DNA of 64,000 nt, taken from Streptomyces sp. YIM 121038 (GTDB lineage Bacteria > Actinomycetota > Actinomycetes > Streptomycetales > Streptomycetaceae). The notes beneath the pieces were generated by a model. It was not told the origin of the DNA. It saw only the letters and a program-made list of their open reading frames with translations, and made no database searches. A program made the position numbers and the translations under genes. Below are positions 1 to 64,000 of this stretch, piece by piece. Positions within the stretch are counted from its first letter, which is position 1. The number at the start of each line of letters is the position of its first letter. The DNA is taken from NCBI RefSeq assembly GCF_006088715.1, contig NZ_CP030771.1:5847501-5911500 (forward strand). Reading direction: 5' to 3'.

Positions 1-96
1 GCACACCTCACGCAATCCGCCGCACGCCACTGAGCGGCGGCTCCCTTTCCTACGTATCGTCAGTTGACGGCTCAACGGGAGAGGCGGCGGACAGCC

Positions 97-624
97 ATGG
101 TTCACGGCATGCGCACGGACACCCACACCGGCTATGCCCGGCGGACCGGCTGGCGGGACACCGCCACCCGCTACGCCCTGCTCCCGTTGAGGATCTTCCT
201 CGGAGTCACCTTCATCTACGCGGGCCTGGACAAGCTCACCGACAGCGCCTTCATGAAGGAGAGCGGCGCCGGCTCGATCGGCGAGCAGATGCACAACATC
301 CGCGACATCTCCGCCCTCCCCGAACTCGTCGACCTCGCCCTGAAGAGCCCCGTCGGCTTCGGCTACGCCATCGCCCTCGGTGAACTGGCCGTCGGCATCG
401 GCACCCTGATCGGCCTGCTCGCCCGGGTCGCCGCGCTCGGCGGCGCGCTGATCTCGCTCAGCCTCTGGCTGACCATGAGCTGGTCCGCCGAGCCCTACTA
501 CTACGGCAACGACCTCGCCTATCTGATGGCCTGGCTGCCTCTCGTGCTCGCCGGGGCGTCCTTCCTCTCCGTCGACGCCTGGATCGCCCAACGCCGCGAT
601 GCCTCCGGGCTACGGCTGCGCTAG
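97..624 (+). CDS. DoxX family integral membrane protein
   Basis: The 175-residue product has four predicted membrane helices (about residues 27-45, 86-108, 112-130 and 140-158). The first contains a GVTFIYAGLDKL segment typical of the DoxX/DoxD family. Members are small inner-membrane proteins, in some bacteria linked to thiosulfate:quinone oxidoreductase or redox stress; the substrate here is not evident. The ATG at 97 is chosen because GGGAGAGGCGG lies about 9 bases upstream. A TTG at 64 in the same frame would add 11 residues without a ribosome site. It is convergent with the small membrane protein gene that ends at 621. Family call is good, function unknown. Confidence 0.8.
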   Translation: MVHGMRTDTHTGYARRTGWRDTATRYALLPLRIFLGVTFIYAGLDKLTDSAFMKESGAGSIGEQMHNIRDISALPELVDLALKSPVGFGYAIALGELAVGIGTLIGLLARVAALGGALISLSLWLTMSWSAEPYYYGNDLAYLMAWLPLVLAGASFLSVDAWIAQRRDASGLRLR

Positions 625-896
625 CCCCGGCCCGACCCGCTCGTGCGCGTCTCGCCCGGGCCCATGGTGCGCGTCCCGTCCTCGCGGCCTGCGGCGCGGG
701 CCCGGCGGCCCTTGCGTATGCCGTGGGCCACGGTCGCCGTGGCGCCCGCGAGGCACAGACCTCCCGTCACGATCGGGATGATCACGAACCAGGGCGTGTC
801 CCACAGACCGCCCGCGTCGCCCGCGTAGACGAGCCCGGCGAGCGTCACGAAGAAGCCCGCGACCAGCCGGCCCGGCTGGAACTCATGACGCAGCAC
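621..896 (-). CDS. small two-helix membrane protein following the PspC gene
   Basis: A 91-residue protein with two hydrophobic segments (about residues 10-28 and 36-60), then a basic, low-complexity Gly/Arg-rich tail. It starts with GTG behind a strong GGAGGTG at about 903-908 and overlaps the last 14 bases of the upstream PspC-domain gene, so it is probably translationally coupled to it. The pairing suggests an accessory to the envelope-stress membrane protein. No catalytic motif is visible and the family was not recognised. The Arg-rich tail could be an artefact of open high-GC frame. Confidence 0.6.
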   Translation of the reverse strand: MLRHEFQPGRLVAGFFVTLAGLVYAGDAGGLWDTPWFVIIPIVTGGLCLAGATATVAHGIRKGRRARAAGREDGTRTMGPGETRTSGSGRG

Positions 897-2211
897 GTGC
901 CACCTCCGCCTGCCCGACGCCGACCTCGAGCCGCAGGTCGAGCGTGCCTTCGCCCTTGACGCCCGCGGGCGGGTCCAACGTCACCGTCTTCTGCTTGCCG
1001 GGGGCGATGTCCACGTCCTGGCTGTCGTCGCTCGGCAGCTGGATGTCGCCGACACCCACCTCGATCCTCACGTCCACCTTGGTGTCCTCCGGCACGATCA
1101 CCTTCAGCTTTCCGGCGCCCACCTCCGCCCGCGTGCGCACCGTCTGGTCCTTGCGGAGGTCGACCCGGCTCAGATCCAGGGTGGCGACGCCCGTCCCCAG
1201 CTCGTACCGAGGGCGGATGTCCGAGGCCGTGGCCGGGGTCCAGTCCTTGCGTATCCAGTCCGCCGTGATGTTCTTCGGCAGGGCCGCGGAGGTGGCGACG
1301 AGGGCGGCGGTGATCACCGCGAGCACGAGGGAGCCCGCACCCGTGCGCCCCAGGAACGAGCTGATCGCGATGCCGAGGCCGAGCACGCCGAGCGCACAGG
1401 CGAACCCGGTCTCCAGGCTGGTGCCCAGCGGCTGGTCCTCCCAGGTCAGGCTCGTGCCGAGGCCGGCCGCGAGCAGGGCGGCCAGAAACACCCAGCCACC
1501 GATCCAGCGCGGCCCGCGGCGCCCCGGCGGCTCCTTGTCCAAGGGAGGCGCACCCCACGCCGAGGTGTGCCCCGGGGGCGGCTGATACTCCACCGCGACC
1601 GGCTCGGGGCCCCAGAAGTACTTCGGCGGGCCCTCCTCGCCGGCGGGGGTGCGCCACCAGGACGGGGCCCCGGTCACGGGCGGCGCCTTCGTCTCCGGCG
1701 GGGCGTCCGCGACGGCCTGGGCGGCCGCGGGGTCCGGGTCCGGGGTGCCGCGCTGGCGCGACCAGTACCCCGCGCCCGCGAGGAGGACGCCGAGGACGGC
1801 GGCGAAGGTCAGCGCCCCGCTGTTGCCGATCAAGGTCAGGAACACGCCGCAGCCGACGAGGGCGAAGAGGACGGCGGTCAGGGCGTGGCCGTCCACGCGG
1901 GCGGTCAGCAGCCGTCGCGCCTCGTTCTCCTCCTCTCCCTCGTAAGGGATGAGCAGCCAGGCGAAGCCGTAGAAGACCAGGCCGAGACCGCTGGTGACCG
2001 CGAGCACGGCCAGGCCGATGCGGAAGATCACCGGGTCCATGTCGCAGTGCCGGCCGAGGCCCGCGCACACGCCGCCCAGCTTGCGGTGCCGGGGGTCGCG
2101 GCGGAACTTCCGCTCGCGCGCGACCTCCGGATCGCCCGGCACCTCGGCCGTCGCGGACGGATGATCGCGCGGCGGGGCCTGTGGACCCGGCGCGGGCTGC
2201 TGATCTGTCAT
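883..2211 (-). CDS. PspC-domain membrane protein with LiaF-like C-terminal domain
   Basis: A 442-residue protein. A PspC domain sits at about residues 36-92 (LGGVCAGLGRHCDMDPVIFR, then a membrane helix). Further helices lie near 105-145 and 235-310. The C-terminal 100 residues carry repeated V-G-x-G strands (EVGAGKLKVIVPEDTKVDV), like the LiaF/VraT cell-wall-active-antibiotic-response domain. LiaF-type proteins hold a partner histidine kinase in check until the envelope is stressed. The divergent PspC kinase and regulator from 2440 fit that scheme, so this protein is the likely modulator (inference). Start: ATG at 2211, the only good start before the PspC domain. Confidence 0.8.
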   Translation of the reverse strand: MTDQQPAPGPQAPPRDHPSATAEVPGDPEVARERKFRRDPRHRKLGGVCAGLGRHCDMDPVIFRIGLAVLAVTSGLGLVFYGFAWLLIPYEGEEENEARRLLTARVDGHALTAVLFALVGCGVFLTLIGNSGALTFAAVLGVLLAGAGYWSRQRGTPDPDPAAAQAVADAPPETKAPPVTGAPSWWRTPAGEEGPPKYFWGPEPVAVEYQPPPGHTSAWGAPPLDKEPPGRRGPRWIGGWVFLAALLAAGLGTSLTWEDQPLGTSLETGFACALGVLGLGIAISSFLGRTGAGSLVLAVITAALVATSAALPKNITADWIRKDWTPATASDIRPRYELGTGVATLDLSRVDLRKDQTVRTRAEVGAGKLKVIVPEDTKVDVRIEVGVGDIQLPSDDSQDVDIAPGKQKTVTLDPPAGVKGEGTLDLRLEVGVGQAEVARAAS

Positions 2212-2439
2212 GAGTCCATGGTGACGGCCCCGCCCCGCCCGCGGCAGTCGGGACAACCCTGGCCGAACCCTGATATCGCCCCTGACGGCCCCGGAGCCGC
2301 ACCCCTGATACCGGCCCCGCGCCCGGCACCGCCCTGCCCTCGACCCCGTGACCGGCCCCGGCGCCGGCCCCGAGATCAGGGGAGTCTCGGGGATCGACCC
2401 TGATGCCCCCGGCCCCGCCCGCGTGTGACCATCGGTGGC
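2212..2439. promoter_or_regulatory. divergent control region with repeated CCCTGAT elements
   Basis: The 228 bases between the PspC protein and the PspC kinase hold CCCTGATA at 2268-2275 and 2303-2310, and an inverted pair ATCAGGG (2375-2381) / CCCTGAT (2398-2404). Repeated, phased elements between a regulator operon and its likely target suggest binding sites for the LuxR-type response regulator encoded at 3723. This is inference from position and repetition. Confidence 0.4.
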
Positions 2440-3726
2440 ATGCCAGACGCCGCAGCTGTACCCATCGAAGACGAGCGGCCGCTGCGGAAGCTCTATCGCA
2501 GCGGTGAGGGCCGCCTGCTCGGCGGGGTCGCGCGCGGCCTCGCGGGCCACCTCGGCCTGCCCGTCATCTGGGTCCGGCTCATCTTCATCGGCCTCTTCAC
2601 GGCGAACGGCCTCGGTGCCCTGCTCTACGCGGCGTTCTGGTTCTTCGTGCCGCTCGGCGTCGGCGGCGTCGCCGCCCAGCGCGCCGCCGTGGTCACCACG
2701 GAGACGGCGGCGGACGGCCGCCGCAGACTCGTCGCCCGCAAGCCGGACAAGGGCCAGATCGTCGCGCTCCTCGCGATGCTCGCCGTCGCCATGGTCTTCG
2801 TCGGCAGCGTGGACCTCGGCGGCCCGACGAAGGCGTATCTCTGGCCGACCCTGCTCGTCGCCGCCGGTGTCGCCCTCGTCTGGCGCCAGGCGGACAACGC
2901 CCGGCGGGCCCGTTGGATGGAGGTCGGCCGCAAGCGCCGCACCCTGACGATCGCCCGGACCGCGGCCGGTGTGCTCCTCGTCGGCGTCGGCGTGTCCGGC
3001 ATCTTCGTGCTGCGCGGCTCCGCGTCCGACCTGGGCGCGGCCCTGCAGGCGGCGCTCGCCGTGCTCGTCGGCATAGCGCTGCTCGCGGGCCCCTATCTCG
3101 TACGGATGACACAGGACCTCTCCGAGGAGCGGCTGATGCGCATCCGTGCCCAGGAGCGCGCCGAGGTCGCCGCCCACGTGCACGACTCGGTGCTCCACAC
3201 CCTGACGCTCATCCAGCGCAACGCGGACAGTCCCGGTGAGGTCCGCCGCCTCGCCCGCGCGCAGGAGCGCGACCTGCGCGCCTGGCTGTACAAGCCGGAG
3301 GGCACCGGCAAGGAGGAGGCGGAGGAGCCCGACACCCTCGCCGAGGCGGTCCGGCGCAACGCCGCGGAGGTCGAGGACAAGCACGGCGTCCCCATCGAGG
3401 TCGTCGTCGTCGGCGACTGTCCGCTCGACGAGCGCCTGACGGCACAGATGCAGGCCGCGAGAGAAGCGATGGTGAACGCCGCCAAGTACGGTGGCGAGGG
3501 CGGCGCGGTGCAGGTCTTCGCCGAGGTCGAGGGGGAGACGGTCTTCGTGTCCGTCCGCGACCGCGGCCCGGGCTTCGACCTGGACGCGGTACCGGACGAC
3601 CGCATGGGCGTACGAGAATCGATCATCGGCCGCATGCAGCGCAACGGCGGTACGGCGCGGCTGCGCACGGTGCCGGGCGGCGGCACGGAAGTCGAGCTGG
3701 AGATGGAGAGGACGGCGGCGACATGA
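2440..3726 (+). CDS. PspC-domain sensor histidine kinase
   Basis: About 428 residues. An N-terminal PspC domain (LLGGVARGLAGHLGLPVIWV, about residues 25-80) is followed by further membrane helices to about residue 225. A HisKA_3-type dimerisation helix follows with phospho-acceptor His in HVHDSVLHTL, then a HATPase_c domain (REAMVNAAKYGG; DRGPGFD; GGGTEVELE). This is the LiaS/DesK class of kinases that pair with NarL-type regulators. The start is ATG at 2440; a GTG at 2425 would add five residues. The stop overlaps the next gene's start (ATGA), so kinase and regulator are co-translated. Likely senses cell-envelope stress (family inference). Confidence 0.85.
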   Translation: MPDAAAVPIEDERPLRKLYRSGEGRLLGGVARGLAGHLGLPVIWVRLIFIGLFTANGLGALLYAAFWFFVPLGVGGVAAQRAAVVTTETAADGRRRLVARKPDKGQIVALLAMLAVAMVFVGSVDLGGPTKAYLWPTLLVAAGVALVWRQADNARRARWMEVGRKRRTLTIARTAAGVLLVGVGVSGIFVLRGSASDLGAALQAALAVLVGIALLAGPYLVRMTQDLSEERLMRIRAQERAEVAAHVHDSVLHTLTLIQRNADSPGEVRRLARAQERDLRAWLYKPEGTGKEEAEEPDTLAEAVRRNAAEVEDKHGVPIEVVVVGDCPLDERLTAQMQAAREAMVNAAKYGGEGGAVQVFAEVEGETVFVSVRDRGPGFDLDAVPDDRMGVRESIIGRMQRNGGTARLRTVPGGGTEVELEMERTAAT

Positions 3727-4457
3727 GCGACGCGACCGAAGCGAGCGGGCCCGTGGATCCGGCCGCCGGGGCAGCGGAGGCCGGGACCGGCGCCGCACGG
3801 CGGGTGAAGGTCGTCCTGGTCGACGACCACCGGATGTTCCGCACGGGAGTGCAGGCGGAGATCGGCCAGACCGAGCGCACGGGGGTCGAGGTCGTCGGCG
3901 AGGCCGCGGACGTCGACCAGGCGGTCACCGTGATCACGGCGACCCGGCCCGAGGTCGTGCTGCTCGACGTGCACCTGCCGGGCGGCGGCGGGGTGGAAGT
4001 CCTGCGCCGCTGCGCGCCGTTGATGGCGGACGCGGAGAGCCCGGTGCGGTTCCTCGCGCTGTCCGTCTCGGACGCCGCCGAGGACGTCATCGGCGTCATC
4101 CGGGGCGGTGCCCGCGGCTATGTCACCAAGACCATCACCGGCACCGACCTGGTCGACTCGATCTTCCGGGTGCAGGAGGGCGACGCGGTGTTCTCGCCGC
4201 GCCTCGCCGGGTTCGTCCTGGACGCCTTCGCCTCGACGGACGCGGCGCCGGTCGACGAGGACCTGGACCGCCTCACCCAGCGCGAGCGCGAGGTCCTGCG
4301 CCTCATCGCGCGCGGGTACGCGTACAAGGAGATCGCCAAGCAGCTGTACATCTCCGTGAAGACGGTCGAGTCGCATGTGTCGGCGGTCCTGAGGAAGCTC
4401 CAGCTGTCGAACCGGCACGAGCTGACGAGGTGGGCGACGGCCCGGCGACTCGTCTGA
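3723..4457 (+). CDS. NarL/LuxR-family response regulator
   Basis: A 244-residue regulator. The receiver domain (about residues 28-150) has the acidic pocket in VLVDDHRMF, phospho-acceptor Asp82 in VVLLDVHLPG, and the conserved Lys in YVTKTITG. A LuxR-type HTH follows at about 178-240 (LTQREREVLRLIARGYAYKE, then VKTVESHVSAVLRKL). Its ATG overlaps the kinase stop by four bases, so it is the cognate partner of the PspC kinase. Likely targets are its own divergent promoter region and envelope genes. The first 25 residues are an Ala/Gly-rich extension. Confidence 0.9.
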   Translation: MSDATEASGPVDPAAGAAEAGTGAARRVKVVLVDDHRMFRTGVQAEIGQTERTGVEVVGEAADVDQAVTVITATRPEVVLLDVHLPGGGGVEVLRRCAPLMADAESPVRFLALSVSDAAEDVIGVIRGGARGYVTKTITGTDLVDSIFRVQEGDAVFSPRLAGFVLDAFASTDAAPVDEDLDRLTQREREVLRLIARGYAYKEIAKQLYISVKTVESHVSAVLRKLQLSNRHELTRWATARRLV

Positions 4458-4582
4458 CGGGCCCGCCCCGCCCCGCTCAGACGCCCGCCCCGCTCCGCTC
4501 CGGCGCCCGCCCCGCTCCGGCGCCCTGCCCGCCCCGCGGCCGTCCGGCGGCTAGTCCCGCTCGTCCCGCTCCCGCGCGGCCC

Positions 4583-5689
4583 TCACGCCACCCGTGTGGC
4601 CCCCGCGAACGGCATCTGGTCGATGGGGGCCAGCCGGACCGGAGCGCTGGGGTTGGGGGCGTGGATCATCTGGCCGTTGCCCACGTAGAGGCCGACGTGG
4701 CTGATGCCGGAGTAGAAGAACACCAGGTCGCCCGGCTGGAGTTCGGAGCGTCCGACGCGGCGGCCCGCGTCGATCTGGGCGTAGGTCGTGCGCGGCAGGG
4801 AGACGCCCGCCGCGCGGTAGGCGGCCTGGGTGAGGCCGGAGCAGTCGAAGGCGTTCGGGCCCGTGGCGCCCCAGACGTAGGGGCTGCCGAGCGCCTTGTA
4901 GGCGTACGAGACGGCCTTCGCGGCGCGGGAGTCGGGGGCCTTCACGGCGCCCGCCGGGGCCGCGCCACGTGCGTCGTCCCGGGAGGCCCGGCCGGAGCCG
5001 TCGGAGCCGTCCGAGCCGTCCGAGTCCGCTGTGCCGGGGCCGTCTTCGCCGCGCTCGGCGCGGGCGAGGCGCGCCCGTTCGTCGGCGGTCAGCCGGGCGA
5101 GCAGCCGCTTGGCCTCGCCGAGCTTGCCGGTCACGGTCTTCTTGTGCTTCCTCAGGTCCGCCTGGCGGGACTTGAGGTCCCCGAGAGTGTCGTCGGCCTC
5201 GGTGTGGAGCTGGTCGAGCTCCCTGACCTGGCGCCGTACGTCGGCGACCTCGGCGGCCTGGCGGCGGCCCGCGCGGTCGGCGCGGGTGGCCCGGTCGAGG
5301 AAGGCGTCCGGGTCGGCGGAGAGCGCGAGCTGGACGGACGGGTCGACGGCTCCGGCGCGGTACTGGGCGGTGGCCAGTGAGCCCAGCCCTTGGCGCGCCG
5401 AGTTGAGCCGCTCCGTCTTGCGGGCGGCCTCGTCGCGCAGGTCCCGCAGGGACTCCTCGGCCCGGTCGGCCTTCTCCTTGGCGCCGTTGTACTTCTCGGT
5501 GGCGACCTCGGCCTCGCGGTAGAGCCTGTCGACCTTGGCCTGCACCTCACCGGGGGTGAGCCGCGGTTCGGCGTGTCCGGTGCCCTCGAAGGCGGTCGCC
5601 GTGGCGGCCGACGCGAGGGCGAGGGTGGCGGCGGTACGGGCCGTATGGCCGCTGAGCGAGCGCTGCTTCGGCTTGCGGTGCTGTGCCAC
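4583..5689 (-). CDS. secreted NlpC/P60 (C40) peptidoglycan endopeptidase
   Basis: About 368 residues. A basic N-terminus and an Ala-rich hydrophobic stretch (about residues 12-32) act as signal peptide. A long coiled coil (about 40-200) follows, then an Asp/Ser/Gly linker and a C-terminal NlpC/P60 domain (last 115 residues). The catalytic Cys is in FDCSGLTQ, His in ISHVGLYVGN, and a second polar residue in MIHAPNP. Such enzymes cut peptide stems of peptidoglycan outside the cell. GTG at 5689 is preferred because GGAG lies 6-7 bases upstream; an ATG seven codons earlier lacks a site. Paralogue of the gene at 6498. Confidence 0.88.
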   Translation of the reverse strand: MAQHRKPKQRSLSGHTARTAATLALASAATATAFEGTGHAEPRLTPGEVQAKVDRLYREAEVATEKYNGAKEKADRAEESLRDLRDEAARKTERLNSARQGLGSLATAQYRAGAVDPSVQLALSADPDAFLDRATRADRAGRRQAAEVADVRRQVRELDQLHTEADDTLGDLKSRQADLRKHKKTVTGKLGEAKRLLARLTADERARLARAERGEDGPGTADSDGSDGSDGSGRASRDDARGAAPAGAVKAPDSRAAKAVSYAYKALGSPYVWGATGPNAFDCSGLTQAAYRAAGVSLPRTTYAQIDAGRRVGRSELQPGDLVFFYSGISHVGLYVGNGQMIHAPNPSAPVRLAPIDQMPFAGATRVA

Positions 5690-5731
5690 GGAGGCTCCAC
5701 GTCCTTCCACAGTGGCCAGGTCCGGTTACGG

Positions 5732-5774
5732 GTCCGGCGGCGCCGCGCACAGGGGGAACGGGGCGCCGCCGGAC
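5732..5774 (-). promoter_or_regulatory. 13-bp perfect stem-loop in the leader of the NlpC/P60 gene
   Basis: The arms 5732-5744 and 5762-5774 are exact inverted complements (core CCGGCGGCGCC / GGCGCCGCCGG) around a 17-base loop. The structure ends about 40 bases before the GTG start. It does not match the c-di-AMP riboswitch seen upstream of the paralogue, so it is a separate leader structure or an attenuator. Between the start codon and the next gene at 6032 (5690-6031) nothing else was recognised. Confidence 0.4.
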
Positions 5775-6031
5775 TTCTCGGCGGTGATGTCCGGCTGCCG
5801 TCCCTGGTCCGGACGACGGTGAGGAGCCGGTCACCGGTCATGGACGCTAAACCTCGCCGTCACCGGGTCGTGACCTGTTGTGCGGAAGTGGCGCCCGCGG
5901 CCCGCTCGTGACCGGGCGCGACCGCTCCGGCGGCCGGTCGGCACCCGCTTCACCCGTTCCTGTGACCGATGTGGTGTTTGTGGTCCACCTGCCTGAAGGG
6001 GGGTGATACGGGCCCGGTTAGGCTCCGCCCC

Positions 6032-6385
6032 ATGGACGTACTCATCCATCTCTTCGTCGGCCTGCACATCATCGGCATCGCCTCGCTCCTGGGCGGCTTC
6101 CTGACCCAGATGAAGGCGATGGGTGCCGGGACGGCCCGCTTCAGCCCCCCGATGCTGCACGGCGCGCTCACCATGCTGATCACGGGCGTGGCCCTGGTCG
6201 GCCTGAACCAGGCCGACGACAACGAGGTCAACAACCTCAAGATCGGCATCAAGATGGCGGTCCTCGTCGTGATCCTCGGGCTCGTGTACCTGAAGCGCGA
6301 CGAGGAGAAGGTGGACAAGGCGATGTTCGGCGCGGTCGGCGCGCTGACGACGGCGAACATCTTCATCGCCGTCCTGTGGACGTAG
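6032..6385 (+). CDS. small integral membrane protein
   Basis: A 117-residue protein with four hydrophobic helices (about residues 2-22, 42-60, 70-88 and 98-116) and short charged loops (LKRDEEKVDK). No catalytic residues are evident; conserved Streptomyces membrane proteins of this size exist but the role is unknown. The start is ATG at 6032, where a TTAGGCT hexamer 7-8 bases upstream suggests leaderless transcription. The last seven codons plus stop are duplicated in tandem immediately downstream. It converges on the NlpC/P60 gene at 6498, with a perfect hairpin between them. Confidence 0.75.
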   Translation: MDVLIHLFVGLHIIGIASLLGGFLTQMKAMGAGTARFSPPMLHGALTMLITGVALVGLNQADDNEVNNLKIGIKMAVLVVILGLVYLKRDEEKVDKAMFGAVGALTTANIFIAVLWT

Positions 6386-6406
6386 CATCGCCGTCCTGTG
6401 GACGTA
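6364..6406 (+). repeat. tandem duplication of the gene's 3' end
   Basis: Bases 6364-6384 and 6386-6406 are identical (21 bases, period 22) and start CATCGCCGTCCTGTGG. The first copy covers the final codons up to the stop TAG of the membrane protein gene; the second lies just past the stop. It looks like a slippage or short tandem duplication that left the reading frame intact. Confidence 0.85.
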
Positions 6407-6421
6407 AGCGCCCGCTGCCCG

Positions 6422-6474
6422 CGTTTTCGGCCCTCTACGTAGAAGAGCGACTTCTACGTAGAGGGCCGAAAACG
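6422..6474. terminator. bidirectional terminator, 24-bp perfect stem
   Basis: The arms 6422-6445 and 6451-6474 are perfect inverted complements with a five-base loop (AGCGA). The stem contains GGCCCTCTACGTAGAAG and ends in TTTT/AAAA at its base, so it can give a U-tract on either strand. It lies between two convergent genes and serves both. Confidence 0.9.
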
Positions 6475-6497
6475 TGTCGCCCTCCTAAGGGGCGGGG

Positions 6498-7772
6498 TCA
6501 GGCGGGCCGGACCACGCTGTGGATCGGCATGTAGTAGATCGACTCGACGCGTACGTTCGCGCCCGGCTTGGGGGCGTGGATCATCTTGCCGTTGCCTATG
6601 TAGATCCCTACGTGGCTGATGTCGTCGTAGAAGAAGACCAGGTCACCGCGTTTGGCGCTGGACGTGGGCACCGTCGTGCCGACCTTCACCTGGTCCCAGG
6701 TGGTGCGGGGCAGTGAGATCCCGGCGGTCTTCCACGCGGCCCGCGTCAGCCCGGAGCAGTCGTAGGAGCCGGGGCCCGTGGCGCCCCATACGTAGGGCTT
6801 GCCGATCTGCTTCTCGGCGAAGCCGATCACCTTCTCGGCCTTCGCGGCGTACCCGCCGTCCGTGCTTCCGGAGCCCGAACCGGAACCGGAGCCCGAACCG
6901 GAGTCAGAGTCGGAGCCGGAACCCGATCCCGAGCCGGTACCGGAGCCGGACCCGGTACCGGCACCCGACCCGGCCCCCGTCCCCGAGCCGCCGCCGGAGC
7001 CCTGCTCCCGCTCCTTCCGGGCCTCCTCCGCCTTCCGCTTGCGCTCCTCCTCGGCCTGTTTGCGCGCCAGCTCGGCGGCCTTGCGCCGGGCCGCCTCCTC
7101 CTTCCGCTTCTCGATCGCGGCGAGCCGCGCCTTCTCCTCGGCGGTCAGCTTCGACAGGAGGGTGCGGGCCTCGCCGAGCTTGGTCTGGACGGTCCGCTTG
7201 CTCGACTTCAGCTCGTCGCGGGAGTCGCTGAGCGTCTTCAGGCCCTTCGTGGCCCTCGCGCGCTGCTTGGTGGCCGCCACCTGCCGCGTCTGGTAGTCGT
7301 CGACCGCCTTCTTCTGGCGGTTGGTGAGCCGGTCCGCGAGGTGGTTCTGGTCGAAGAAGCCCTTCGGGTCGTCGGCGAGCATCAGGGCGGCGGTCTCGGA
7401 GACGGCGCCGGTGCGGTACTGGGCGGCCGCGAAGGAGCCGAGCTGCCGACGGGCCTCGTTCAGGTCGTCCGTGCGCTCGGCGACGTCGTCCAGGAGCTTG
7501 TCGACGTGCTTGCGCTGCTTGTCGGTGCGCTCCTTCGCCGAGTTGTACTTCTGGGTGGCCACGCCCGCCTGGTGGTAGAGGTCGTCGACCTTCTTCTGGA
7601 CCTCTTCGAGACTCGGTTCGGCGGGCCTGGTGGGCTCCGCGGGAGCGGACGGTGCCGCGTTCGCGCTCTGTGACAGGAGCGCTACGGAGGTCAGCGCGGC
7701 CGTCGTGATGCCGAGTGCGGGGGCGCTGCGTGCCAGGGGGGAGCGGGTGCGCGGCTTGCGGTGCGACGCCAA
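6498..7772 (-). CDS. secreted NlpC/P60 (C40) endopeptidase with Ser-Gly linker
   Basis: A 424-residue protein built like its neighbour at 4583: basic start, hydrophobic signal segment (about residues 15-40), long coiled coil (about 50-255, ending in a Lys/Glu/Arg-rich stretch), then a repetitive Gly/Ser/Asp linker (about 255-305) and a C-terminal NlpC/P60 domain. The catalytic Cys is in [11 protein letters not shown] and His in [10 protein letters not shown]. The start is TTG at 7772 with GGAG nine bases upstream. A c-di-AMP riboswitch occupies the leader, so expression is predicted to follow the c-di-AMP/osmotic state, as known for Streptomyces wall hydrolases. Confidence 0.9.
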
Positions 7773-7790
7773 GGGAGGCGACTCCTTCCG

Positions 7791-7950
7791 TGGACCGCCT
7801 ACCGGGTTAGCTGTCGGGTTCGGGCGGTTCGGAAGGGCTGCCCTACCGGCCCGTGCGAGGCGCAGCGGGACGGATTCACCCCAGGATCATGGTGGGTCCC
7901 CGGCTCCGGGCGCGTCGGGATCGGCGCGCGGCGGACTCGGCGGAGGCCGC
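7791..7950 (-). promoter_or_regulatory. c-di-AMP (ydaO/yuaA) riboswitch
   Basis: Read on the minus strand, the leader contains the conserved ydaO blocks in order: GGGGACCCA, GGGGTGAATCC, a variable GC stem, AGGGCAGCCCTTCCGAA, then CCCGAACCCGACAGCTAACC and GGTAGGC. The last block ends about 15-20 bases before the TTG start. In Streptomyces this RNA class controls rpf and NlpC/P60 wall-hydrolase genes; c-di-AMP binding turns expression off. Boundaries are approximate. Confidence 0.85.
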
Positions 7951-8197
7951 GCGGCCCGGCGTGGTTCGCCGGTTTGGGGGGACGTGCGGCCCGCGGAGCA
8001 CGCTAGCCAACTCCTGTGGCGCGGGGGAAGATTGATGTTCGATATGCCCGATACGTTTTCGTGACTTTCCGCACCTCCGTGTCCTCCCCGGCGCCGCCGC
8101 GACGCGGCTCACCTGCGGCGTGGCCCGGCGTGACCGCCCGGTGGCACCCCGTGGACGGCGCTGGGCGGCCGCGGCGGTGGCCGGAACCCGGGGTGGT

Positions 8198-8220
8198 TTG
8201 TCAGTGGGGCCGCCTAGACT
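8198..8220 (+). promoter_or_regulatory. PafBC-type DNA-damage promoter of pcrA
   Basis: TTGTCAGTG (8198-8206), eight bases, then TAGACT (8215-8220) matches the actinobacterial RecA-NDp consensus TTGTCRGTG-N8-TAnnnT, recognised with the PafBC activator in the LexA-independent DNA-damage response. The pcrA ATG lies nine bases after the -10 hexamer. The rest of 7951-8197 shows no gene. Confidence 0.8.
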
Positions 8221-8229
8221 CGGGAGGCG

Positions 8230-10692
8230 ATGAGCAGCCTCTTTGACGACAGCTTCCTGGCGGACCTCAAGCCCTCGCAGGGCGCTGAGGAGGAGCCCCC
8301 GCCGCCGCCCGAGGACAGCGCTCCGGAGCCGATTCCGGACGACCTGTTCGACGGGAGGTTCGACGCGCCCGCACCCCGGGACGGGTACTACCGGGACGGC
8401 GCCCCCCGCCCGGCCCTCGACCCGGCGGCGCTCCTCGACGGGCTGAACGAGAACCAGCGCGCGGCCGTCGTGCACGCGGGCTCCCCCCTGCTCATCGTCG
8501 CGGGCGCGGGCTCCGGCAAGACCCGCGTACTGACCCACCGCATCGCGTACCTGCTCGCCGAGCGCGGGGTGCACCCCGGCCAGATCCTCGCGATCACGTT
8601 CACGAACAAGGCAGCGGGCGAGATGAAGGAGCGCGTCGAGCAGCTCGTCGGCCCGCGCGCGGGCGCGATGTGGGTGTCGACGTTCCACAGCGCGTGCGTG
8701 CGCATCCTGCGCCGCGAGTACAAGAAGCTGGGCTTCACGTCCTCGTTCTCGATCTACGACGCCGCGGACTCCAAGCGCCTGATGGCCCTGGTCTGCCGGG
8801 ACCTCGACCTGGACCCGAAGAAGTTCCCGCCGAAGTCCTTCAGCGCCAAGATCTCGAACCTGAAGAACGAGCTGATCGACGAGGAGGACTTCGCCGCCCA
8901 GGCCGCCGACGGCTTCGAGAAGACCCTCGCCCAGGCGTACGCGATGTACCAGTCGCGCCTCCGCGAGGCCAACGCCCTGGACTTCGACGACCTGATCATG
9001 ACGACGGTGCACCTCCTGCGCGCCTTCCCGGACGTCGCCGAGCACTACCGCCGCCGCTTCCGGCACGTCATGGTCGACGAGTACCAGGACACGAACCACG
9101 CGCAGTACGCGCTGGTGCGCGAGCTGGTCGGCCCCGCTCCGGCGGAGGGCGAGGAAGGCGAGGGGCCCGCCGAGCTGTGCGTGGTCGGTGACGCCGACCA
9201 GTCCATCTACGCCTTCCGCGGCGCCACGATCCGCAACATCCTCCAGTTCGAGGAGGACTACGCGGACGCCACCACGATCCTCCTGGAGCAGAACTACCGC
9301 TCCACGCAGACGATCCTCAGCGCCGCCAACGCGGTCATCGAGCGCAACGAGAGCCGCCGCCCCAAGAACCTGTGGACGAACGCGGGCGCGGGCGCCGGCA
9401 TCACCGGCTACGTCGCCGACACCGAGCACGACGAGGCGCAGTTCGTCGCCGACGAGATCGACCGCCTCACGGACGCGGGCGACGCGAAGGCCGGCGACGT
9501 GGCGATCTTCTACCGGACGAACGCGCAGTCGCGTGTCTTCGAAGAGATCTTCATCCGCGTCGGCCTGCCCTACAAGGTCGTCGGCGGCGTCCGCTTCTAC
9601 GAGCGCAAGGAAGTCCGCGACGTCCTGGCCTACCTGCGGGTTCTCGCCAACCCGGAGGACGGCGTACCGATGCGCCGCATTCTGAACGTGCCGAAGCGCG
9701 GCATCGGCGACCGCGCCGAAGCCATGATCGACGCGCTGGCGCAGCGCGAGAAGATCTCCTTCCCGCAGGCCCTGCGCCGCGTGGACGAGGCGTACGGCAT
9801 GGCGGCCCGCTCGGTGAACGCCGTCAAGCGGTTCAACACGCTCATGGAGGAGCTGCGCACCGTCGTGGAGTCGGGCGCGGGCCCGGCGGTCGTCCTGGAG
9901 GCCGTGCTCGAACGGACCGGGTACCTGGCCGAGTTGCAGTCCTCCACGGACCCGCAGGACGAGACGCGCATCGAGAACCTCCAGGAACTGGCCGCCGTGG
10001 CCCTGGAGTTCGAGCAGGAGCGCCAGGAGGGCGAGGCGGGGTCGCTGTCGGACTTCCTGGAGCGGGTGGCGCTCGTCGCCGACTCCGACCAGATCCCGGA
10101 CGAGGAGGACGACGGCTCGGGCGTCATCACGCTGATGACGCTGCACACCGCCAAGGGCCTCGAATTCCCCGTCGTGTTCCTGACGGGCATGGAGGACGGC
10201 GTGTTCCCGCACATGCGCGCCCTCGGCCAGACCAAGGAGCTGGAGGAGGAGCGCCGCCTCGCGTACGTCGGCATCACGCGCGCGCGGGAGCGGCTCTACC
10301 TCACGCGGTCCTCGATGCGCAGCGCCTGGGGCCAGCCGTCGTACAACCCGCCGTCGCGCTTCCTTGAGGAGATCCCGGCGACCCACCTGGAGTGGAAGCG
10401 GACGGGTTCCGTCGGCGCACCCGCCTCGTCGGGGCCCGCCGGGGGAGTGGCGTCCTCACTGTCGTCGTCGCGCTCGCGCGCGGGGGGCGCGCAGGGCTTT
10501 GCCACGCGCCGGGCAGCGGAGAAGCCGGTGGTCTCGCTCGCCGTGGGCGACCGCGTCACGCACGACCAGTTCGGCCTCGGCACGGTGGTCGGCGTGAAGG
10601 GCAGTGGGGCGAACGCCGAGGCGACGGTGGACTTCGGCGGGGAGAAGCCGAAGCGCCTGCTGCTGCGGTACGCGCCGGTCGAGAAGCTCTGA
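8230..10692 (+). CDS. pcrA: ATP-dependent DNA helicase PcrA/UvrD (superfamily 1A)
   Basis: An 820-residue SF1 3'-5' helicase. Motifs include Walker A AGAGSGKT (about residues 91-98), motif Ia ITFTNKAAGEMKERV, motif II VDEYQDTN, motif III GDADQSIYAFRGA, motif IV LEQNYRSTQTIL, motif V TLHTAKGLEFPVVFLTGMEDG and motif VI EEERRLAYVGITRAR. A C-terminal Tudor-like segment (about 775-820, VGDRVTHDQFGLGTVVGV) is typical of PcrA and contacts RNA polymerase. It unwinds DNA in repair and rolling-circle replication and removes stalled transcription complexes. GGGAGG sits four to five bases before the ATG. The upstream damage-type promoter fits a repair role. Confidence 0.97.
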   Translation: MSSLFDDSFLADLKPSQGAEEEPPPPPEDSAPEPIPDDLFDGRFDAPAPRDGYYRDGAPRPALDPAALLDGLNENQRAAVVHAGSPLLIVAGAGSGKTRVLTHRIAYLLAERGVHPGQILAITFTNKAAGEMKERVEQLVGPRAGAMWVSTFHSACVRILRREYKKLGFTSSFSIYDAADSKRLMALVCRDLDLDPKKFPPKSFSAKISNLKNELIDEEDFAAQAADGFEKTLAQAYAMYQSRLREANALDFDDLIMTTVHLLRAFPDVAEHYRRRFRHVMVDEYQDTNHAQYALVRELVGPAPAEGEEGEGPAELCVVGDADQSIYAFRGATIRNILQFEEDYADATTILLEQNYRSTQTILSAANAVIERNESRRPKNLWTNAGAGAGITGYVADTEHDEAQFVADEIDRLTDAGDAKAGDVAIFYRTNAQSRVFEEIFIRVGLPYKVVGGVRFYERKEVRDVLAYLRVLANPEDGVPMRRILNVPKRGIGDRAEAMIDALAQREKISFPQALRRVDEAYGMAARSVNAVKRFNTLMEELRTVVESGAGPAVVLEAVLERTGYLAELQSSTDPQDETRIENLQELAAVALEFEQERQEGEAGSLSDFLERVALVADSDQIPDEEDDGSGVITLMTLHTAKGLEFPVVFLTGMEDGVFPHMRALGQTKELEEERRLAYVGITRARERLYLTRSSMRSAWGQPSYNPPSRFLEEIPATHLEWKRTGSVGAPASSGPAGGVASSLSSSRSRAGGAQGFATRRAAEKPVVSLAVGDRVTHDQFGLGTVVGVKGSGANAEATVDFGGEKPKRLLLRYAPVEKL

Positions 10693-10698
10693 GCGACT

Positions 10699-10732
10699 CC
10701 TCGTGGAGGGGGCCCCGGCCGCCTCCACGAGG
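10699..10732. terminator. bidirectional terminator between pcrA and the M23 gene
   Basis: CCTCGTGGAGG (10699-10709) and CCTCCACGAGG (10722-10732) form an 11-bp perfect stem with a 12-base loop between convergent genes ending at 10692 and 10755. Confidence 0.8.
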
Positions 10733-10754
10733 GGGCGGCGGTGCTCGCGTCCGC

Positions 10755-12317
10755 CTACGTCGGGTCCAGGCCGTGGCTGCGCAGCCACGGCAGGGGGTCT
10801 ATCGCCGAGCCGCCGCCGGGGCGCACCTCGAAGTGCAGATGGGGGCCGGTGGAGTTGCCGGAGTTCCCGGAGAAGGCGATGGTGTCGCCCGCCTTCACGG
10901 GGCCGTTGGAGATCTTGTGCGTGGAGAGGTGGCAGTACCACGTCTCCGTGCCGTCCTTGGCGGTCACGATCGCCATGTTTCCGTAGGCGCTGTTCCACTT
11001 CGTGGAGACGACGCCGTCGGTCGCGGCCATCACGGGCGTGCCGTACGACACCGGGAAGTCGATGCCGGAGTGCTGCGACATCCAGTTGATGCCCGCCTGG
11101 CCGTAGTACGCGCTCAGGCCGTGCTGGGCGACGGGGAGCGCGAACTTCGGGCGCAGCCGCTCCTTGCGCGCGGCCTCGGCGACCGCCTTCCGGTGGGCGG
11201 CGTCCTTGGCGGCCTTGAGGTCAATACGTTCCTGCGTACGGCTCGCGCGGTCGGCGAAGTCGCCCGCGTCGGCCGAGAGGTTGGCCAGCTGCGTGTCGAG
11301 CTTGTTGTTCGCGGCGGACGGCTGCACGGACGCGGTGTCCGGGGCGGAGGCCGCCCGCGTCTCCTTGGTGTCGTCGTCGCCTCCGCTGAGGCCGCTCACC
11401 GACGCGGCGGCCACTCCCGCGACGCCCATCACACAGGCCGACGGCACGGCGACGGTGAGCAGCGCGGAACGCTTGGCGGGGGAGCGGCGCGACCGGGTGC
11501 GGGTGCGCGGGGCGGCGGCGCGCGCGGAGCGGGGGCGCTCGGCGGGGGCGTGCTCGCCGGGGTTCGCATCCGCTTCGATGTCGCCGAGTGCGTCTCCGGG
11601 CGTGTCGTCGGCCGTGAACTCGTGCTCGCCGGTGGCCGGTTGGCCGTACGCGCCGGACAGGGTGTCGCCGTTCTCGTAGGCGTCGCCCGCGTCGGGGGCT
11701 GCCGCGGCGGTCGCGTCCGCGGTCTCGGTGCCGTACGTCTCGGGCGTCGCGCCGTACGGCTCGTGGCCGCCGTCCGCGTTCCAGGCGGTGGCGTCGTACG
11801 CGCCGGTGTCGAAGACCTGGGTGGCCCACTGGCCGGTCTGCTGGGCGTCGGCCCAGGGACCGGCGTCCCAGGTGGCGGTGGCGTCGGGGCCCGGCTGTGA
11901 CGGGATGTCCGCGAGCTGCTGGTACCCGCCGGTGTCCCACATGCCGGTGGTGTCGTGGCTGCCCGTGTCGTACGGGGAGAGGCCCTGCGGGGCGCTGAAC
12001 CCGTCGTGGCCCAGGGGCTGCTGGCCCGTGGTGGCCCACTGGCCGGTGTCGTAGGCCTGGCCGGGGAGCTCGCCGAAGAGCGGGTCGGAGGGGAAACCTC
12101 CGCCGACCGCGAATCCGGAGCCGGAAGTGTCGAAGACGCCCGTGCCGTCATAGCCACCCGGGGCGTTGAACCCGGTGGCGGCGAAGGTGCCGGTGGCGTA
12201 GCCGTCGTACCCGTAGCCGACGTGCTGCGCGCTCTGGTCGTAGGAACCGTAGGGAGCGTAGTCGGCGTCGGGTGCCGGGGCCGGAGCGGGGGTCTCCGGC
12301 GGGTGACGGTCGTTCAC
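10755..12317 (-). CDS. M23-family peptidoglycan metalloendopeptidase, membrane-anchored
   Basis: About 520 residues. The first 250 or so are a Tyr/Gly/Gln/Asp-rich, low-complexity cytoplasmic region. A basic stretch (RTRTRSRRSPAKRS) and one membrane helix (about 285-310) follow, then a short coiled coil and a C-terminal M23/LytM domain. Zinc ligands are visible in HSGIDFPVSYG (H and D) and HLHFEVRPGG, with a further His in WYCHLSTH. M23 enzymes cleave peptidoglycan cross-bridges. The GTG start at 12317 follows GAGAAG; a TTG one codon earlier is possible. A disordered cytoplasmic tail this long is unusual and may bind a cytoplasmic partner. Confidence 0.88.
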   Translation of the reverse strand: MNDRHPPETPAPAPAPDADYAPYGSYDQSAQHVGYGYDGYATGTFAATGFNAPGGYDGTGVFDTSGSGFAVGGGFPSDPLFGELPGQAYDTGQWATTGQQPLGHDGFSAPQGLSPYDTGSHDTTGMWDTGGYQQLADIPSQPGPDATATWDAGPWADAQQTGQWATQVFDTGAYDATAWNADGGHEPYGATPETYGTETADATAAAAPDAGDAYENGDTLSGAYGQPATGEHEFTADDTPGDALGDIEADANPGEHAPAERPRSARAAAPRTRTRSRRSPAKRSALLTVAVPSACVMGVAGVAAASVSGLSGGDDDTKETRAASAPDTASVQPSAANNKLDTQLANLSADAGDFADRASRTQERIDLKAAKDAAHRKAVAEAARKERLRPKFALPVAQHGLSAYYGQAGINWMSQHSGIDFPVSYGTPVMAATDGVVSTKWNSAYGNMAIVTAKDGTETWYCHLSTHKISNGPVKAGDTIAFSGNSGNSTGPHLHFEVRPGGGSAIDPLPWLRSHGLDPT

Positions 12318-12367
12318 CAACTTCTCTTTCGCCTCGACAGCATGGGGGCTGGCAGCGCAGTGCCGCG

Positions 12368-12397
12368 ACTGTACCCGGCGGTATGCGGGCGCGACAA
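12368..12397 (-). promoter_or_regulatory. candidate promoter of the M23 gene
   Basis: On the minus strand TTGTCG (12392-12397), 18 bases, then TACAGT (12368-12373) resembles a housekeeping -35/-10 pair. It lies about 50 bases upstream of the start codon. Proposed by pattern only. Confidence 0.45.
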
Positions 12398-12539
12398 TCT
12401 TCGGCAGGTTCCGCGCTCGCAGGAAACGGGCATTCGGCCGCCTTTCGGCGGACTGTGGGCACAGGCTTGGCCTTGCGTTCGAGGAGTGTTCGAGGTCATT
12501 CGAGGTCAGGGGCCTTCGCGGCGTGCGGCTCTGCGACCG

Positions 12540-13391
12540 TCACGCCGTCAGGCCGTCGGTCGACGCCGGGGTGTCGGCGGCCGGGTCAGCGAGGTCGAGG
12601 ACCTGCCGGATCGCCGAGGCGACGGCGGGGTGCACCGGCAGGGCGAGGTGCCCGATGCCGGAGACGCGGACGTTCTGCGCGCTCAGGTCGGGGTGGTCGA
12701 CGCAGGCCGTCTCGACCGGGTCCATCACCTGGTCCAGCTCGCTCCAGAAGCTCACGAACTGCGTGCGGCAGCCCGGCGCGGGCTCCCGCAGCTCCTCGAT
12801 GACGTCCGAGCCCGGCCGCATCTGCCGGACGATCGGGTGCGCGTCCGCGAGCGGCACGACGCGGGTGCCCGTGTGCGGGGTGCCGAGGGTGACCAGCGTG
12901 CGGACGCGGGCGTCGCCGCCGAGCCGCTGCGCGTAGTAGCGGGCGATGAGGCCGCCGAGGCTGTGGCCGACGATGTCCACGCGCTCGTGTCCCGTGCGCT
13001 CGCAGATCTCCTCCACGTGGCGGCCGAGCAGCTCGGCGGCCTTGCGGATGTCGCAGGTCAGCGGCGAGTAGTTGAGGGATTCGAGGTGCTGCCTGCCGTG
13101 CTGGGCGAGGTTGCGGCGCAGCAGGACGAAGACGGAGCGGTTGTCGATGAAGCCGTGCAGGAGCAGGACCGGGGGTTTGTCGCGGGCCGGCAGCCGCGGG
13201 GCGTCGGGCGGCGGTGGCTGCGGCGCCGGGCGCCGCTCCTGGACGATGCCCGAGGGGTACAGCAGCAGGTGCCCGGCGAGGATCGCGAGCTCCAGGGCCG
13301 TCGCCTTCAGCAGGGCGAAGGGGAGTCCGGCCAGGCGCGCGGGCAGCAGCGCGGCGCAGAGGCGAAAGGGCTGGATCCTGGTGACCGTCAT
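12540..13391 (-). CDS. lipase/esterase-like alpha/beta hydrolase
   Basis: A 283-residue alpha/beta hydrolase. The oxyanion-hole strand PPVLLLHGFIDNRS (about residues 75-88), the nucleophile elbow VGHSLGGLIARYYAQRLG (GHSLG, Ser near 143), an Asp region (about 215-235) and a late His (GIGHLALPVHP) outline the Ser-Asp-His triad. This is the Streptomyces triacylglycerol lipase/PGAP1-like group. The N-terminal 45 residues contain a hydrophobic helix that could anchor it to the membrane; no cleavage site is clear. ATG at 13391 with GGGAGG upstream is convincing. Substrate unknown. Confidence 0.85.
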   Translation of the reverse strand: MTVTRIQPFRLCAALLPARLAGLPFALLKATALELAILAGHLLLYPSGIVQERRPAPQPPPPDAPRLPARDKPPVLLLHGFIDNRSVFVLLRRNLAQHGRQHLESLNYSPLTCDIRKAAELLGRHVEEICERTGHERVDIVGHSLGGLIARYYAQRLGGDARVRTLVTLGTPHTGTRVVPLADAHPIVRQMRPGSDVIEELREPAPGCRTQFVSFWSELDQVMDPVETACVDHPDLSAQNVRVSGIGHLALPVHPAVASAIRQVLDLADPAADTPASTDGLTA

Positions 13392-13781
13392 GTCGACCTC
13401 CCGGTCGGCACATGGGCAGACACCCTTGTCCCCCGTGTGCCTCTCATAGGAAGCCGTGACCGAGGCATGACGAACCACGATGCGTCGCACCACGGACGAA
13501 GCTCCGCCGCCCCCGTGCCGTGCGGCTGACGGCACGGGGGCGCGGCGGCGGCCTCGCGGCGGCTCCCCTCGCGCGGCCCCCGGCTCTCGCCCCGTGAAAC
13601 GGGGGCGGCGCGCAGCGAACGTGTCCCACCGTGTGATTTCCCCCTCCCTCTCCACCACGAAACTGCGTGCTGCGGGATGCTGGAGATAACGTTCGTTCAC
13701 CTACCCGGCCGGTGCGGCGCGGGGTATCCGTGCTGGGACAGCGGTATTTCCGTACATGGACGTCGGTACATGGAGGCAGTG
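13392..13781. other. 390-base divergent intergenic region
   Basis: No convincing gene. A 12-bp perfect stem (13510-13521 with 13529-13540, loop of seven) containing CCCCGTGCCGT lies within it. It reads like a terminator although no upstream gene ends there, so it may mark a small untranslated RNA or an attenuator. Promoters for the lipase and icmB should lie on either side. Confidence 0.3.
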
Positions 13782-14198
13782 ATGGGTGTGGGAGCCGGTC
13801 CGATCCGCGTGGTGGTCGCCAAGCCGGGCCTCGACGGCCACGATCGCGGGGCCAAGGTGATCGCGCGGGCGCTGCGCGACGCCGGCATGGAGGTCATCTA
13901 CACCGGCCTGCACCAGACGCCCGAGCAGGTCGTCGACACGGCCATCCAGGAGGACGCCGACGCGATCGGCCTGTCCATCCTGTCCGGGGCGCACATGACG
14001 CTGTTCGCCCGCGTCATCGAGCTCCTGAAGGAGCGCGACGCGGCGGACATCCAGGTCTTCGGCGGCGGCATCATCCCTGAGGAGGACATCCCGCCGCTCA
14101 AGGAGATGGGCGTCGCGGAGATCTTCACGCCCGGGGCGACGACCACGGCGATCGTGGAGTGGGTCCGGGCGAACGTACGGCAGCCCACCGAGGCGTAG
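13782..14198 (+). CDS. icmB: isobutyryl-CoA mutase small (cobalamin-binding) subunit
   Basis: A 138-residue stand-alone B12-binding domain. It has the base-off signature DGHDRG (DxHxxG, His about residue 19), the SILSGAH loop, and the GGG segment ([11 protein letters not shown]) that packs on the nucleotide tail. The size and sequence match IcmB, which joins a separate large subunit IcmA to interconvert isobutyryl-CoA and n-butyryl-CoA, feeding polyketide and valine pathways in Streptomyces. No large subunit lies nearby. The ATG at 13782 has GGAGG five bases upstream; a start four codons earlier is less likely. Alternative: a small subunit of another acyl-CoA mutase. Confidence 0.85.
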
Positions 14199-14281
14199 AC
14201 CGGGGCGCGGCGCTCCGCGGGGCCGGGCCCTGAGGGCTTCTCCGGGCCGGGCGCCTTCCCCGGGCCGGGTGGTGACGTGCT

Positions 14282-16018
14282 TCAAGGGGTGAGCTCCTCC
14301 CGCATCTCCGCGCGCAGGCGCAGGGTGGTGACCAGGCGCTGGAAGGCCTCCGACCAGTAGCCTCCGGCGCCGGGCGCGGCGTCCTCGCGCTCGTCCGGCA
14401 CGGCGGTGAGGGCGTCGAGCCGCACGGCCTCGGCCGGGTCGAGGCAGCGCTCCGCCAGGCCCATGACGCCGCTGAAGCTCCAGGGGTAACTGCCCGCGTC
14501 GCGCGCGATGTTCAGCGCGTCCACCACCGCGCGGCCGAGGTCGGGTGCCCAGGGCACGGCGCACCCGCCGAGCAGCTGGAAGGCCTCGGACAGGCCGTGC
14601 GCGTCGATGAAGCCCGCCACCCACGCGGCCCGCTCGGGCGCGGGCAGGGCGGCCAGGAGCTTGGCGCGCTCCGCCAGGGACACCGCGCCCGGGCCCGCCG
14701 CGTCGGGCGCCGACGGGGCGCCGAGCAGCGCCCGTGACCAGGTCGCGTCGTGCTGGCGGACGGCGGCGCGGCACCACGCGGCGTGCAGCTCGCCGCGCCA
14801 GTCGTCCGCGACGGGGAGCGCCACGATGTCGGCCGGGGCGCGGCCGCCGAGTCTGTGCCGCCAGGTCGCGAGGGGTGCGGCCTCCACCAGCTGGCCGAGC
14901 CACCAGGAGCGCTCGCCCCGGCCCGCGGGCGGCTTGGGGGCGACGCCGTCGCGCTCCATGCCCGCGTCGCACTCGTGCGGGGCCTCCACGGTGAGCGTCG
15001 GGGTGCTCGCGGTGCGGTCGAGCGCCACGCAGGAGGAGGCGCGGTCGGCCATGCGGGCGGCGAGCGCCGAGGCCGGCAGGGCGGACAGGAGCTCGGCGGC
15101 CGTGGCGCGGACGTTGCGGCTGCGGTCGCCGAGGGCCTGCTCCAGGAACGGCTCGTCGGCCGGGCCCAGGCCCGTGCGCAGCGAGTCGAGGAACATCAGC
15201 CGGTCCTCGGCCCGCTCCGTCGCCCAGGTGTCGGCCAGGAGCTCGCGCGCGGCGGCGGGGTCGTGGTCCCGGAGGGCGGTGAGGAGCGCGACGCGCTCCG
15301 CGAACAGGCCCTCCTGCCAGCGGCGTTCGACCTCTGCCCGGCCTTGTGCGCCGGTGGCCGCGGCGCGGTGCGGGGCGGCGCGCAGCGCGAACTTCCAGTC
15401 CGGGTTGAGCCCCGCGAGCCACCGGGCGCGCGGGCCCGCGAAGGCCAGGGCCTGGGGGCGCAGGTCGGTGCGGCCGCGGGCCGCGGTCAACAGGGCGGGC
15501 AGCAGCTCCGAAGGGGCCGCGAAGCCCCGGTCGATGGCCAGGGCCAGCCACTGGGGCAGCAGTTCCATCAGGTCGGGCGCGGTGCCCCGGCGGCCGCCGC
15601 CCGCCGTCGGATGGTCGGCGAGCAGGCTCGCGAGGCGGCGCCGGGCCGCGGGCGGCACGACGGGCCGGGGGTCCTCGGGAGCGGGCTCGGGGCGCGCGGC
15701 GGCGGGCGCGGGGCGCAGGCCCGCTCTGCGGTGCACCGTCTGGACGGCCGCCGCGTCCAGGAGGGCGATGGGGGCCTCCTTGCCGGGCGCGTCCAGGGGC
15801 GGTGTGCGCCGGTCCGTGCCCAGGAGCGCCGTCGTGACGAGCTCCTCCCAAGGGGTGCGGGTGAAGGCCGCCGCGCGGGCGGGGAGCGGGTCGGCCGGTG
15901 TCTGCGGGCGAGAGCCGGGCCGGGCCTCCGCCGCGGGGGCGGGGGCGGGGGGCCGCGGGGCGGTCGGCTCCGTGCGGGGCGTACGCGTCGTCCGCGCGCG
16001 CGTGGCGGGTGTCGTCAT
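14282..16018 (-). CDS. DUF5691 family protein of the MoxR/VWA system
   Basis: A 578-residue soluble protein. The first 55 residues are Pro/Ala/Thr-rich; the rest is mainly helical with HEAT-like segments (about residues 260-330: ALLTALRDHDPAAARELLAD and EQALGDRSRNVRATAAELLS). Near the N-terminus is the conserved WEELVTTALLGTDRR. It matches DUF5691, a family of unknown function found with SWIM proteins and MoxR/VWA pairs. The start at 16018 follows GGAGAGGGAG. The gene lies 38 bases after the SWIM gene on the same strand and is probably co-transcribed. The helical repeats suggest a scaffold or substrate adaptor (inference). Confidence 0.75.
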   Translation of the reverse strand: MTTPATRARTTRTPRTEPTAPRPPAPAPAAEARPGSRPQTPADPLPARAAAFTRTPWEELVTTALLGTDRRTPPLDAPGKEAPIALLDAAAVQTVHRRAGLRPAPAAARPEPAPEDPRPVVPPAARRRLASLLADHPTAGGGRRGTAPDLMELLPQWLALAIDRGFAAPSELLPALLTAARGRTDLRPQALAFAGPRARWLAGLNPDWKFALRAAPHRAAATGAQGRAEVERRWQEGLFAERVALLTALRDHDPAAARELLADTWATERAEDRLMFLDSLRTGLGPADEPFLEQALGDRSRNVRATAAELLSALPASALAARMADRASSCVALDRTASTPTLTVEAPHECDAGMERDGVAPKPPAGRGERSWWLGQLVEAAPLATWRHRLGGRAPADIVALPVADDWRGELHAAWCRAAVRQHDATWSRALLGAPSAPDAAGPGAVSLAERAKLLAALPAPERAAWVAGFIDAHGLSEAFQLLGGCAVPWAPDLGRAVVDALNIARDAGSYPWSFSGVMGLAERCLDPAEAVRLDALTAVPDEREDAAPGAGGYWSEAFQRLVTTLRLRAEMREELTP

Positions 16019-16035
16019 CTTCGCTCCCTCTCCTG

Positions 16036-16077
16036 TCACAGCCGTACGGTCTCCGTTCACAGCCGTACGGTCTCCGT
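16036..16077. repeat. 21-bp tandem duplication at the SWIM gene 3' end
   Basis: Bases 16036-16056 and 16057-16077 are identical and contain CACAGCCGTACGGTCTCC. On the minus strand the SWIM gene's last codons and stop (16057-16059) lie in one copy and the second copy follows directly. This is the same kind of event as at 6364-6406. Confidence 0.85.
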
Positions 16078-17484
16078 CGTGCCGTCCGCCCAGGCCGCCA
16101 GCGGGGTGAAGCCCTGGTGGCCGCACTCGCCGAAGACGGTCAGCGGGGCGCCTCCGGAGAGGGCGACCAGGCGCCAGAGGCCGGAGCGGGACGCGGCGGA
16201 CGGGGAGATGGGCAGGGCCGAGTCGCCGTCCGCGTCCGCCAGTTGCCATCCAGCTCCGGAGCCGGAGCCGGAGCCTGGGCTGGAGGTGGAGGCGCGGGCC
16301 GGAACCGGTATCACCCGGGCCAGGGTCGTCGGCCACGCGTCCACCCACGGGTCGTCGCGCAGCGCCTCGCCGTAGCGGGCCGTCGCCGCCGCCGGGGGCA
16401 GGCCCGGCGGGCGGCCCGCGGCGGGGGCCGGGGCGGTGAACTGCTCGCCCAGGTCGGCGCGGAGCCCGGGTGCCGCCGGATCGGCGGCGTACGGAACCAG
16501 CTCGGCGTCCAGGGCCAGGCCGACCGGCAGGCTGAGGGCGGGGGCGCGGCCCGCCGCCCCGTACGACAGGAGCAGGGCCGTGCGCCCGGACCGCTCGCCG
16601 TACACCCACACGCGGCGCGTGGTGAGCTTGCTGTCCGCTGTGTCGTACTGCGCGAGGACCTGCCACACGTCCCGGACCGGCGCGCCCCGGGCCGGTGCGG
16701 GCAGGCCGACGCGGGAGCGGACCGTGGCCGCCAGCGGGGCGGACAGCCGGTCGCGGTGCAGCCAGCCCGAGGCGAGCAGGTGCAGCAGGGCGCACTCCTC
16801 CAGGAGCCGGGCGGGCCAGCCGGACCCGGAGGAGGGTATGGCGCCCAACTCCCGCACCCGCGCGGCCAGTCCCGGGGCCTGGGCGTCGACCATGCGGGCG
16901 GCCGTCTCCTCCCACAGGCCGTACCCCGCCCGCTCGGCCGTGGCCAGGCCGCCGCGCAGCAGGTCGGCCAGACGGCGCTCCAGCTCCGTCGCGCCCGCCG
17001 TGACGCGCTCGGCCCGGCGCTCCGCCCGCTTGCGCGCCGCCTCCGGGTCGGCGGCCGTCCGCTCCTGCGCCGCGCCCGGACTCCGCCTCGTCTCCGCTCT
17101 CGCGCGCCGCGAGTCCAGCCACTCCCGCGCCCAGTCCGGCGGAGGGGCGCCCTCCGGCACCGCGTCCGCCGGGCTTTCAGGGCCCGCCGCGCCGCCCGGT
17201 CCCGCCCAGAGCAGCAGCAGGCCGAGCGCGTGCTTGCAGGGGAACTTGCGGCTCGGGCAGCTGCACTTGTACGCGGGGCCCGCCGCGTCCGCCACGTCGA
17301 TCACCGTCTGGTACGGCTTGCTGCCGCTGCCCTTGCACAGTCCCCACACCGCCCCCTCGCCCGAACTGCCCGTCTGCGACCACGGCCCGGCGCCGCCGAG
17401 CCTGCTTCCCGCCTTGCGTGACGATGCGTCAGGTGCCAGTGCCAGCACCTGGTCCGCCGTCCAGCGCACCCCCTGCTGAGTCAT
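16057..17484 (-). CDS. SWIM zinc-finger protein of the MoxR/VWA system
   Basis: A 475-residue protein with an N-terminal SWIM zinc finger at about residues 55-80: CSCPSRKFPCKH, i.e. CxCx6CxH, followed by a hydrophobic ALGLLLL helix. SWIM domains bind DNA or protein. The remainder is Ala/Arg-rich and largely helical with no enzyme motif. The ATG at 17484 lies only seven bases from a perfect TACCGT -10 of a damage-type promoter, so the message is probably leaderless. It heads the minus-strand arm of the divergent cluster (SWIM then DUF5691), opposite MoxR-DUF5682-VWA. Confidence 0.82.
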   Translation of the reverse strand: MTQQGVRWTADQVLALAPDASSRKAGSRLGGAGPWSQTGSSGEGAVWGLCKGSGSKPYQTVIDVADAAGPAYKCSCPSRKFPCKHALGLLLLWAGPGGAAGPESPADAVPEGAPPPDWAREWLDSRRARAETRRSPGAAQERTAADPEAARKRAERRAERVTAGATELERRLADLLRGGLATAERAGYGLWEETAARMVDAQAPGLAARVRELGAIPSSGSGWPARLLEECALLHLLASGWLHRDRLSAPLAATVRSRVGLPAPARGAPVRDVWQVLAQYDTADSKLTTRRVWVYGERSGRTALLLSYGAAGRAPALSLPVGLALDAELVPYAADPAAPGLRADLGEQFTAPAPAAGRPPGLPPAAATARYGEALRDDPWVDAWPTTLARVIPVPARASTSSPGSGSGSGAGWQLADADGDSALPISPSAASRSGLWRLVALSGGAPLTVFGECGHQGFTPLAAWADGTTETVRL

Positions 17485-17491
17485 GTCGTCG

Positions 17492-17514
17492 ACGGTAGGT
17501 CCCGCCACTGACAA
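17492..17514 (-). promoter_or_regulatory. PafBC-type damage promoter of the SWIM gene
   Basis: On the minus strand TTGTCAGTG (17506-17514), N8, TACCGT (17492-17497) is an exact match to TTGTCRGTG-N8-TAnnnT. The start codon follows after seven bases. It forms the left arm of a 14-bp perfect inverted repeat (17503-17516 with 17562-17575). Confidence 0.75.
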
Positions 17515-17563
17515 TCAGCCGCTATGGCTGCGTCCGAGCAGGTCAGAGGCGTGCAGGGGCCGA

Positions 17564-17586
17564 TTGTCAGTGGCGTGGTGCACCGT
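17564..17586 (+). promoter_or_regulatory. PafBC-type promoter element of the MoxR operon
   Basis: TTGTCAGTG (17564-17572), N8, CACCGT (17581-17586). The -10 has C for T at its first base, so it is weaker than the divergent copy. The MoxR start is 100 bases further on, leaving a leader with no other recognised feature. Confidence 0.6.
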
Positions 17587-17686
17587 GGAACCACATCGCG
17601 GCCGAGCCGTCGGCGAGGCCGCGTCGTTGCCGACGCATGCGCGCTTCGGGTGGCTCGCGCATGCCCGAGCTCGAGGGGGGACCACC

Positions 17687-18841
17687 ATGACCGTTTCCGT
17701 GGAACCGACCGGCGGACGCGCCGCGTCCGCGAGGCCCGCGGAAGGCGGCGGAGAGCGCGCGACGCAGGAGCTGCGGCCGCACGCCGAGGACGCCTTCGCC
17801 GCCGAACTCGCCGCGCTCGCCGCACAGGACGACCGGCCGCGCCCGGCCCGCTGGCGGCTCTCGCCCTGGGCCGTGGCCACGTATCTGCAGGGCGGCACAC
17901 TGCCGGACGGAACCGTGATCACGCCCAAGTACGTGGGCCCGCGCCGCATCGTCGAGGTCGCCGTCACCACGCTCGCCACCGACCGCGCCCTGCTGCTGCT
18001 CGGCGTGCCCGGCACCGCGAAGACCTGGGTGTCCGAGCACCTCGCCGCGGCGGTCAGCGGCGACTCGACGCTCCTGGTGCAGGGCACGGCGGGCACGCCC
18101 GAGGAAGCCATTCGCTACGGGTGGAACTACGCGCGGCTGCTCGCCCACGGCCCCAGCCGCGACGCGCTCGTGCCCAGCCCCGTGATGCGCGCCATGGCCG
18201 AGGGCATGACGGCCCGGGTCGAGGAGCTGACCCGCATCCCCGCGGACGTCCAGGACACGCTGATCACGATCCTGTCGGAGAAGACCCTGCCCATACCGGA
18301 GTTGGGCCAGGAGGTGCAGGCCGTCCGCGGCTTCAACCTGATCGCCACGGCGAACGACCGCGACCGCGGGGTCAACGACCTGTCCAGCGCGCTGCGCCGC
18401 CGCTTCAACACGGTGGTGCTTCCGCTGCCGGAGAGCGCCGACGCCGAGGTCGACATCGTCGCGCGCCGCGTCGACCAGATCGGGCGCTCCCTCGACCTGC
18501 CCGCCGCGCCCGACGGCATCGACGAGATCCGCCGCGTCGTCACCGTCTTCCGCGAGCTGCGCGACGGCGTCACGGCGGACGGCCGTACGAAGGTGAAGTC
18601 GCCGAGCGGCACGCTCTCGACGGCCGAGGCGATCTCCGTGGTCACCAACGGCCTCGCGCTCGCCGCGCACTTCGGGGACGGCGTGCTGCGCCCCGGTGAC
18701 GTCGCCGCGGGCATCCTCGGCGCGGTCGTACGGGACCCGGCGGCGGACGCGGTGGTCTGGCAGGAGTACCTGGAAGCGGTCGTGCGCGAGCGCGACGGGT
18801 GGAAGGACTTCTACCGCGCGTGCCGCGAGGTGAGCGCGTGA
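17687..18841 (+). CDS. MoxR-type AAA+ ATPase
   Basis: A 384-residue AAA+ protein of the MoxR clade. Walker A is GVPGTAKT (residues 106-113). The Walker B position reads ARVEELTRIP, with Glu-Glu instead of the usual Asp-Glu. Sensor 1 is in FNLIATAND (216-224), followed by the arginine-finger region SSALRRRFNTV. MoxR ATPases work with VWA-domain partners as chaperones that remodel or activate targets (RavA-ViaA, CbbQ-CbbO, NorQ-NorD). ATG at 17687 is behind GAGGGGGG. Its stop overlaps the next start (GTGA), so MoxR, DUF5682 and VWA are co-translated. The altered Walker B is worth checking. Confidence 0.9.
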   Translation: MTVSVEPTGGRAASARPAEGGGERATQELRPHAEDAFAAELAALAAQDDRPRPARWRLSPWAVATYLQGGTLPDGTVITPKYVGPRRIVEVAVTTLATDRALLLLGVPGTAKTWVSEHLAAAVSGDSTLLVQGTAGTPEEAIRYGWNYARLLAHGPSRDALVPSPVMRAMAEGMTARVEELTRIPADVQDTLITILSEKTLPIPELGQEVQAVRGFNLIATANDRDRGVNDLSSALRRRFNTVVLPLPESADAEVDIVARRVDQIGRSLDLPAAPDGIDEIRRVVTVFRELRDGVTADGRTKVKSPSGTLSTAEAISVVTNGLALAAHFGDGVLRPGDVAAGILGAVVRDPAADAVVWQEYLEAVVRERDGWKDFYRACREVSA

Positions 18842-21348
18842 GCACCGCTGCGGGGCGGGGCGGCGGGCCGCTGCTGCTCGGGGTGCGGCACCACGGCCCC
18901 GGCTCCGCGCGCGCGGTGGGGGCCGCGCTCGACGCGGCGGCGCCGGGCGTGGTCCTGATCGAGGGCCCGCCGGAGGCCGACGACCTCGTACGGCTCGCCG
19001 CGGACGAGGACATGCGGCCGCCGGTGGCCCTGCTCGCGCACGTGGTGGACGAGCCGGGCCGGTCGGCGTTCTGGCCGCTCGCGGAGTTCTCGCCGGAGTG
19101 GGTGGCGATCCAGTGGGCCGTGCGGCGGGGAGTGCCGGTGCGGTTCATGGACCTCCCGGCCGCCCACACCCTCGCGCACCGGGAGGAGGAGCCCGGCGGG
19201 CCGGGCCCCGGCAGGGGGGACCCCATCGGCACGCTCGCCGACGCCGCGGGGTACGACGACCCGGAGCGCTGGTGGGAGGACGTCGTCGAGCACCGCGGGG
19301 CGGGTGCCGACCCGTTCGCTCCGTTCGAGGCGCTCGGCGAGGCCATGGGGGCGCTGCGCGAGACACCGGGCAGCGGCGGCGAGCACCGGGACCTGCTGCG
19401 CGAGGCGTACATGCGGCTGCAAGTACGGGCGGCGCAAAGGGAGTTCGGGGCCGAGCGCGTCGCCGTGGTCTGCGGGGCATGGCACGTGCCCGCCCTGCGG
19501 CACCGGACGACGGTGGCCGCGGACCGGGCGCTGCTCAAGGGCCTGCCGAAGGTCAAGGTCGACATGACGTGGGTGCCCTGGACGCACCGCCGCCTGGCCC
19601 GCAGGAGCGGGTACGGCGCGGGCGTCGACTCGCCCGGCTGGTACGGCCATCTGTTCGGCGCGCCCGACCGGCCCGTCGAGCGCTGGCTGACCAGGGTCGC
19701 GGGACTGCTCAGGGAGGAGGGCAGGATCGTGTCGTCCGCGCACGTCATCGAGGCGGTGCGGCTCGCCGGCACGCTCGCCGCGATGCGCGGGCGGCCGCTG
19801 GCCGGGCTCACCGAGACGACCGACGCGGTACGGGCCGTGATGTGCGACGGCTCGGACGTGCCGCTCGCCCTGGTGCACGACCGCCTCGTCGTCGGCGACG
19901 TGCTCGGCGAGGTGCCGGAGTCCGCCCCGGCCGTGCCCCTGCAGCGGGACCTCGGCCGCCTCCAGCGCAAGCTGCGGCTCAAGCCGGAGGCGCTGGAGCG
20001 GGAGGTGGAGCTCGACCTGCGCAAGGAGACGGACGCGGCGCGCGGCAGGCTGCTGCACCGGCTGCGGCTGCTCGGCGTCGGCTGGGGCGAGCCGGTGCGG
20101 TCGCGCGGCAGCACCGGGACGTTCCGGGAGACCTGGCGGCTGCGGTGGGAGCCGGAGCTGTCGGTGCGGGTCGCCGAGGCGGGGGTGTGGGGCACGACCG
20201 TGGCGGGCGCCGCGACCGCCAGGGCGGAGGCGGACGCGGTGGGCGCGGAGGCCCTCGCCGACGTCACGGCCCTGGCGGAGCGGTGCCTGCTGGCCGAGCT
20301 GCCGTCGGCCCTGCCGGTGGTGATGCGCGTGCTCGCCGACCGGGCGGCCCTGGACGCGGACGTGGGGCACTTGGCGGAGGCGCTGCCCGCGCTGGTGCGG
20401 TCGCTGCGGTACGGGGACGTGCGGGGCACGGACACCGGGGCGCTGGGGGAGGTGGCGCTCGGGCTCGTGGAGCGGGTGTGCGTGGGGTTGCCGTCGGCCT
20501 GCGTGGGGCTCGACCCGGAGGCGGCCGAGCGGATGCGGGGGCGCGTGGACGCGGTGCACGGGGCCGTGGGGCTGCTGGGGTCGCTGGGGTCGCTGGCGGC
20601 TTCGGCTGCGCCTGAGCCGGGGGCTGGTGACGCGGTGCCGGGCGGCGGGGGCCGTGCCCACCCCTCCGGCCCGGGGGCGGGTGTGCGTGCGCGTTGGCTC
20701 GGGGTGTTGCGGGGGCTCGCTGGTGGGGAGCGGGTGGTGGGGGTTGTCCGGGGGCGGTGCGCTCGGTTGTTGATGGATGACGGGGCGCTGCCGGAGGGGG
20801 AGGCCGCGCGGTTGATGGGACTCGCCCTGTCCCGGGGGAGCGAGCCCGGTGAGGCGGCCGCGTGGATCGAGGGCTTCGTCGGCGGGGGCGCGGGCGGCGG
20901 AATGCTGCTCGTGCACGACGAGCGGCTGCTCGGGCTCGTCGACCAGTGGCTCACGGGAGTCTCGGCCGAGGCGTTCGTCGACGTACTGCCGCTGCTGCGG
21001 CGGACCTTCTCCGCATACGAGGACGGGGTGCGACGCACGCTGGGCGAGCTGGTGCGGCGGGGGCCCGGCCGGGGCACGTCCGCGGCGGCCGCCGCCGGGG
21101 TGCCCGGGTTCGCCCAGGAGCTGGACCGGGAGCGGGCGGACGCGGTCCTGCCGGTGGTGGGGCTGTTGTTGGGGCTGGGCGGAGACGCGGACGATCGACT
21201 CAAGGGCGGTGGCGAGGTGTACGCGAGCGCGGACGACGGTGACGGTGACACGGGCTGGGGCGGCGGCCGCGGCGACGGCCGAGGCAGCGGTTCCGGCAGC
21301 AGCCGAGCCACGGCCCTGCGGGACAACGGCCTTGTGGGGGCGGCGTGA
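18838..21348 (+). CDS. DUF5682 family protein with TraB/Tiki-like GxxH motifs
   Basis: An 836-residue protein. The N-terminal domain has GVRHHGPGSA (G15-H18), IEGPPEAD (Glu42) and CGAWHVPAL (G213-H216). This spacing of two GxxH motifs with an intervening Glu resembles the TraB/GumN/Tiki and EreA-ChaN group of metal-dependent hydrolases. The remaining 600 residues are helical with Arg/Ala/Leu-rich stretches and a Gly/Asp/Ser-rich tail. The DUF5682 name is from memory; enzymatic activity is inferred from motifs only. GTG at 18838 overlaps the MoxR stop, and its own stop overlaps the VWA gene. Confidence 0.78.
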   Translation: MSTAAGRGGGPLLLGVRHHGPGSARAVGAALDAAAPGVVLIEGPPEADDLVRLAADEDMRPPVALLAHVVDEPGRSAFWPLAEFSPEWVAIQWAVRRGVPVRFMDLPAAHTLAHREEEPGGPGPGRGDPIGTLADAAGYDDPERWWEDVVEHRGAGADPFAPFEALGEAMGALRETPGSGGEHRDLLREAYMRLQVRAAQREFGAERVAVVCGAWHVPALRHRTTVAADRALLKGLPKVKVDMTWVPWTHRRLARRSGYGAGVDSPGWYGHLFGAPDRPVERWLTRVAGLLREEGRIVSSAHVIEAVRLAGTLAAMRGRPLAGLTETTDAVRAVMCDGSDVPLALVHDRLVVGDVLGEVPESAPAVPLQRDLGRLQRKLRLKPEALEREVELDLRKETDAARGRLLHRLRLLGVGWGEPVRSRGSTGTFRETWRLRWEPELSVRVAEAGVWGTTVAGAATARAEADAVGAEALADVTALAERCLLAELPSALPVVMRVLADRAALDADVGHLAEALPALVRSLRYGDVRGTDTGALGEVALGLVERVCVGLPSACVGLDPEAAERMRGRVDAVHGAVGLLGSLGSLAASAAPEPGAGDAVPGGGGRAHPSGPGAGVRARWLGVLRGLAGGERVVGVVRGRCARLLMDDGALPEGEAARLMGLALSRGSEPGEAAAWIEGFVGGGAGGGMLLVHDERLLGLVDQWLTGVSAEAFVDVLPLLRRTFSAYEDGVRRTLGELVRRGPGRGTSAAAAAGVPGFAQELDRERADAVLPVVGLLLGLGGDADDRLKGGGEVYASADDGDGDTGWGGGRGDGRGSGSGSSRATALRDNGLVGAA

Positions 21349-22913
21349 TGACACCTACGGAGGCCACGCGTGGCGCGGGGGCCGCGGGGGCCGCGGGCGG
21401 CACGGGGGCTGTAGAAGTCACGAGTGGCGCGGCGGCCGCGGAGGCCACGGAGCACGTGGACGGCGTGAAGGGCACGGAGGTCGTGGAGGCCACGGAGCGC
21501 GCAGATGGCGTGAAGGGCGCGGACGTCATGGAGGCCACGGAGAGCGTGGACGGTGTTGAGGTCGTGAACAGCGGTCAGGGCACGGGCGGCGGTAGCGGGG
21601 GTGAGGTCGCAGATGACGCTGCTGTCGCGGACGGCGGTGACGGCGGTGACGGCGGTGACAGCGGTGACAGCGGTGACAGCGGTGACGGCGGTGACAGCGG
21701 TGAGGGCGGTGACGGCGTGGGCGTAGTGGAGGCCGCTGAGGGCGTGGACGGTGGCGTGGGGGGCGAGCGGGTGCGGCGGTGGCGGCTTGTGCTGGGTGGG
21801 GGCGGGGCGGACGGGACGGGGTGCGCGCTGGCGGGGCGGGACGTCGCGATGGACGGGGCGCTGTCCTCGTTGTACGGGGGCGGGGGGCGGAAGACGGACC
21901 GGGGGCAGGGGCGGTCGGCGGGGCTCGGGGCGTCGGCGCCCGCGGTGGCGCGCTGGCTCGGTGACATCCGGACGTACTTCCCGTCGTCCGTCGTGCAGGT
22001 CATGCAGCGCGACGCGATCGACCGCCTCGGCCTGTCCGCGCTGCTCCTGGAGCCGGAGATGCTGGAGGCGGTGGACGCGGACGTCCATCTGGTCGGCACG
22101 CTGCTCTCGCTGAACCAGGCGATGCCGGAGGAGACGAAGGCCACCGCGCGAGCGGTCGTGCGGAAGGTCGTCGAGGACCTGGAGAAGAGGCTGGCCACCC
22201 GCGCGCGGGCCACGCTCACCGGCGCGCTCGACCGCAGCGCGCGGGTGCGCAGGCCGCGCCATCACGACATCGACTGGAACCGCACCATCGCGGCCAACCT
22301 CAAGAACTACCTGCCCGAGTACAAGACCGTGGTCCCCGAGCGGCTCGTCGGGTACGGGCGGGCCTCGCAGGCGGTGAAGAAGGACGTCATCCTCTGCATC
22401 GACCAGTCGGGTTCGATGGCGGCGTCCGTCGTCTACGCCTCGGTGTTCGGCGCGGTCCTCGCGTCCATGCGGTCGATCAGCACGCGGCTCGTGGTGTTCG
22501 ACACCAGCGTGGTGGATCTGACGGACCAGCTCGACGACCCCGTCGAGGTGCTCTTCGGCACCCAGCTCGGCGGCGGCACCGACATCAACCGGGCGCTCGC
22601 GTACTGCCAGTCCCGGATCGCCCGCCCGGCCGACACGGTCGTGGTCCTGATCTCGGACCTGTACGAGGGCGGGATACGGAACGAGATGCTGAAGCGGGTC
22701 GCGGCCATGAAGGCCTCCGGCGTGCAGTTCGTGACGCTGCTCGCGCTGTCCGACGAGGGGGCGCCCGCGTACGACCACGACCACGCGGCCGCGCTCGCCG
22801 CCCTCGGGGCGCCGGCGTTCGCCTGCACCCCCGACCACTTCCCCGAAGTGATGGCCGCGGCGATCGAGCGCCGCCCGCTGCCCATACCGGACCGGAGCAG
22901 TACTCCTCGGTAA
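21348..22913 (+). CDS. VWA-domain protein, partner of the MoxR ATPase
   Basis: About 521 residues. The first 140 are low-complexity: three imperfect copies of an EATExxDGVKG unit (about residues 24-65), then GDG/GDS repeats. The middle is helical (about 195-300). The C-terminal von Willebrand A domain has a complete MIDAS: D352-Q-S354-G-S356, T411 in GGGTD, and D437 in ISDLYEGG. In MoxR systems the VWA protein binds the target through the MIDAS metal. The start is TGATG-coupled to DUF5682 (ATG 21348; a GTG one codon earlier is possible). The repeats look young and probably vary in length between strains. Confidence 0.88.
   Translation: MTPTEATRGAGAAGAAGGTGAVEVTSGAAAAEATEHVDGVKGTEVVEATERADGVKGADVMEATESVDGVEVVNSGQGTGGGSGGEVADDAAVADGGDGGDGGDSGDSGDSGDGGDSGEGGDGVGVVEAAEGVDGGVGGERVRRWRLVLGGGGADGTGCALAGRDVAMDGALSSLYGGGGRKTDRGQGRSAGLGASAPAVARWLGDIRTYFPSSVVQVMQRDAIDRLGLSALLLEPEMLEAVDADVHLVGTLLSLNQAMPEETKATARAVVRKVVEDLEKRLATRARATLTGALDRSARVRRPRHHDIDWNRTIAANLKNYLPEYKTVVPERLVGYGRASQAVKKDVILCIDQSGSMAASVVYASVFGAVLASMRSISTRLVVFDTSVVDLTDQLDDPVEVLFGTQLGGGTDINRALAYCQSRIARPADTVVVLISDLYEGGIRNEMLKRVAAMKASGVQFVTLLALSDEGAPAYDHDHAAALAALGAPAFACTPDHFPEVMAAAIERRPLPIPDRSSTPR
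21437..21562 (+). repeat. imperfect 42-bp tandem repeats in the VWA gene
   Basis: About three copies of a 42-base unit beginning GAGGCCACGGAG encode the acidic EATExxDGVKGxxV motif. Copies differ at several bases. Confidence 0.7.
21630..21717 (+). repeat. 9-bp tandem repeats (GGCGGTGAC/AGCGGTGAC) in the VWA gene
   Basis: About ten nonamer copies encode alternating Gly-Asp-Gly and Gly-Asp-Ser. A multiple-of-three unit keeps the frame when the copy number changes. Confidence 0.85.
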
Positions 22914-23343
22914 CGGGTTGTGCGGCCGTTCGCGGGCGGGACGGCGAGCGGCGGTGTCCGGGCCCTCGCGAGGGCGGCGCGCCGTGCGGCGACTGATCGC
23001 GGGAGCGAACGGGTGGGGTCCGTCGAGAGCGTCACCGGCGGGGCCCGCCCGGGCCCGGAGGCCGTGAGGGACCGCGCCGAGGGGCCGCTCGCGGCCCGCT
23101 CGCCTACCACGCCGGGCACGATCTGTGACCGTCATCACCGCGCAAATGTGATCTGCGATTTAGGGACGCACGTCCCACGGCGATAACCTGCGAGACGGAC
23201 ATGCCGCGTACCGGACTCTTCGGCTACGCCTCCCTTGTGACAGCGCAGTCACGTTGCCCTTCGCGGCACGCCCACGCAGAGCACGCAGAGACTGAAGCCG
23301 CTAGCGACAGCGGCGCGAGATCACTGAAAAGGGACGGACGCGC
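22914..23343. promoter_or_regulatory. 430-base intergenic region with the sucCD promoter
   Basis: No gene recognised. Bases 23140-23190 are locally AT-richer and include TTAGGG (23160-23165), 18 bases, TAACCT (23184-23189) as a possible promoter. Overlapping its -35 side is the palindrome GGGACG-CA-CGTCCC (23163-23176), a candidate operator. This would give sucC a leader of about 150 bases. Confidence 0.4.
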
Positions 23344-24522
23344 GTGGACCTGTTCGAGTACCAGGCGAGGGACCTCTTCGCCAAGCACGGTGTACCGGTG
23401 CTGGCCGGTGAAGTCATCGACACGCCTGAGGCGGCGCGCGCGGCGACTGAGCGCCTTGGCGGCAAGTCGGTAGTGAAGGCGCAGGTGAAGGTGGGTGGCC
23501 GCGGCAAGGCCGGCGGCGTGAAGCTGGCGGCGACGCCGGACGAGGCCGTCGCTCGCGCCACGGACATCCTCGGCATGGACATCAAGGGCCACACGGTCCA
23601 CAAGGTGATGATCGCCGAGACGGCCCCGGAGATCGTGGAGGAGTACTACGTCTCCTTCCTCCTGGACCGCACCAACCGCACCTTCCTCTCCATCGCCTCC
23701 GTCGAGGGCGGCATGGACATCGAGGAGGTGGCGGCCACCCGCCCGGAGGCCGTCGCCAAGACCCCGATCGACGCCAACAAGGGCGTGACCCCGGAGAAGG
23801 CGCGGGAGATCGTCGAGGCCGCCAAGTTCCCGGCCGAGGTCGCGGACAAGGTCGCCGACGTCCTGGTGACGCTGTGGGACACCTTCGTCAAGGAGGACGC
23901 CCTCCTCGTCGAGGTCAACCCGCTGGCCAAGGTCGCCTCCGGCGACATCCTGGCCCTGGACGGCAAGGTGTCCCTGGACGCCAACGCCGACTTCCGCCAG
24001 CCGGAGCACGAGGCGCTTGAGGACAAGGAGGCAGCCGACCCGCTCGAGGCTGCCGCCAAGGCCAAGGACCTCAACTACGTCAAGCTCGACGGCGAGGTCG
24101 GCATCATCGGCAACGGCGCGGGTCTGGTCATGTCGACCCTCGACGTCGTCGCCTACGCCGGTGAGAACCATGGCGGCGTGAAGCCCGCCAACTTCCTGGA
24201 CATCGGTGGCGGCGCCTCCGCCCAGGTGATGGCGAACGGCCTGGAGATCATCCTCGGCGACCCGGCCGTCAAGTCCGTCTTCGTCAACGTCTTCGGCGGC
24301 ATCACCGCCTGTGACGAGGTCGCCAACGGCATCGTCCAGGCGCTCGCGCTCCTCGAGGAGAAGGGCGAGAAGGTCGAGAAGCCGCTCGTCGTCCGCCTCG
24401 ACGGCAACAACGCCGAGCTGGGTCGCAAGATCCTCTCCGACGCCAACCACCCGCTGGTGCAGCGCGTGGACACCATGGACGGCGCGGCCGACAAGGCCGC
24501 CGAGCTCGCGGCTGCGAAGTAA
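23344..24522 (+). CDS. sucC: succinate-CoA ligase (ADP-forming) subunit beta
   Basis: A 392-residue subunit of full family length. It begins [20 protein letters not shown], the standard ATP-grasp N-terminus, and carries [17 protein letters not shown] (nucleotide-binding loop), LVEVNPLAK, and the [15 protein letters not shown] and [14 protein letters not shown] segments of the CoA-ligase domain. With SucD it converts succinyl-CoA, Pi and ADP to succinate, CoA and ATP in the TCA cycle. The start is GTG at 23344 with GGGACGG upstream. sucD follows after 21 bases in the same operon. Confidence 0.97.
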
Positions 24523-24543
24523 GGGACGAGGGACCAAACAGCC

Positions 24544-25428
24544 ATGGCTATTTTCCTCAACAAGGACTCCAAGGTCATCGTCCAGGGCATGACCGGTGCC
24601 ACGGGCATGAAGCACACCAAGCTCATGCTGGGTGACGGCACGAACGTCGTCGGCGGCGTGAACCCGCGCAAGGCGGGCACGACGGTCGACATCGACGGCA
24701 CCGAGATCCCGGTCTTCGGCACGGTCGCCGAGGCGATGGAGAAGACGGGCGCCAACGTCTCCGTCCTCTTCGTGCCGCCGGCCTTCGCGAAGGCCGCCGT
24801 CGTCGAGGCCATCGACGCCGAGATCCCGCTCGCGGTCGTCATCACCGAGGGCATCGCGGTCCACGACTCCGCCGCGTTCTACGCGTACGCCGTGGAGAAG
24901 GGCAACAAGACGCGGCTCATCGGCCCGAACTGCCCGGGCCTGATCACCCCCGGCCAGTCGAACGCGGGCATCATCCCGGGCGACATCACGAAGCCGGGCC
25001 GCATCGGCCTGGTCTCGAAGTCCGGCACGCTCACGTACCAGATGATGTACGAGCTGCGGGACATCGGCTTCTCGTCGGCCGTCGGCATCGGTGGCGACCC
25101 GGTCATCGGTACGACGCACATCGACGCCCTGGCCGCGTTCGAGGCCGACCCCGACACCGACCTGATCGTGATGATCGGTGAGATCGGCGGCGACGCCGAG
25201 GAGCGTGCGGCGGACTACATCAAGGCCAACGTGACCAAGCCGGTCGTCGGCTACGTCGCGGGCTTCACCGCGCCCGAGGGCAAGACGATGGGCCACGCCG
25301 GCGCCATCGTCTCCGGCTCCTCCGGCACGGCCGCCGCGAAGAAGGAGGCCCTCGAGGCCGCCGGGGTGAAGGTCGGCAAGACCCCCACCGAGACGGCGAA
25401 GCTGGCCCGGGCGATCCTGGCCGGCTGA
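24544..25428 (+). CDS. sucD: succinate-CoA ligase subunit alpha
   Basis: A 294-residue CoA-binding subunit: [15 protein letters not shown] (Rossmann CoA-binding region), GPNCPGLI, and the phospho-His loop GHAGAIVSG near residue 245. It is the partner of SucC immediately upstream and completes the enzyme. ATG at 24544 follows GAGGGACC. The operon ends with a strong terminator about 13 bases after the stop. Confidence 0.97.
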
Positions 25429-25440
25429 CCTCCACGGTCC

Positions 25441-25487
25441 ACAGAAGCGGGCCCGCACCCCTCACGGGGGTGCGGGCCCGCTTCTGT
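25441..25487. terminator. bidirectional terminator after sucD
   Basis: A 21-bp perfect stem (25441-25461 with 25467-25487, containing GAAGCGGGCCCGCACCCC) and a five-base loop. It lies between sucD and the convergent HTH gene. Confidence 0.9.
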
Positions 25488-25497
25488 GCTCCCGGGG

Positions 25498-26628
25498 CTA
25501 GGACGCCTGCGGGGTGAGGCGCTCCGGGCCGGGGTGGGGCGCCGACCGCAGCTTCTGCTTGAGGGTCTCGTCCTCGGGGGTCAGGGGGCCCGGGCCCATG
25601 CGCGGGGGGACGCCGCTGATGGCCTTGCCGGAGGGCACGGGCGGCTCGTAGCGGGTGGGGGCCGTGCGCAGGGTCAGGGCGGTGGCGGTGACGATCAGCG
25701 CGGTGAAGGCGATGGCGGCGCGGGTCCACAGCCGGGCGCGGCGCTCGCTCGCGGTACGGACGCGGGCGGGGCGCGGGACGACGAGGCGCTCCGCGCCGCC
25801 GAGGGCGGTCAGCCGCTCGGCCAGGTCCCCGGGCCGGTCGGCGAGGCCGAGGCCGGGCAGGTGCGCGGCCACCGTTCCGCGGGCGCTGAGCAGCCGGCCC
25901 GCCGCGGTCGGGGTGCTGGCCTCCGTCTCGGCGGCGGTCTCGGGCAGGTCGAGCCCCACGCCGTCGTAGAGCATCAGGGTGCGGCGCTGGGCGGGCGGCA
26001 GGCCGAGCAGGGCGTCGAGGACGGCGCGGTCGGACGCGTCGGCGGGCGGTGTGTCCGGGTGCCGCAGGGCGGGGCGGAAGCGGTGCCAGGGGGACAGCGC
26101 GTACTCGTGGGCGGCCGCGCGGACCCAGCCCGCCGGGTCGCGGTCCACGGCGACCTCGGGCCAGCGCTGCCAGGCGAGCTGGAAGGCGCGCTCCACGGAC
26201 TCGGTGGCGAGGGCGCGGTGGCCGGTGAGGGCGTAGGTCTGGCGGAGCAGGGCCGGGGCCGTGCGGGCGCAGAGGGCGTCGAAGGCCTCCTCGGCGGTGG
26301 CCGGGGGCGCGGGTTCGGCCTGTTCGGCGGGGTCCGGGGCGGGGGCCGGGGCGTCGGGGGCCGGGGTGCAGGGAGGCGGGGCCGCCGCTTCCGCGAGGGA
26401 CTCCAGGAGCTTGGCGTAGGCCGCGCGTCTGCTGCCGCGCGGCTCGGTGCGGCCGGACTCCCAGGAGCGGACGGTCTCGCGGGTGACGCCCACGAGGGCG
26501 GCGAGCTGGGCCTGGCTCAGCGGCTTCGTCTCGCGCAGCCTGCGGCGTTCCTCGGGGGGCGGCAGCGAAGGGGGTCCCCCCTGCTCGGGCGAGGCCGTGA
26601 GCTTGGGGGAGGCCGGGCTCTGGGTCAT
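25498..26628 (-). CDS. HTH (XRE-type) membrane-anchored regulator
   Basis: A 376-residue protein. An N-terminal XRE helix-turn-helix (about residues 25-75: [23 protein letters not shown]) is followed by a Pro/Ala linker, a middle region (about 105-235) similar to sigma-factor-like ECF helices ([35 protein letters not shown]), and a membrane helix at about 295-318 before a short external tail. The fusion of an HTH with a sigma-70-region-like segment is unusual; the second half probably no longer acts as a sigma factor. ATG at 26628 was chosen because it precedes the HTH closely. Confidence 0.75.
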
Positions 26629-26735
26629 GGCTCGCCGTCCCGCCGTACGAAAAAGAACATAAACGTATCTTGGGCGACACATCCGGTATTCGCCTGTTAC
26701 GCCGTGAAAGCGCGTGTCGTTGGGAGCATGGCGGG

Positions 26736-28679
26736 GTGACCCACCTCACCGACTCCGGCTCCTGGCCGCCGCCGCAGGAACAGCCGAACGCGTCAGCCGT
26801 GGCGGAGCGGACGCATGACGGTTCGTCAGGGCTCGCCACGGGGGTGCTGGGCGGGGCGGTCGCGGCGGGGCTCGGCCTCGGCGCGTTCGCGGTCCTGGTG
26901 ATGGTCCTGTGGATCAGCTCGCCGTACCCGGACAGCGGGCCCGACGGGGCGCTGCACGTCGCCGCGTCGCTGTGGCTGCTCGCGCACGGCACGGAGCTGA
27001 TCCGCACCGAGACGCTGTCCGGGGCGCCCGCGCCGGTCGGTGTGACCCCGCTGCTGCTGCTCGCGCTGCCGTGCTGGCTGCTGCACCGGGCCGCGCGGGA
27101 CGCGGCGGACCCGCAGGGGCGCGCGATGGGGGTGCGGGCGGCGTGGTGGGGCGTGGTCGCGGGCTACCTCCTGGTGGGGTTCGCGGCGACGTTGTACGCG
27201 GCGGGCGGTGAGCTGCGGCCGTCGTGGCCGAGCGTGGTGTGGCACGTGCCGGTGCTCGCGGTGGCGGCGGCGGGCTCGGGGGTGTGGACGGCGCACGGGC
27301 GGCCGCGGGGGCCGCTGCCCGGGGTGGTGACGCGCGCGGGGGAGCGGCTTCCCGCCGGGGTCGTGCGCCTCTTCGTACGGGGCCGGGGGCGGGCCGTCTG
27401 CCGGGCCGCGGCAGCTGGGACGGTGCTGCTCGTGGGCGGGGGCGCGCTGCTCGTCGGGGTGTCGCTCGTGCTGCACGGCCCGCTGGTGCGGGCGTCGTTC
27501 CTCGAGCTCACCGGGGTGTGGTCGGGGCGGTTCGCGGTGCTCCTGCTCGCGCTCGCGCTGCTGCCGAACGCGGCGGTGTGGGGCGCGGCGTACGGGCTCG
27601 GGCCCGGGTTCGTGCTCGGTACGGGGACCGTGGTCGGGCCCCTGGGCGCGGGGGCGGCGCCGCTGCTGCCGGAGTTCCCGCTGCTCGCGGCGGTGCCGGG
27701 GGCCGGGGGCGGGTCGCCGTTCACCTGGGCGGCGGGGGTGGTGCCGGTGGTGGCCGGGGGCGCGGTGGGGTGGTTCGTGGCGGGGGCGGCGGCCCCGGCG
27801 CACGGGGAGCGGGAGCAGGCGTGGCCCGCGGGGCGGACGGTGCTCGTGGTGCTGGGGGCGGCGGTGGGGTGCGGGGGCGCGTGCGGGGTGCTCGCAGGGG
27901 CGGCCGGGGGCGCGATGGGGGTGGGGGGGCTTGCGGAGTTCGGGCCTGTGGGGTGGCTCACGGGGGTTGCGGCGGGCGCTTGGGTGGGGGTGGTGGGGGT
28001 GCCGGTTGCGCTGGGGGTGCGGGGGTGGCGGGTGCGGGTGCCTCGGGCCGGGCGGGTGCGGGTGCCTCGGGCCGGGCGGGTACGGGGGCCTCGGGCCGGG
28101 CGGGTGTGCGGGCCTCGGGCCGGGTGGGCCGCTCGCCTGGCGGGCCGCCTCCGCCCTTGGCCCCGCCGGGCCTCGCTGCCCGCGACCTCCGTGGCGGGGG
28201 GCTCCCAGCCGGGGTCCGCCTTGCCCGGGGCATACCAGCCGGAGGCCTCGCTGCCCGGGGCACCTCTCCCTGGGGCCTCGCTGCCCGGGACCTCCGTGCC
28301 TGGGGAATCCGTGCCCGGGGCCTCTCTCCCTGGGAGCTCCCTGCCGGGGGCCTCGCTCCCCGGGACCTCGCTCCCTGGGGCCTTTGTCTCTGGGCCTTCG
28401 GCCCCGGAGGGCTCTTCTCCTGAGGGCTCCTCGTCGGGGGCTTCTTTCCCTGGGGATTCCGATTCTGGGCTCTCCGCGGCCGGGTTCTCCGGGCCTGAGC
28501 CGTCCGGTTCGGAGGCTTCCGTGCCTTCCGGTTCCTTTGAGGACCCTGAGCCGCTGGAGCCGTTTGAGCCCTTGGCGGAGGAGGCTCCGGGGCTGCCGTC
28601 GCTCTTTGAGCCGTACGACTTCCTGCCGGAGCGCGATGAGGGGGCTCCGGGCGGAAGCGGAAGCGGAACGGGAACCTGA
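26736..28679 (+). CDS. DUF6350 polytopic membrane protein with repetitive tail
   Basis: A 647-residue protein with about ten membrane helices between residues 30 and 420, matching the DUF6350 (PerM-like) family; mycobacterial PerM supports cell division under stress. The cytoplasmic tail is repetitive: four R-x-P-R-A-G-R-V units (about 430-465), then a run of five-residue [10 protein letters not shown] units (about 490-550) and an acidic end. GTG at 26736 was selected; the upstream frame lacks a ribosome site. The tail repeats are probably strain-variable and are unlikely to be part of the fold. Confidence 0.78.
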
Positions 28680-28794
28680 GCCGGGGGCTGGCGCCGCGCC
28701 CCTGTGCCGCGCCGCGGGCTGGTCCCGCCCGCCCCCGCCCGGAACGCTCTGGCCCCGGCGCTGCCGGAGGCGGGCCCTGCGGCCCTGCGTTCCG

Positions 28795-29735
28795 CGTCAC
28801 GGGACTGGTCCCACCCGCCCGCCCCCGCCCGGCAGGGCTTAGCCCTGCGGCCCGCGCCGGGTTTGGCTTCGCCGAAGCTGGCCTCTGTTGAACGATTGCT
28901 CGGTACCTGGGGCTGTGCCCACCCGTCCCGCCCTGCGGGACGATTGCCCACAGGGGTGGGGTGGACTTGGGCCGGGCGCCCGCCTGCGCCTTGGGTGAGG
29001 CATGGCGCGTCGGCGGGCTTGTCGGGGCCGGGTGGTGTGTTGCCGGGGGTGGGCCCGCCGCCTGCCCCCGCCGGGGTGTTGGGTTCGGGGCGCGGTGCCT
29101 GGGGCCTCGGCTGGGGAAGCGGGGGGTTTGGGGCGGGTGGGAGGCCACCGTCGCGGTGGTGGCGGAACGACCTGCGGGGTGGTGGCGCTTCGGGTCGGGG
29201 CCGGGCCTGGCACGGCGGGTGGGGAGCCCGTCGCGGACGCGGCGGGGCCGCCCATCGGGCGGTGGCGCGTTGCGTGGGGGCTGGGCCTGGCAAGGCTGGG
29301 GTGTTTCGGGTGGGTGAGGAAGGCCGCCGCGGTGGCGGCGGCACGGGTTCCACGGGGCGGCGGCGCTCCGCGTCGGGGCTGCCCCCGGCAAGGCCTGGGC
29401 GTTTCGGGTGGGCGGGTGGGAAAGCCCGCCGCGGTAGCGGCGGTACAGGTCCACCGGGCGGCGGCGCTTCGCGTCGGGGCCGGGCCCGGCAAGGCCGGGG
29501 AGCTACGGGTGGGTGGGTGGGAAAGCCCGCCGCGGTAGCGGTGGTACGAGACCACGGGGCGGCGGCGCTCCGCGTCGGGGCCGGACCCGGCAAGGCCGGG
29601 GAGTGCTGGGTGGGAGGGTGGGAGAGCCCCCGCCGCGCGGCAGGGTGGGTGAGCCCCCGCCGCGCGGCAGCCGGGGCGGAGGGCGTCGCCCGCCAGGCCC
29701 CGGCCCGCAGGGGCAGGGCTCCACGCGTCGGGGCC
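28795..29735. repeat. non-coding repeat element, copy 1 (101-bp tandem units)
   Basis: The 1.35 kb between 28680 and 30028 carry no convincing gene. A leading block (28800-28970, with CCCGCCCTGCGGGACGATTG) is followed by about six units of roughly 101 bases. For example CCGCCGCGGTAGCGG recurs at 29425 and 29526 (period 101), with degenerate units before. Each unit can fold into CCGCCGC/GCGGCGG hairpins. The same block and units recur at 43.8-44.3 kb. A period that is not a multiple of three argues against coding. From 29760 to 30020 only GGGCCGGGC-like simple repeats are seen. Confidence 0.8.
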
Positions 29736-30028
29736 GACCCTGTGGGCAGGGTCGGGAGCAGGCCGGAGAGGGTGCGGGGCTCTACGCCCTGGGCCCGGGC
29801 CCAGGGGTGGGCAGGGCCGGGGGCAGGCCGGTGCGGAGGTCTGGCGTCGGCCGGGGCGGACAGAGGGCCGGGCCGAGGACGGAGGCCGGGCTGAGGGCGA
29901 GGGCTGGGCCGGGCCGGGCCGAGGGCCAGGTCGGGCTGGGGCCGGGCCGGGCCGGGCCGGGCTGGGGCCAGGCCGGGCTGAGGGCGGGGGCGGGCTGGGG
30001 CCGGGCCGGGGTGAGGGCGGGGAGGGGG

Positions 30029-30898
30029 TTAGTCGCGGCCGGTGAGGAGGGGGCGGAGTTGCTTCGGGAGAAGGTCTTCGCAGGCCTGCTGCGAGGCCCC
30101 CGTGAGCGCGTCGTCCCGACAGGTGTAGTAGTCCCGGTAGATCAGCTGCGCGCCGAACGTCGCGAGGACCATGACCAGCGCCAGCGACGCCGTCACCAGG
30201 CCGCTGATCGCCGCCGTGGTCTGGGGCCGCGACCCGCGGCCCTGCGGCTCGGGCGCGGCCGCGGCGGTCGGGTCGGGGCGCCGCGGCTTGGCCCGCAGCG
30301 CGCTGATGGCCCAGTACATGCCGAGCGCGCCGAGCAGCAGGGCCACGTAGTCCCAGCCGAAGAGGGCGAAGAAGAAGGCCCACATGCCCGAGAGCAGCGC
30401 GTAGCGCGCGCGGCGCTGGGCGGGGTCGGTCGGGTCCCAGCGCAGCCCGCCCTGGCCGTTCTGCCCGCCGGGACCGTCCTGGCCCTGGCCGCGCGGCCGG
30501 TCGCCGAAGCCGCCGGAGGAGCGGCCGGGCTGCTGGTCGCTCCACTGGCTGCCCCAGGGGGAGCCCCCCTGGCCGCCGGAGCCCTGCTCGTCGGAGCCGG
30601 AGCCGGAGCCGCCCGGGTGCCGCGGGCGCCAGGGCTGCTCGGGCGCACCCTCGGGCGGCGGTGCGAACGGGTTGTCGTCCTGCGCGGAGCCCTGCCCGCC
30701 CGAGCCCTGGCCACCCGGGCCCTGCCCGCCGGAGCCCCGGCCGTCGCGCTCCTCCTCCGGCGCCGAGGACGAGGGGCCGGGCCGCCCCTCCCGGAGCAGC
30801 ACCGCACCCGGGCCGGGTGTCGAGCCGTGGCGCCCGTCGTGCGTCGGTCCGTACGCGGACGCGAAGGGTGGCGTGAGGCGGAGGCTGCGGTCCGGCAT
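30029..30898 (-). CDS. hypothetical membrane protein with Gly/Gln-rich N-terminus
   Basis: A 289-residue protein. The first 150 residues are Gly/Ser/Gln/Pro-rich and probably disordered (repeats of GSGGQG). Three membrane helices follow at about residues 167-185, 188-203 and 228-255, then a short exposed end with two Cys (YTCRDD and QQACED). The position immediately upstream of purN, in divergent orientation, is common in Streptomyces. No function recognised. The start ATG at 30898 follows GGGGAAGAC. Confidence 0.7.
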
Positions 30899-31088
30899 CA
30901 GGTGTGCGTCTTCCCCTTGTATAGAGCTCTGGCACAGAGCGCTGGCGGTGCTCTGCGGCCCGGCTGTGCGGAGCCGGGCAACTCGGTGGTGGAGCTAGGC
31001 AACTCGGCGTTCGGGCGGCTGCCCCCACAGACGCTACCTTCCGGCCGCGCCCCCGTCCCGTGAGGGGCCGCCGGGTGTGCCGGTATCG

Positions 31089-31116
31089 TTGCTGACGGTC
31101 GGCCGCTTCGTAGAGT
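31089..31116 (+). promoter_or_regulatory. candidate purNH promoter
   Basis: TTGCTG (31089-31094), 16 bases, TAGAGT (31111-31116), about 70 bases ahead of the purN GTG. A small CCCC-GTATC-GGGG hairpin follows at about 31119-31133. Pattern-based only. Confidence 0.4.
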
Positions 31117-31185
31117 TCCCCGTATCGGGGGACGCGAAGCCTTCGTACGACCGTACAAAGAGCACTCCCGAGAAAGGGCCCCGTC

Positions 31186-31806
31186 GTGGCCAAGGCCAAG
31201 CGCCTCGTCGTGCTGGTCTCCGGATCAGGTACGAATCTCCAGGCACTGCTCGACGCCATCGCGGAGCACGGAGCGGACGCCTACGGCGCCGAGGTCGTGG
31301 CCGTCGGCGCCGACCGCACCGGCATCGCGGGTCTGGAGCGCGCCGAGCGCGCGGGCCTGCCGACGTTCGTGTGCCGGGTGAAGGACCACGGGACCCGGGA
31401 GGCCTGGGACGCCGCGCTCGCCGAGGCGACGGCCGCGCACGCGCCGGACCTGGTGATCTCCGCCGGTTTCATGAAGATCGTGGGCAAGGAGTTCCTGGCC
31501 CGCTTCGGCGGGCGCACGGTGAACACCCACCCCGCGCTGCTGCCCAGTTTTCCGGGGGCCCACGGCGTCCGCGACGCGCTCGCGTACGGCGCCAAGGTCA
31601 CCGGCTGCACCGTCCACTTCGTCGACGACGGCGTCGACACCGGCCCGATCATCGCGCAGGGCGTGGTGGAGGTCAGGGACGAGGACGACGAGAGCGCTCT
31701 GCACGAGCGCATCAAGGACATCGAGCGAAGCCTGCTCGTCGACGTCGTGGGACGCCTCGCCCGCGACGGCTACAGCATCGAGGGACGAAAGGTAGTTATC
31801 CCGTGA
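31186..31806 (+). CDS. purN: phosphoribosylglycinamide formyltransferase
   Basis: A 206-residue GART enzyme. It has the phosphate-binding loop [14 protein letters not shown] near the start, the catalytic Asn/His region [13 protein letters not shown] (about residues 105-120) and the Asp motif [10 protein letters not shown]. It transfers a formyl group from 10-formyl-THF to GAR in purine synthesis. GTG at 31186 begins [15 protein letters not shown], matching family starts. The stop overlaps the purH start (GTGA), so the two are translationally coupled. Confidence 0.96.
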
Positions 31807-33398
31807 CCGCCGAAGGTACGACGCCCCAGACACCCCCCAGCACCGCGGGGGCCGATCAGCGGCCCATCCGCCGCGCGCTGATCAGCGTGTACGACAAGAC
31901 CGGCCTGGAAGGCCTCGCGCGCGGCCTGCACGAGGCCGGCGTCGAGCTGGTGTCGACCGGGTCGACCGCCGCGCGGATCGCCGCCGCCGGTGTGCCCGTC
32001 ACCAAGGTCGAGGAGCTGACGGGCTTCCCCGAGTGCCTGGACGGCCGGGTCAAGACGCTGCACCCGCGCGTGCACGCGGGCATCCTCGCCGACCTGCGTC
32101 TGGAGGCGCACCGCAAGCAGCTCCAGGAGCTGGGCGTGGAGCCGTTCGGCCTGGTCGTGGTGAACCTCTACCCGTTCCGCGAGACCGTGGCCTCCGGCGC
32201 GAGCGTCGACGAGTGCGTCGAGCAGATCGACATCGGCGGCCCCTCGATGGTCCGCGCCGCCGCCAAGAACCACCCGTCGGTCGCCGTGGTGACGAGCCCC
32301 GCCCGGTACGGCGACCTGCTCGCCGCGGTCCGCGCGGGCGGCTTCGACTTCGCGACGCGCCGCGCGCTCGCCGCCGAGGCGTTCCAGCACACCGCCGCGT
32401 ACGACATCGCGGTCGCCAACTGGTTCCTGGAGACGGAGGAGGGCGCGGGCGAGCGCTTCCCGGCCTTCGTCGGCGCCGCCTTCGACCTGAAGAACCAGCT
32501 GCGCTACGGCGAGAACCCGCACCAGAGCGCCGCCCTGTACACGGACGGCCGCGGCGGTCTCGCCGAGGCGGAGCAGCTGCACGGCAAGGAGATGTCGTAC
32601 AACAACTACACGGACACCGACGCCGCGCGCCGGGCCGCGTACGACCACGACGACCCGTGCGTGGCGATCATCAAGCACGCCAACCCGTGCGGCATCGCGA
32701 TCGGCGGCAACGTAGCCGAGGCGCACCGCAAGGCGCACGCCTGCGACCCGCTGTCCGCGTTCGGCGGCGTCATCGCCGTCAACCGGCCGGTGACCAAGGA
32801 GATGGCGGAGCAGGTCGCCGACATCTTCACCGAGGTCATCGTGGCGCCCGACTACGAGGACGGCGCCCTGGAAGCCCTCACCAAGAAGAAGAACATCCGC
32901 GTCCTGCGCGCCCCGCAGGCGCCCGCCGCGCCCGTCGAGGTCAAGCCGATCGACGGCGGCGCGCTGCTCCAGGTCACCGACCGCCTCCAGGCCGACGGCG
33001 ACCACCCCGCGAGCTGGACCCTCGCGACCGGTGACGCGCTGTCCCCGGGCGAGCTGGCCGAGCTCGCCTTCGCCTGGCGCGCCTGCCGGGCGGTGAAGTC
33101 CAACGCGATCCTGCTCGCCAAGGACGGCGCCTCCGTCGGCGTCGGCATGGGCCAGGTCAACCGCGTCGACTCCGCGAAGCTCGCGGTCGAGCGCGCGGGC
33201 GAGGAGCGCGCCCGTGGCGCGTACGCCGCGTCCGACGCCTTCTTCCCCTTCCCCGACGGTCTGGAGGTCCTGACCGCCGCGGGCGTCAAGGCCGTGGTCC
33301 AGCCGGGCGGTTCGGTCCGCGACGAGCTGGTGGTCGAGGCGGCGAAGAAGGCCGGCGTGACGATGTACTTCACGGGCACGCGGCACTTCTTCCACTGA
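31803..33398 (+). CDS. purH: bifunctional AICAR transformylase / IMP cyclohydrolase
   Basis: A 531-residue bifunctional enzyme catalysing the last two purine steps. The N-terminal MGS-like cyclohydrolase domain (about residues 20-150: [41 protein letters not shown]) is followed by the AICAR formyltransferase domain with [10 protein letters not shown] and [14 protein letters not shown]. The length is normal. GTG at 31803 overlaps purN, with an AAAGG site upstream. A terminator follows about 13 bases after the stop. Confidence 0.97.
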
Positions 33399-33410
33399 GC
33401 CGGAGCACGA

Positions 33411-33460
33411 ACGGCGCGGGCGCCGCACCCCTTTCCGAGGGGGTGCGGCGCCCGCGCCGT
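33411..33460. terminator. bidirectional terminator after purH
   Basis: A 21-bp perfect stem (33411-33431 with 33440-33460, containing CGCGGGCGCCGCACCCC) and an eight-base loop, between purH and the convergent RDD gene. Confidence 0.9.
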
Positions 33461-33472
33461 ACGCGTACCGGG

Positions 33473-34105
33473 TCAGCCCTTGATGACGACCGTGCCGCAC
33501 ACCTTGTCGGCGAAGCACTGCTTCTTGTCGTCCCACAGCGGCCACAGATAGCCGATGTAGCAGGGGATGCTGTCGAGGAAGTGCGCGAGCTTGCGGACGA
33601 AGGCCATGCCGAAGCCGAGGAAGCTGCCGTCGGTCTCGCGCAGGACGCGGATGCCGACGACGCGCTTGCCGATCGTCTGGCCGGTCTTGCCCTCCAGGTG
33701 GATCTGGTAGAAGCCCATGAAGATCGTGTAGACGAGGGCGGCCACCGAGACGAGGGAGGCGCCCGCGGTCATGTCCTCGCCGCCGATGCCGACGGTGAGC
33801 CCCACGATCAGGTACAGCGGCACGATCGTGATCAGGCCGTCCAGCAGGGTCGCGCCCACGCGCAGGCCCCAGTGCGCCAGCTCCGGGCGGCCGTCGTGCC
33901 CCATGCCGTACCCCGCCTGCTGCGGGTACGCGCCGTACGGCGCCTGGCCGGGCTGGGGCTGCGGGTACGGGGCGTAGTGCTGCCCGGGGTAGCCGCCCTG
34001 CTGCGGCGGGACGCCCTGGGGGGCCTGCTGCGGGTAGCCGTATCCGGGGCCGTAGCCGGGCTGCTGGGGCTGCTGGCCGTAGGGGTTGGGCGGCGGCGTG
34101 CTCAT
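33473..34105 (-). CDS. RDD family membrane protein
   Basis: A 210-residue protein. A Pro/Gln/Gly/Tyr-rich N-terminus (about residues 1-75) is followed by an RDD domain: helix [20 protein letters not shown] (with R-x5-LLD in place of RxxARxxD), helix 2 near 110-128, and the [17 protein letters not shown] signature. RDD proteins are small membrane proteins, some acting in ion transport. The start ATG at 34105 has GGAGGAAC upstream. It is divergent from folD. Confidence 0.85.
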
Positions 34106-34353
34106 GCTGGGGTGTTCCTCCGGTCGGAGCGGGGAGTGCGGGGACGTCACGGCACGCACGGAGGAACGTTCACAGATGCGTCGGTCCCCCCGACACCGGC
34201 CGCGGCACTGTGGTGCTCATCGTTCTTCAGCCCCCGCTTGTTTGTCCAGCCGCGTTCACCGAGCGTTGTGCGAGTGCAATGCCACTGCGAACGCGGCGGC
34301 GTCCGGGTGCCCCGGATTGGTACGCGGGCGTGCTCATCCGGGAGGATGGGAAC

Positions 34354-35211
34354 ATGACCGCCCAGATTCTCGATGGCAAGGCCACCGCAGCAGCGATCAA
34401 GTCCGAACTGGCCGCCCGTGTGGCGGCCCTGAAGGAAAAGGGCGTCACGCCCGGACTCGGCACCGTCCTCGTCGGCGAGGACCCCGGCAGCCAGAAGTAC
34501 GTCGCGGGCAAGCACCGCGACTGCGCGCAGGTGGGCATCGCCTCCATCCAGCGCGAACTGCCCGCGACCGCCTCGCAGGAGGAGATCGAGGCGGTGGTCC
34601 GGGAGCTGAACGAGGACCCGGCCTGCACCGGCTACATCGTGCAGCTCCCGCTGCCCAAGGGCATCGACGAGAACCGCGTCCTGGAGCTGATGGACCCGGC
34701 CAAGGACGCGGACGGACTGCACCCCACGAACCTGGGCCGCCTCGTCCTGAACGAGCCGGCGCCGCTGCCGTGCACGCCGTACGGGATCATCCGGCTGCTG
34801 CGTCAGCACGACGTGGAGATCAAGGGCGCGGAGGTCGTGGTCGTCGGCCGCGGCGTCACCATCGGCCGGCCGATGCCGCTGCTCCTGACCCGCAAGTCGG
34901 AGAACGCCACGGTGACGCAGTGCCACACCGGCACCCGTGACCTGGCGTCGCATCTGCGCAGGGCCGACATCATCGTGGCCGCCGCGGGCGTGCCGCACCT
35001 GGTCAAGCCGGAGGACGTGAAGCCCGGTGCGGCCGTGCTCGACGTCGGCGTGTCCCGGGACGAGAGCGGGAAGATCGTCGGCGATGTGCACCCCGGCGTC
35101 GCCGAGGTCGCCGGCTGGCTGTCGCCCAACCCGGGCGGCGTGGGCCCGATGACGCGCGCCCAGCTCCTGGTGAACGTGGTCGAGGCCGCCGAGCGCGGTG
35201 CCGCGGGCTGA
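34354..35211 (+). CDS. folD: methylenetetrahydrofolate dehydrogenase / cyclohydrolase
   Basis: A 285-residue bifunctional enzyme that interconverts 5,10-methylene-THF and 10-formyl-THF, supplying the formyl donor used by PurN and PurH. Seen: [17 protein letters not shown] (Tyr and catalytic Lys of YxxxK), QLPLPKGID, the NADP-binding [14 protein letters not shown], and [15 protein letters not shown] near the end. ATG at 34354 with GGAGGA is clear. A DUF3017 gene follows after 16 bases. Confidence 0.96.
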
Positions 35212-35227
35212 GCCGGGAGTGGCCGCC

Positions 35228-35743
35228 ATGAGTGCTGACGCCAAGGACGGGACCGGAACCGAGCCGTCGGGGGCCGGGGCCGCCGGGGAGCCGTCGGAGC
35301 AGCCCACCGCCAAGGGAGCGGTGAGCGCCCCCGGACCCGACGGGGTGCCGCGCAAGTCGTCGCGGCGCTTCCCGCTGTTCACCCGGGACACCGCGCGGCC
35401 CGAGGGCGGCGGCCGGGCCGCGCCGGGGGACGCGCCCGCGCCCGCGCGGCAGTGGCCGCTGCTCGTGGTCGTGTCGGTGGTCGCCCTCGGGCTGCTCCTG
35501 ACCGCGTTCGACGTCTTCCGGGTGGGGACGATACTGGTCGGGCTCGGGCTGCTCGCGGGCGCCGTGATGCGCTGGACGCTGCCGGGCGTCGGCATGCTGG
35601 CGGTGCGCTCGCGGTTCACCGACATGGTGACGTACGGGGTCCTCGGCCTCGCCATCGTGCTGCTCGCGATGATGGCGCAGCCCGACCCGTGGCTGGTCAT
35701 CCCGTTCCTGGACGACACGCTGCACTTCACGATCAGCAGCTAG
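35228..35743 (+). CDS. DUF3017 membrane protein downstream of folD
   Basis: A 171-residue protein. About 75 residues of Pro/Ala/Gly-rich sequence precede three to four membrane helices (about residues 76-94, 97-115 and 130-150). The DUF3017 family regularly follows folD in actinobacteria; function unknown. ATG at 35228 is behind GGGAGTGG. Probably co-transcribed with folD. Confidence 0.8.
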   Translation: MSADAKDGTGTEPSGAGAAGEPSEQPTAKGAVSAPGPDGVPRKSSRRFPLFTRDTARPEGGGRAAPGDAPAPARQWPLLVVVSVVALGLLLTAFDVFRVGTILVGLGLLAGAVMRWTLPGVGMLAVRSRFTDMVTYGVLGLAIVLLAMMAQPDPWLVIPFLDDTLHFTISS

Positions 35744-35787
35744 CCGGGCGCGCGCGGCGCTCCGGCCGCGCGCGCCCGGACACACCA

Positions 35788-35820
35788 ACGGCCCGTACTC
35801 GCCAGGAGAGTACGGGCCGT
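35788..35820. terminator. terminator after folD-DUF3017
   Basis: ACGGCCCGTACTC (35788-35800) and its exact complement (35808-35820) with a seven-base loop. Confidence 0.85.
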
Positions 35821-36198
35821 CGGCCGTGGGGCAGGGTGGTGCTCGCGGCCGAGGGCCCGTTCCCCCGTGCGCGCCCCCGCGCACGAAGCCTCGACCTCAG
35901 TGGTCTGTGTCGCTGCCGCTGTGGCTGCTGCCGTGGTGTGCTGTTGTGAGGTGCGGACCTGCCCGCTGGTTCCCCCCGCCAGCAGGTCCGCGCCTCCTTC
36001 CCCCGTGCGCGCCGTGTCGTCTGGGCGACTCGGGCGGTGGTGCTGAGGCAAGAAACTACGGGCGGCGGGTGCCCCGCGTCGTCCCGTCCCAGGTTGACGT
36101 TCGGCTACGCCGCAGGGCGCAGCTGCCCGTCAGCTACAACTTCCGCGGTACGGCGACGGGTTGACGTGGCTTCGCGAGACGCGCGTTACGCTGCGGCG
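35821..36198. other. intergenic region with a second hairpin
   Basis: No gene recognised in 378 bases. GCGGACCTGC (35953-35962) and GCAGGTCCGC (35982-35991) form a 10-bp stem with an inner CTGG/CCAG, possibly the end of a small RNA or a second terminator. TTGACG at 36161-36166 and TACGCT at 36187-36192 (20 apart) could be the promoter of the following kinase gene. Confidence 0.35.
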
Positions 36199-37359
36199 AT
36201 GCGACTCCGCCCGTTCACCGCCGACCTCCTGCTCGCACTCGGGCAGGTCGTGGCGCTGGTGCTGATCGGACCGAGCGCGAACGGCATAGGGTTCACTCCG
36301 CTCGACGCGCGGGGCTATGCGCTCGGGGTGCTCGTCATCCTGCCGACGCTGGCCCGCTCCAAGGCGCCGATCACGGTCTGCCTGGTGACGTACTGCGTCT
36401 GGGTCGCCTACATCGTCGCGGGCTACTGGCCCGTCGTGACGTCCTTCGGGCCGCTGCTGTGCCTCTACACGGTCTCCCTGCTGCGGCCGACGCGCGTCTC
36501 CGGTGTGCTCGCGGTCCTGCTCGCCGCCCTGTGGGCTTTCGGCTCCCTGCTGACCATGGACGACTCCTTCATCCCCTCCGTCGTGGCCCAGTGCATCTGC
36601 TTCAACGGCATGGTGTGGCGCATGGGCTATCTGGCGCGCCGCTCCGCCGAGCTCGCCCGCAGGACGCGGGCCGAGCACCAGGAGAAGGCCCGCCACGCCG
36701 TGGTGGAGGAGCGCGGCCGGATCGCGCGGGAGCTGCACGACGTGGTCGCCCACCACATGTCGGTGATCTCCGTGCAGGCGGGCCTCGCGAAGTTCGTCTT
36801 CGACTCCGACGCGAAGACGGCGCGCACCGCGCTCGGCACCATATCCGGCACCAGCGCCGAGGCGCTGGAGGAGATGCGGCGCATGCTGCGGGTGCTGCGG
36901 GCGCAGGAGGACGGCGAGGAGGCGCCGGACGCCCCGATGCCGGGGCTCGCCCGCATCGGGGAGATGGCGGAGCGGGTCAGGGCGGGCGGCGTGCCCGTGG
37001 AGTTCCGGGTCGTCGGGACGCCCCGGCCCATCGCGCCCGGCGTGGAGCTGTGCGCGTACCGGGTCGTGCAGGAGGCGCTCACGAACGTCCTGAAGCACGC
37101 GCGGCAGGCGAGCGCCGTCGTCGAACTGCACTATCACCACGACCACATCGAGGTTTCGGTCACCGACGACGGGGAGGGGGTGATTCAGGCCAGAGTGGGA
37201 CGAGGGCGGGGACATGGCTTGATCGGCATGCGTGAGCGGGCCAAGCTCTACGGCGGGACGATCAGCATAGGGCCGCGCAGCACCGGGGGGTTCGCCGTCA
37301 GGCTTACTCTGCCGACGTCCGCGCGGGCCGCGCCGCCGGGAGACGACGCCACCGAATGA
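36199..37359 (+). CDS. sensor histidine kinase (HisKA_3 / NarL-partner type)
   Basis: A 386-residue kinase. Five to six membrane helices (about residues 8-150) form a compact sensor with no large external domain. A HisKA_3 helix follows with His180 in ARELHDVVAHHMSVISV, then a HATPase domain (YRVVQEALTNVLKHA; DDGEGV; GHGLIGMRERAKLYGG). The signal is unknown; this architecture is widespread in Streptomyces. ATG at 36199 lies seven bases after TACGCT, suggesting a nearly leaderless message. It overlaps the regulator gene by ATGA. Confidence 0.88.
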   Translation: MRLRPFTADLLLALGQVVALVLIGPSANGIGFTPLDARGYALGVLVILPTLARSKAPITVCLVTYCVWVAYIVAGYWPVVTSFGPLLCLYTVSLLRPTRVSGVLAVLLAALWAFGSLLTMDDSFIPSVVAQCICFNGMVWRMGYLARRSAELARRTRAEHQEKARHAVVEERGRIARELHDVVAHHMSVISVQAGLAKFVFDSDAKTARTALGTISGTSAEALEEMRRMLRVLRAQEDGEEAPDAPMPGLARIGEMAERVRAGGVPVEFRVVGTPRPIAPGVELCAYRVVQEALTNVLKHARQASAVVELHYHHDHIEVSVTDDGEGVIQARVGRGRGHGLIGMRERAKLYGGTISIGPRSTGGFAVRLTLPTSARAAPPGDDATE

Positions 37360-38048
37360 CCCCACACATCAGGGTGCTTGTCGTGGACGACCAGTTCCTC
37401 ATCCGCGCCGGGCTCGTCGGTGTGCTGCGGGCCGCGTCCGGCATCGAGGTCGTCGGGGAGGCGGGCGACGGCGCGGAGGCCGTGGAGCTGGCCGCGGCGA
37501 CCCGGCCCGACGTGATCCTCATGGACATCCGGATGCCCGGCATGAACGGCATCACGGCCACCGAGCGCATCCTGGCCGCGGCCCCCGACCCGGCGCCGCG
37601 CGTCCTGGTCCTGACCACCTTCGACCTCGACGAGTACGTGTACGGGGCGCTGCGCGCGGGCGCGTCCGGGTTCCTGCTCAAGGACTCGGGGCCGGAGCGG
37701 CTGCTCGCCGCGGTGGCGGCGGTCGGCAGCGGTGACGCGCTGTTCGCGCCGAGCGTCACGCGCCGTCTTGTGGAGGCGTTCGCCTCGCGGCCCGGGAGCA
37801 CCCCGCTGGTGGGCGCCGAGTCGCCGCCGGGTCTGGAGTCCCTGACGGGCCGGGAGCTGGAGGTGCTCAGGCTGATAGCGCGCGGCCTGTCGAACGCCGA
37901 CATAGCGGACCGCCTGTACATCAGCGAGGCGACCGTCAAGACGCATCTGAACCGCACGATGAACAAGCTGGACATCGACAGCAGGGCCCAGGCCGTGGTG
38001 ATGGCCTATGAGTCGGGCCTGGTCACCCCGGGCGACCAGGACCTCTGA
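37356..38048 (+). CDS. NarL/LuxR-family response regulator
   Basis: A 230-residue regulator: receiver domain with VLVVDDQFLIRAG, phospho-acceptor Asp57 in VILMDIRMPG and Lys in GFLLKDSGPE; LuxR HTH at about 160-225 (LTGRELEVLRLIARGLSNAD, then ATVKTHLNRTMNKL). Translationally coupled to the kinase at 36199, its cognate partner. Targets unknown; the adjacent secreted-protein/HTH cluster is a possible regulon (weak inference). Confidence 0.92.
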   Translation: MTPHIRVLVVDDQFLIRAGLVGVLRAASGIEVVGEAGDGAEAVELAAATRPDVILMDIRMPGMNGITATERILAAAPDPAPRVLVLTTFDLDEYVYGALRAGASGFLLKDSGPERLLAAVAAVGSGDALFAPSVTRRLVEAFASRPGSTPLVGAESPPGLESLTGRELEVLRLIARGLSNADIADRLYISEATVKTHLNRTMNKLDIDSRAQAVVMAYESGLVTPGDQDL

Positions 38049-38064
38049 CCGCGCGGGGGACGGG

Positions 38065-38098
38065 GCGGTCCGCCCTCTCCCCCGGGAGGGCGGACCGC
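38065..38098. terminator. bidirectional terminator
   Basis: GCGGTCCGCCCTC (38065-38077) and its exact complement (38086-38098) with an eight-base loop, between the regulator and the convergent secreted-protein gene. Confidence 0.85.
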
Positions 38099-38116
38099 GG
38101 CTCGGGGACCGGCCGT

Positions 38117-38509
38117 TCAGCAGGTCACGGTCTTGTCGTAGGAGCCGAAGGGCCAGCTGTGGCGCGCCCAGGCGCGGTGCTTGAGCGAGTGGCAGCGCGA
38201 GTCGGGGCCGTGCTTGACGACGATCTTCACGCGCATGACGCGGCCGCAGTTGTTGGTGGCGGTGGCGGAGCGTCCGTTGACGGACCGCTGGACGCAGGCG
38301 GGCGCGGTGCCCTGCGGCGCGGCCTCGGACCGGACGACGGCGGCCGGGCCCCGGTCGGGCGCGGCGGCCGCGTCCGGGCCGAGGGCGAGGCCGCCGCCCA
38401 GGAGCGCGGTCGCGGCGAGACCGAAGGCGGCGGCCCGGGCGCGGCGGCGGGCCCTGGGGCCCCAGCCGGTGTCCGTGGTGTCGGACGGCATGCGTGAGGT
38501 GCTGGTCAT
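38117..38509 (-). CDS. small secreted four-cysteine protein, tendamistat-like
   Basis: A 130-residue precursor. A long signal region (RARRRARAA followed by a hydrophobic stretch and ALGPDAAAAP) precedes a mature domain of about 75 residues with four Cys. Their spacing of 16, 18 and 24 parallels the 16, 18 and 28 of Streptomyces alpha-amylase inhibitors (tendamistat family), and neighbouring features such as ACV at the first Cys, NNCG at the second and VKIVV also correspond. The inhibitory Trp-Arg-Tyr triplet is absent (Gly-Arg-Ser at the same place), so amylase inhibition is unlikely. The fold call is inference. It is divergent from the HTH gene at 38806. Confidence 0.65.
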   Translation of the reverse strand: MTSTSRMPSDTTDTGWGPRARRRARAAAFGLAATALLGGGLALGPDAAAAPDRGPAAVVRSEAAPQGTAPACVQRSVNGRSATATNNCGRVMRVKIVVKHGPDSRCHSLKHRAWARHSWPFGSYDKTVTC

Positions 38510-38805
38510 GGGTGTTCTCCCCCGTGGATGTGGTGCCGCGAGATGCGGCGTTCTCGACTGTGCCGAGCGGAATCGGTCAACAGCCAGAGCGGCTGGTCCC
38601 GGTGGGTGTCCTTGGGATGTCCCACCCGCTGAGCTGCGGGGGAGTGTCGGGCGTGGGCGCGGGCGTGGGACGTGGGACGCGGCGGAAGTGGCTTGTTCGA
38701 ACGCGTGGAAAGGCCGCCGGGGAACTGGAATTGGTGCATCCACCGTCTTTCGGAACACAAGGGGCGATGCGCCCGGGGAACCTTGCGACGCGTCCGGGGG
38801 ACACC

Positions 38806-39612
38806 ATGCCGCGTTGGAAAGAGCTGCCCGCGCAGCTGGGGGAGGAGGAGCGCCAGCTCCTCGTCCAGTTACGGCGGTTGAAGGACCACAGTGGGCTCAG
38901 CCTGGCGTCGCTCGGCGCCAAGACGTCGTACAGCGGCTCCTCGTGGGAGCGGTATCTGAACGGCAAGAAGCCCGTGCCGCGTGCGGCGGTCGAGGAGCTG
39001 GCCCAGGTGTGCGGCGCGGATCCGACCCGGCTGCTCGTCCTGCACGAGGTGGCACGGGCGGCGGACGGGCCCGGGGAGCCGCGGGACGGCGGGGCCGGGG
39101 CGGTGGGGCCCGCGGCGGCGGCCGGGCCGGTGACACGTGCGAGCGAGCCGCCCGGCCCACCTGGTCCGCCCGGTCCGGCCGCCGCCGCGCCGCCCGGGGT
39201 CCGCACCGTGCGGCTGCGGTCCGCGCTCGCCGGCCTGGCGCTCGCGGTGGCCGTCGCGTTCACGGGCGGCCTGCTCGCCGGGCAGGCGTTCACGGGGGAC
39301 GAGGGCGACACGGGGCGCGGCGTGTTCTCGTACGCGCAGAAGCGGACGTACACGTGTGAGGACGGCCGTGCCGACGGCGTGCGGTACGCCGGGTACGCGA
39401 CGACGGCCACCGCGATCCTCGACCGGGGGAGCAGCGGCTGGGAGGTCGTCGAGGCGCAGTGTCTGCTGAGGGCGCACGGCTTCGGCGCCGGGAAGGTCGA
39501 CGGGGCGTACGGCGACGGGACGAAGGCCGCCGTCAAGCGCTTCCAGCGCGCGCGGGACCTGGTGGCCGACGGGATCGTCGGCCCGGACACCTGGGGAGCG
39601 CTGCGCAAGTGA
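38806..39612 (+). CDS. HTH membrane protein with external peptidoglycan-binding domain
   Basis: A 268-residue protein. A cytoplasmic XRE-like HTH (about residues 20-80: GLSLASLGAKTSYSGSSWER then YLNGKKPVPR) is followed by a Pro/Gly/Ala linker, one membrane helix (about 137-160) and an extracellular peptidoglycan-binding type 1 domain (about 205-268: EAQCLLRAHGFGAGKVDGAYGD; FQRARDLVADGIVGPDTWGAL). This suggests a one-component wall sensor. ATG at 38806 follows GGGGGAC and matches the MPRWK start of the paralogue at 42367. The next gene overlaps by GTGA. Confidence 0.82.
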   Translation: MPRWKELPAQLGEEERQLLVQLRRLKDHSGLSLASLGAKTSYSGSSWERYLNGKKPVPRAAVEELAQVCGADPTRLLVLHEVARAADGPGEPRDGGAGAVGPAAAAGPVTRASEPPGPPGPPGPAAAAPPGVRTVRLRSALAGLALAVAVAFTGGLLAGQAFTGDEGDTGRGVFSYAQKRTYTCEDGRADGVRYAGYATTATAILDRGSSGWEVVEAQCLLRAHGFGAGKVDGAYGDGTKAAVKRFQRARDLVADGIVGPDTWGALRK

Positions 39613-40523
39613 AGGGGCGCGGGGAACGGGGCGGGCCGCGGTCGGTGCCGCCGCCCGCGTCTCTGCCGCTGGCCGAGGCCCTGCGGGAGCTGCGGGAGCG
39701 CACGGGGCTGAGCCTGGAGGCCCTCGGCCGCAGGACCGCGTACAGCAAGTCGTCCTGGGAGCGGTACCTCAACGGCAAGAAGCCCGCGCCGCGCAAGGCC
39801 GTCGTCGCACTGTGCGCGCTCGCGGGCGAGCCGCCGGGCCGCCTGCTCGCGCTGTGGGACCTGGCGGACGCGGCGTGGAGCGGGCGGTCGGCGCGGGGGG
39901 ACGGGGCGGGCGAAGGGGCGGGCGAAGGGGACCGGCGCGCCGAAGGGCGGGCGGCGGACGCCCCCGGCACACTCATCGGTCCGGCCGGTCCGGCCGGGGC
40001 CCCGTCGGACGGGGGCGCGGGCGGGCGGCGCCGCTGGACCGCGCTCGCGCTCGGCGTCGCCGCCGTCGCGGTGGTCGCGGGCGGCATGACGGCCGGGCTC
40101 GCCGCCACGGGCGACCGCGACCGGCGCGCCCAGGTGGAGACCGAGGCCGCGCCCGGCCCGTACGAGCCGCGCTGCGTCGGCGCGGCCTGCGAGGGCGAGC
40201 AGCCGCAGCGGATGGGCTGCGGCGGCCCGGGGCAGGTGGTGTCGCTCGCCACCCGCTCCTTCGCCCCCGAGCGCCGGGTCGAACTGCGCGTGGGCAAGGC
40301 GTGCAACGCGGTGTGGGCGCGGGCCACCGGACTCCTCCCGGGGGACCGCGTGGTGGTCTCGCTGCCGGGCGCGCGGGCGAAGGAGCTGCGGGCGGACAAG
40401 GCCGGGGACAGCCATCGGTATCTGGCCACGTCCATGACGGCCCTCAAGGGCGCCGACCCGGCGTCTACGAAGGTGTGCGTGACGTTCGCGAGCACCGCGA
40501 AGAAGACCTGCTTCTCCGGCTGA
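39609..40523 (+). CDS. HTH membrane protein with external DUF2690 domain
   Basis: A 304-residue paralogue of the preceding gene. The HTH spans about residues 18-80 (GLSLEALGRRTAYSKSSWER then YLNGKKPAPR), with a linker, one membrane helix (about 143-166) and an exported DUF2690 domain (about 180-304) with Cys pairs in RCVGAACEGEQPQRMGCGG and two late Cys. DUF2690 is a Cys-containing actinobacterial domain of unknown function. GTG at 39609 overlaps the previous stop, so the two proteins are made together. Confidence 0.8.
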   Translation: MKGRGERGGPRSVPPPASLPLAEALRELRERTGLSLEALGRRTAYSKSSWERYLNGKKPAPRKAVVALCALAGEPPGRLLALWDLADAAWSGRSARGDGAGEGAGEGDRRAEGRAADAPGTLIGPAGPAGAPSDGGAGGRRRWTALALGVAAVAVVAGGMTAGLAATGDRDRRAQVETEAAPGPYEPRCVGAACEGEQPQRMGCGGPGQVVSLATRSFAPERRVELRVGKACNAVWARATGLLPGDRVVVSLPGARAKELRADKAGDSHRYLATSMTALKGADPASTKVCVTFASTAKKTCFSG

Positions 40524-40854
40524 GCGCCAAGGATCCCCAGTTCAGGGCCGTATCGATGGTGCAGGACGGCGCCCGTCCTCTCCCCCGTGGGAGGACGGGC
40601 GCCGCCGTACGTCCGGGAGCGGGACGCCCGCTCGCCGTGTGTCTCAAGCGTCGTGGACACGCCATCTTCGCTTCAAGGGCGGCCGGTTCCCTGTGGCACG
40701 GAAGTGACCATTCCGCAACGGTGTGCGGGGCCCGCAACGGCTGCGCGACGACCTGGCCGACGAGGCCCGTGGCGCAGGAACCAAACAGGGCTGTTCCCCC
40801 GTCACGTGACAAACCGGATATCGGAGAACCAGGGCGCGCGAGGAGGGATGGACG
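40524..40854. other. 331-base intergenic region with terminator
   Basis: It holds the terminator at 40567-40604 and then about 250 bases without a recognised gene, presumably the promoter of the HTH gene at 40855. Confidence 0.3.
40567..40604. terminator. terminator after the HTH-DUF2690 gene
   Basis: CGGCGCCCGTCCTC (40567-40580) pairs exactly with 40591-40604; ten-base loop. Confidence 0.8.
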
Positions 40855-41418
40855 ATGGGTGCGCGCGCGAGCGCCTGGCAGCCGCTGCCGGAGGAACTGC
40901 CGCCGGAGGTGCGGGACTTCGTGGAGCGGCTGCGGCTGCTCAAGGACCGTACGGGACTGAGCCTCGTCGGGCTCGGCGAGCGGACCTCATACAGCAAGTC
41001 CTCCTGGCAGCGTTACCTCAACGCCCGGCAGCCCCCGCCCCGGCAGGCCGTGCTCGCCCTGTGCCGGGTCGCGGGCGCGGACGCCGCCCGGCTGCTCGCG
41101 GCCCGGGACCTCGCGGTGCGGAGGTGGCCGCGCGACGGCGCGGCCGCCGCGCCCGGCACGGAACCGAAGACACCGGCACCGGCACCGGCACCGGTGCCGG
41201 TGCCGGTGCCGTCACGGTCGGCGGCCCGGGTGCCGGTCCCCGTGCGGCGGGTGGCGGCGCCCTCCTGGCGCCTGGTGGCCTGCTCCGCCCTCGCCGTGGC
41301 CGTGCTGCTGCTCGTGACCCTGCTGTGGGTCGTCTCGCAGCTGACGGCCGCCCGGGGCGAGGACCGCGACGGCCGGGGGAGTCCCGGGCCCGCGGAGTCC
41401 GGGCGGCCGCCGCGCGGA
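40855..41418 (+). CDS. HTH membrane protein, C-terminal domain lost and no stop of its own
   Basis: The third HTH paralogue: XRE-like HTH at about residues 15-85 (GLSLVGLGERTSYSKSSWQR), a Pro/Ala/Val linker and one membrane helix (about 140-163). About residue 188 the sequence stops looking like protein and runs antisense through the secreted-protein gene at 41419-41979. The frame stays open for 2.8 kb and enters the fourth HTH gene at 42367 in phase, giving a formal 937-residue ORF. The 3' end given here is where homology ends, not a stop codon. GGAGG before ATG/GTG near 40855 supports translation. A decayed gene is likely. Confidence 0.5.
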
Positions 41419-41979
41419 TCAGTCGAACGACTTGTACGCGGCCTTCCGCCACTGGCCGTGGACCTTCACGTAGTACGTGCCCTGGAGGCGCTTGAAGGCG
41501 ACGGTGTGCCGGTAGCCCATGAACAGGACCGTGCCGTCCGGCTCCGGACCGGACAGCGAGTTGTCGGCGTCGCCGAACGTCTCCTTGCCGACGACGCCGT
41601 CGACGTCCTCCAGGTCCTCGTGCTTCTGCCACCAGAACGTCGCGGACTCCGTGCGCTCCTCGAAGTGTCCCGTGATGTCCGACTTCCTGAAGGTGTGCAG
41701 CCCGCCGCCGCTGTCGCGCCACTTGGCGCCGTCCGCGTACAGGACCGTCTGCCACAGGGCGGTGGCGTCGCTGTTGGTGCTGTGGCTGTCGATGGACAGG
41801 GTGCCCTCGTCGCCCCAGTCGTTGTACGCGTAACCGCTGCCGTCGATGACGCGCGGCGCGGCGGCGGTGGCGAGCGGGGCGGTGGCGGCGAGCGCGACGC
41901 CGGCGCCCGCGGCGACGGAGGCGGCGGCGGTGAGCAGCCGCCGGGTCCTCCGGCCGCCGGTGGTCGTGGTGCGGTGCAT
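41419..41979 (-). CDS. small secreted protein of unknown function
   Basis: A 186-residue precursor. A twin-basic start (GGRRTRRLL) and Ala-rich hydrophobic core lead to a TAAA-type cleavage site near residue 37. The mature 150 residues are rich in aromatic and acidic residues (SGYAYNDWGDEGTLSIDS; TFWWQKHEDLEDVDG; MGYRHTVAFKRLQGTYYVKV) and look like a compact beta protein without Cys. Family not recognised. ATG at 41979 is behind GGGGGA. Like the four-Cys protein at 38117 it is divergent from an HTH-DUF gene, so each may be paired with its neighbouring regulator. Confidence 0.75.
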   Translation of the reverse strand: MHRTTTTGGRRTRRLLTAAASVAAGAGVALAATAPLATAAAPRVIDGSGYAYNDWGDEGTLSIDSHSTNSDATALWQTVLYADGAKWRDSGGGLHTFRKSDITGHFEERTESATFWWQKHEDLEDVDGVVGKETFGDADNSLSGPEPDGTVLFMGYRHTVAFKRLQGTYYVKVHGQWRKAAYKSFD

Positions 41980-42366
41980 GGAAATCCCCCGTGGTGTGTT
42001 CTGGTTCGGCCTGTTTCGGCCGGGTCCGGCACGGATGTGCCGCGTTCGATCCTTCGTTACGGAGGCACTCAGCAAAAGGGTCAAGTGGCGCATCCGGGAC
42101 GGTTCCGGGACGTCCCGGCTCGGGACCTGGGGTTCCGCATCGTGCAACGGGATGTCGATGGGACACTGTGCGTCGACCGCGGAGCGTGCGACGGGGCGCA
42201 TCTGGCCCATATGCTCCCGTGCGCCCCCAATCCGGGAACTGTCATCCTGGCTTGGCGCATCTCTCTGGGTAGTCCAGATCCGGAGCGTTCGGGGGCTTGT
42301 ACGGGGCACTGGGCCAGGGAGCACGATGCGTGGAGTACTTGCACGCACGGGGGGATTGGGGGAGCG
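41980..42366. other. 387-base divergent intergenic region
   Basis: Promoters of the secreted-protein gene and the HTH gene at 42367 must lie here. No hairpin or operator stands out. Its base composition is less G+C-rich than the flanks. Confidence 0.3.
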
Positions 42367-43668
42367 ATGCCTCGTTGGAAAGCGCTGCCGGACGACCTCG
42401 ACCCACAGGTCAGGGAGTTCGCGAGCCAGCTGCGCAGACTCGTCGACAACAGCGGGCTCAGCATCGCCGCGGTGGCGGACAGGACCGGCTACAGCAAGAC
42501 GTCCTGGGAGCGCTATCTGAACGGGCGGCTGCTCGCCCCCAAGGGCGCCGTCGTCGCGCTCGCCGAAGTCACCGGCACGCCCGCCGTGCACCTCGTCACG
42601 CTGTGGGAGCTCGCGGAGCGCGCCTGGAGCCGTTCCGAGATGCGGCACGACATGACGATGCAGGCCATCCGCATCTCCCAGGCCCGCGCGGCCCTCGGCG
42701 AACTCGGCACGCCCGACCCGCCCAAGGGCAAGAGCGGCTCCGGCAAGGCCCGGGGCGGCGTCGGGGCGGTCACCGGTGTGGCGGGCCCCGCCGGGGTGTC
42801 CCCGACGGTGCCGCCGCGCCAGGAGAGCGCGCGGTACGGGGCCCGGACGGCGGCGCAGCCCGGGGCGGGTGCGGGCCCTGCTGTGTCGTCGGCGTCCTCT
42901 GTGCCCTCAGTGCCCTCTGTGTCCTCTGGGCCTTCCGCGCCGTCCGTGCCTTCCGCTTCCGCGTCTTCCGCCGCGTTCCCCGCCCCCTCCGCGTCCGCCT
43001 CGTCGCCGTCCTCCGCCCCGTCCTCGTACGAGGCGTCGGCGACACCGCCCACCGCGGCGGCCTCCGCGCACGCCTCGGCCGCGACGTCGTACGGCGGCGG
43101 GGCGCGGGGCGTGACCACGGTCCCCGCGGGCCCCGACGGGAAGTCGCCCGACGGGCAGCGGCGCAAGCGGAAGCTGACGATGTTCCTCGCGGGCGTCGTC
43201 GGCGCGCTCGTCGTCATAGGGGCGGCCGCGTTCCTCACCGGCGTCGGCAGGGGCGACAAGGACGACGGCAAGGCCAAGCCGTCCCCCACCCCCACCACGG
43301 CCACGGCGGACCTGCCCGCCGGGGTCGAGTGCAGCGGGGCCGCGTGCGCGGGCAAGGACCCCGAGAACATGGGCTGCGGCGGCGAGTTCGCCCGGACGAC
43401 GGCCCGGGTGACCGTCGGCACGAAGACCCTCGTCGAGGTGCGCTACAGCAAGACCTGCGGGGCCGCGTGGGCGCGGATCACCCAGGCGAAGCCCGGGGAC
43501 AAGGTGCAGATCAAGGGGGCGGACGCGGGGGCCGCGGGGCGGCAGAGCGGGACGGTGGCCGGGGCCGCGGACGTCGACGCGTACACGCCCATGGTGGCGG
43601 TCAAGTCGGGTACGCAGGCCAAGGCCTGCGCGACGCTGGCTTCGGGGGAGCGGGCCTGCACGCAGTAG
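42367..43668 (+). CDS. HTH membrane protein with external DUF2690 domain (long linker)
   Basis: A 433-residue fourth paralogue. HTH about residues 10-80 (GLSIAAVADRTGYSKTSWER), then a long Ala/Ser/Pro-rich disordered linker (about 130-250, with SVPSVPSVSS repeats), a membrane helix (about 270-293) and an exported DUF2690 domain (about 315-433: VECSGAACAGKDPENMGCGG, then Cys in SKTCGAAW). ATG at 42367 follows GGGGGAG. Linker length and repeats differ strongly from the paralogue at 39609 while the two end domains are conserved. Confidence 0.82.
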   Translation: MPRWKALPDDLDPQVREFASQLRRLVDNSGLSIAAVADRTGYSKTSWERYLNGRLLAPKGAVVALAEVTGTPAVHLVTLWELAERAWSRSEMRHDMTMQAIRISQARAALGELGTPDPPKGKSGSGKARGGVGAVTGVAGPAGVSPTVPPRQESARYGARTAAQPGAGAGPAVSSASSVPSVPSVSSGPSAPSVPSASASSAAFPAPSASASSPSSAPSSYEASATPPTAAASAHASAATSYGGGARGVTTVPAGPDGKSPDGQRRKRKLTMFLAGVVGALVVIGAAAFLTGVGRGDKDDGKAKPSPTPTTATADLPAGVECSGAACAGKDPENMGCGGEFARTTARVTVGTKTLVEVRYSKTCGAAWARITQAKPGDKVQIKGADAGAAGRQSGTVAGAADVDAYTPMVAVKSGTQAKACATLASGERACTQ

Positions 43669-43799
43669 CTGCCGCTTGCTGAACGGGGGCTTGGCCGGGG
43701 CGGGGCCTCGCGGGGCCGGGCTCGCCTGACGGGGCCGCACGGGGTTGGGCCTGCCTGGCGGGGCCTCACGGAGCCTGGCCCACCTGGCGGGGCCGGACC

Positions 43800-44335
43800 T
43801 TGTGCCCCGGCGTCGCCCCGCGGGGCTGGTCCCACCCGCCCGCCCCCGCCCGGCACGGCTCAGCCCTGCGGCCCCCGTCGGGTCCGGCTTCGCCTTGGCG
43901 GGCCTCTGCTGAACGGTTGCTCGGCGCCGGGGGCTGTGCCCACCCGTCCCGCCCTGCGGGACGATTGCCCACAGGGGCGCTGTCGGAGTTGGGTGCCGCG
44001 GGGTGGGCCCGCCGCCCGCCCCCGCCGGGGTGTTGGGTTCGGGGCACGGTGCCTGGGGCCTCGGCTGGCGAAGCGGGGGAGTTTCGGGTGGGTGGGTGGG
44101 AAAGTCCGCCGCGGTAGCGGCGGCACGGGCCCACGGGGTGGTGGCGCGTTGCGTCGGGGCCGGGCCTGGCAAGGCCGGGGTGATTCGGGTGGGTGGGTGG
44201 GGAAGGCTGCCGCGGTAGCGGCGGTACGGGCGCACGGGGCGGCAGCGCTCCGCGTCGGGGCCCGGCCCGGCAAGGCCAGGGAGTGCCGGGTGGGCGGGTG
44301 GGAGAGCCCCCGCCGCGCCAGCCGGAAATTGGCGG
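43800..44335. repeat. non-coding repeat element, copy 2 (101-bp tandem units)
   Basis: The 1.03 kb between 43669 and 44702 have no convincing gene. A leading block (43810-43980) closely matches 28800-28970, including the 20-base run CCCGCCCTGCGGGACGATTG. It is followed by units in which CCGCGGTAGCGGCGG recurs with period 101 (near 44108 and 44209), ending with a truncated unit near 44290-44325. It is shorter than copy 1. Orientation is the same in both copies. Confidence 0.8.
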
Positions 44336-44408
44336 AGCCCGAAGGGGAATGCAGGCCCCCGCGCCGGGCAGACGCACGGTACCCCCACGGGAGTGGTCAC
44401 ACCCCCAC

Positions 44409-44447
44409 GGCGGCCGCCACCCCCCCTCTCCCGAGGTGGCGGCCGCC
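44409..44447. terminator. GC hairpin downstream of the RsbW-like gene
   Basis: GGCGGCCGCCACC (44409-44421) pairs exactly with 44435-44447; thirteen-base loop. Candidate terminator for the gene ending at 44703 or boundary of the repeat element. Confidence 0.5.
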
Positions 44448-44702
44448 ACCCCCCAGCCCACCGCGCGGGCGCCCCCGCCCAAGGGCAACTGCCGCCCGCC
44501 GGAAGCACCGCAGCGAGGCCGGTCGGAATCCCCGCCGGACCCCACCCGACCGGGCCAAGACAGTCGGCCCCGGCCAGGGAGATCCGGCAAGGCAGCCGAC
44601 CCCCGGCTATGGGCGCGAGCCGACCCCGGCCAGGGGCCCCAGCCGCGCCCGGCCAAGGGCGCGAGTCCGAACCCGGCAGGGGCACGGCGCGGGGCAGCTC
44701 CT

Positions 44703-45146
44703 TTAGCCGGGCTTGAAGGCGCGGTGCATGACGAACGCGACGAGTGTCCCGCCGTGCCGGCTCGGACCGGCCCACCACTCGTCGGCGAGCCCGTCGATGA
44801 GGAGGAGTCCCCGGCCGTGGGCTTCGGTGGCTTCGGGTGCGCGCAGGCGGACGTGCGCGGGGCAGCCAGGATTGTGCACCTCGACGCGCAGGGCTTGGCC
44901 CACGCGGTACCAGTGGATGCGTACGTGCCAGGGTTCGTCGGCCTTCCCGTAGAGGATGGCGTTGGTGACCAGCTCCGAGACCATGAGCAAGCAGTCGTCC
45001 ACAGAGCACGTGAGCTGGTGTGGGGCGGTGAACTTGCGGAACCAGCGGCGTGCGTGGCCCACCGACTCCGGGACGGGGCAGAGGGTCATGCCGCCGAGGG
45101 GCTCGGGGGCGGGGCCGTCGTGGGAGGTGCCGTAGGTGCGCGTCAT
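44703..45146 (-). CDS. RsbW-like histidine-kinase-fold ATPase (anti-sigma type)
   Basis: A 147-residue stand-alone HATPase_c domain. The N-box is in LMVSELVTNAILYGK (about residues 55-70) and the G-box in HGRGLLLIDGLADEWW (about 110-126); no phospho-acceptor His domain is present. Streptomyces has many such proteins; some inhibit sigma-B-type factors, others have unknown partners. No sigma factor or anti-anti-sigma gene is adjacent. ATG at 45146 with AAGGGGAAG upstream. Two AGTGGC-N4-GCCACT operators lie just upstream, so the neighbouring GntR protein probably controls it. Confidence 0.8.
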   Translation of the reverse strand: MTRTYGTSHDGPAPEPLGGMTLCPVPESVGHARRWFRKFTAPHQLTCSVDDCLLMVSELVTNAILYGKADEPWHVRIHWYRVGQALRVEVHNPGCPAHVRLRAPEATEAHGRGLLLIDGLADEWWAGPSRHGGTLVAFVMHRAFKPG

Positions 45147-45159
45147 TGCGCTTCCCCTT

Positions 45160-45205
45160 CCGGTAAGTGGCCTTAGCCACTTACCGGATAGTGGCATTGG
45201 CCACT
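45160..45205. promoter_or_regulatory. tandem GntR operator sites
   Basis: AGTGGC-CTTA-GCCACT at 45166-45181, the core of a longer 12-bp-arm palindrome (45160-45187), and AGTGGC-ATTG-GCCACT at 45190-45205. The centres are 24 bases apart, on one face of the helix within about two turns. They lie between the GntR gene's stop and the ATPase start. Confidence 0.7.
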
Positions 45206-45244
45206 TCGAGCGGCAAGCGGTTCGGCGGAAGCCGCGCCCCCGAC

Positions 45245-45985
45245 TCACCCCAACGGGTAACCCTGCTCGAACGCCCAGCGCCCTGGCGGATAGACGGCCT
45301 CGGCGAACTCCAGCGGCCGGTCCTGGAGGTCGTACACGACGTGATGCACGACGAGGACGGCTGCGGGCAGTTCGAGCCTCAGCTCGGCTGCCTCCGCCGG
45401 GTCGGCCAGCCGGGCGCAGACCCGGTCCTCGCCGTAGCTGCCACGACGACCGGTCGCCTCCTCGACGTACAGGACCGTGCCCTGGCGGATCCGCTCGGGC
45501 TCCAGGAGTTCGGGCGCGCGGCCCCCCAGCTCGGCCGGGAACCACGACGTGGACACCTCGACGGGCCGCTCACCGGAGTTGGTCACTCTGCGCCGCTGGA
45601 TCGCCCGGCGGTCCTTGCCCAGTTCGAGGGCTTCGGCCACGTGGTCCGGCGCGTCGGCGTACCCGGCGCAGGCGATGACCGCGTACTCGCCCGGACCGTA
45701 GATCCGTCCGGTCTGCCGGGCCCGCCCGTACCGCTCGCGGGCGCGCCGGTGCACCTGCTGATCACGTACGTACGTGCCCGAGCCCTGCCGCTTCTCGACC
45801 AGCCCTTGATGCCGCAGCGCCTCCAGCGCGCGGGCCGACGTCGGCCGGGAGACATTCCAGTCGGCGGCCAACTGGCGCTCGGAGGGCACCTCGTCACCGG
45901 GCTGCAGATCACCGCGCAGGATCCGATCGCGGAGGTACTGCGCGATCTGCAGGTACTTGGGCAGAGCTTCAGCGATCTCGGGCAC
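45245..45985 (-). CDS. GntR-family regulator (HutC/UTRA subfamily)
   Basis: A 246-residue regulator. The winged HTH (about residues 8-75: YLQIAQYLRDRILRGDLQPG; VPSERQLAADWNVSRPTSAR; GLVEKRQGSGTYV) is followed by a UTRA effector domain (about 95-240). GTG at 45985 is preferred with GAGGGG eight bases upstream; a GTG at 46024 would sit inside the operator. Sites of the same sequence lie upstream of it and upstream of the ATPase, indicating autoregulation and control of 44703 and perhaps of the divergent DUF1152 gene. Similar regulators (KorSA type) occur in integrative elements. Confidence 0.88.
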   Translation of the reverse strand: MPEIAEALPKYLQIAQYLRDRILRGDLQPGDEVPSERQLAADWNVSRPTSARALEALRHQGLVEKRQGSGTYVRDQQVHRRARERYGRARQTGRIYGPGEYAVIACAGYADAPDHVAEALELGKDRRAIQRRRVTNSGERPVEVSTSWFPAELGGRAPELLEPERIRQGTVLYVEEATGRRGSYGEDRVCARLADPAEAAELRLELPAAVLVVHHVVYDLQDRPLEFAEAVYPPGRWAFEQGYPLG

Positions 45986-46002
45986 GCGACATCCCCTCGT
46001 CA

Positions 46003-46025
46003 ACTGGCTAAGGCCACGGGCCACT
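46003..46025. promoter_or_regulatory. GntR operator in the GntR/DUF1152 divergent promoter
   Basis: ACTGGC-TAAG-GCCACG (46003-46018) with a further GCCACT half-site at 46020-46025, matching the consensus seen at 45160-45205. Confidence 0.6.
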
Positions 46026-46065
46026 ATAGGTGGGCGGGAGGGAGCGGCCCCTCTACGCTGCTGCC

Positions 46066-47163
46066 GTGAAGCGACTCATCGTGGCGGCTGGAGGCGGCGG
46101 CGACGCGGTGGCGGCAGCGATGCTCCACGCCGCCCTGTACGCAACCGACGACGAACCGGCGCTGGTCCTCACCTACTCCTGGGACCGCCTGATCATCGAC
46201 CCGGTTCCGGGCCCCCGTGCGCCGTCCGACTTCACTGGCCTGCGCCAACTCGCCCCGCACGTCCGGGCGGTCCCCGGCGCCGCGACCCTGAAGCCGCCGT
46301 ACGGGGCCACCCTTCCGCGCCTGGCCGCCGAACTCCCGCACACCTTCGCCCTCATCGACCCCTACGCCGGAGCGGAAGGCATCGCCCGCCAACTCGACGA
46401 ACTCACCATCCACTTCACCCCGCAGACCATCGACCTCCTGGACGTCGGCGGCGACATCCTGGCCCACGGTGACGAACCCACCCTGCGCAGCCCCCTGGCC
46501 GACGCCCTCACCCTCGCCGCCTGCGCCCGCGCCCGGGCAGCCGCCCGCATCCGCCTCCTGGTCGCGGGCCCGGGCCTGGACGGCGAACTCCCCGCAGATG
46601 TCCTTCGCCCCCGCCTCGGCCCCCTGATCTCAACCTTCACCCCCGAGCACACGCAAGCCATCACCTCGGTCCTCACCTGGCACCCCTCCGAAGCAACAGC
46701 GCTCCTCGCCGCCACGGCACTGGGCGCCCGGGGCCTGTGCGAGGTCCGCGACGCCGGACTCCCCGTCCCCCTCACCGCCGAAGGCCCCGCCATCCACCAA
46801 GTCGACCTGGCAGCCGCGTTCTCCGGCAACCGCCTCGCCCGGGCCATCGCCGACACGACCACCCTCGACGGGGCGGAGGAGCGCTGCCGCGCCGTCTGCG
46901 GCAGCTCCGAGATCGACTACGAACGAACCAAGGCGCGACGCCTGAGCCGGCAACAGCCAGGCCGCGCCGTCCCGCACGACCTACTGGCTCGGATCAAGGC
47001 CTTCGAACAAGCCGCCCTCACCCGACGGGCCACACACACAACCGTCCGCCGCCTCGCCGAGGCGCTGGGCCTCACCGGTGCGGCGCTCCAGCACCTCGCC
47101 CAACTCAACGCCCCGCGCGCCAGCCACCTCCCTGCGACTGTGTGGAAGCTTCAACGCAGGTGA
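46066..47163 (+). CDS. DUF1152-like protein
   Basis: A 365-residue soluble protein. The N-terminus VKRLIVAAGGGGDAVAAAML resembles a Rossmann-type glycine loop, and GGDILAHGDEPTLRSPLADA near residue 125 is the other conserved patch; both fit the DUF1152 family, whose function is unknown. The C-terminal 70 residues are helical and basic. GTG at 46066 follows TACGCT by six bases, so the message is probably leaderless. It is divergent from the GntR gene and shares its operator region. Confidence 0.75.
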   Translation: MKRLIVAAGGGGDAVAAAMLHAALYATDDEPALVLTYSWDRLIIDPVPGPRAPSDFTGLRQLAPHVRAVPGAATLKPPYGATLPRLAAELPHTFALIDPYAGAEGIARQLDELTIHFTPQTIDLLDVGGDILAHGDEPTLRSPLADALTLAACARARAAARIRLLVAGPGLDGELPADVLRPRLGPLISTFTPEHTQAITSVLTWHPSEATALLAATALGARGLCEVRDAGLPVPLTAEGPAIHQVDLAAAFSGNRLARAIADTTTLDGAEERCRAVCGSSEIDYERTKARRLSRQQPGRAVPHDLLARIKAFEQAALTRRATHTTVRRLAEALGLTGAALQHLAQLNAPRASHLPATVWKLQRR

Positions 47164-48516
<1,353 letters not shown>

Positions 48517-48594
48517 GCCACCGGGCTCAGCCGAGCCGTCAGGCTCAATCGGTCCCGGCCGAGCCACAGGCCCGGCGGAACCGACGCGACATCC

Positions 48595-48630
48595 CGCCCC
48601 CGGCGGCCGTGCACCACGGCCCCCGGGGGC
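48595..48630. terminator. terminator after mdh
   Basis: GCCCCCGG...CCGGGGGC outer stem with GGCCGTG-CAC-CACGGCC inner stem. Confidence 0.8.
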
Positions 48631-48734
48631 GTTCGTCGTTCCACGGAGCGCAACCGTCCCTTCCTTCACTGTTTTGAGGGGCGTGCGCCGGTTTCCCGGA
48701 CAGCCCCGCCGTGTGGCCACTACGGTTTCGCGCC

Positions 48735-50639
48735 ATGCGAGGGGACACGCCACGCGAGCACCAGTACACCGAATCCACCCGCCTGCTGAGCGTCGGAGCG
48801 CGCCAGAACGCGGACTTCCGACGGCGCGTCATCGGCGAACTCGTCGGTCACGCCGAGCGCCCGGTCGCACCGCCGCTCGGCACCGACGTCATCCCGGTGC
48901 TCGCGCACGCGCTGCGCGCCCGGCGCGAGGAGGTCGTCAGCGCGGCCCTGCTGTTCGCCGTGTGGGTGGGGTTCCTGGCCACCGACACGGTGATGGCCTG
49001 GGACGCGGCGAACGACCGAGCCGTGGGCGGCGACGCGGGCCTCTCCCTCGGCGACACCCTGCTGCTCGCCTTCAACGGCGACGGCGCGGCGGGATCCGGG
49101 GCCGAGGCCACGGGCCTGCTGCCCGGCGGCTGGGCCCTCTGGTACGGGGCGGTCGTGCTCCTGCTGTGGTGCGGGCGGATCGTCTCCGGCCGGGACACGG
49201 GCGTCGGGCAGCCGCTGCGGCCGGTGCGGCTGCCCGCGGTGCTCGCCTGGCTGCGGTCGCGGTTCGGCTGGCTGGTGACCGTCGCCGCCTGGGTGTTCGC
49301 CCTCACGTACTGGCTCGCGGCGTTCGGCGTGATCACCGACACGCCGTACCCGGTGATCTTCCCGCTGCTCGTCACGGTCGTGGTGTGGCGCCACCAGTTC
49401 CGCGCCAAGCGCGTGCTGCGCACCCAGCTGGCCCGGCAGGTCTTCGCCGAGACCGACCAGCCGGAGCTCCCCGCGCGGTACGCGGGGATCGCCGAGTGCG
49501 TGCTCAGGGAGCAGGCGGCCCCGCTCACCCTCTACGACGTCAACCGCCCCTTCGTGGGTGCGGGAAAGCCCCGCAAGCCGTGGTCGGTCGTCCTGGAGCT
49601 GAAGCCCGACGACCGCCCGGGCGCCGACGGCGGCGTACCGTCGCCGCGGTCCCACGGGCCGCTGACCGCACGGGACGTCATCGCCATGATCGAGCCCCGG
49701 CTCAAGGGGCTGCGCAGGTCCGCGGGCCAGACGAGCAAGGACCGGCTGCGGGACCTGGAGATCAAGGAGTTCGTGTACCTGCCGTCGGGCGCGGGCCGCG
49801 ACGAGAAGCTGTACACGGGCAACGGCGACGAGACCGCGCGGGTGTACGACGCGAGCGCGGTGCGGCTCCACCTCGCCGAGTCGGTGGGCGAGGGCGGCGA
49901 GGCCCGGCGGCACTTCCTGCGGCTGCGCGTCGGATCCTGGAACGAGCAGGTCGTCGTCTCGCTCCTGGTCCGGGTGCACACGCAGGGCGGCATGCTCGTC
50001 CTCGAGGTGGTGCCGCACGTCCTCGGCCCGGTCCTGCCGGAGTTCCGCGGGGCCGACGCGGTCGCGGCGGGCGAGCCGGAGGGGCCGCTGCGGGACGCCC
50101 TGCGGGCCTGTGTGGACGGGCCCGCGTTCGGCGTGGCGCTCGGCATCGGCGCGCTGCGGGCGCTGTCGTCGCTCGGCGCGGCGGCCCGGCGCTGGTGCGC
50201 GGCCGGGGCCGGGCCGGGGGCCGGGCCCGACGCGTCGGGCCCGGCGGGCAAGGGCGCGCGGCGGCACGCCGGGGCGCGGCCCCCGGTGACGGCGACGGCG
50301 CGCGCCGTGCGGTTCCTGCGCGTCGTCGGCGCCCAGCTCCTGCCCGTGCGCACCGCGCCCCCGGACGCCCCGCTGGTCTCCCTGCGCGAACTCGCCGCCA
50401 CCGACGAGCTGTCCCTGTTCCAGGAGATGGACGTCGCCCGGTACACGAAGACCCTCCAGGACCGCATCGGCGAAGGCGTCCGCGACGCGTTGCAGGCCAG
50501 CGGCTACCGCACCGACCGCCTGGAGCAGAACATCACGCAGATCAACAACAGCGGCGTCTACATCAACGAGATGTCCGGCGGCGCCCTCGCCACCGGCACC
50601 CACGGCCAGGCCACCCACACGGAGAAGACCACGGTATGA
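48735..50639 (+). CDS. multi-pass membrane protein of unknown family
   Basis: A 634-residue protein. About five hydrophobic helices lie between residues 55 and 215, then a 300-residue cytoplasmic region with mixed alpha/beta character (EIKEFVYLPSGAGRDEKLY; HFLRLRVGSWNEQVVVSLLV). The last 34 residues are Asn/Gly/Thr-rich (NNSGVYINEMSGG, then HGQATHTEKTT), and a similar string begins the next protein. ATG at 48735 comes eight bases after TACGGT, so it is probably leaderless. The stop overlaps the next start (ATGA). Not recognised; the neighbours suggest a signalling role. Confidence 0.72.
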   Translation: MRGDTPREHQYTESTRLLSVGARQNADFRRRVIGELVGHAERPVAPPLGTDVIPVLAHALRARREEVVSAALLFAVWVGFLATDTVMAWDAANDRAVGGDAGLSLGDTLLLAFNGDGAAGSGAEATGLLPGGWALWYGAVVLLLWCGRIVSGRDTGVGQPLRPVRLPAVLAWLRSRFGWLVTVAAWVFALTYWLAAFGVITDTPYPVIFPLLVTVVVWRHQFRAKRVLRTQLARQVFAETDQPELPARYAGIAECVLREQAAPLTLYDVNRPFVGAGKPRKPWSVVLELKPDDRPGADGGVPSPRSHGPLTARDVIAMIEPRLKGLRRSAGQTSKDRLRDLEIKEFVYLPSGAGRDEKLYTGNGDETARVYDASAVRLHLAESVGEGGEARRHFLRLRVGSWNEQVVVSLLVRVHTQGGMLVLEVVPHVLGPVLPEFRGADAVAAGEPEGPLRDALRACVDGPAFGVALGIGALRALSSLGAAARRWCAAGAGPGAGPDASGPAGKGARRHAGARPPVTATARAVRFLRVVGAQLLPVRTAPPDAPLVSLRELAATDELSLFQEMDVARYTKTLQDRIGEGVRDALQASGYRTDRLEQNITQINNSGVYINEMSGGALATGTHGQATHTEKTTV

Positions 50640-51031
50640 GCGACGACACGAAACCCGCGAGCACAGGCGGCGGGGCGACGGTCCACATCAACACGGTCAG
50701 CGGCGGCTCGCAGTCCTTCGGCGACCACGGCACCGCCGAGTCCACCAACTACACGACGGTCGTGGCGAGTCCGCGGTACGCCGACCTCCTCACGTCCGTA
50801 CGACGGCTGCGCCGCGACCTGGAGCGCGGCGAGCGGGCGGCCGACGACGAGGCCCTCGACGCCGAACTGGCCGACGTGGAGGGCGAGATCGCCCGCACGG
50901 GCCGCTCCGGCGCCGGGCCGCTCGCCCGGGTGCGCGCCCGCCTGGCGGAGTACGCGCCCGCCGCCACGACGGCCGCGTCCGTGACGGCGGTGCTCCAGGC
51001 GCTCGCCCAGCTGCCCCAGCTTCCGGGCTGA
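50636..51031 (+). CDS. small soluble protein sharing a Gly/Asn/Thr motif with its neighbour
   Basis: A 131-residue protein. Residues about 14-42 (VHINTVSGGSQSFGDHG, then ESTNYTT) echo the C-terminus of the upstream membrane protein. The rest is a helical, charged bundle (about 50-95) and a small Ala-rich C-terminus with a hydrophobic stretch. The layout (short Asn/Gly-rich motif plus helical domain) is like partners in bacterial amyloid-signalling pairs, but this is inference. Overlaps the genes on both sides closely. Confidence 0.68.
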   Translation: MSDDTKPASTGGGATVHINTVSGGSQSFGDHGTAESTNYTTVVASPRYADLLTSVRRLRRDLERGERAADDEALDAELADVEGEIARTGRSGAGPLARVRARLAEYAPAATTAASVTAVLQALAQLPQLPG

Positions 51032-51034
51032 GAC

Positions 51035-51802
51035 GTGCGCGTCTTCGACCAGGACCGCCAGGAGTGGGTGGGGCACGAGCAGGAGCGGCAGGCCGTGGCG
51101 CTCCACGACCGGGACGCGGCGCGCCAGCGGACCGCCTGGCGCGGGGCCGTCACGGTGCTCGCGGTGTGCGGGCTCGCCTTCGGCACGTGGGCGCTCGGCT
51201 GGAAGGACGAGCCGGAGCCGACGGCGTCCCTGCTCGCGCCGCTGTCCTCGGCCAACAGCACGGACGCGGGCGATACGCCGTCGCGGTCCTCGCCGTCGGA
51301 CGGCCCGTCCGCGGCGGCCGGATCCCTGCCGCGCGGCTACGAGACCGTGACCGACGCCCGGGGCTTCCGGGTGGCCGTGCCGATCGGCTGGAGCCGCACC
51401 GCGGCGCCCGGTCAGGGCGGCATAGGCGTCGTCAACTACCGCAACTACGGCAGTACGCAGCGGCTCCAGGTGTACGAGGTGAGCGAGCCGACCCCGGAGG
51501 CGTCGTTCCGGGACTTCCTGGACGACACCAAGGTGCCGAAGTCCTCCGCGTTCCAGAAGCTGTCCCTGGAGTCCATCGCCGAGGGCCAGCGGCTCACCTA
51601 CGTCACGGGCCACATCGAGAACGAGCCCGACGTCGAGCCGTGGTACGTGGTGGACGACCGCTTCATGGCCGCCGACGGCAAGCTGTACGCGCTGGTGGGG
51701 TACGGGTCCACCTCGACGGACCGGGCGCAGGTGCGGCAGCTCGTCAGCAACGCCCGGGCCTGGTTCTGCCCGCCGGGGTCGGTCTGCGTGGACCCCGGCT
51801 GA
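51035..51802 (+). CDS. single-pass membrane protein with kinase-type extracellular domain
   Basis: A 255-residue protein. A short cytoplasmic segment (about 1-35), one helix (about 37-55), a Ser/Ala/Pro linker and an external domain (about 95-255: GFRVAVPIGWSRT; GGIGVVNYRNYGS; FRDFLDDTKVP). This resembles the ligand or sensor domain that Streptomyces Ser/Thr protein kinases carry outside the cell; no kinase domain is present. GTG at 51035 is three bases after the preceding stop, making it the third gene of the operon. Confidence 0.7.
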   Translation: MRVFDQDRQEWVGHEQERQAVALHDRDAARQRTAWRGAVTVLAVCGLAFGTWALGWKDEPEPTASLLAPLSSANSTDAGDTPSRSSPSDGPSAAAGSLPRGYETVTDARGFRVAVPIGWSRTAAPGQGGIGVVNYRNYGSTQRLQVYEVSEPTPEASFRDFLDDTKVPKSSAFQKLSLESIAEGQRLTYVTGHIENEPDVEPWYVVDDRFMAADGKLYALVGYGSTSTDRAQVRQLVSNARAWFCPPGSVCVDPG

Positions 51803-51815
51803 CGAGCGCCCGGCG

Positions 51816-53219
51816 CTAGTCGCGCGTACGGCCGATGCCCGGGGTGACCACCGCGGCGGCGACGACCACGGCCACGCCCACCACCCGCAGCGCGGCCTCC
51901 ATGCCGCCGGCGAAGTCGCCGCCGTGGTGGGCGAGGACCGTGCCCGTGACGGCCACGCCGAGCGCCGCGCCGATCTCCCGCGACGACGTGCTGAGGCCGG
52001 AGCCGAGGCCCGCCTGGTGCGGGGGCAGGGAGGCGACGACGCCCAGGGTCAGGGCGGGCATGCACAGGCCGGTGCCCGCCGAGATGACGAGGAGCCAGCA
52101 GGCGTACAGGGCGTAGGGGGTCGAGGCGTCGGCCGTCGACGTGGCGAGCAGGCCCGCGCCGATGAGGAACAGGCCCCCGCCGACGACGGGGCGCGGCGCG
52201 GTGGACCAGCGCGCCGCGAGCCGGGGGACGAGCACCATGCCGACGGTCAGCGGCACGATGGCGAAGCCCGCCCGCGCGGCCCCGTACCCCTTCACGTACT
52301 GCAGGTACTGGGAGTTGACGAAGAAGAGCGAGAAGAGGCCGAAGAAGCTGGCGGCCGTGCCGAGGGCCGCGGCGCGCAGCCGCGGGGAGCGGAAGACGCG
52401 CGGGTCGAACAGCGGCGCCCGCGAGCGCAGCGCATGCCCGGCGAAGGCGCCGATCAGGGCCGCGCCCACCGCGAAGGCGGACAGGATGCGGGCCGACGTC
52501 CAGCCGTACAGCGGGCTTTCGATGATGCCGAAGAGGACCGCGACGAGACCGCCGATGAGCAGCAGCGTGCCGAGCGGGTCGAGGGCCGGTGCCTCCTGGG
52601 CCACGGGGGTGCGCGGCGTCGTACGGGCCACCGCGAGGGCGAGGAGCGCGCCGAGCGGGAGCATGACCCAGAACAGGGCGCGCCACGAGAGGTGGGCACC
52701 GATGAGGCCGCCGCCGACGTTGCCCGCGAGGCCGCCGAGGCCCGCCGAGAGCGCCCAGGAGGCGAGCACGCGGGGCTTCTCCCGCGGTGTCGCGACGCGC
52801 ATCAGGATCGACAGGGTCGCGGGCATGATCAGCGCGGCCCCGGCGCCGGAGGCGCCGCGCCCGGCGATGAGGAGGGCGGGCGTGGTGGCGAGCGCGCTCG
52901 CCGTGGCGCCCGCGCCGAACAGGCCGAGCCCGGTGAGCAGCGCGCCCTTGCGGCCGTAGCGGTCGCCGAGCGCGCCCGCCGGGATCAGCAGGCCCGCGAA
53001 CACGATCGTGTAGGCGTCGACGGTCCACAGCAGTTCGCTCGCGTCGGGCCGCAGCGACGACGACGTGAGCTGGGGGAGCAGCAGGTTGATGGCCGCGACC
53101 ATGCTCTGGGCCACGAGGACGCAGGCGCACAGGACGACGAGGGTGGTGGTCTTGAGGTGGGTCGGACGCGGCGTCGGCGCTGCCTCGGCCGGCGCTTCGC
53201 TGAGGGCAGGGGAAGGCAA
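51816..53219 (-). CDS. MFS transporter (DHA2 / 14-helix drug exporter type)
   Basis: A 467-residue transporter with 12-14 helices. Motif A GALGDRYGRKGALLTG (about residues 85-100) and the later helices fit the QacA/EmrB-like DHA2 drug:H+ antiporters. TTG at 53219 is favoured because GAGGAG lies five bases upstream; a GTG 14 codons earlier has no ribosome site. It is divergent from a LysR regulator, the usual layout for an inducible exporter. Substrate unknown. Confidence 0.88.
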   Translation of the reverse strand: MPSPALSEAPAEAAPTPRPTHLKTTTLVVLCACVLVAQSMVAAINLLLPQLTSSSLRPDASELLWTVDAYTIVFAGLLIPAGALGDRYGRKGALLTGLGLFGAGATASALATTPALLIAGRGASGAGAALIMPATLSILMRVATPREKPRVLASWALSAGLGGLAGNVGGGLIGAHLSWRALFWVMLPLGALLALAVARTTPRTPVAQEAPALDPLGTLLLIGGLVAVLFGIIESPLYGWTSARILSAFAVGAALIGAFAGHALRSRAPLFDPRVFRSPRLRAAALGTAASFFGLFSLFFVNSQYLQYVKGYGAARAGFAIVPLTVGMVLVPRLAARWSTAPRPVVGGGLFLIGAGLLATSTADASTPYALYACWLLVISAGTGLCMPALTLGVVASLPPHQAGLGSGLSTSSREIGAALGVAVTGTVLAHHGGDFAGGMEAALRVVGVAVVVAAAVVTPGIGRTRD

Positions 53220-53309
53220 GGCTCCTCCTCGGGAGCGGTGTGGTGGGGGATGCACCGTCACCGTAGGCTCGCCCCGTATCTGCTTTCCAGTGCAATCTCT
53301 GCAAGGAGT

Positions 53310-53328
53310 GATTGCGTGTGACGCAATC
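53310..53328. promoter_or_regulatory. LysR-type palindrome centred on the lysR start codon
   Basis: GATTGCGT-GTG-ACGCAATC is a perfect 8-bp inverted repeat (T-N11-A core TTGCGTGTGACGCAA) whose centre is the GTG start of the LysR gene itself. A second GCAATC half-site lies at 53293-53298. Binding here could block its own translation or transcription and reach the divergent transporter. Confidence 0.65.
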
Positions 53329-54268
53329 CAGCGAGCCCGCGCCGCCGCACCGGCCGGGCGCCGGCGTGCCGTCCCGCACCGACGTCGACCTCAATCTGCT
53401 GATCGCCCTCGACGCGCTGCTCGACGAGGGCAGCGTGCGCGGCGCCGCCCGGCGGCTGCACCTGTCCGAGCCCGCGATGAGCCGTACGCTCGGCCGCGTC
53501 CGCAAGGCGCTCGGCGACCCGGTCCTGGTGCGGGCGGGCCGGAACCTGGTGCCCACGCCGTACGCGCTCGCGGTGCGGGCGGAGGTCGGCGCGGTGGTGG
53601 AGCGGGCCCGCGCGGTGTTCGCCGGACCCGGCGCCCAGGACCTGCGCACCGTCGAGCGGACGCTGACGATCGTGGGCCAGGACTCGCTGGCCGCGACCTA
53701 CGCCCCGGCGCTCTTCGCCCGCGCCGCCGCCGAGGCGCCCGGGGTGCGGCTCCGCTTCCTGCCGGAGAGCCATCTGGACGCGCCCGTGCTGCGCGAGGGC
53801 GTCGCGGACCTGGAGGTCGGCGTCATCGACACGGTGGCGCCCGAGGTGCGGATCGAACACTTCCTGGAGGACACGATGAAGGGCCTGGTCAGGCCCGGAC
53901 ATCCGCTCCTCGACGGCGAGTTGACGCCCGAGAGGTTCGCCGCGGCGGACCATCTGACGGTGTCCCGCAAGGGCCGGATGACGGGCCCGCTGGACACGGC
54001 CCTCGCCGAACTGGGCCTTCAGCGACGGGTGGTCGGCAACGTGGGCACGTACACCGCGTCGCTGTTCATCCTGTTGCGCACGGACCTGGTGGGGCTCATC
54101 ACCGGCTGGATGCGGCCGCTGGCCGAGGAGCTCGGTCTCGTCGGCTTCCCGATCCCCCTGGAGCTGCCGCCGCTGCGCCTCGCCATGGCCTGGCACCCGC
54201 GCCACGACGCCGACCCGGCCCACGCGTGGCTGCGCGGCTGCGTCCGCGAGCTGGTGCGCCGCGACTGA
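53318..54268 (+). CDS. LysR-family transcriptional regulator
   Basis: A 316-residue regulator: winged HTH at about residues 22-82 (DLNLLIALDALLDEGSVRGA then LSEPAMSRTLGRVRKAL) and a periplasmic-binding-like effector domain (about 105-310). It resembles the NodD/PnbR-like group with VLVRAGRNLVPTPYA after the HTH. GTG at 53318 has AAGGAGTG eight bases upstream; the TTG at 53312 is less likely. It probably controls the divergent MFS gene and itself. Confidence 0.9.
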   Translation: MTQSSEPAPPHRPGAGVPSRTDVDLNLLIALDALLDEGSVRGAARRLHLSEPAMSRTLGRVRKALGDPVLVRAGRNLVPTPYALAVRAEVGAVVERARAVFAGPGAQDLRTVERTLTIVGQDSLAATYAPALFARAAAEAPGVRLRFLPESHLDAPVLREGVADLEVGVIDTVAPEVRIEHFLEDTMKGLVRPGHPLLDGELTPERFAAADHLTVSRKGRMTGPLDTALAELGLQRRVVGNVGTYTASLFILLRTDLVGLITGWMRPLAEELGLVGFPIPLELPPLRLAMAWHPRHDADPAHAWLRGCVRELVRRD

Positions 54269-54380
54269 GCGGCCGCGTCCGTACGCGGTCCGCGCGGGCC
54301 GCCCGCGGGGGCGGTCTGAGTACGTGGTCTGAGTACGCGTGCTCTGTCCCGGCCGCCGTGCGTGCGGTGGACTGCGACGC

Positions 54381-54752
54381 ATGCGACAGACCCAGGACAC
54401 CCGGTGGTACGCCGTCCGGGCGCCGGAGCGGCCGTGGTACGCCGCCCGGACCCCGGAGCGGGACGAGTGGTGGTGGCTCGTCCCGACCACCGCCACGGCG
54501 CTCGCGCTGCTGTGCGCGTTCCTGCGGCTCAGGGGCTCCGAACTGCCCTTCTTCTGGATCGCGTTGACCTATACGCCGGGCTTCCTGCTGGTCGCCGGGA
54601 GCTGGGTCACGCCGCGGACGCGGGAGGCGCGCGGGGTGCGCGCGGGCCTCGCGGCGGTGGGCTGCGTGCTGACCTGGCTGACCGTGAAGGCGTTCACGGC
54701 CGCGCTGTTCGTCGTCTCCGTCCTGGTGTGGCTGCGCCAGGGCGACGGCTGA
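54381..54752 (+). CDS. small membrane protein
   Basis: A 123-residue protein: 30 residues of Arg/Trp-rich N-terminus, then three hydrophobic helices (about 34-50, 57-75 and 89-117). No family recognised. ATG at 54381 lacks a good ribosome site, so the start is uncertain. A terminator follows at 54753. Confidence 0.6.
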   Translation: MRQTQDTRWYAVRAPERPWYAARTPERDEWWWLVPTTATALALLCAFLRLRGSELPFFWIALTYTPGFLLVAGSWVTPRTREARGVRAGLAAVGCVLTWLTVKAFTAALFVVSVLVWLRQGDG

Positions 54753-54782
54753 GACCCGGGCCGCTGGGGGGCGGCCCGGGTC
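54753..54782. terminator. bidirectional terminator
   Basis: GACCCGGGCCGC (54753-54764) pairs exactly with 54771-54782; six-base loop. It separates two convergent genes. Confidence 0.8.
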
Positions 54783-54810
54783 GGGGATCCACGCGGAGGG
54801 GTGGGGCCTG

Positions 54811-55323
54811 CTAGAACTGCGGTTGCTGTGACTGCTGGAGCTGCTGCGGGTGCTGCTGGATGGCGCCCCTGGGCACCTCGATCTCCACGCCGCGGACCAG
54901 CATCCGGTCGTCGTAGGCGACGCGGACGGCCTGGCCGGTCTGGATCGCGAAGACGATGGACTGGATCGCGAACTCGCTCGGGTCGAGCAGCTGCACGGGG
55001 CGGCCGTCGACCAGCAGGACCAGGGCCCTCTCATAGCCGGGGAACGGGACGATGGGGGCGCGTACGGCCTGCGCGTAGCCGACCTGGAACTGGGTCTGCG
55101 GCTGCGTCCCGGGCTGCTGGCCCATCTGCTGGAGCAGGCCCTGGAAGGGCTGCTGCTGGCCGAACTGCTGGAGCTGCTGCTGGAGGTGGGGCGGCAGCTG
55201 GGACTGGCTCTGGCCCTGCTGCGGGAACTGCGACTGCCCGTGCTGCTGTGGGAACTGCGACTGCCCGTGCTGCTGCGGCGAGGTGCCGATGCCGCTGAGG
55301 CCGACGGGTGCGAACGTTGACAT
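54811..55323 (-). CDS. Gln-rich hypothetical protein
   Basis: A 170-residue protein. Residues 15-85 are dominated by Gln (PQQHGQSQF repeated twice, then QLPPHLQQQLQQFGQQQPF), a folded middle (about 85-150: APIVPFPGYERALVLLVDGR and VAYDDRMLVRGVEIEVP) and another Gln-rich end. ATG at 55323 with AAAGGTGAG is good. No function recognised. The Gln-rich flanks look prion-like; the DNA repeat is a direct 27-bp duplication. Confidence 0.7.
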   Translation of the reverse strand: MSTFAPVGLSGIGTSPQQHGQSQFPQQHGQSQFPQQGQSQSQLPPHLQQQLQQFGQQQPFQGLLQQMGQQPGTQPQTQFQVGYAQAVRAPIVPFPGYERALVLLVDGRPVQLLDPSEFAIQSIVFAIQTGQAVRVAYDDRMLVRGVEIEVPRGAIQQHPQQLQQSQQPQF

Positions 55324-55676
55324 TCCTGTCTCACCTTTCTCTCGGGCTTCTCTCGGGTTCCTCTCGGGCTTGGCTTCGGTCTGGGTGCCTGGTCGTCACC
55401 CTCGTACCGGCCGGGCCTTCTGGGTAGCCGCACATCACGACAAACCGGAGAGAGGGGGTGAGGGAGGTGATACAAGACATGGTTCGCGTTTCATCCGCTG
55501 CGCGCCCGCGTGCGTACGAGGTCGAGAGTGGGCTCCGGCGTGCGCTGCGGGGCGTCAATCCGGCTTCCGGACGATTCGCGCCGGGGGTCCCCGCCGTGGC
55601 GTGACCTTCGGGTCTCCGTCCGGAAAACAGCTGTCCACTATTGCTCACCTGCTGCTGAATGTAGTACTTCTTATAC
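55324..55676. other. 353-base intergenic region
   Basis: It contains the leader of the Gln-rich gene (three TCTCGGG-type 12-bp repeats at 55340-55372), a possible short ORF (55479-55604), and the AT-rich promoter of the XRE gene. Near 55661-55676 TAGTAC and TTATAC could act as -10 elements, and the sequence is nearly palindromic (TGTAGTAC...TTATACA), a possible XRE autoregulatory site. Confidence 0.4.
55479..55604 (+). CDS. possible 41-residue small ORF with perfect ribosome site
   Basis: GGGAGGTGAT, complementary to the 16S rRNA tail, lies eight bases before an ATG opening a 41-codon frame (starts MVRVSSAARPRAYEVESG) that ends in TGA. No homologue recognised. It could be a small protein or a leader peptide for the XRE/membrane operon. 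The strength of the site is the main argument. Confidence 0.35.
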   Translation: MVRVSSAARPRAYEVESGLRRALRGVNPASGRFAPGVPAVA

Positions 55677-55922
55677 ATGAGCGAGCAAGTCCACAACAGG
55701 TTGGCCGTGGTGCGCGCCGAGCGGAAGGTGTCGCGCCAGAGCCTGGCCGAGGCCGTGGGCGTCCACTACCAGACCATCGGCTACATCGAGCGCGGGCAGT
55801 ACAACCCGAGCCTCGACCTCGCCCTGAAGATCGCGAAGTACTTCGGGCTGCCGGTCGAGGCGCTGTTCTCCTTGGAGCCTTTTCGCCCGCTCACGGACGA
55901 GCTGTACGGGAGGGACCAGTAA
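55677..55922 (+). CDS. small XRE-family HTH regulator
   Basis: An 81-residue single-domain HTH: RLAVVRAERKVSRQSLAEAV then GVHYQTIGYIERGQYNPSLD, the Cro/CI-like fold found in the YozG group that pairs with a membrane protein. The next gene follows after three bases and is such a membrane protein, so the two form an operon. Start ATG at 55677. Confidence 0.9.
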   Translation: MSEQVHNRLAVVRAERKVSRQSLAEAVGVHYQTIGYIERGQYNPSLDLALKIAKYFGLPVEALFSLEPFRPLTDELYGRDQ

Positions 55923-55925
55923 GTC

Positions 55926-56465
55926 ATGGCACAGCAGGAGCAGTTGACCTCGTACGACCGGCGGATGCGGGCCCTGATGAACCGCACCGAGGGGGAGCCG
56001 CTGTACCGCACGGCCGGGCGGCGCCGCGCCGTCGTCGGCGCGCACATCGCGCTGTCCGTCGCCGCCGTCGCCGCCTGGCTCGGCACGGTCGTCGGCGAGT
56101 CGGCCTGGGCGGTGTGGGTGATGCTCGGCCTGCTGCTGCCCTGGTGCGTGGCCACCGGGATCATCAACGGCGCCACGCGCGGCCTCCTTGAGCTGCGCCC
56201 GCGCGCCCTCGACGAGCGCCAGCGCGGCGAGCGCGACCGGGTGCGGGCCCGCGCCCACCAGGTCATGACCTGGCTGCTGCTCGCGGCCGTGGCCGGCACG
56301 GGCGTCGCCGGGTTCGCCGGTGTGGACGTCAAGGCGCTGGTGTTCCAGGTGACGCTCTGCGCCTTCGTCGCGCACTGGCTGATGCCGCTGTGGGTGGCGG
56401 GCCTGACGGCCCGGGACGAGCCCGCCGACGAGGCCGACGACTTCGTGGCTCCGGCCGCCGCCTGA
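55926..56465 (+). CDS. membrane protein paired with XRE regulator
   Basis: A 179-residue protein with four hydrophobic helices (about 38-55, 62-85, 112-133 and 137-158) and basic loops (LELRPRALDERQRGERDRVR). Small proteins of this type commonly follow YozG-like XRE regulators. Function unknown. ATG at 55926 is behind GGGAGGGACC. Confidence 0.75.
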   Translation: MAQQEQLTSYDRRMRALMNRTEGEPLYRTAGRRRAVVGAHIALSVAAVAAWLGTVVGESAWAVWVMLGLLLPWCVATGIINGATRGLLELRPRALDERQRGERDRVRARAHQVMTWLLLAAVAGTGVAGFAGVDVKALVFQVTLCAFVAHWLMPLWVAGLTARDEPADEADDFVAPAAA

Positions 56466-56470
56466 GCGAG

Positions 56471-56491
56471 CCCCGGGGGCGCGCCCCGGGG
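56471..56491. terminator. possible GC-rich terminator
   Basis: CCCCGGGG (56471-56478) and CCCCGGGG (56484-56491) around five bases, between convergent genes. Short but GC-rich. Confidence 0.4.
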
Positions 56492-56509
56492 AGCGCCGGG
56501 CGGCCGGCC

Positions 56510-57292
56510 TCACGTCCGCTGGAGCTGGTCCTGGAGCTTGGCGATGTCCACGGACTCGTCGGCCGAAGGCGTCTTCGAGGGCACCGGCTCGCCGTAGTCA
56601 CTCAGCGTGGTTGTCTTGTCCTCGCCGTCGCCCTTCTCCGTGGCGCGGATCAGATAGGGCTTTCCCTCGGACGCCACGTACAGCGTCTTCTTCTTGCCGT
56701 CCTCGGTGGACGTGAGCGGCACGACCTTGGTGCCGTCGACCGTGGTGACGTCGCCCTTCTTCAGCTTGTCCGCGTCGTCGTCGGAGTCCTCGTCGACCGT
56801 CTTCTGGAGCTTCTTGAGGTCGCAGACCTCGGACAGGCCCTTGAGCAGCGGGTCGCTCGTGCTGCCGTGGATGTAGCGGTTCTTGAAGAGCTCGGCGGCG
56901 GCCGCGCCGTCGCCGCCCGGCACCTGGTGGCGCCAGAACGCGCTGTCGGGCCGCATCCACACCTTGTCGCCCCGCTTGACCAGGTCGGCGGAGCCGCCGC
57001 CCGCGGCGAAGGTCAGCTTGCCCGTGCAGTTGCCCTCGCGGTCGAGCGTCAGGTCCATCGCCGCCGGTTCGTCCTTCTCGGCGTCGGTGCCCTTCTCCGC
57101 CAGTGTGAGGTGCACCGACTTGGCGTCGAGCAGCTCCTGCTTCGCCTTGTCCGAGATTTCCCGGGCGCTGAGGTCCGAGGTCTTGTCCTTCTTGTCGTCG
57201 TCCGACGAACATGCCGGGACGAGCAGTGCCAGGGCCGCCGCCGCGCAGATCCCGGTAGCGGTCCGTGCTGACATAAGAGACATTCGCCTCAT
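56510..57292 (-). CDS. lipoprotein (LppX/LprG-like fold possible)
   Basis: A 260-residue precursor with a lipobox: signal MRRMSLMSARTATGICAAAA and LLVPAC, where Cys near residue 28 becomes the lipidated N-terminus. The mature part has strands with long acidic linkers (DDDKKDKTSDLSAREISDKA; GDKVWMRPDSAFWRHQVP). This suggests the LolA/LprG-like beta fold used by actinobacterial lipoproteins, but no decisive motif is seen. ATG at 57292 follows a strong GGAGGTGA. It is divergent from the betaine operon. Confidence 0.75.
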   Translation of the reverse strand: MRRMSLMSARTATGICAAAALALLVPACSSDDDKKDKTSDLSAREISDKAKQELLDAKSVHLTLAEKGTDAEKDEPAAMDLTLDREGNCTGKLTFAAGGGSADLVKRGDKVWMRPDSAFWRHQVPGGDGAAAAELFKNRYIHGSTSDPLLKGLSEVCDLKKLQKTVDEDSDDDADKLKKGDVTTVDGTKVVPLTSTEDGKKKTLYVASEGKPYLIRATEKGDGEDKTTTLSDYGEPVPSKTPSADESVDIAKLQDQLQRT

Positions 57293-57487
57293 AGAGTCAC
57301 CTCCGGTGACAGAACGTGCTTCGAGCGTACGTTTCCCCTCGCGTACCCGCATACGCAGTGACACAGCGCACTTTCGGCCATCGAATACGCATGCTTTCCC
57401 GGGGCCAGGGCAGGTGCACCCGGCTACCACGAGTGACCAGGTGGGGCGCAAGGCAGGAAAGTGCCAGGAACGGAAGGCAACAGGGAC

Positions 57488-58990
57488 GTGTCCGCACAAC
57501 AGACCATCCACGTCGGCGGCGAATGGCGCGCGGCCGCGAACGGCGCAACGCGCGAGATCCTCGACCCGGCGGACGCCAAGCCCTTCGCCCTCATCGCCGA
57601 GGGCGGCGCCGAGGACGCGGACGCCGCGATCGCCGCCGCCCGCCGGGCCTTCGACGAGGGCCCCTGGCCGGGCACGCCCGTCGCCGAGCGCGCCGCGCTC
57701 CTGCGCCGCGTCGCCGACCTGCTGGTCCGCGACCGCGAGGAGATCGGGCTCCTGGAGAGCCGGGACGCGGGCAAGACCCTGGAGGAGGGCCGCGTCGACG
57801 TCGACTGCGTGGCCGACGCCTTCCGGTACTTCGCCGACCTCGTGATCGGCGAGGGCGCGGGCCGCGTCGTCGACGCCGGGTCCGACGACATCCACAGCGT
57901 CGTCGTGCACGAGCCCATCGGCGTCTGCTCGATGATCACGCCCTGGAACTACCCGCTGCTCCAGGCCAGCTGGAAGATCGCGCCCGCCCTCGCGGCCGGC
58001 AACACCTTCGTCATCAAGCCCAGCGAGATCACGCCCCTCACGACGGTCGCGCTCATCGAGCTGCTCGTCGAGGCCGGTCTCCCCGAGGGCGTCGCCAACA
58101 TCGTCACCGGGCCCGGCCACACCGTCGGCGCCCGGCTCGCCGACCACCCCGACGTGGACCTGGTGTCCTTCACCGGCGGGCTCGTCTCCGGCACCAAGGT
58201 CGCCCAGGCCGCGGCCCTCGGCGTGAAGAAGGTCGCCCTCGAACTCGGCGGCAAGAACCCCAACGTCGTCTTCGCCGACGCCTGCGCCACCGACGAGGGC
58301 TTCGACACGGCCGTCGACCAGGCGCTCAACGCCGCGTTCATCCACAGCGGCCAGGTCTGCTCGGCGGGCGGCCGCCTCATCGTCGAGGAGTCCGTGCGCG
58401 AGCGCTTCGTGGCCGAACTCGCCCGCCGCGCCGAGAAGATCAAGCTGGGCCGCGGCACCGAGGACGGCGTCGAGGTCGGCCCGCTCGTCTCCAAGGAGCA
58501 GCGCGAGAAGACCGAGGCGTACGTGGCCTCCGCCCTCGCCGAGGGCGCCGCCCTTCGCTGCGGCGGCAAGCGCCCCGAGCCCGGCGACACCCGGCCCGCC
58601 ACCGGGTACTTCTACGAGCCGACCGTGCTCGACCGGTGCCACCGCGAGATGAAGGTCGTGCGCGAGGAGGTCTTCGGCCCGGTCCTGACCGTGGAGACCT
58701 TCCGCACCGAGGACGAGGCCCTGGCCCTCGCCAACGACACCGAGTACGGCCTCGCGGGCGCCGTGTGGACCACCGACTCCGGCCGCGCCCGGCGCATGGC
58801 CCGGCGGATGCGCCACGGCACCATCTGGATCAACGACTTCCACCCCTACCTGCCGCAGGCGGAGTGGGGCGGCTTCGGCAAGAGCGGCGTCGGCCGCGAG
58901 CTGGGCCCGGCCGGACTCGCCGAGTACCGCGAGGCCAAGCACGTCTACGAGAACCTGGCGCCCGCGCCGGTCCGCTGGTTCAAGGGCTGA
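57488..58990 (+). CDS. betB: betaine-aldehyde dehydrogenase
   Basis: A 500-residue ALDH. NAD site with TPWNYPLLQASWKIAPALAA and FTGGLVSG; catalytic Glu in LELGGKNPNVVF and catalytic Cys in HSGQVCSAGGR; later EEVFGPVLTV. Best fit is BetB, which oxidises betaine aldehyde to glycine betaine after choline oxidation, consistent with the next gene. Other ALDH substrates are possible. GTG at 57488 begins MSAQQTIHVGGEWR, with GGAAGG upstream. Confidence 0.85.
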   Translation: MSAQQTIHVGGEWRAAANGATREILDPADAKPFALIAEGGAEDADAAIAAARRAFDEGPWPGTPVAERAALLRRVADLLVRDREEIGLLESRDAGKTLEEGRVDVDCVADAFRYFADLVIGEGAGRVVDAGSDDIHSVVVHEPIGVCSMITPWNYPLLQASWKIAPALAAGNTFVIKPSEITPLTTVALIELLVEAGLPEGVANIVTGPGHTVGARLADHPDVDLVSFTGGLVSGTKVAQAAALGVKKVALELGGKNPNVVFADACATDEGFDTAVDQALNAAFIHSGQVCSAGGRLIVEESVRERFVAELARRAEKIKLGRGTEDGVEVGPLVSKEQREKTEAYVASALAEGAALRCGGKRPEPGDTRPATGYFYEPTVLDRCHREMKVVREEVFGPVLTVETFRTEDEALALANDTEYGLAGAVWTTDSGRARRMARRMRHGTIWINDFHPYLPQAEWGGFGKSGVGRELGPAGLAEYREAKHVYENLAPAPVRWFKG

Positions 58991-59101
58991 GGCCCCGGGG
59001 CCCGCGGCCGCGACCCCCGCGGCCCGGGCCCCGCCCCCCGAGCCCGTACGCAATCCCCCTTACGCGCAAGCACCTTGGCAGCGACGAGGAGCAGTACCCC
59101 C

Positions 59102-60658
59102 ATGACTGGAACGTCTGAAACCCCCCAGGCCCCGGCCGAGTTCGACTACGTGATCGTCGGCGGCGGCACCGCGGGATCGGTGATCGCATCCCGGCTCACC
59201 GAGAACCCCGACGTCACCGTCGCGGTGATCGAGGGCGGCCCGAGCGACATCGACCGCGAGGACGTCCTGACGCTGCGCAAGTGGCTCGGCCTGCTCGGCG
59301 GCGAGCTCGACTACGAGTACACGACCACCGAGCAGCCGCGCGGCAACTCGCACATCCTGCACAGCCGCGCCAAGGTCCTCGGCGGCTGCTCCTCGCACAA
59401 CACGCTGATCTCCTTCAAGCCGCTGCCGTCCGACTGGGACGAGTGGGAGGAGGCCGGGGCCACCGGCTGGAACGCCCGGGCCATGGACCCCTACTTCGGC
59501 AAGCTGCGCAACAACATCGTGCGCGTCGCCAAGAAGGACCAGAACCAGATCGCCAGCGACTGGATCGAGGCCGTCAAGGAAGCCCTGGACGTCCCCGAGG
59601 TCGTCGGCTTCAACGACCGGCCGTTCGACGAGGGCGTCGGCTTCTTCGACCTGGCGTACCACCCGGAGAACAACAAGCGCTCCTCCGCCTCCGTCGCCTA
59701 CCTCCACCCGCACATGGAGGCCGGTGACCGCCCCAACCTCCGGCTCTTCCTGGAGACCTGGGCGTACAAGCTGGACCTTGACGGGAAGACCGCGCGCGGT
59801 GTGCACGTGCGCACCAAGAACGGCGCGGAGCGGCTGCTCACCGCCCGCCGCGAGGTGCTCGTCTGCGCGGGCGCCGTGGACACGCCGCGGCTGCTGCTGC
59901 ACTCGGGCATCGGCCCGAAGAAGGACCTGGAGGCCCTCGGCATCCCGGTCACGCACGACCTGCCGGGCGTCGGCGAGAACCTCATCGACCACCCCGAGTC
60001 CGTCATCGTCTGGGAGACCGAGGGCCCGATCCCGGGCAACTCCGCGATGGACTCCGACGCGGGCCTGTTCGTGCGGCGGGACCCGGCCCACAAGGGCCCG
60101 GACCTGATGTTCCACTTCTACCAGATCCCGTTCACCGACAACCCGGAGCGCCTCGGCTACGAACGCCCCGAGCACGGCGTGTCGATGACGCCGAACATCC
60201 CCAAGTCCCGTGCCCGCGGCCGTCTCTATCTGACGTCGGCGGACCCGGAGGTCAAGCCCGCCCTGGACTTCAGGTACTTCGAGGACGAGGACGACTACGA
60301 CGGGCGGACGCTCGTCGACGGCATCAAGCTGGCCCGCAAGGTCGCCGAGGCCGAGCCGTTCAGGAAGTGGCTCAAGCGGGAGGTCTTCCCCGGCCCGCAC
60401 GTCACCGACGACGCCGAGATCGGCGAGCTGGTCCGCAAGGCCGCGCACACCGTCTACCATCCGGCGGGAACCTGCCGAATGGGTGCTTCCACTGATGAAC
60501 TCGCCGTGGTGGACCCGGAGTTGAAGATCCGTGGCCTGTCCGGAATCCGTATCGCGGACGCATCCGTCTTCCCGACGATGCCCGCCGTGAACCCGATGAT
60601 CGGAGTGCTCATGGTCGGGGAGAAATGTGCCGAGCTCCTCGGGGGTGACGGCCGATGA
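59102..60658 (+). CDS. betA: choline dehydrogenase-like GMC oxidoreductase
   Basis: A 518-residue flavoenzyme: FAD-binding DYVIVGGGTAGSVIASRLTE at the start, GGCSSHNTLI (GMC signature 1), GAVDTPRLLLHSGIGP (signature 2) and catalytic HPAGTCRMG then NPMIGVLMVGEKCAELL. It is predicted to oxidise choline (or betaine aldehyde precursors), giving the betaine osmoprotectant together with the upstream BetB. The symbol is by role; other GMC substrates are possible. ATG at 59102 follows GAGGAG. Its stop overlaps the 46-residue ORF that follows. Confidence 0.82.
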   Translation: MTGTSETPQAPAEFDYVIVGGGTAGSVIASRLTENPDVTVAVIEGGPSDIDREDVLTLRKWLGLLGGELDYEYTTTEQPRGNSHILHSRAKVLGGCSSHNTLISFKPLPSDWDEWEEAGATGWNARAMDPYFGKLRNNIVRVAKKDQNQIASDWIEAVKEALDVPEVVGFNDRPFDEGVGFFDLAYHPENNKRSSASVAYLHPHMEAGDRPNLRLFLETWAYKLDLDGKTARGVHVRTKNGAERLLTARREVLVCAGAVDTPRLLLHSGIGPKKDLEALGIPVTHDLPGVGENLIDHPESVIVWETEGPIPGNSAMDSDAGLFVRRDPAHKGPDLMFHFYQIPFTDNPERLGYERPEHGVSMTPNIPKSRARGRLYLTSADPEVKPALDFRYFEDEDDYDGRTLVDGIKLARKVAEAEPFRKWLKREVFPGPHVTDDAEIGELVRKAAHTVYHPAGTCRMGASTDELAVVDPELKIRGLSGIRIADASVFPTMPAVNPMIGVLMVGEKCAELLGGDGR

Positions 60659-60795
60659 GTGAAGCCGCGATACCCCTGGCGGGGAGCACAGCGAAGTCCG
60701 TGACCGCGGGTGGGCGCCATGCCGCCACGACGCCTGTGACCGTCGAGACGCCCGTGACCGCGGCCGTCGCCACGCGCCGAGGTGAGACCCGATGA
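60655..60795 (+). CDS. 46-residue translationally coupled microprotein
   Basis: It opens with ATG overlapping the GMC stop (ATGA) and ends with TGA overlapping the start of the ABC ATPase (ATGA again). The product is Ala/Thr/Val-rich with a [13 protein letters not shown] repeat and a basic end; no helix or signal is clear. Coupled on both sides it may be a real small protein, or mainly a translation bridge that carries ribosomes from the enzyme gene to the transporter. Unknown family. Confidence 0.5.
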
Positions 60796-61934
60796 GCGAA
60801 ACCGCCACCACGACCACGACGGAGCCCGCCGCGGCGGACAGCCCCGTCTTCGCCGTCCGGAACCTGTGGAAGGTCTTCGGGCCGAAGTGCGAGCGGGTCC
60901 CCGGCGACCCGGAGCTGACCGCCCTCGACCCCGCCGAACTGCGCGAGCGCACCGGCTGCACCGCCGCCGTGCGGGACGTGTCCTTCGAGGTCAACAAGGG
61001 CGAGGTCTTCGTCGTCATGGGCCTGTCGGGCTCCGGCAAGTCCACGCTCGTGCGCTGCCTGACCCGCCTCATCGAGCCCACGTCCGGCTCCGTCGCCATC
61101 GACGGCGAGGACGTCCTCGCCATGGACAAGGCGCGCCTGCGCGAACTGCGCCGCCACCGCGCGTCCATGGTCTTCCAGCACTTCGGCCTGCTCCCGCACC
61201 GCACGGTCCTCGACAACGTCGCCTACGGCCTGGAGATCCAGGGCGTCGGCAAGGCCGAGCGGCGCGAGCGGGCCGCCGAGGTCGTCGCCAAGGTGGGCCT
61301 CGAAGGCCTGGAGGCGCGCAAGCCCGGCCAGCTCTCCGGCGGCCAGCAGCAGCGCGTCGGCCTGGCCCGCGCGCTCGCCGCCGACCCCGAGGTCCTGCTC
61401 TTCGACGAGCCGTTCAGCGCCCTCGACCCGCTGATCCGCCGCGACATGCAGGAGGAGGTCGTGCGCCTGCACCGCGAGGAGGGCCGCACGATGGTCTTCA
61501 TCACCCACGACCTCAGCGAGGCCCTCAAGCTCGGCGACCGCATCGCCCTGATGCGCGACGGCCGCGTCGTCCAGCTCGGCACGCCCGAGGAGATCGTCGG
61601 CTCCCCGGCCGACGACTACGTCCGCGACTTCGTCCGGGACGTGCCGCGCGAGCAGGTCATCACGGTCCGCAGCGCCATGCGGCCCCTGGACCCCGCGTCC
61701 GAGCGGGACGAGCGCGGCCCGGCGGTCGCGCCCGACGCCACCGTGTCCGAGGCCATCGAGGCCGTGGCCCGCTCCGGCTTCCCGGCCCGCGTGATGGACG
61801 ACGGGCGCTGCCTCGGCGTCGTCGACCAGGAGCACCTGCTCGGCGTGGTCGCGGGCGTGCGGACCCCGGCGGCCGCCCCGAAGGCCGTGCCCGCCGCGCC
61901 CGCGGACGCCGTACCGGGCGAGGTGAGCGCCTGA
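60792..61934 (+). CDS. glycine betaine/proline ABC transporter ATP-binding protein (ProV/OpuAA)
   Basis: A 380-residue ATPase: Walker [10 protein letters not shown] (about residues 77-85), Q-loop [17 protein letters not shown], signature LSGGQQQR, Walker [14 protein letters not shown], and H-loop ITHDLSEA. The N-terminal 60 residues with [14 protein letters not shown] are typical of the ProV/OpuAA subfamily; the C-terminus has a CBS-like tail that senses ionic strength in relatives. It couples to the permease that starts at its stop (TGATG). Confidence 0.93.
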
Positions 61935-63901
61935 TGGCATCCGCCACCGCGTCCACGCCCGTACGGGATACCGGGCTCGGCGCCCTGCTCCGGCACCGCA
62001 CCGTGCACAAGCTCCTGCTGCTCGCCCTCGCGGCGGCGATCACCGTGCCGATCGTCAACGCCAAGTGGGCCTCCGGCGCCTGGCCGGACGCGCTCACCGT
62101 CGACCTCTCCGAGCCGCTCGGCAAGGCCAGCGACTGGATCATCGACAACCGCGACAGCCACCCGCTGTTCGTCTACTTCCTCGGCCACGTCTCCAACGCC
62201 GTCGTGCTGTCCGTGCGCGGCGTCTACCTGGTGCTGCTCGCCGCGGGCTGGGCGGGCGTGACCGCCGCCGCGGGCGTCATCGCCTGGCGCGTGGCGGGCG
62301 TGCGGCTCGCCGCGGTGGCCGCCGCCGCGTTCGGCGTGTGCGGCCTGCTCGGCATGTGGGTGCCGACGATGCAGACGCTCGCCCTGATGACCGTCGCGGT
62401 CCTCGCGTCCGTGCTCCTCGGCACGGCGCTCGGCCTCGCCGCCGGGCTGAACGACCGGGTCTTCCGCATGATGCGCCCGGTCCTCGACACCATGCAGGTG
62501 CTCCCGGCCTTCGCCTACCTCCTGCCGGTCGTCCTGGTCTTCGGCATCGGCGTGCCCGCCGCCGTCTTCGCGACGGTCGTGTACGCGGCCCCGCCGATGG
62601 CCCGCCTCACGGCACTCGGCCTGCGCGGCGCCGACGGCGGCGTGATGGAGGCCGTCGCGTCGCTCGGCGCGACCGGCCGCCAGCGCCTGCTCTCCGCGCG
62701 CCTGCCGCTGGCCCGCAAGGAGCTCCTGCTCGGCCTCAACCAGACGATCATGATGGCGCTCTCCATGGCCGTCATCGCGTCCGTGATCGGCGCGGGCGGC
62801 CTCGGCGACCGCGTCTACCAGGCGCTCGCCTCCGTCGACGTCGGCCAGGCGCTCGCCGCGGGCATCCCCATCGTGCTGCTCGCCGTCGTCCTGGACCGCG
62901 TCACCGGTGCCGCGGGCGAACGCCTCGGCGCCCAGACCGAGGACACCTCGCCGCTGCGCGGCTGGCGCGGCTGGTCCCTGGCCGCCGCCGTGACCCTCGC
63001 CTGCGCGCTCGCCGCCCGGTTCGCCGACCGCCTGGAGTGGCCGACGAGCTGGGTCGTGCAGATCGCCGAGCCGGTCAACACCGCCAAGGACTGGATGGTC
63101 GACCACCTCTACACGGGCGTGCCCGTGGTGGGCGGCACCGCCGACTGGGCCGCGCACTTCACCACGTACGTGCTCGACCCCGTGCGCGACGGACTCCAGG
63201 GCCTGCCCTGGTGGTCGCTGCTGCTCATCGTCGCCGCCCTCGCCTGGGTGATCGGCACCTGGCAGACCGCGCTCACGGCCGTCCTCGCGATGGCGGCGAT
63301 CGGCGTGCTCGACGTGTGGAACGCCTCCCTCGACACGCTCTCGCAGGTCCTCGCGGGCGTCGCCGTGACCCTGGTCCTCGGCTTCGCGATCGGCGTGGCG
63401 GCCTCCCGCAGCCGGCGCCTGGAACGCCTGCTGCGGCCCGTCCTCGACGTCTTCCAGACGATGCCGCAGTTCGTGTACCTGATCCCGGTCGTCGCGCTCT
63501 TCGGCGTCGGCCGCGCCCCGGCGGTCTTCGCCGCCGTCGTGTACGCGCTGCCCGCCGTCGTGCGCATCACCACGCAGGGCCTGCGGCAGGTCAGCCCCGC
63601 CGCGATGGAGTCCGCGAAGTCCCTCGGCGCCACCAACTGGCAGGTCCTGCGCCAGGTCCAGCTGCCGCTTGCCCGCCCGGCGCTGCTGCTCGCCCTCAAC
63701 CAGGGCGTCGTGCTCGTCCTCGCCGTCGTCGTCATCGGCGGCCTGGTCGGCGGCGGGGCGCTCGGCTACGACGTCCTCGCCGGTCTGGCCCGCGGCGACC
63801 TGGCGACCGGTCTGGTCGGCGGCATCGCCATCGTCTGCCTCGGCCTGATGCTCGACCGGGTGACGCAGCCGACGGAACGCCGCGCGAAGAAGGGAGCCTG
63901 A
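61934..63901 (+). CDS. glycine betaine ABC transporter permease, duplicated (two ProW units in one chain)
   Basis: A 655-residue protein containing two ProW/OpuAB-like permease domains in tandem. The first lies at about residues 30-330 (VLDTMQVLPAFAYLLPVVLV; GATGRQRLLSARLPLARKEL), the second at about 340-650 (VLDVFQTMPQFVYLIPVVAL; GATNWQVLRQVQLPLARPAL). Each holds the EAA-type loop with G-A-T. The duplication replaces the usual homodimer. Overlaps the ATPase stop (TGATG) and is followed after one base by the binding-protein gene. Confidence 0.92.
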   Translation: MASATASTPVRDTGLGALLRHRTVHKLLLLALAAAITVPIVNAKWASGAWPDALTVDLSEPLGKASDWIIDNRDSHPLFVYFLGHVSNAVVLSVRGVYLVLLAAGWAGVTAAAGVIAWRVAGVRLAAVAAAAFGVCGLLGMWVPTMQTLALMTVAVLASVLLGTALGLAAGLNDRVFRMMRPVLDTMQVLPAFAYLLPVVLVFGIGVPAAVFATVVYAAPPMARLTALGLRGADGGVMEAVASLGATGRQRLLSARLPLARKELLLGLNQTIMMALSMAVIASVIGAGGLGDRVYQALASVDVGQALAAGIPIVLLAVVLDRVTGAAGERLGAQTEDTSPLRGWRGWSLAAAVTLACALAARFADRLEWPTSWVVQIAEPVNTAKDWMVDHLYTGVPVVGGTADWAAHFTTYVLDPVRDGLQGLPWWSLLLIVAALAWVIGTWQTALTAVLAMAAIGVLDVWNASLDTLSQVLAGVAVTLVLGFAIGVAASRSRRLERLLRPVLDVFQTMPQFVYLIPVVALFGVGRAPAVFAAVVYALPAVVRITTQGLRQVSPAAMESAKSLGATNWQVLRQVQLPLARPALLLALNQGVVLVLAVVVIGGLVGGGALGYDVLAGLARGDLATGLVGGIAIVCLGLMLDRVTQPTERRAKKGA

Positions 63902-63902
63902 C

Positions 63903-64000
63903 ATGCGGACGCGTACCCGTGTCATCGCCGCGGCCGGTGCGGGGGCGGCCCTGCTCGCCCTCTCCGGCTGCGGCAAGGCCGACATGAGCAAGCAGGCGTC
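63903..64000 (+). CDS. glycine betaine-binding lipoprotein (5' part, cut by the window end)
   Basis: Only 32 codons are present. They encode a basic start, a hydrophobic core (VIAAAGAGAALLALSG) and a lipobox LSGC with Cys near residue 22, then GKADMSKQAS. By position after the ATPase and permease it should be the ProX/OpuAC-type substrate-binding protein. ATG at 63903 follows GGGAG. The gene is truncated by the edge of the window. Confidence 0.75.
   Translation, partial: MRTRTRVIAAAGAGAALLALSGCGKADMSKQA

Follow-up and report, generated by a model that had tools for sequence, protein, structure and literature searches.

A five-gene MoxR/VWA cluster of the source genome carries two back-to-back promoter elements of the RecA-NDp/PafBC class, which probably place both of its divergent arms in a LexA-independent, PafBC-controlled response to DNA damage. 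RecA-NDp promoters are the class that PafBC activates in mycobacteria. The basis of this reading is the sequence of the two elements, their geometry relative to the genes, their conservation, the occurrence of the same motif at repair genes, and the presence of pafB and pafC. The promoter class is already known in Streptomyces, and the new part is the target cluster.

The divergent arms and their promoter elements

The cluster lies in a window of 64 kb, the whole stretch of DNA that was analyzed, in which a 202-bp gap (17485-17686) forms the boundary between two divergent gene arms. On the reverse strand, the first gene (16057-17484) encodes a SWIM zinc-finger protein of 475 aa (Pfam PF04434, 25.9 bits against a cut-off of 19.6) and the arm's second gene (14282-16018) a DUF5691 protein of 578 aa (PF18944, E = 1.6e-177). 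The forward-strand arm encodes a MoxR-type AAA+ ATPase of 384 aa (17687-18841; PF07728 AAA_5, E = 4e-37), a DUF5682 protein of 849 aa counted from the first GTG (18799-21348; PF18934, E = 1.4e-294), and a VWA protein of the CoxE type with 522 aa (21345-22913; PF05762, E = 1.1e-61), in which the DxSxS motif reads DQSGS. The solved relatives of the MoxR protein, by sequence, are Midasin and NorQ. The N-terminus of the DUF5682 protein (18859-20058, forward strand) carries the conserved motifs RHHGPGS, EGPPE, and GAWH, and its domain model, in which the resemblance was seen by VIA-align only, may have an EreA/ChaN-like fold (moderate confidence). Among the matches listed, an additional relative of MoxR, about 45% identical, is encoded elsewhere in some other Streptomyces genomes. 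A search of the open-access literature for DUF5682 or DUF5691 found no paper, so we met no published function for either family.

Both arms had been proposed in the initial annotation to start from the same kind of element within a perfect 14-bp inverted repeat, and this description held in every detail. The left arm of the repeat, CGCCACTGACAATC (17503-17516), is the exact reverse complement of the right arm, GATTGTCAGTGGCG (17562-17575), and the promoter cores face apart. On the side of the SWIM-DUF5691 arm, TTGTCAGTGGCGGGACCTACCGT (17514-17492, reverse strand) reads TTGTCAGTG-N8-TACCGT and matches the consensus TTGTCRGTG-N8-TANNNT with 0 mismatches; its −10 region ends at 17492, and the ATG start codon at 17484 follows after a gap of 7 nt, which means that the SWIM mRNA is probably leaderless. 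On the side of the MoxR-DUF5682-VWA arm, TTGTCAGTGGCGTGGTGCACCGT (17564-17586, forward strand) reads TTGTCAGTG-N8-CACCGT and is located 100 nt 5′ of the MoxR ATG. It departs from the strict consensus by a single base, a C for T at −12. This one-base difference in the −10 region, also recorded earlier, turned out to be fixed: the −12 base was C in all 80 loci of a Streptomyces set described below, though the scan fixed no more than the A at −11 and the T at −7. The C is thus not a stray base, and the MoxR-side element may be a conserved variant that functions like the consensus promoter.

The core TTGTCAGTG occurs in three copies in the window, and three sites with at most one mismatch to the element were found there, against 0.05 expected from 100 shuffles. 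None of 200,000 Markov-1 sequences modeled on the 202-bp gap had the core on both strands. The third element of the window, which the initial annotation had missed, is an exact match at 8198-8220 (forward strand) and belongs to a separate unit, lying 9 nt 5′ of the ATG at 8230 of pcrA/uvrD (8230-10692, forward strand).

Conservation within and beyond the Streptomycetaceae

The initial annotation had staked its reading on the element being conserved ahead of orthologous clusters, and such conservation was found. Both elements were present in 58/58 Streptomyces loci (30/30 in a group that includes the source genome and 28/28 in another) and, with at most one core mismatch, in 80/80 loci of a second Streptomyces set. 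The first core base was left free in the 58-locus count, as it was in a count of 11 loci from other genera of the Streptomycetaceae, nine of which carried both elements while two were without the strict SWIM-side element. The 80-locus set comprises the best 80 of 573 relatives, may overlap in species with the 58 loci, and contains neither S. venezuelae nor S. coelicolor, either of which could be represented among the 58. Across these 80 loci, the SWIM start codon followed the −10 region by 7 nt in 72 cases and by 6 nt in 8. Core information amounted to 1.95 bits per position on the SWIM side and 1.98 on the MoxR side, with corresponding values of 0.58 and 0.78 for the 25 positions upstream and 1.28 and 1.67 for the spacers; downstream, the values were 1.27 on the SWIM side, mostly SWIM coding sequence, and 0.89 on the MoxR side.

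Among 20 further loci from other Streptomycetaceae genera, all 11 in which the SWIM start was located had the SWIM element, and a relaxed form of the MoxR-side element lay within 350 bp in 17/20, where the overall rate predicts 0.1 per locus. The three remaining loci had an exact MoxR-side core, one of them (L187) with GA in place of CA. The elements of two genera, g106 and g109, were among the most changed, and these genomes have 2 to 6 exact sites each.

Across the class, 296 genomes yielded 70 MoxR matches at E = 1e-90, and the cluster is thus not universal. Forty of the 70 relatives lie outside Streptomyces, all of them in other families, with Nocardiopsis, Planomonospora, Planobispora, and Halostreptopolyspora among the genera represented. 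In these 40 loci, DUF5691 is encoded upstream of MoxR on the same strand in 39 and SWIM likewise in 34 (within the retrieved stretch), and DUF5682 and VWA genes follow MoxR in 6/6 loci examined, which indicates a colinear operon. Paired elements were searched for within 900 bp of MoxR in all 40 loci and none was found, with two chance-like matches. Since the cluster is colinear in these families, the promoter must be sought before SWIM. A loss of the promoter link outside the Streptomycetaceae was considered and rejected, because the cluster is colinear there and the element stands before the SWIM gene.

The region before SWIM was taken for 35 of the 40 loci, the other five being left out for their short contigs. 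The SWIM start was located in 26 loci, and in 18 of them TGTC-N12-TANNNT with a start codon 5 to 8 nt later was found at that start; only 25 strings of this form with a start codon behind them occurred in 245,070 strand-bases. When either C or T was allowed at −12, 24/26 loci matched at the SWIM start and there were 42 such strings overall. The SWIM N-terminus was divergent in nine loci, and in eight of these the element stands ahead of a frame of the same family. In total, the relaxed element, TGTC-N12-[TC]ANNNT with a start codon 6 to 8 nt behind, precedes the first (SWIM-family) gene in 32/35 loci; it was absent before SWIM in three (L139 and L140 of family f4, and L156 of f22). The relaxed form was derived partly from the loci that it describes, a weakness of the 32/35 count that is countered by the rarity of the string elsewhere in the loci and by its presence at recA. 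There it was found in 26/26 genomes examined, against 0.08 expected per locus at the rate elsewhere (26 of 30 recA loci were scanned, and four that were second halves or a second copy were left out), including two of the three genomes whose SWIM gene lacks it.

The strict core TTGTCAGTG, with at most one mismatch, was found at the SWIM start in only 3/35 loci, all in Nocardiopsis, and exact sites outside the Streptomycetaceae are few (0 to 14 per genome). The Nocardiopsis recA element was without the GTG part in 6/6 cases scanned, and the SWIM element keeps this part in 3/7. A parallel variation of the relaxed forms at SWIM and recA was also considered and was dropped after a recount gave no gene-by-gene match.

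Two further features were observed. In six of the colinear operons (L128, L129, L131, L132, L134, and L136), the frame behind the element has no SWIM zinc finger near its N-terminus, although the protein is otherwise retained, as is the promoter. In four recA loci, from three genomes, the recA match was divided into two segments spaced about 1 kb, both in a single frame of 810 to 1207 aa, a putatively intein-like pattern.

The ancestral cluster was probably one colinear operon with a single promoter of this class. In the Streptomycetaceae, the operon would have been split into two divergent arms, the second having a separate promoter of this kind, whereby joint control would be kept; the family thus apparently retained both halves in the regulon.

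The genome-wide set of sites and the PafB and PafC genes

The source genome contains 26 exact TTGTCRGTG-N8-TANNNT sites, against 1 for the reversed pattern, a control that ignores codon bias. Judged from the genes downstream of all 26 sites, 13 seem to be placed before genes for repair, replication, or helicases: pcrA, a UDG-family glycosylase, RarA/MgsA, a PD-(D/E)XK nuclease, a RecD2 HHH-domain protein, UvrA, an O6-methylguanine methyltransferase, UvrB, RecD2, DnaX, a RadA-like protein, RecA, and a DEAD-box helicase, for which a repair role is putative. Core repair genes, among them recA, uvrA, uvrB, and pcrA, are therefore included in the set. The SWIM gene is the 14th. The other 12 sites precede rpsF, an MFS transporter, an amine oxidase, a peptidase-like hydrolase, an ABC permease, an ECF sigma factor, one position with two competing frames, and five genes without a Pfam family; rpsF is part of the ssb operon in many bacteria. 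At 15/26 sites, the predicted start codon of the downstream frame follows the −10 region by 6 to 9 nt (the site with competing frames excluded). Exact sites were likewise numerous in 17/17 further Streptomyces genomes, with 11 to 35 per genome against 0 to 1 for the reversed pattern.

In the source genome, adjacent WYL genes (G000:C1:2149408-2150585) with the HTH_PafC family encode PafB and PafC, whose best sequence matches in the PDB are the PafBC structures 7p5x, 9fnd, and 6sj9. Together with the conservation of the elements and the occurrence of the same element at recA, uvrA, uvrB, and pcrA, the encoded PafB and PafC support the PafBC-type reading put forward in the initial annotation and suggest that the cluster is part of the DNA-damage response.

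Cores followed by CANNNT, as on the MoxR side, numbered 9 to 35 per genome in 20 Streptomycetaceae genomes and those followed by RANNNT 6 to 27, against 0 to 3 for the reversed control; because cores with A or G at −12 are enriched as well, sites with C at −12 are not proven to be a distinct functional class. The source genome has 18 such C-class sites. Four terminal-repeat copies and the MoxR site were left out, 13 were retrieved, and the genes behind eight were put to Pfam. Three of the eight encode a dinB-type polymerase, a topoisomerase IV/gyrase A protein, and a DEAD helicase, and the remaining five a DUF2797 protein, an FAD oxidoreductase, a DtxR-like repressor, a HEPN protein, and one protein without a family. 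Four identical C-class elements are located about 5.4 kb from contig ends, at 5423 and 10125110 of C1 and at 5423 and 962446 of C2, and terminal inverted repeats are apparently common to both linear replicons.

Alternative readings, related systems, and a possible role

In S. coelicolor, we take SCO4797 to be pcrA and SCO4808 to be sucC, with the locus between them. From its order between these two genes and a protein of 815 aa, the published topA-regulator locus sco4803-sco4806 is probably the MoxR-DUF5682-VWA arm described here. Gaps of exactly 103 and 171 bp, used to test whether sco4804 is the DUF5682 gene, were not found together at any locus among 80 Streptomyces relatives, and this identity therefore rests on gene order and protein length.

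This locus gives its main backing to the view that the arms are controlled by DNA supercoiling itself and that the cluster contributes to the balance of topoisomerase levels, damage not being directly involved. In the sections of PMC8120823 cited here, sco4804 and adjacent genes rise about eightfold upon TopA depletion, and a transposon in sco4804 (polar on sco4805) lowers topA promoter activity, whereas overexpression raises it; the identity of sco4804 with the DUF5682 gene, judged from gene order and size, is only probable. The sections of PMC6637917 on TopA-depleted S. coelicolor also report induction of recA, recX, lexA, and uvrA, a response that its authors read as LexA-driven, and because these genes are induced, TopA depletion is a damage signal too. 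The element is, moreover, common to recA, uvrA, uvrB, and pcrA, and we consider control by supercoiling itself unlikely. If sco4804 is the DUF5682 gene, the induction of sco4803-sco4806 by TopA depletion fits the damage reading.

That TTGTCAGTG is instead a housekeeping element or one read by another activator such as ClgR, ahead of genes that are not damage-inducible, appears distinctly unlikely. ClgR is cited in part of PMC5656591 as recognizing the mycobacterial recA P1 region, and cores with other bases at −12 are enriched, yet the full element stands ahead of a coherent set of repair genes. This promoter type is also found at UV-inducible Streptomyces genes, in excerpts from two papers: PMC2375139 cites the recA promoter of S. 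rimosus, which is UV-inducible, and counts 67 genes of S. coelicolor that have related motifs, among which the genes of this cluster may already be, and PMC5087735 places the motif ahead of SCO6735, a gene described in the section heading as UV-inducible.

Control by LexA through an SOS box, alone or in addition, is very unlikely. In its favor, lexA rises with recA upon TopA depletion (in the cited part of PMC6637917), and two weak SOS-like 14-mers occur at 17361 and 17489, each with 3 mismatches in 10, which compares with 3 to 5 mismatches in the published weak SOS boxes of S. venezuelae. However, 446 of 127,974 window positions have at most 3 mismatches to the 14-mer, so that about 3 are expected in 17300-17750, and this region holds no strong SOS box, the best candidate departing from the 16-mer at 5 of its 12 fixed bases. 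The sequence is thus consistent with LexA independence of the cluster.

A single palindromic operator for a dimeric repressor, as the perfect 14-bp inverted repeat might suggest, is hardly credible and was rejected, because the distance between the two cores is not conserved (27 to 764 bp in 80 Streptomyces loci), which indicates two promoters rather than one operator and makes the repeat look incidental, and because unpaired copies precede other genes and the colinear operons.

Control by PafBC, the preferred reading, would make the cluster a new target within a known regulon. It shares with the RecA-NDp/PafBC regulon (mycobacteria, S. rimosus recA, and SCO6735) the same TTGTCRGTG-N8-TANNNT element, the recA, uvrA, uvrB, and uvrD companions, and PafB with PafC, and differs from it in that the target is a MoxR/VWA/SWIM cluster, the promoters form a divergent pair, and one of them has C at −12; action of PafBC is putative. 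As the initial annotation had surmised of the link between this family and a damage promoter, no paper connecting this cluster with PafBC was found in the open-access literature. Part of PMC5656591 lists MoxR1 and MoxR2 as lower in a pafBC mutant of M. smegmatis; these too are MoxR proteins whose level falls without PafBC, and their kinship to the present MoxR type is putative. In sco4803-sco4806, probably the same arm, the published reading is supercoiling control, and the cited sections of PMC8120823 do not name the promoter class.

In gene content, the cluster resembles other MoxR systems. YehL-type MoxR clusters, such as yehLMPQ of Escherichia coli, comprise MoxR AAA+, DUF5682, VWA, and SWIM proteins. 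The same content is present here as MoxR AAA+, VWA_CoxE, DUF5682, and SWIM, and DUF5682 was found in 2 of 14 control genomes, one of them E. coli. Compared with the E. coli cluster, the present one has DUF5691 in addition, two divergent arms, and damage-type promoters. RavA-ViaA, NorQ-NorD, and Midasin likewise combine a MoxR-kind AAA+ protein with a VWA partner, and the sequence matches are to NorQ and Midasin; the VWA protein reached 20.8 bits against ViaA, whose cut-off is 500, and the DUF5682, DUF5691, and SWIM parts are additional here. A MoxR and VWA pair is also shared with the MoxR-vWA-beta-propeller ternary conflict systems, but the bpMoxR score of 23.3 bits is below the cut-off of 27, and no PADLOC model matched any of the five cluster frames at E = 0.001.

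In the mechanism that we propose, DNA damage or a build-up of single-stranded DNA would lead PafBC to bind single-stranded DNA and to redirect the housekeeping RNA polymerase to these nonstandard promoters. SWIM-DUF5691 and MoxR-DUF5682-VWA would then be made alongside RecA, UvrA, UvrB, and PcrA, with LexA not needed. The five products most likely form one remodeling machine, in which the MoxR ATPase would act on a client through the MIDAS face of the VWA protein and DUF5682, DUF5691, and SWIM would serve as adaptors, perhaps at DNA. Binding by PafBC, induction by damage, leaderless transcription, the direction of the operon split, and the machine with its client are what we infer from the genomic evidence. 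A broader picture, which we offer tentatively and hold at somewhat below even, is that of an old LexA-independent damage machine of Streptomyces and its relatives, switched on along with recA when PafBC senses single-stranded DNA; it would act on stalled protein-DNA complexes by remodeling them and would feed back on the expression of topoisomerase. On this view, what was published as "supercoiling-dependent" induction of sco4803-sco4806 would reflect PafBC responding to single-stranded DNA that arises when TopA is depleted, and a working PafBC regulon would exist in Streptomyces, the S. venezuelae report of 2022 notwithstanding.

A deeply conserved promoter of the damage type provides this poorly understood five-gene machine with a role that can be tested and with a condition for its study, and it offers an alternative reading of the published TopA-depletion data. 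It also bears on a question that is open in print, namely whether Streptomyces has a PafBC-type response: in the relevant part of PMC9380542 (Stratton et al. 2022), an initial search is described in which the mycobacterial PafBC motif seemed not to be conserved in S. venezuelae. For the family, joint regulation apparently outlives the splitting of an operon into divergent halves.
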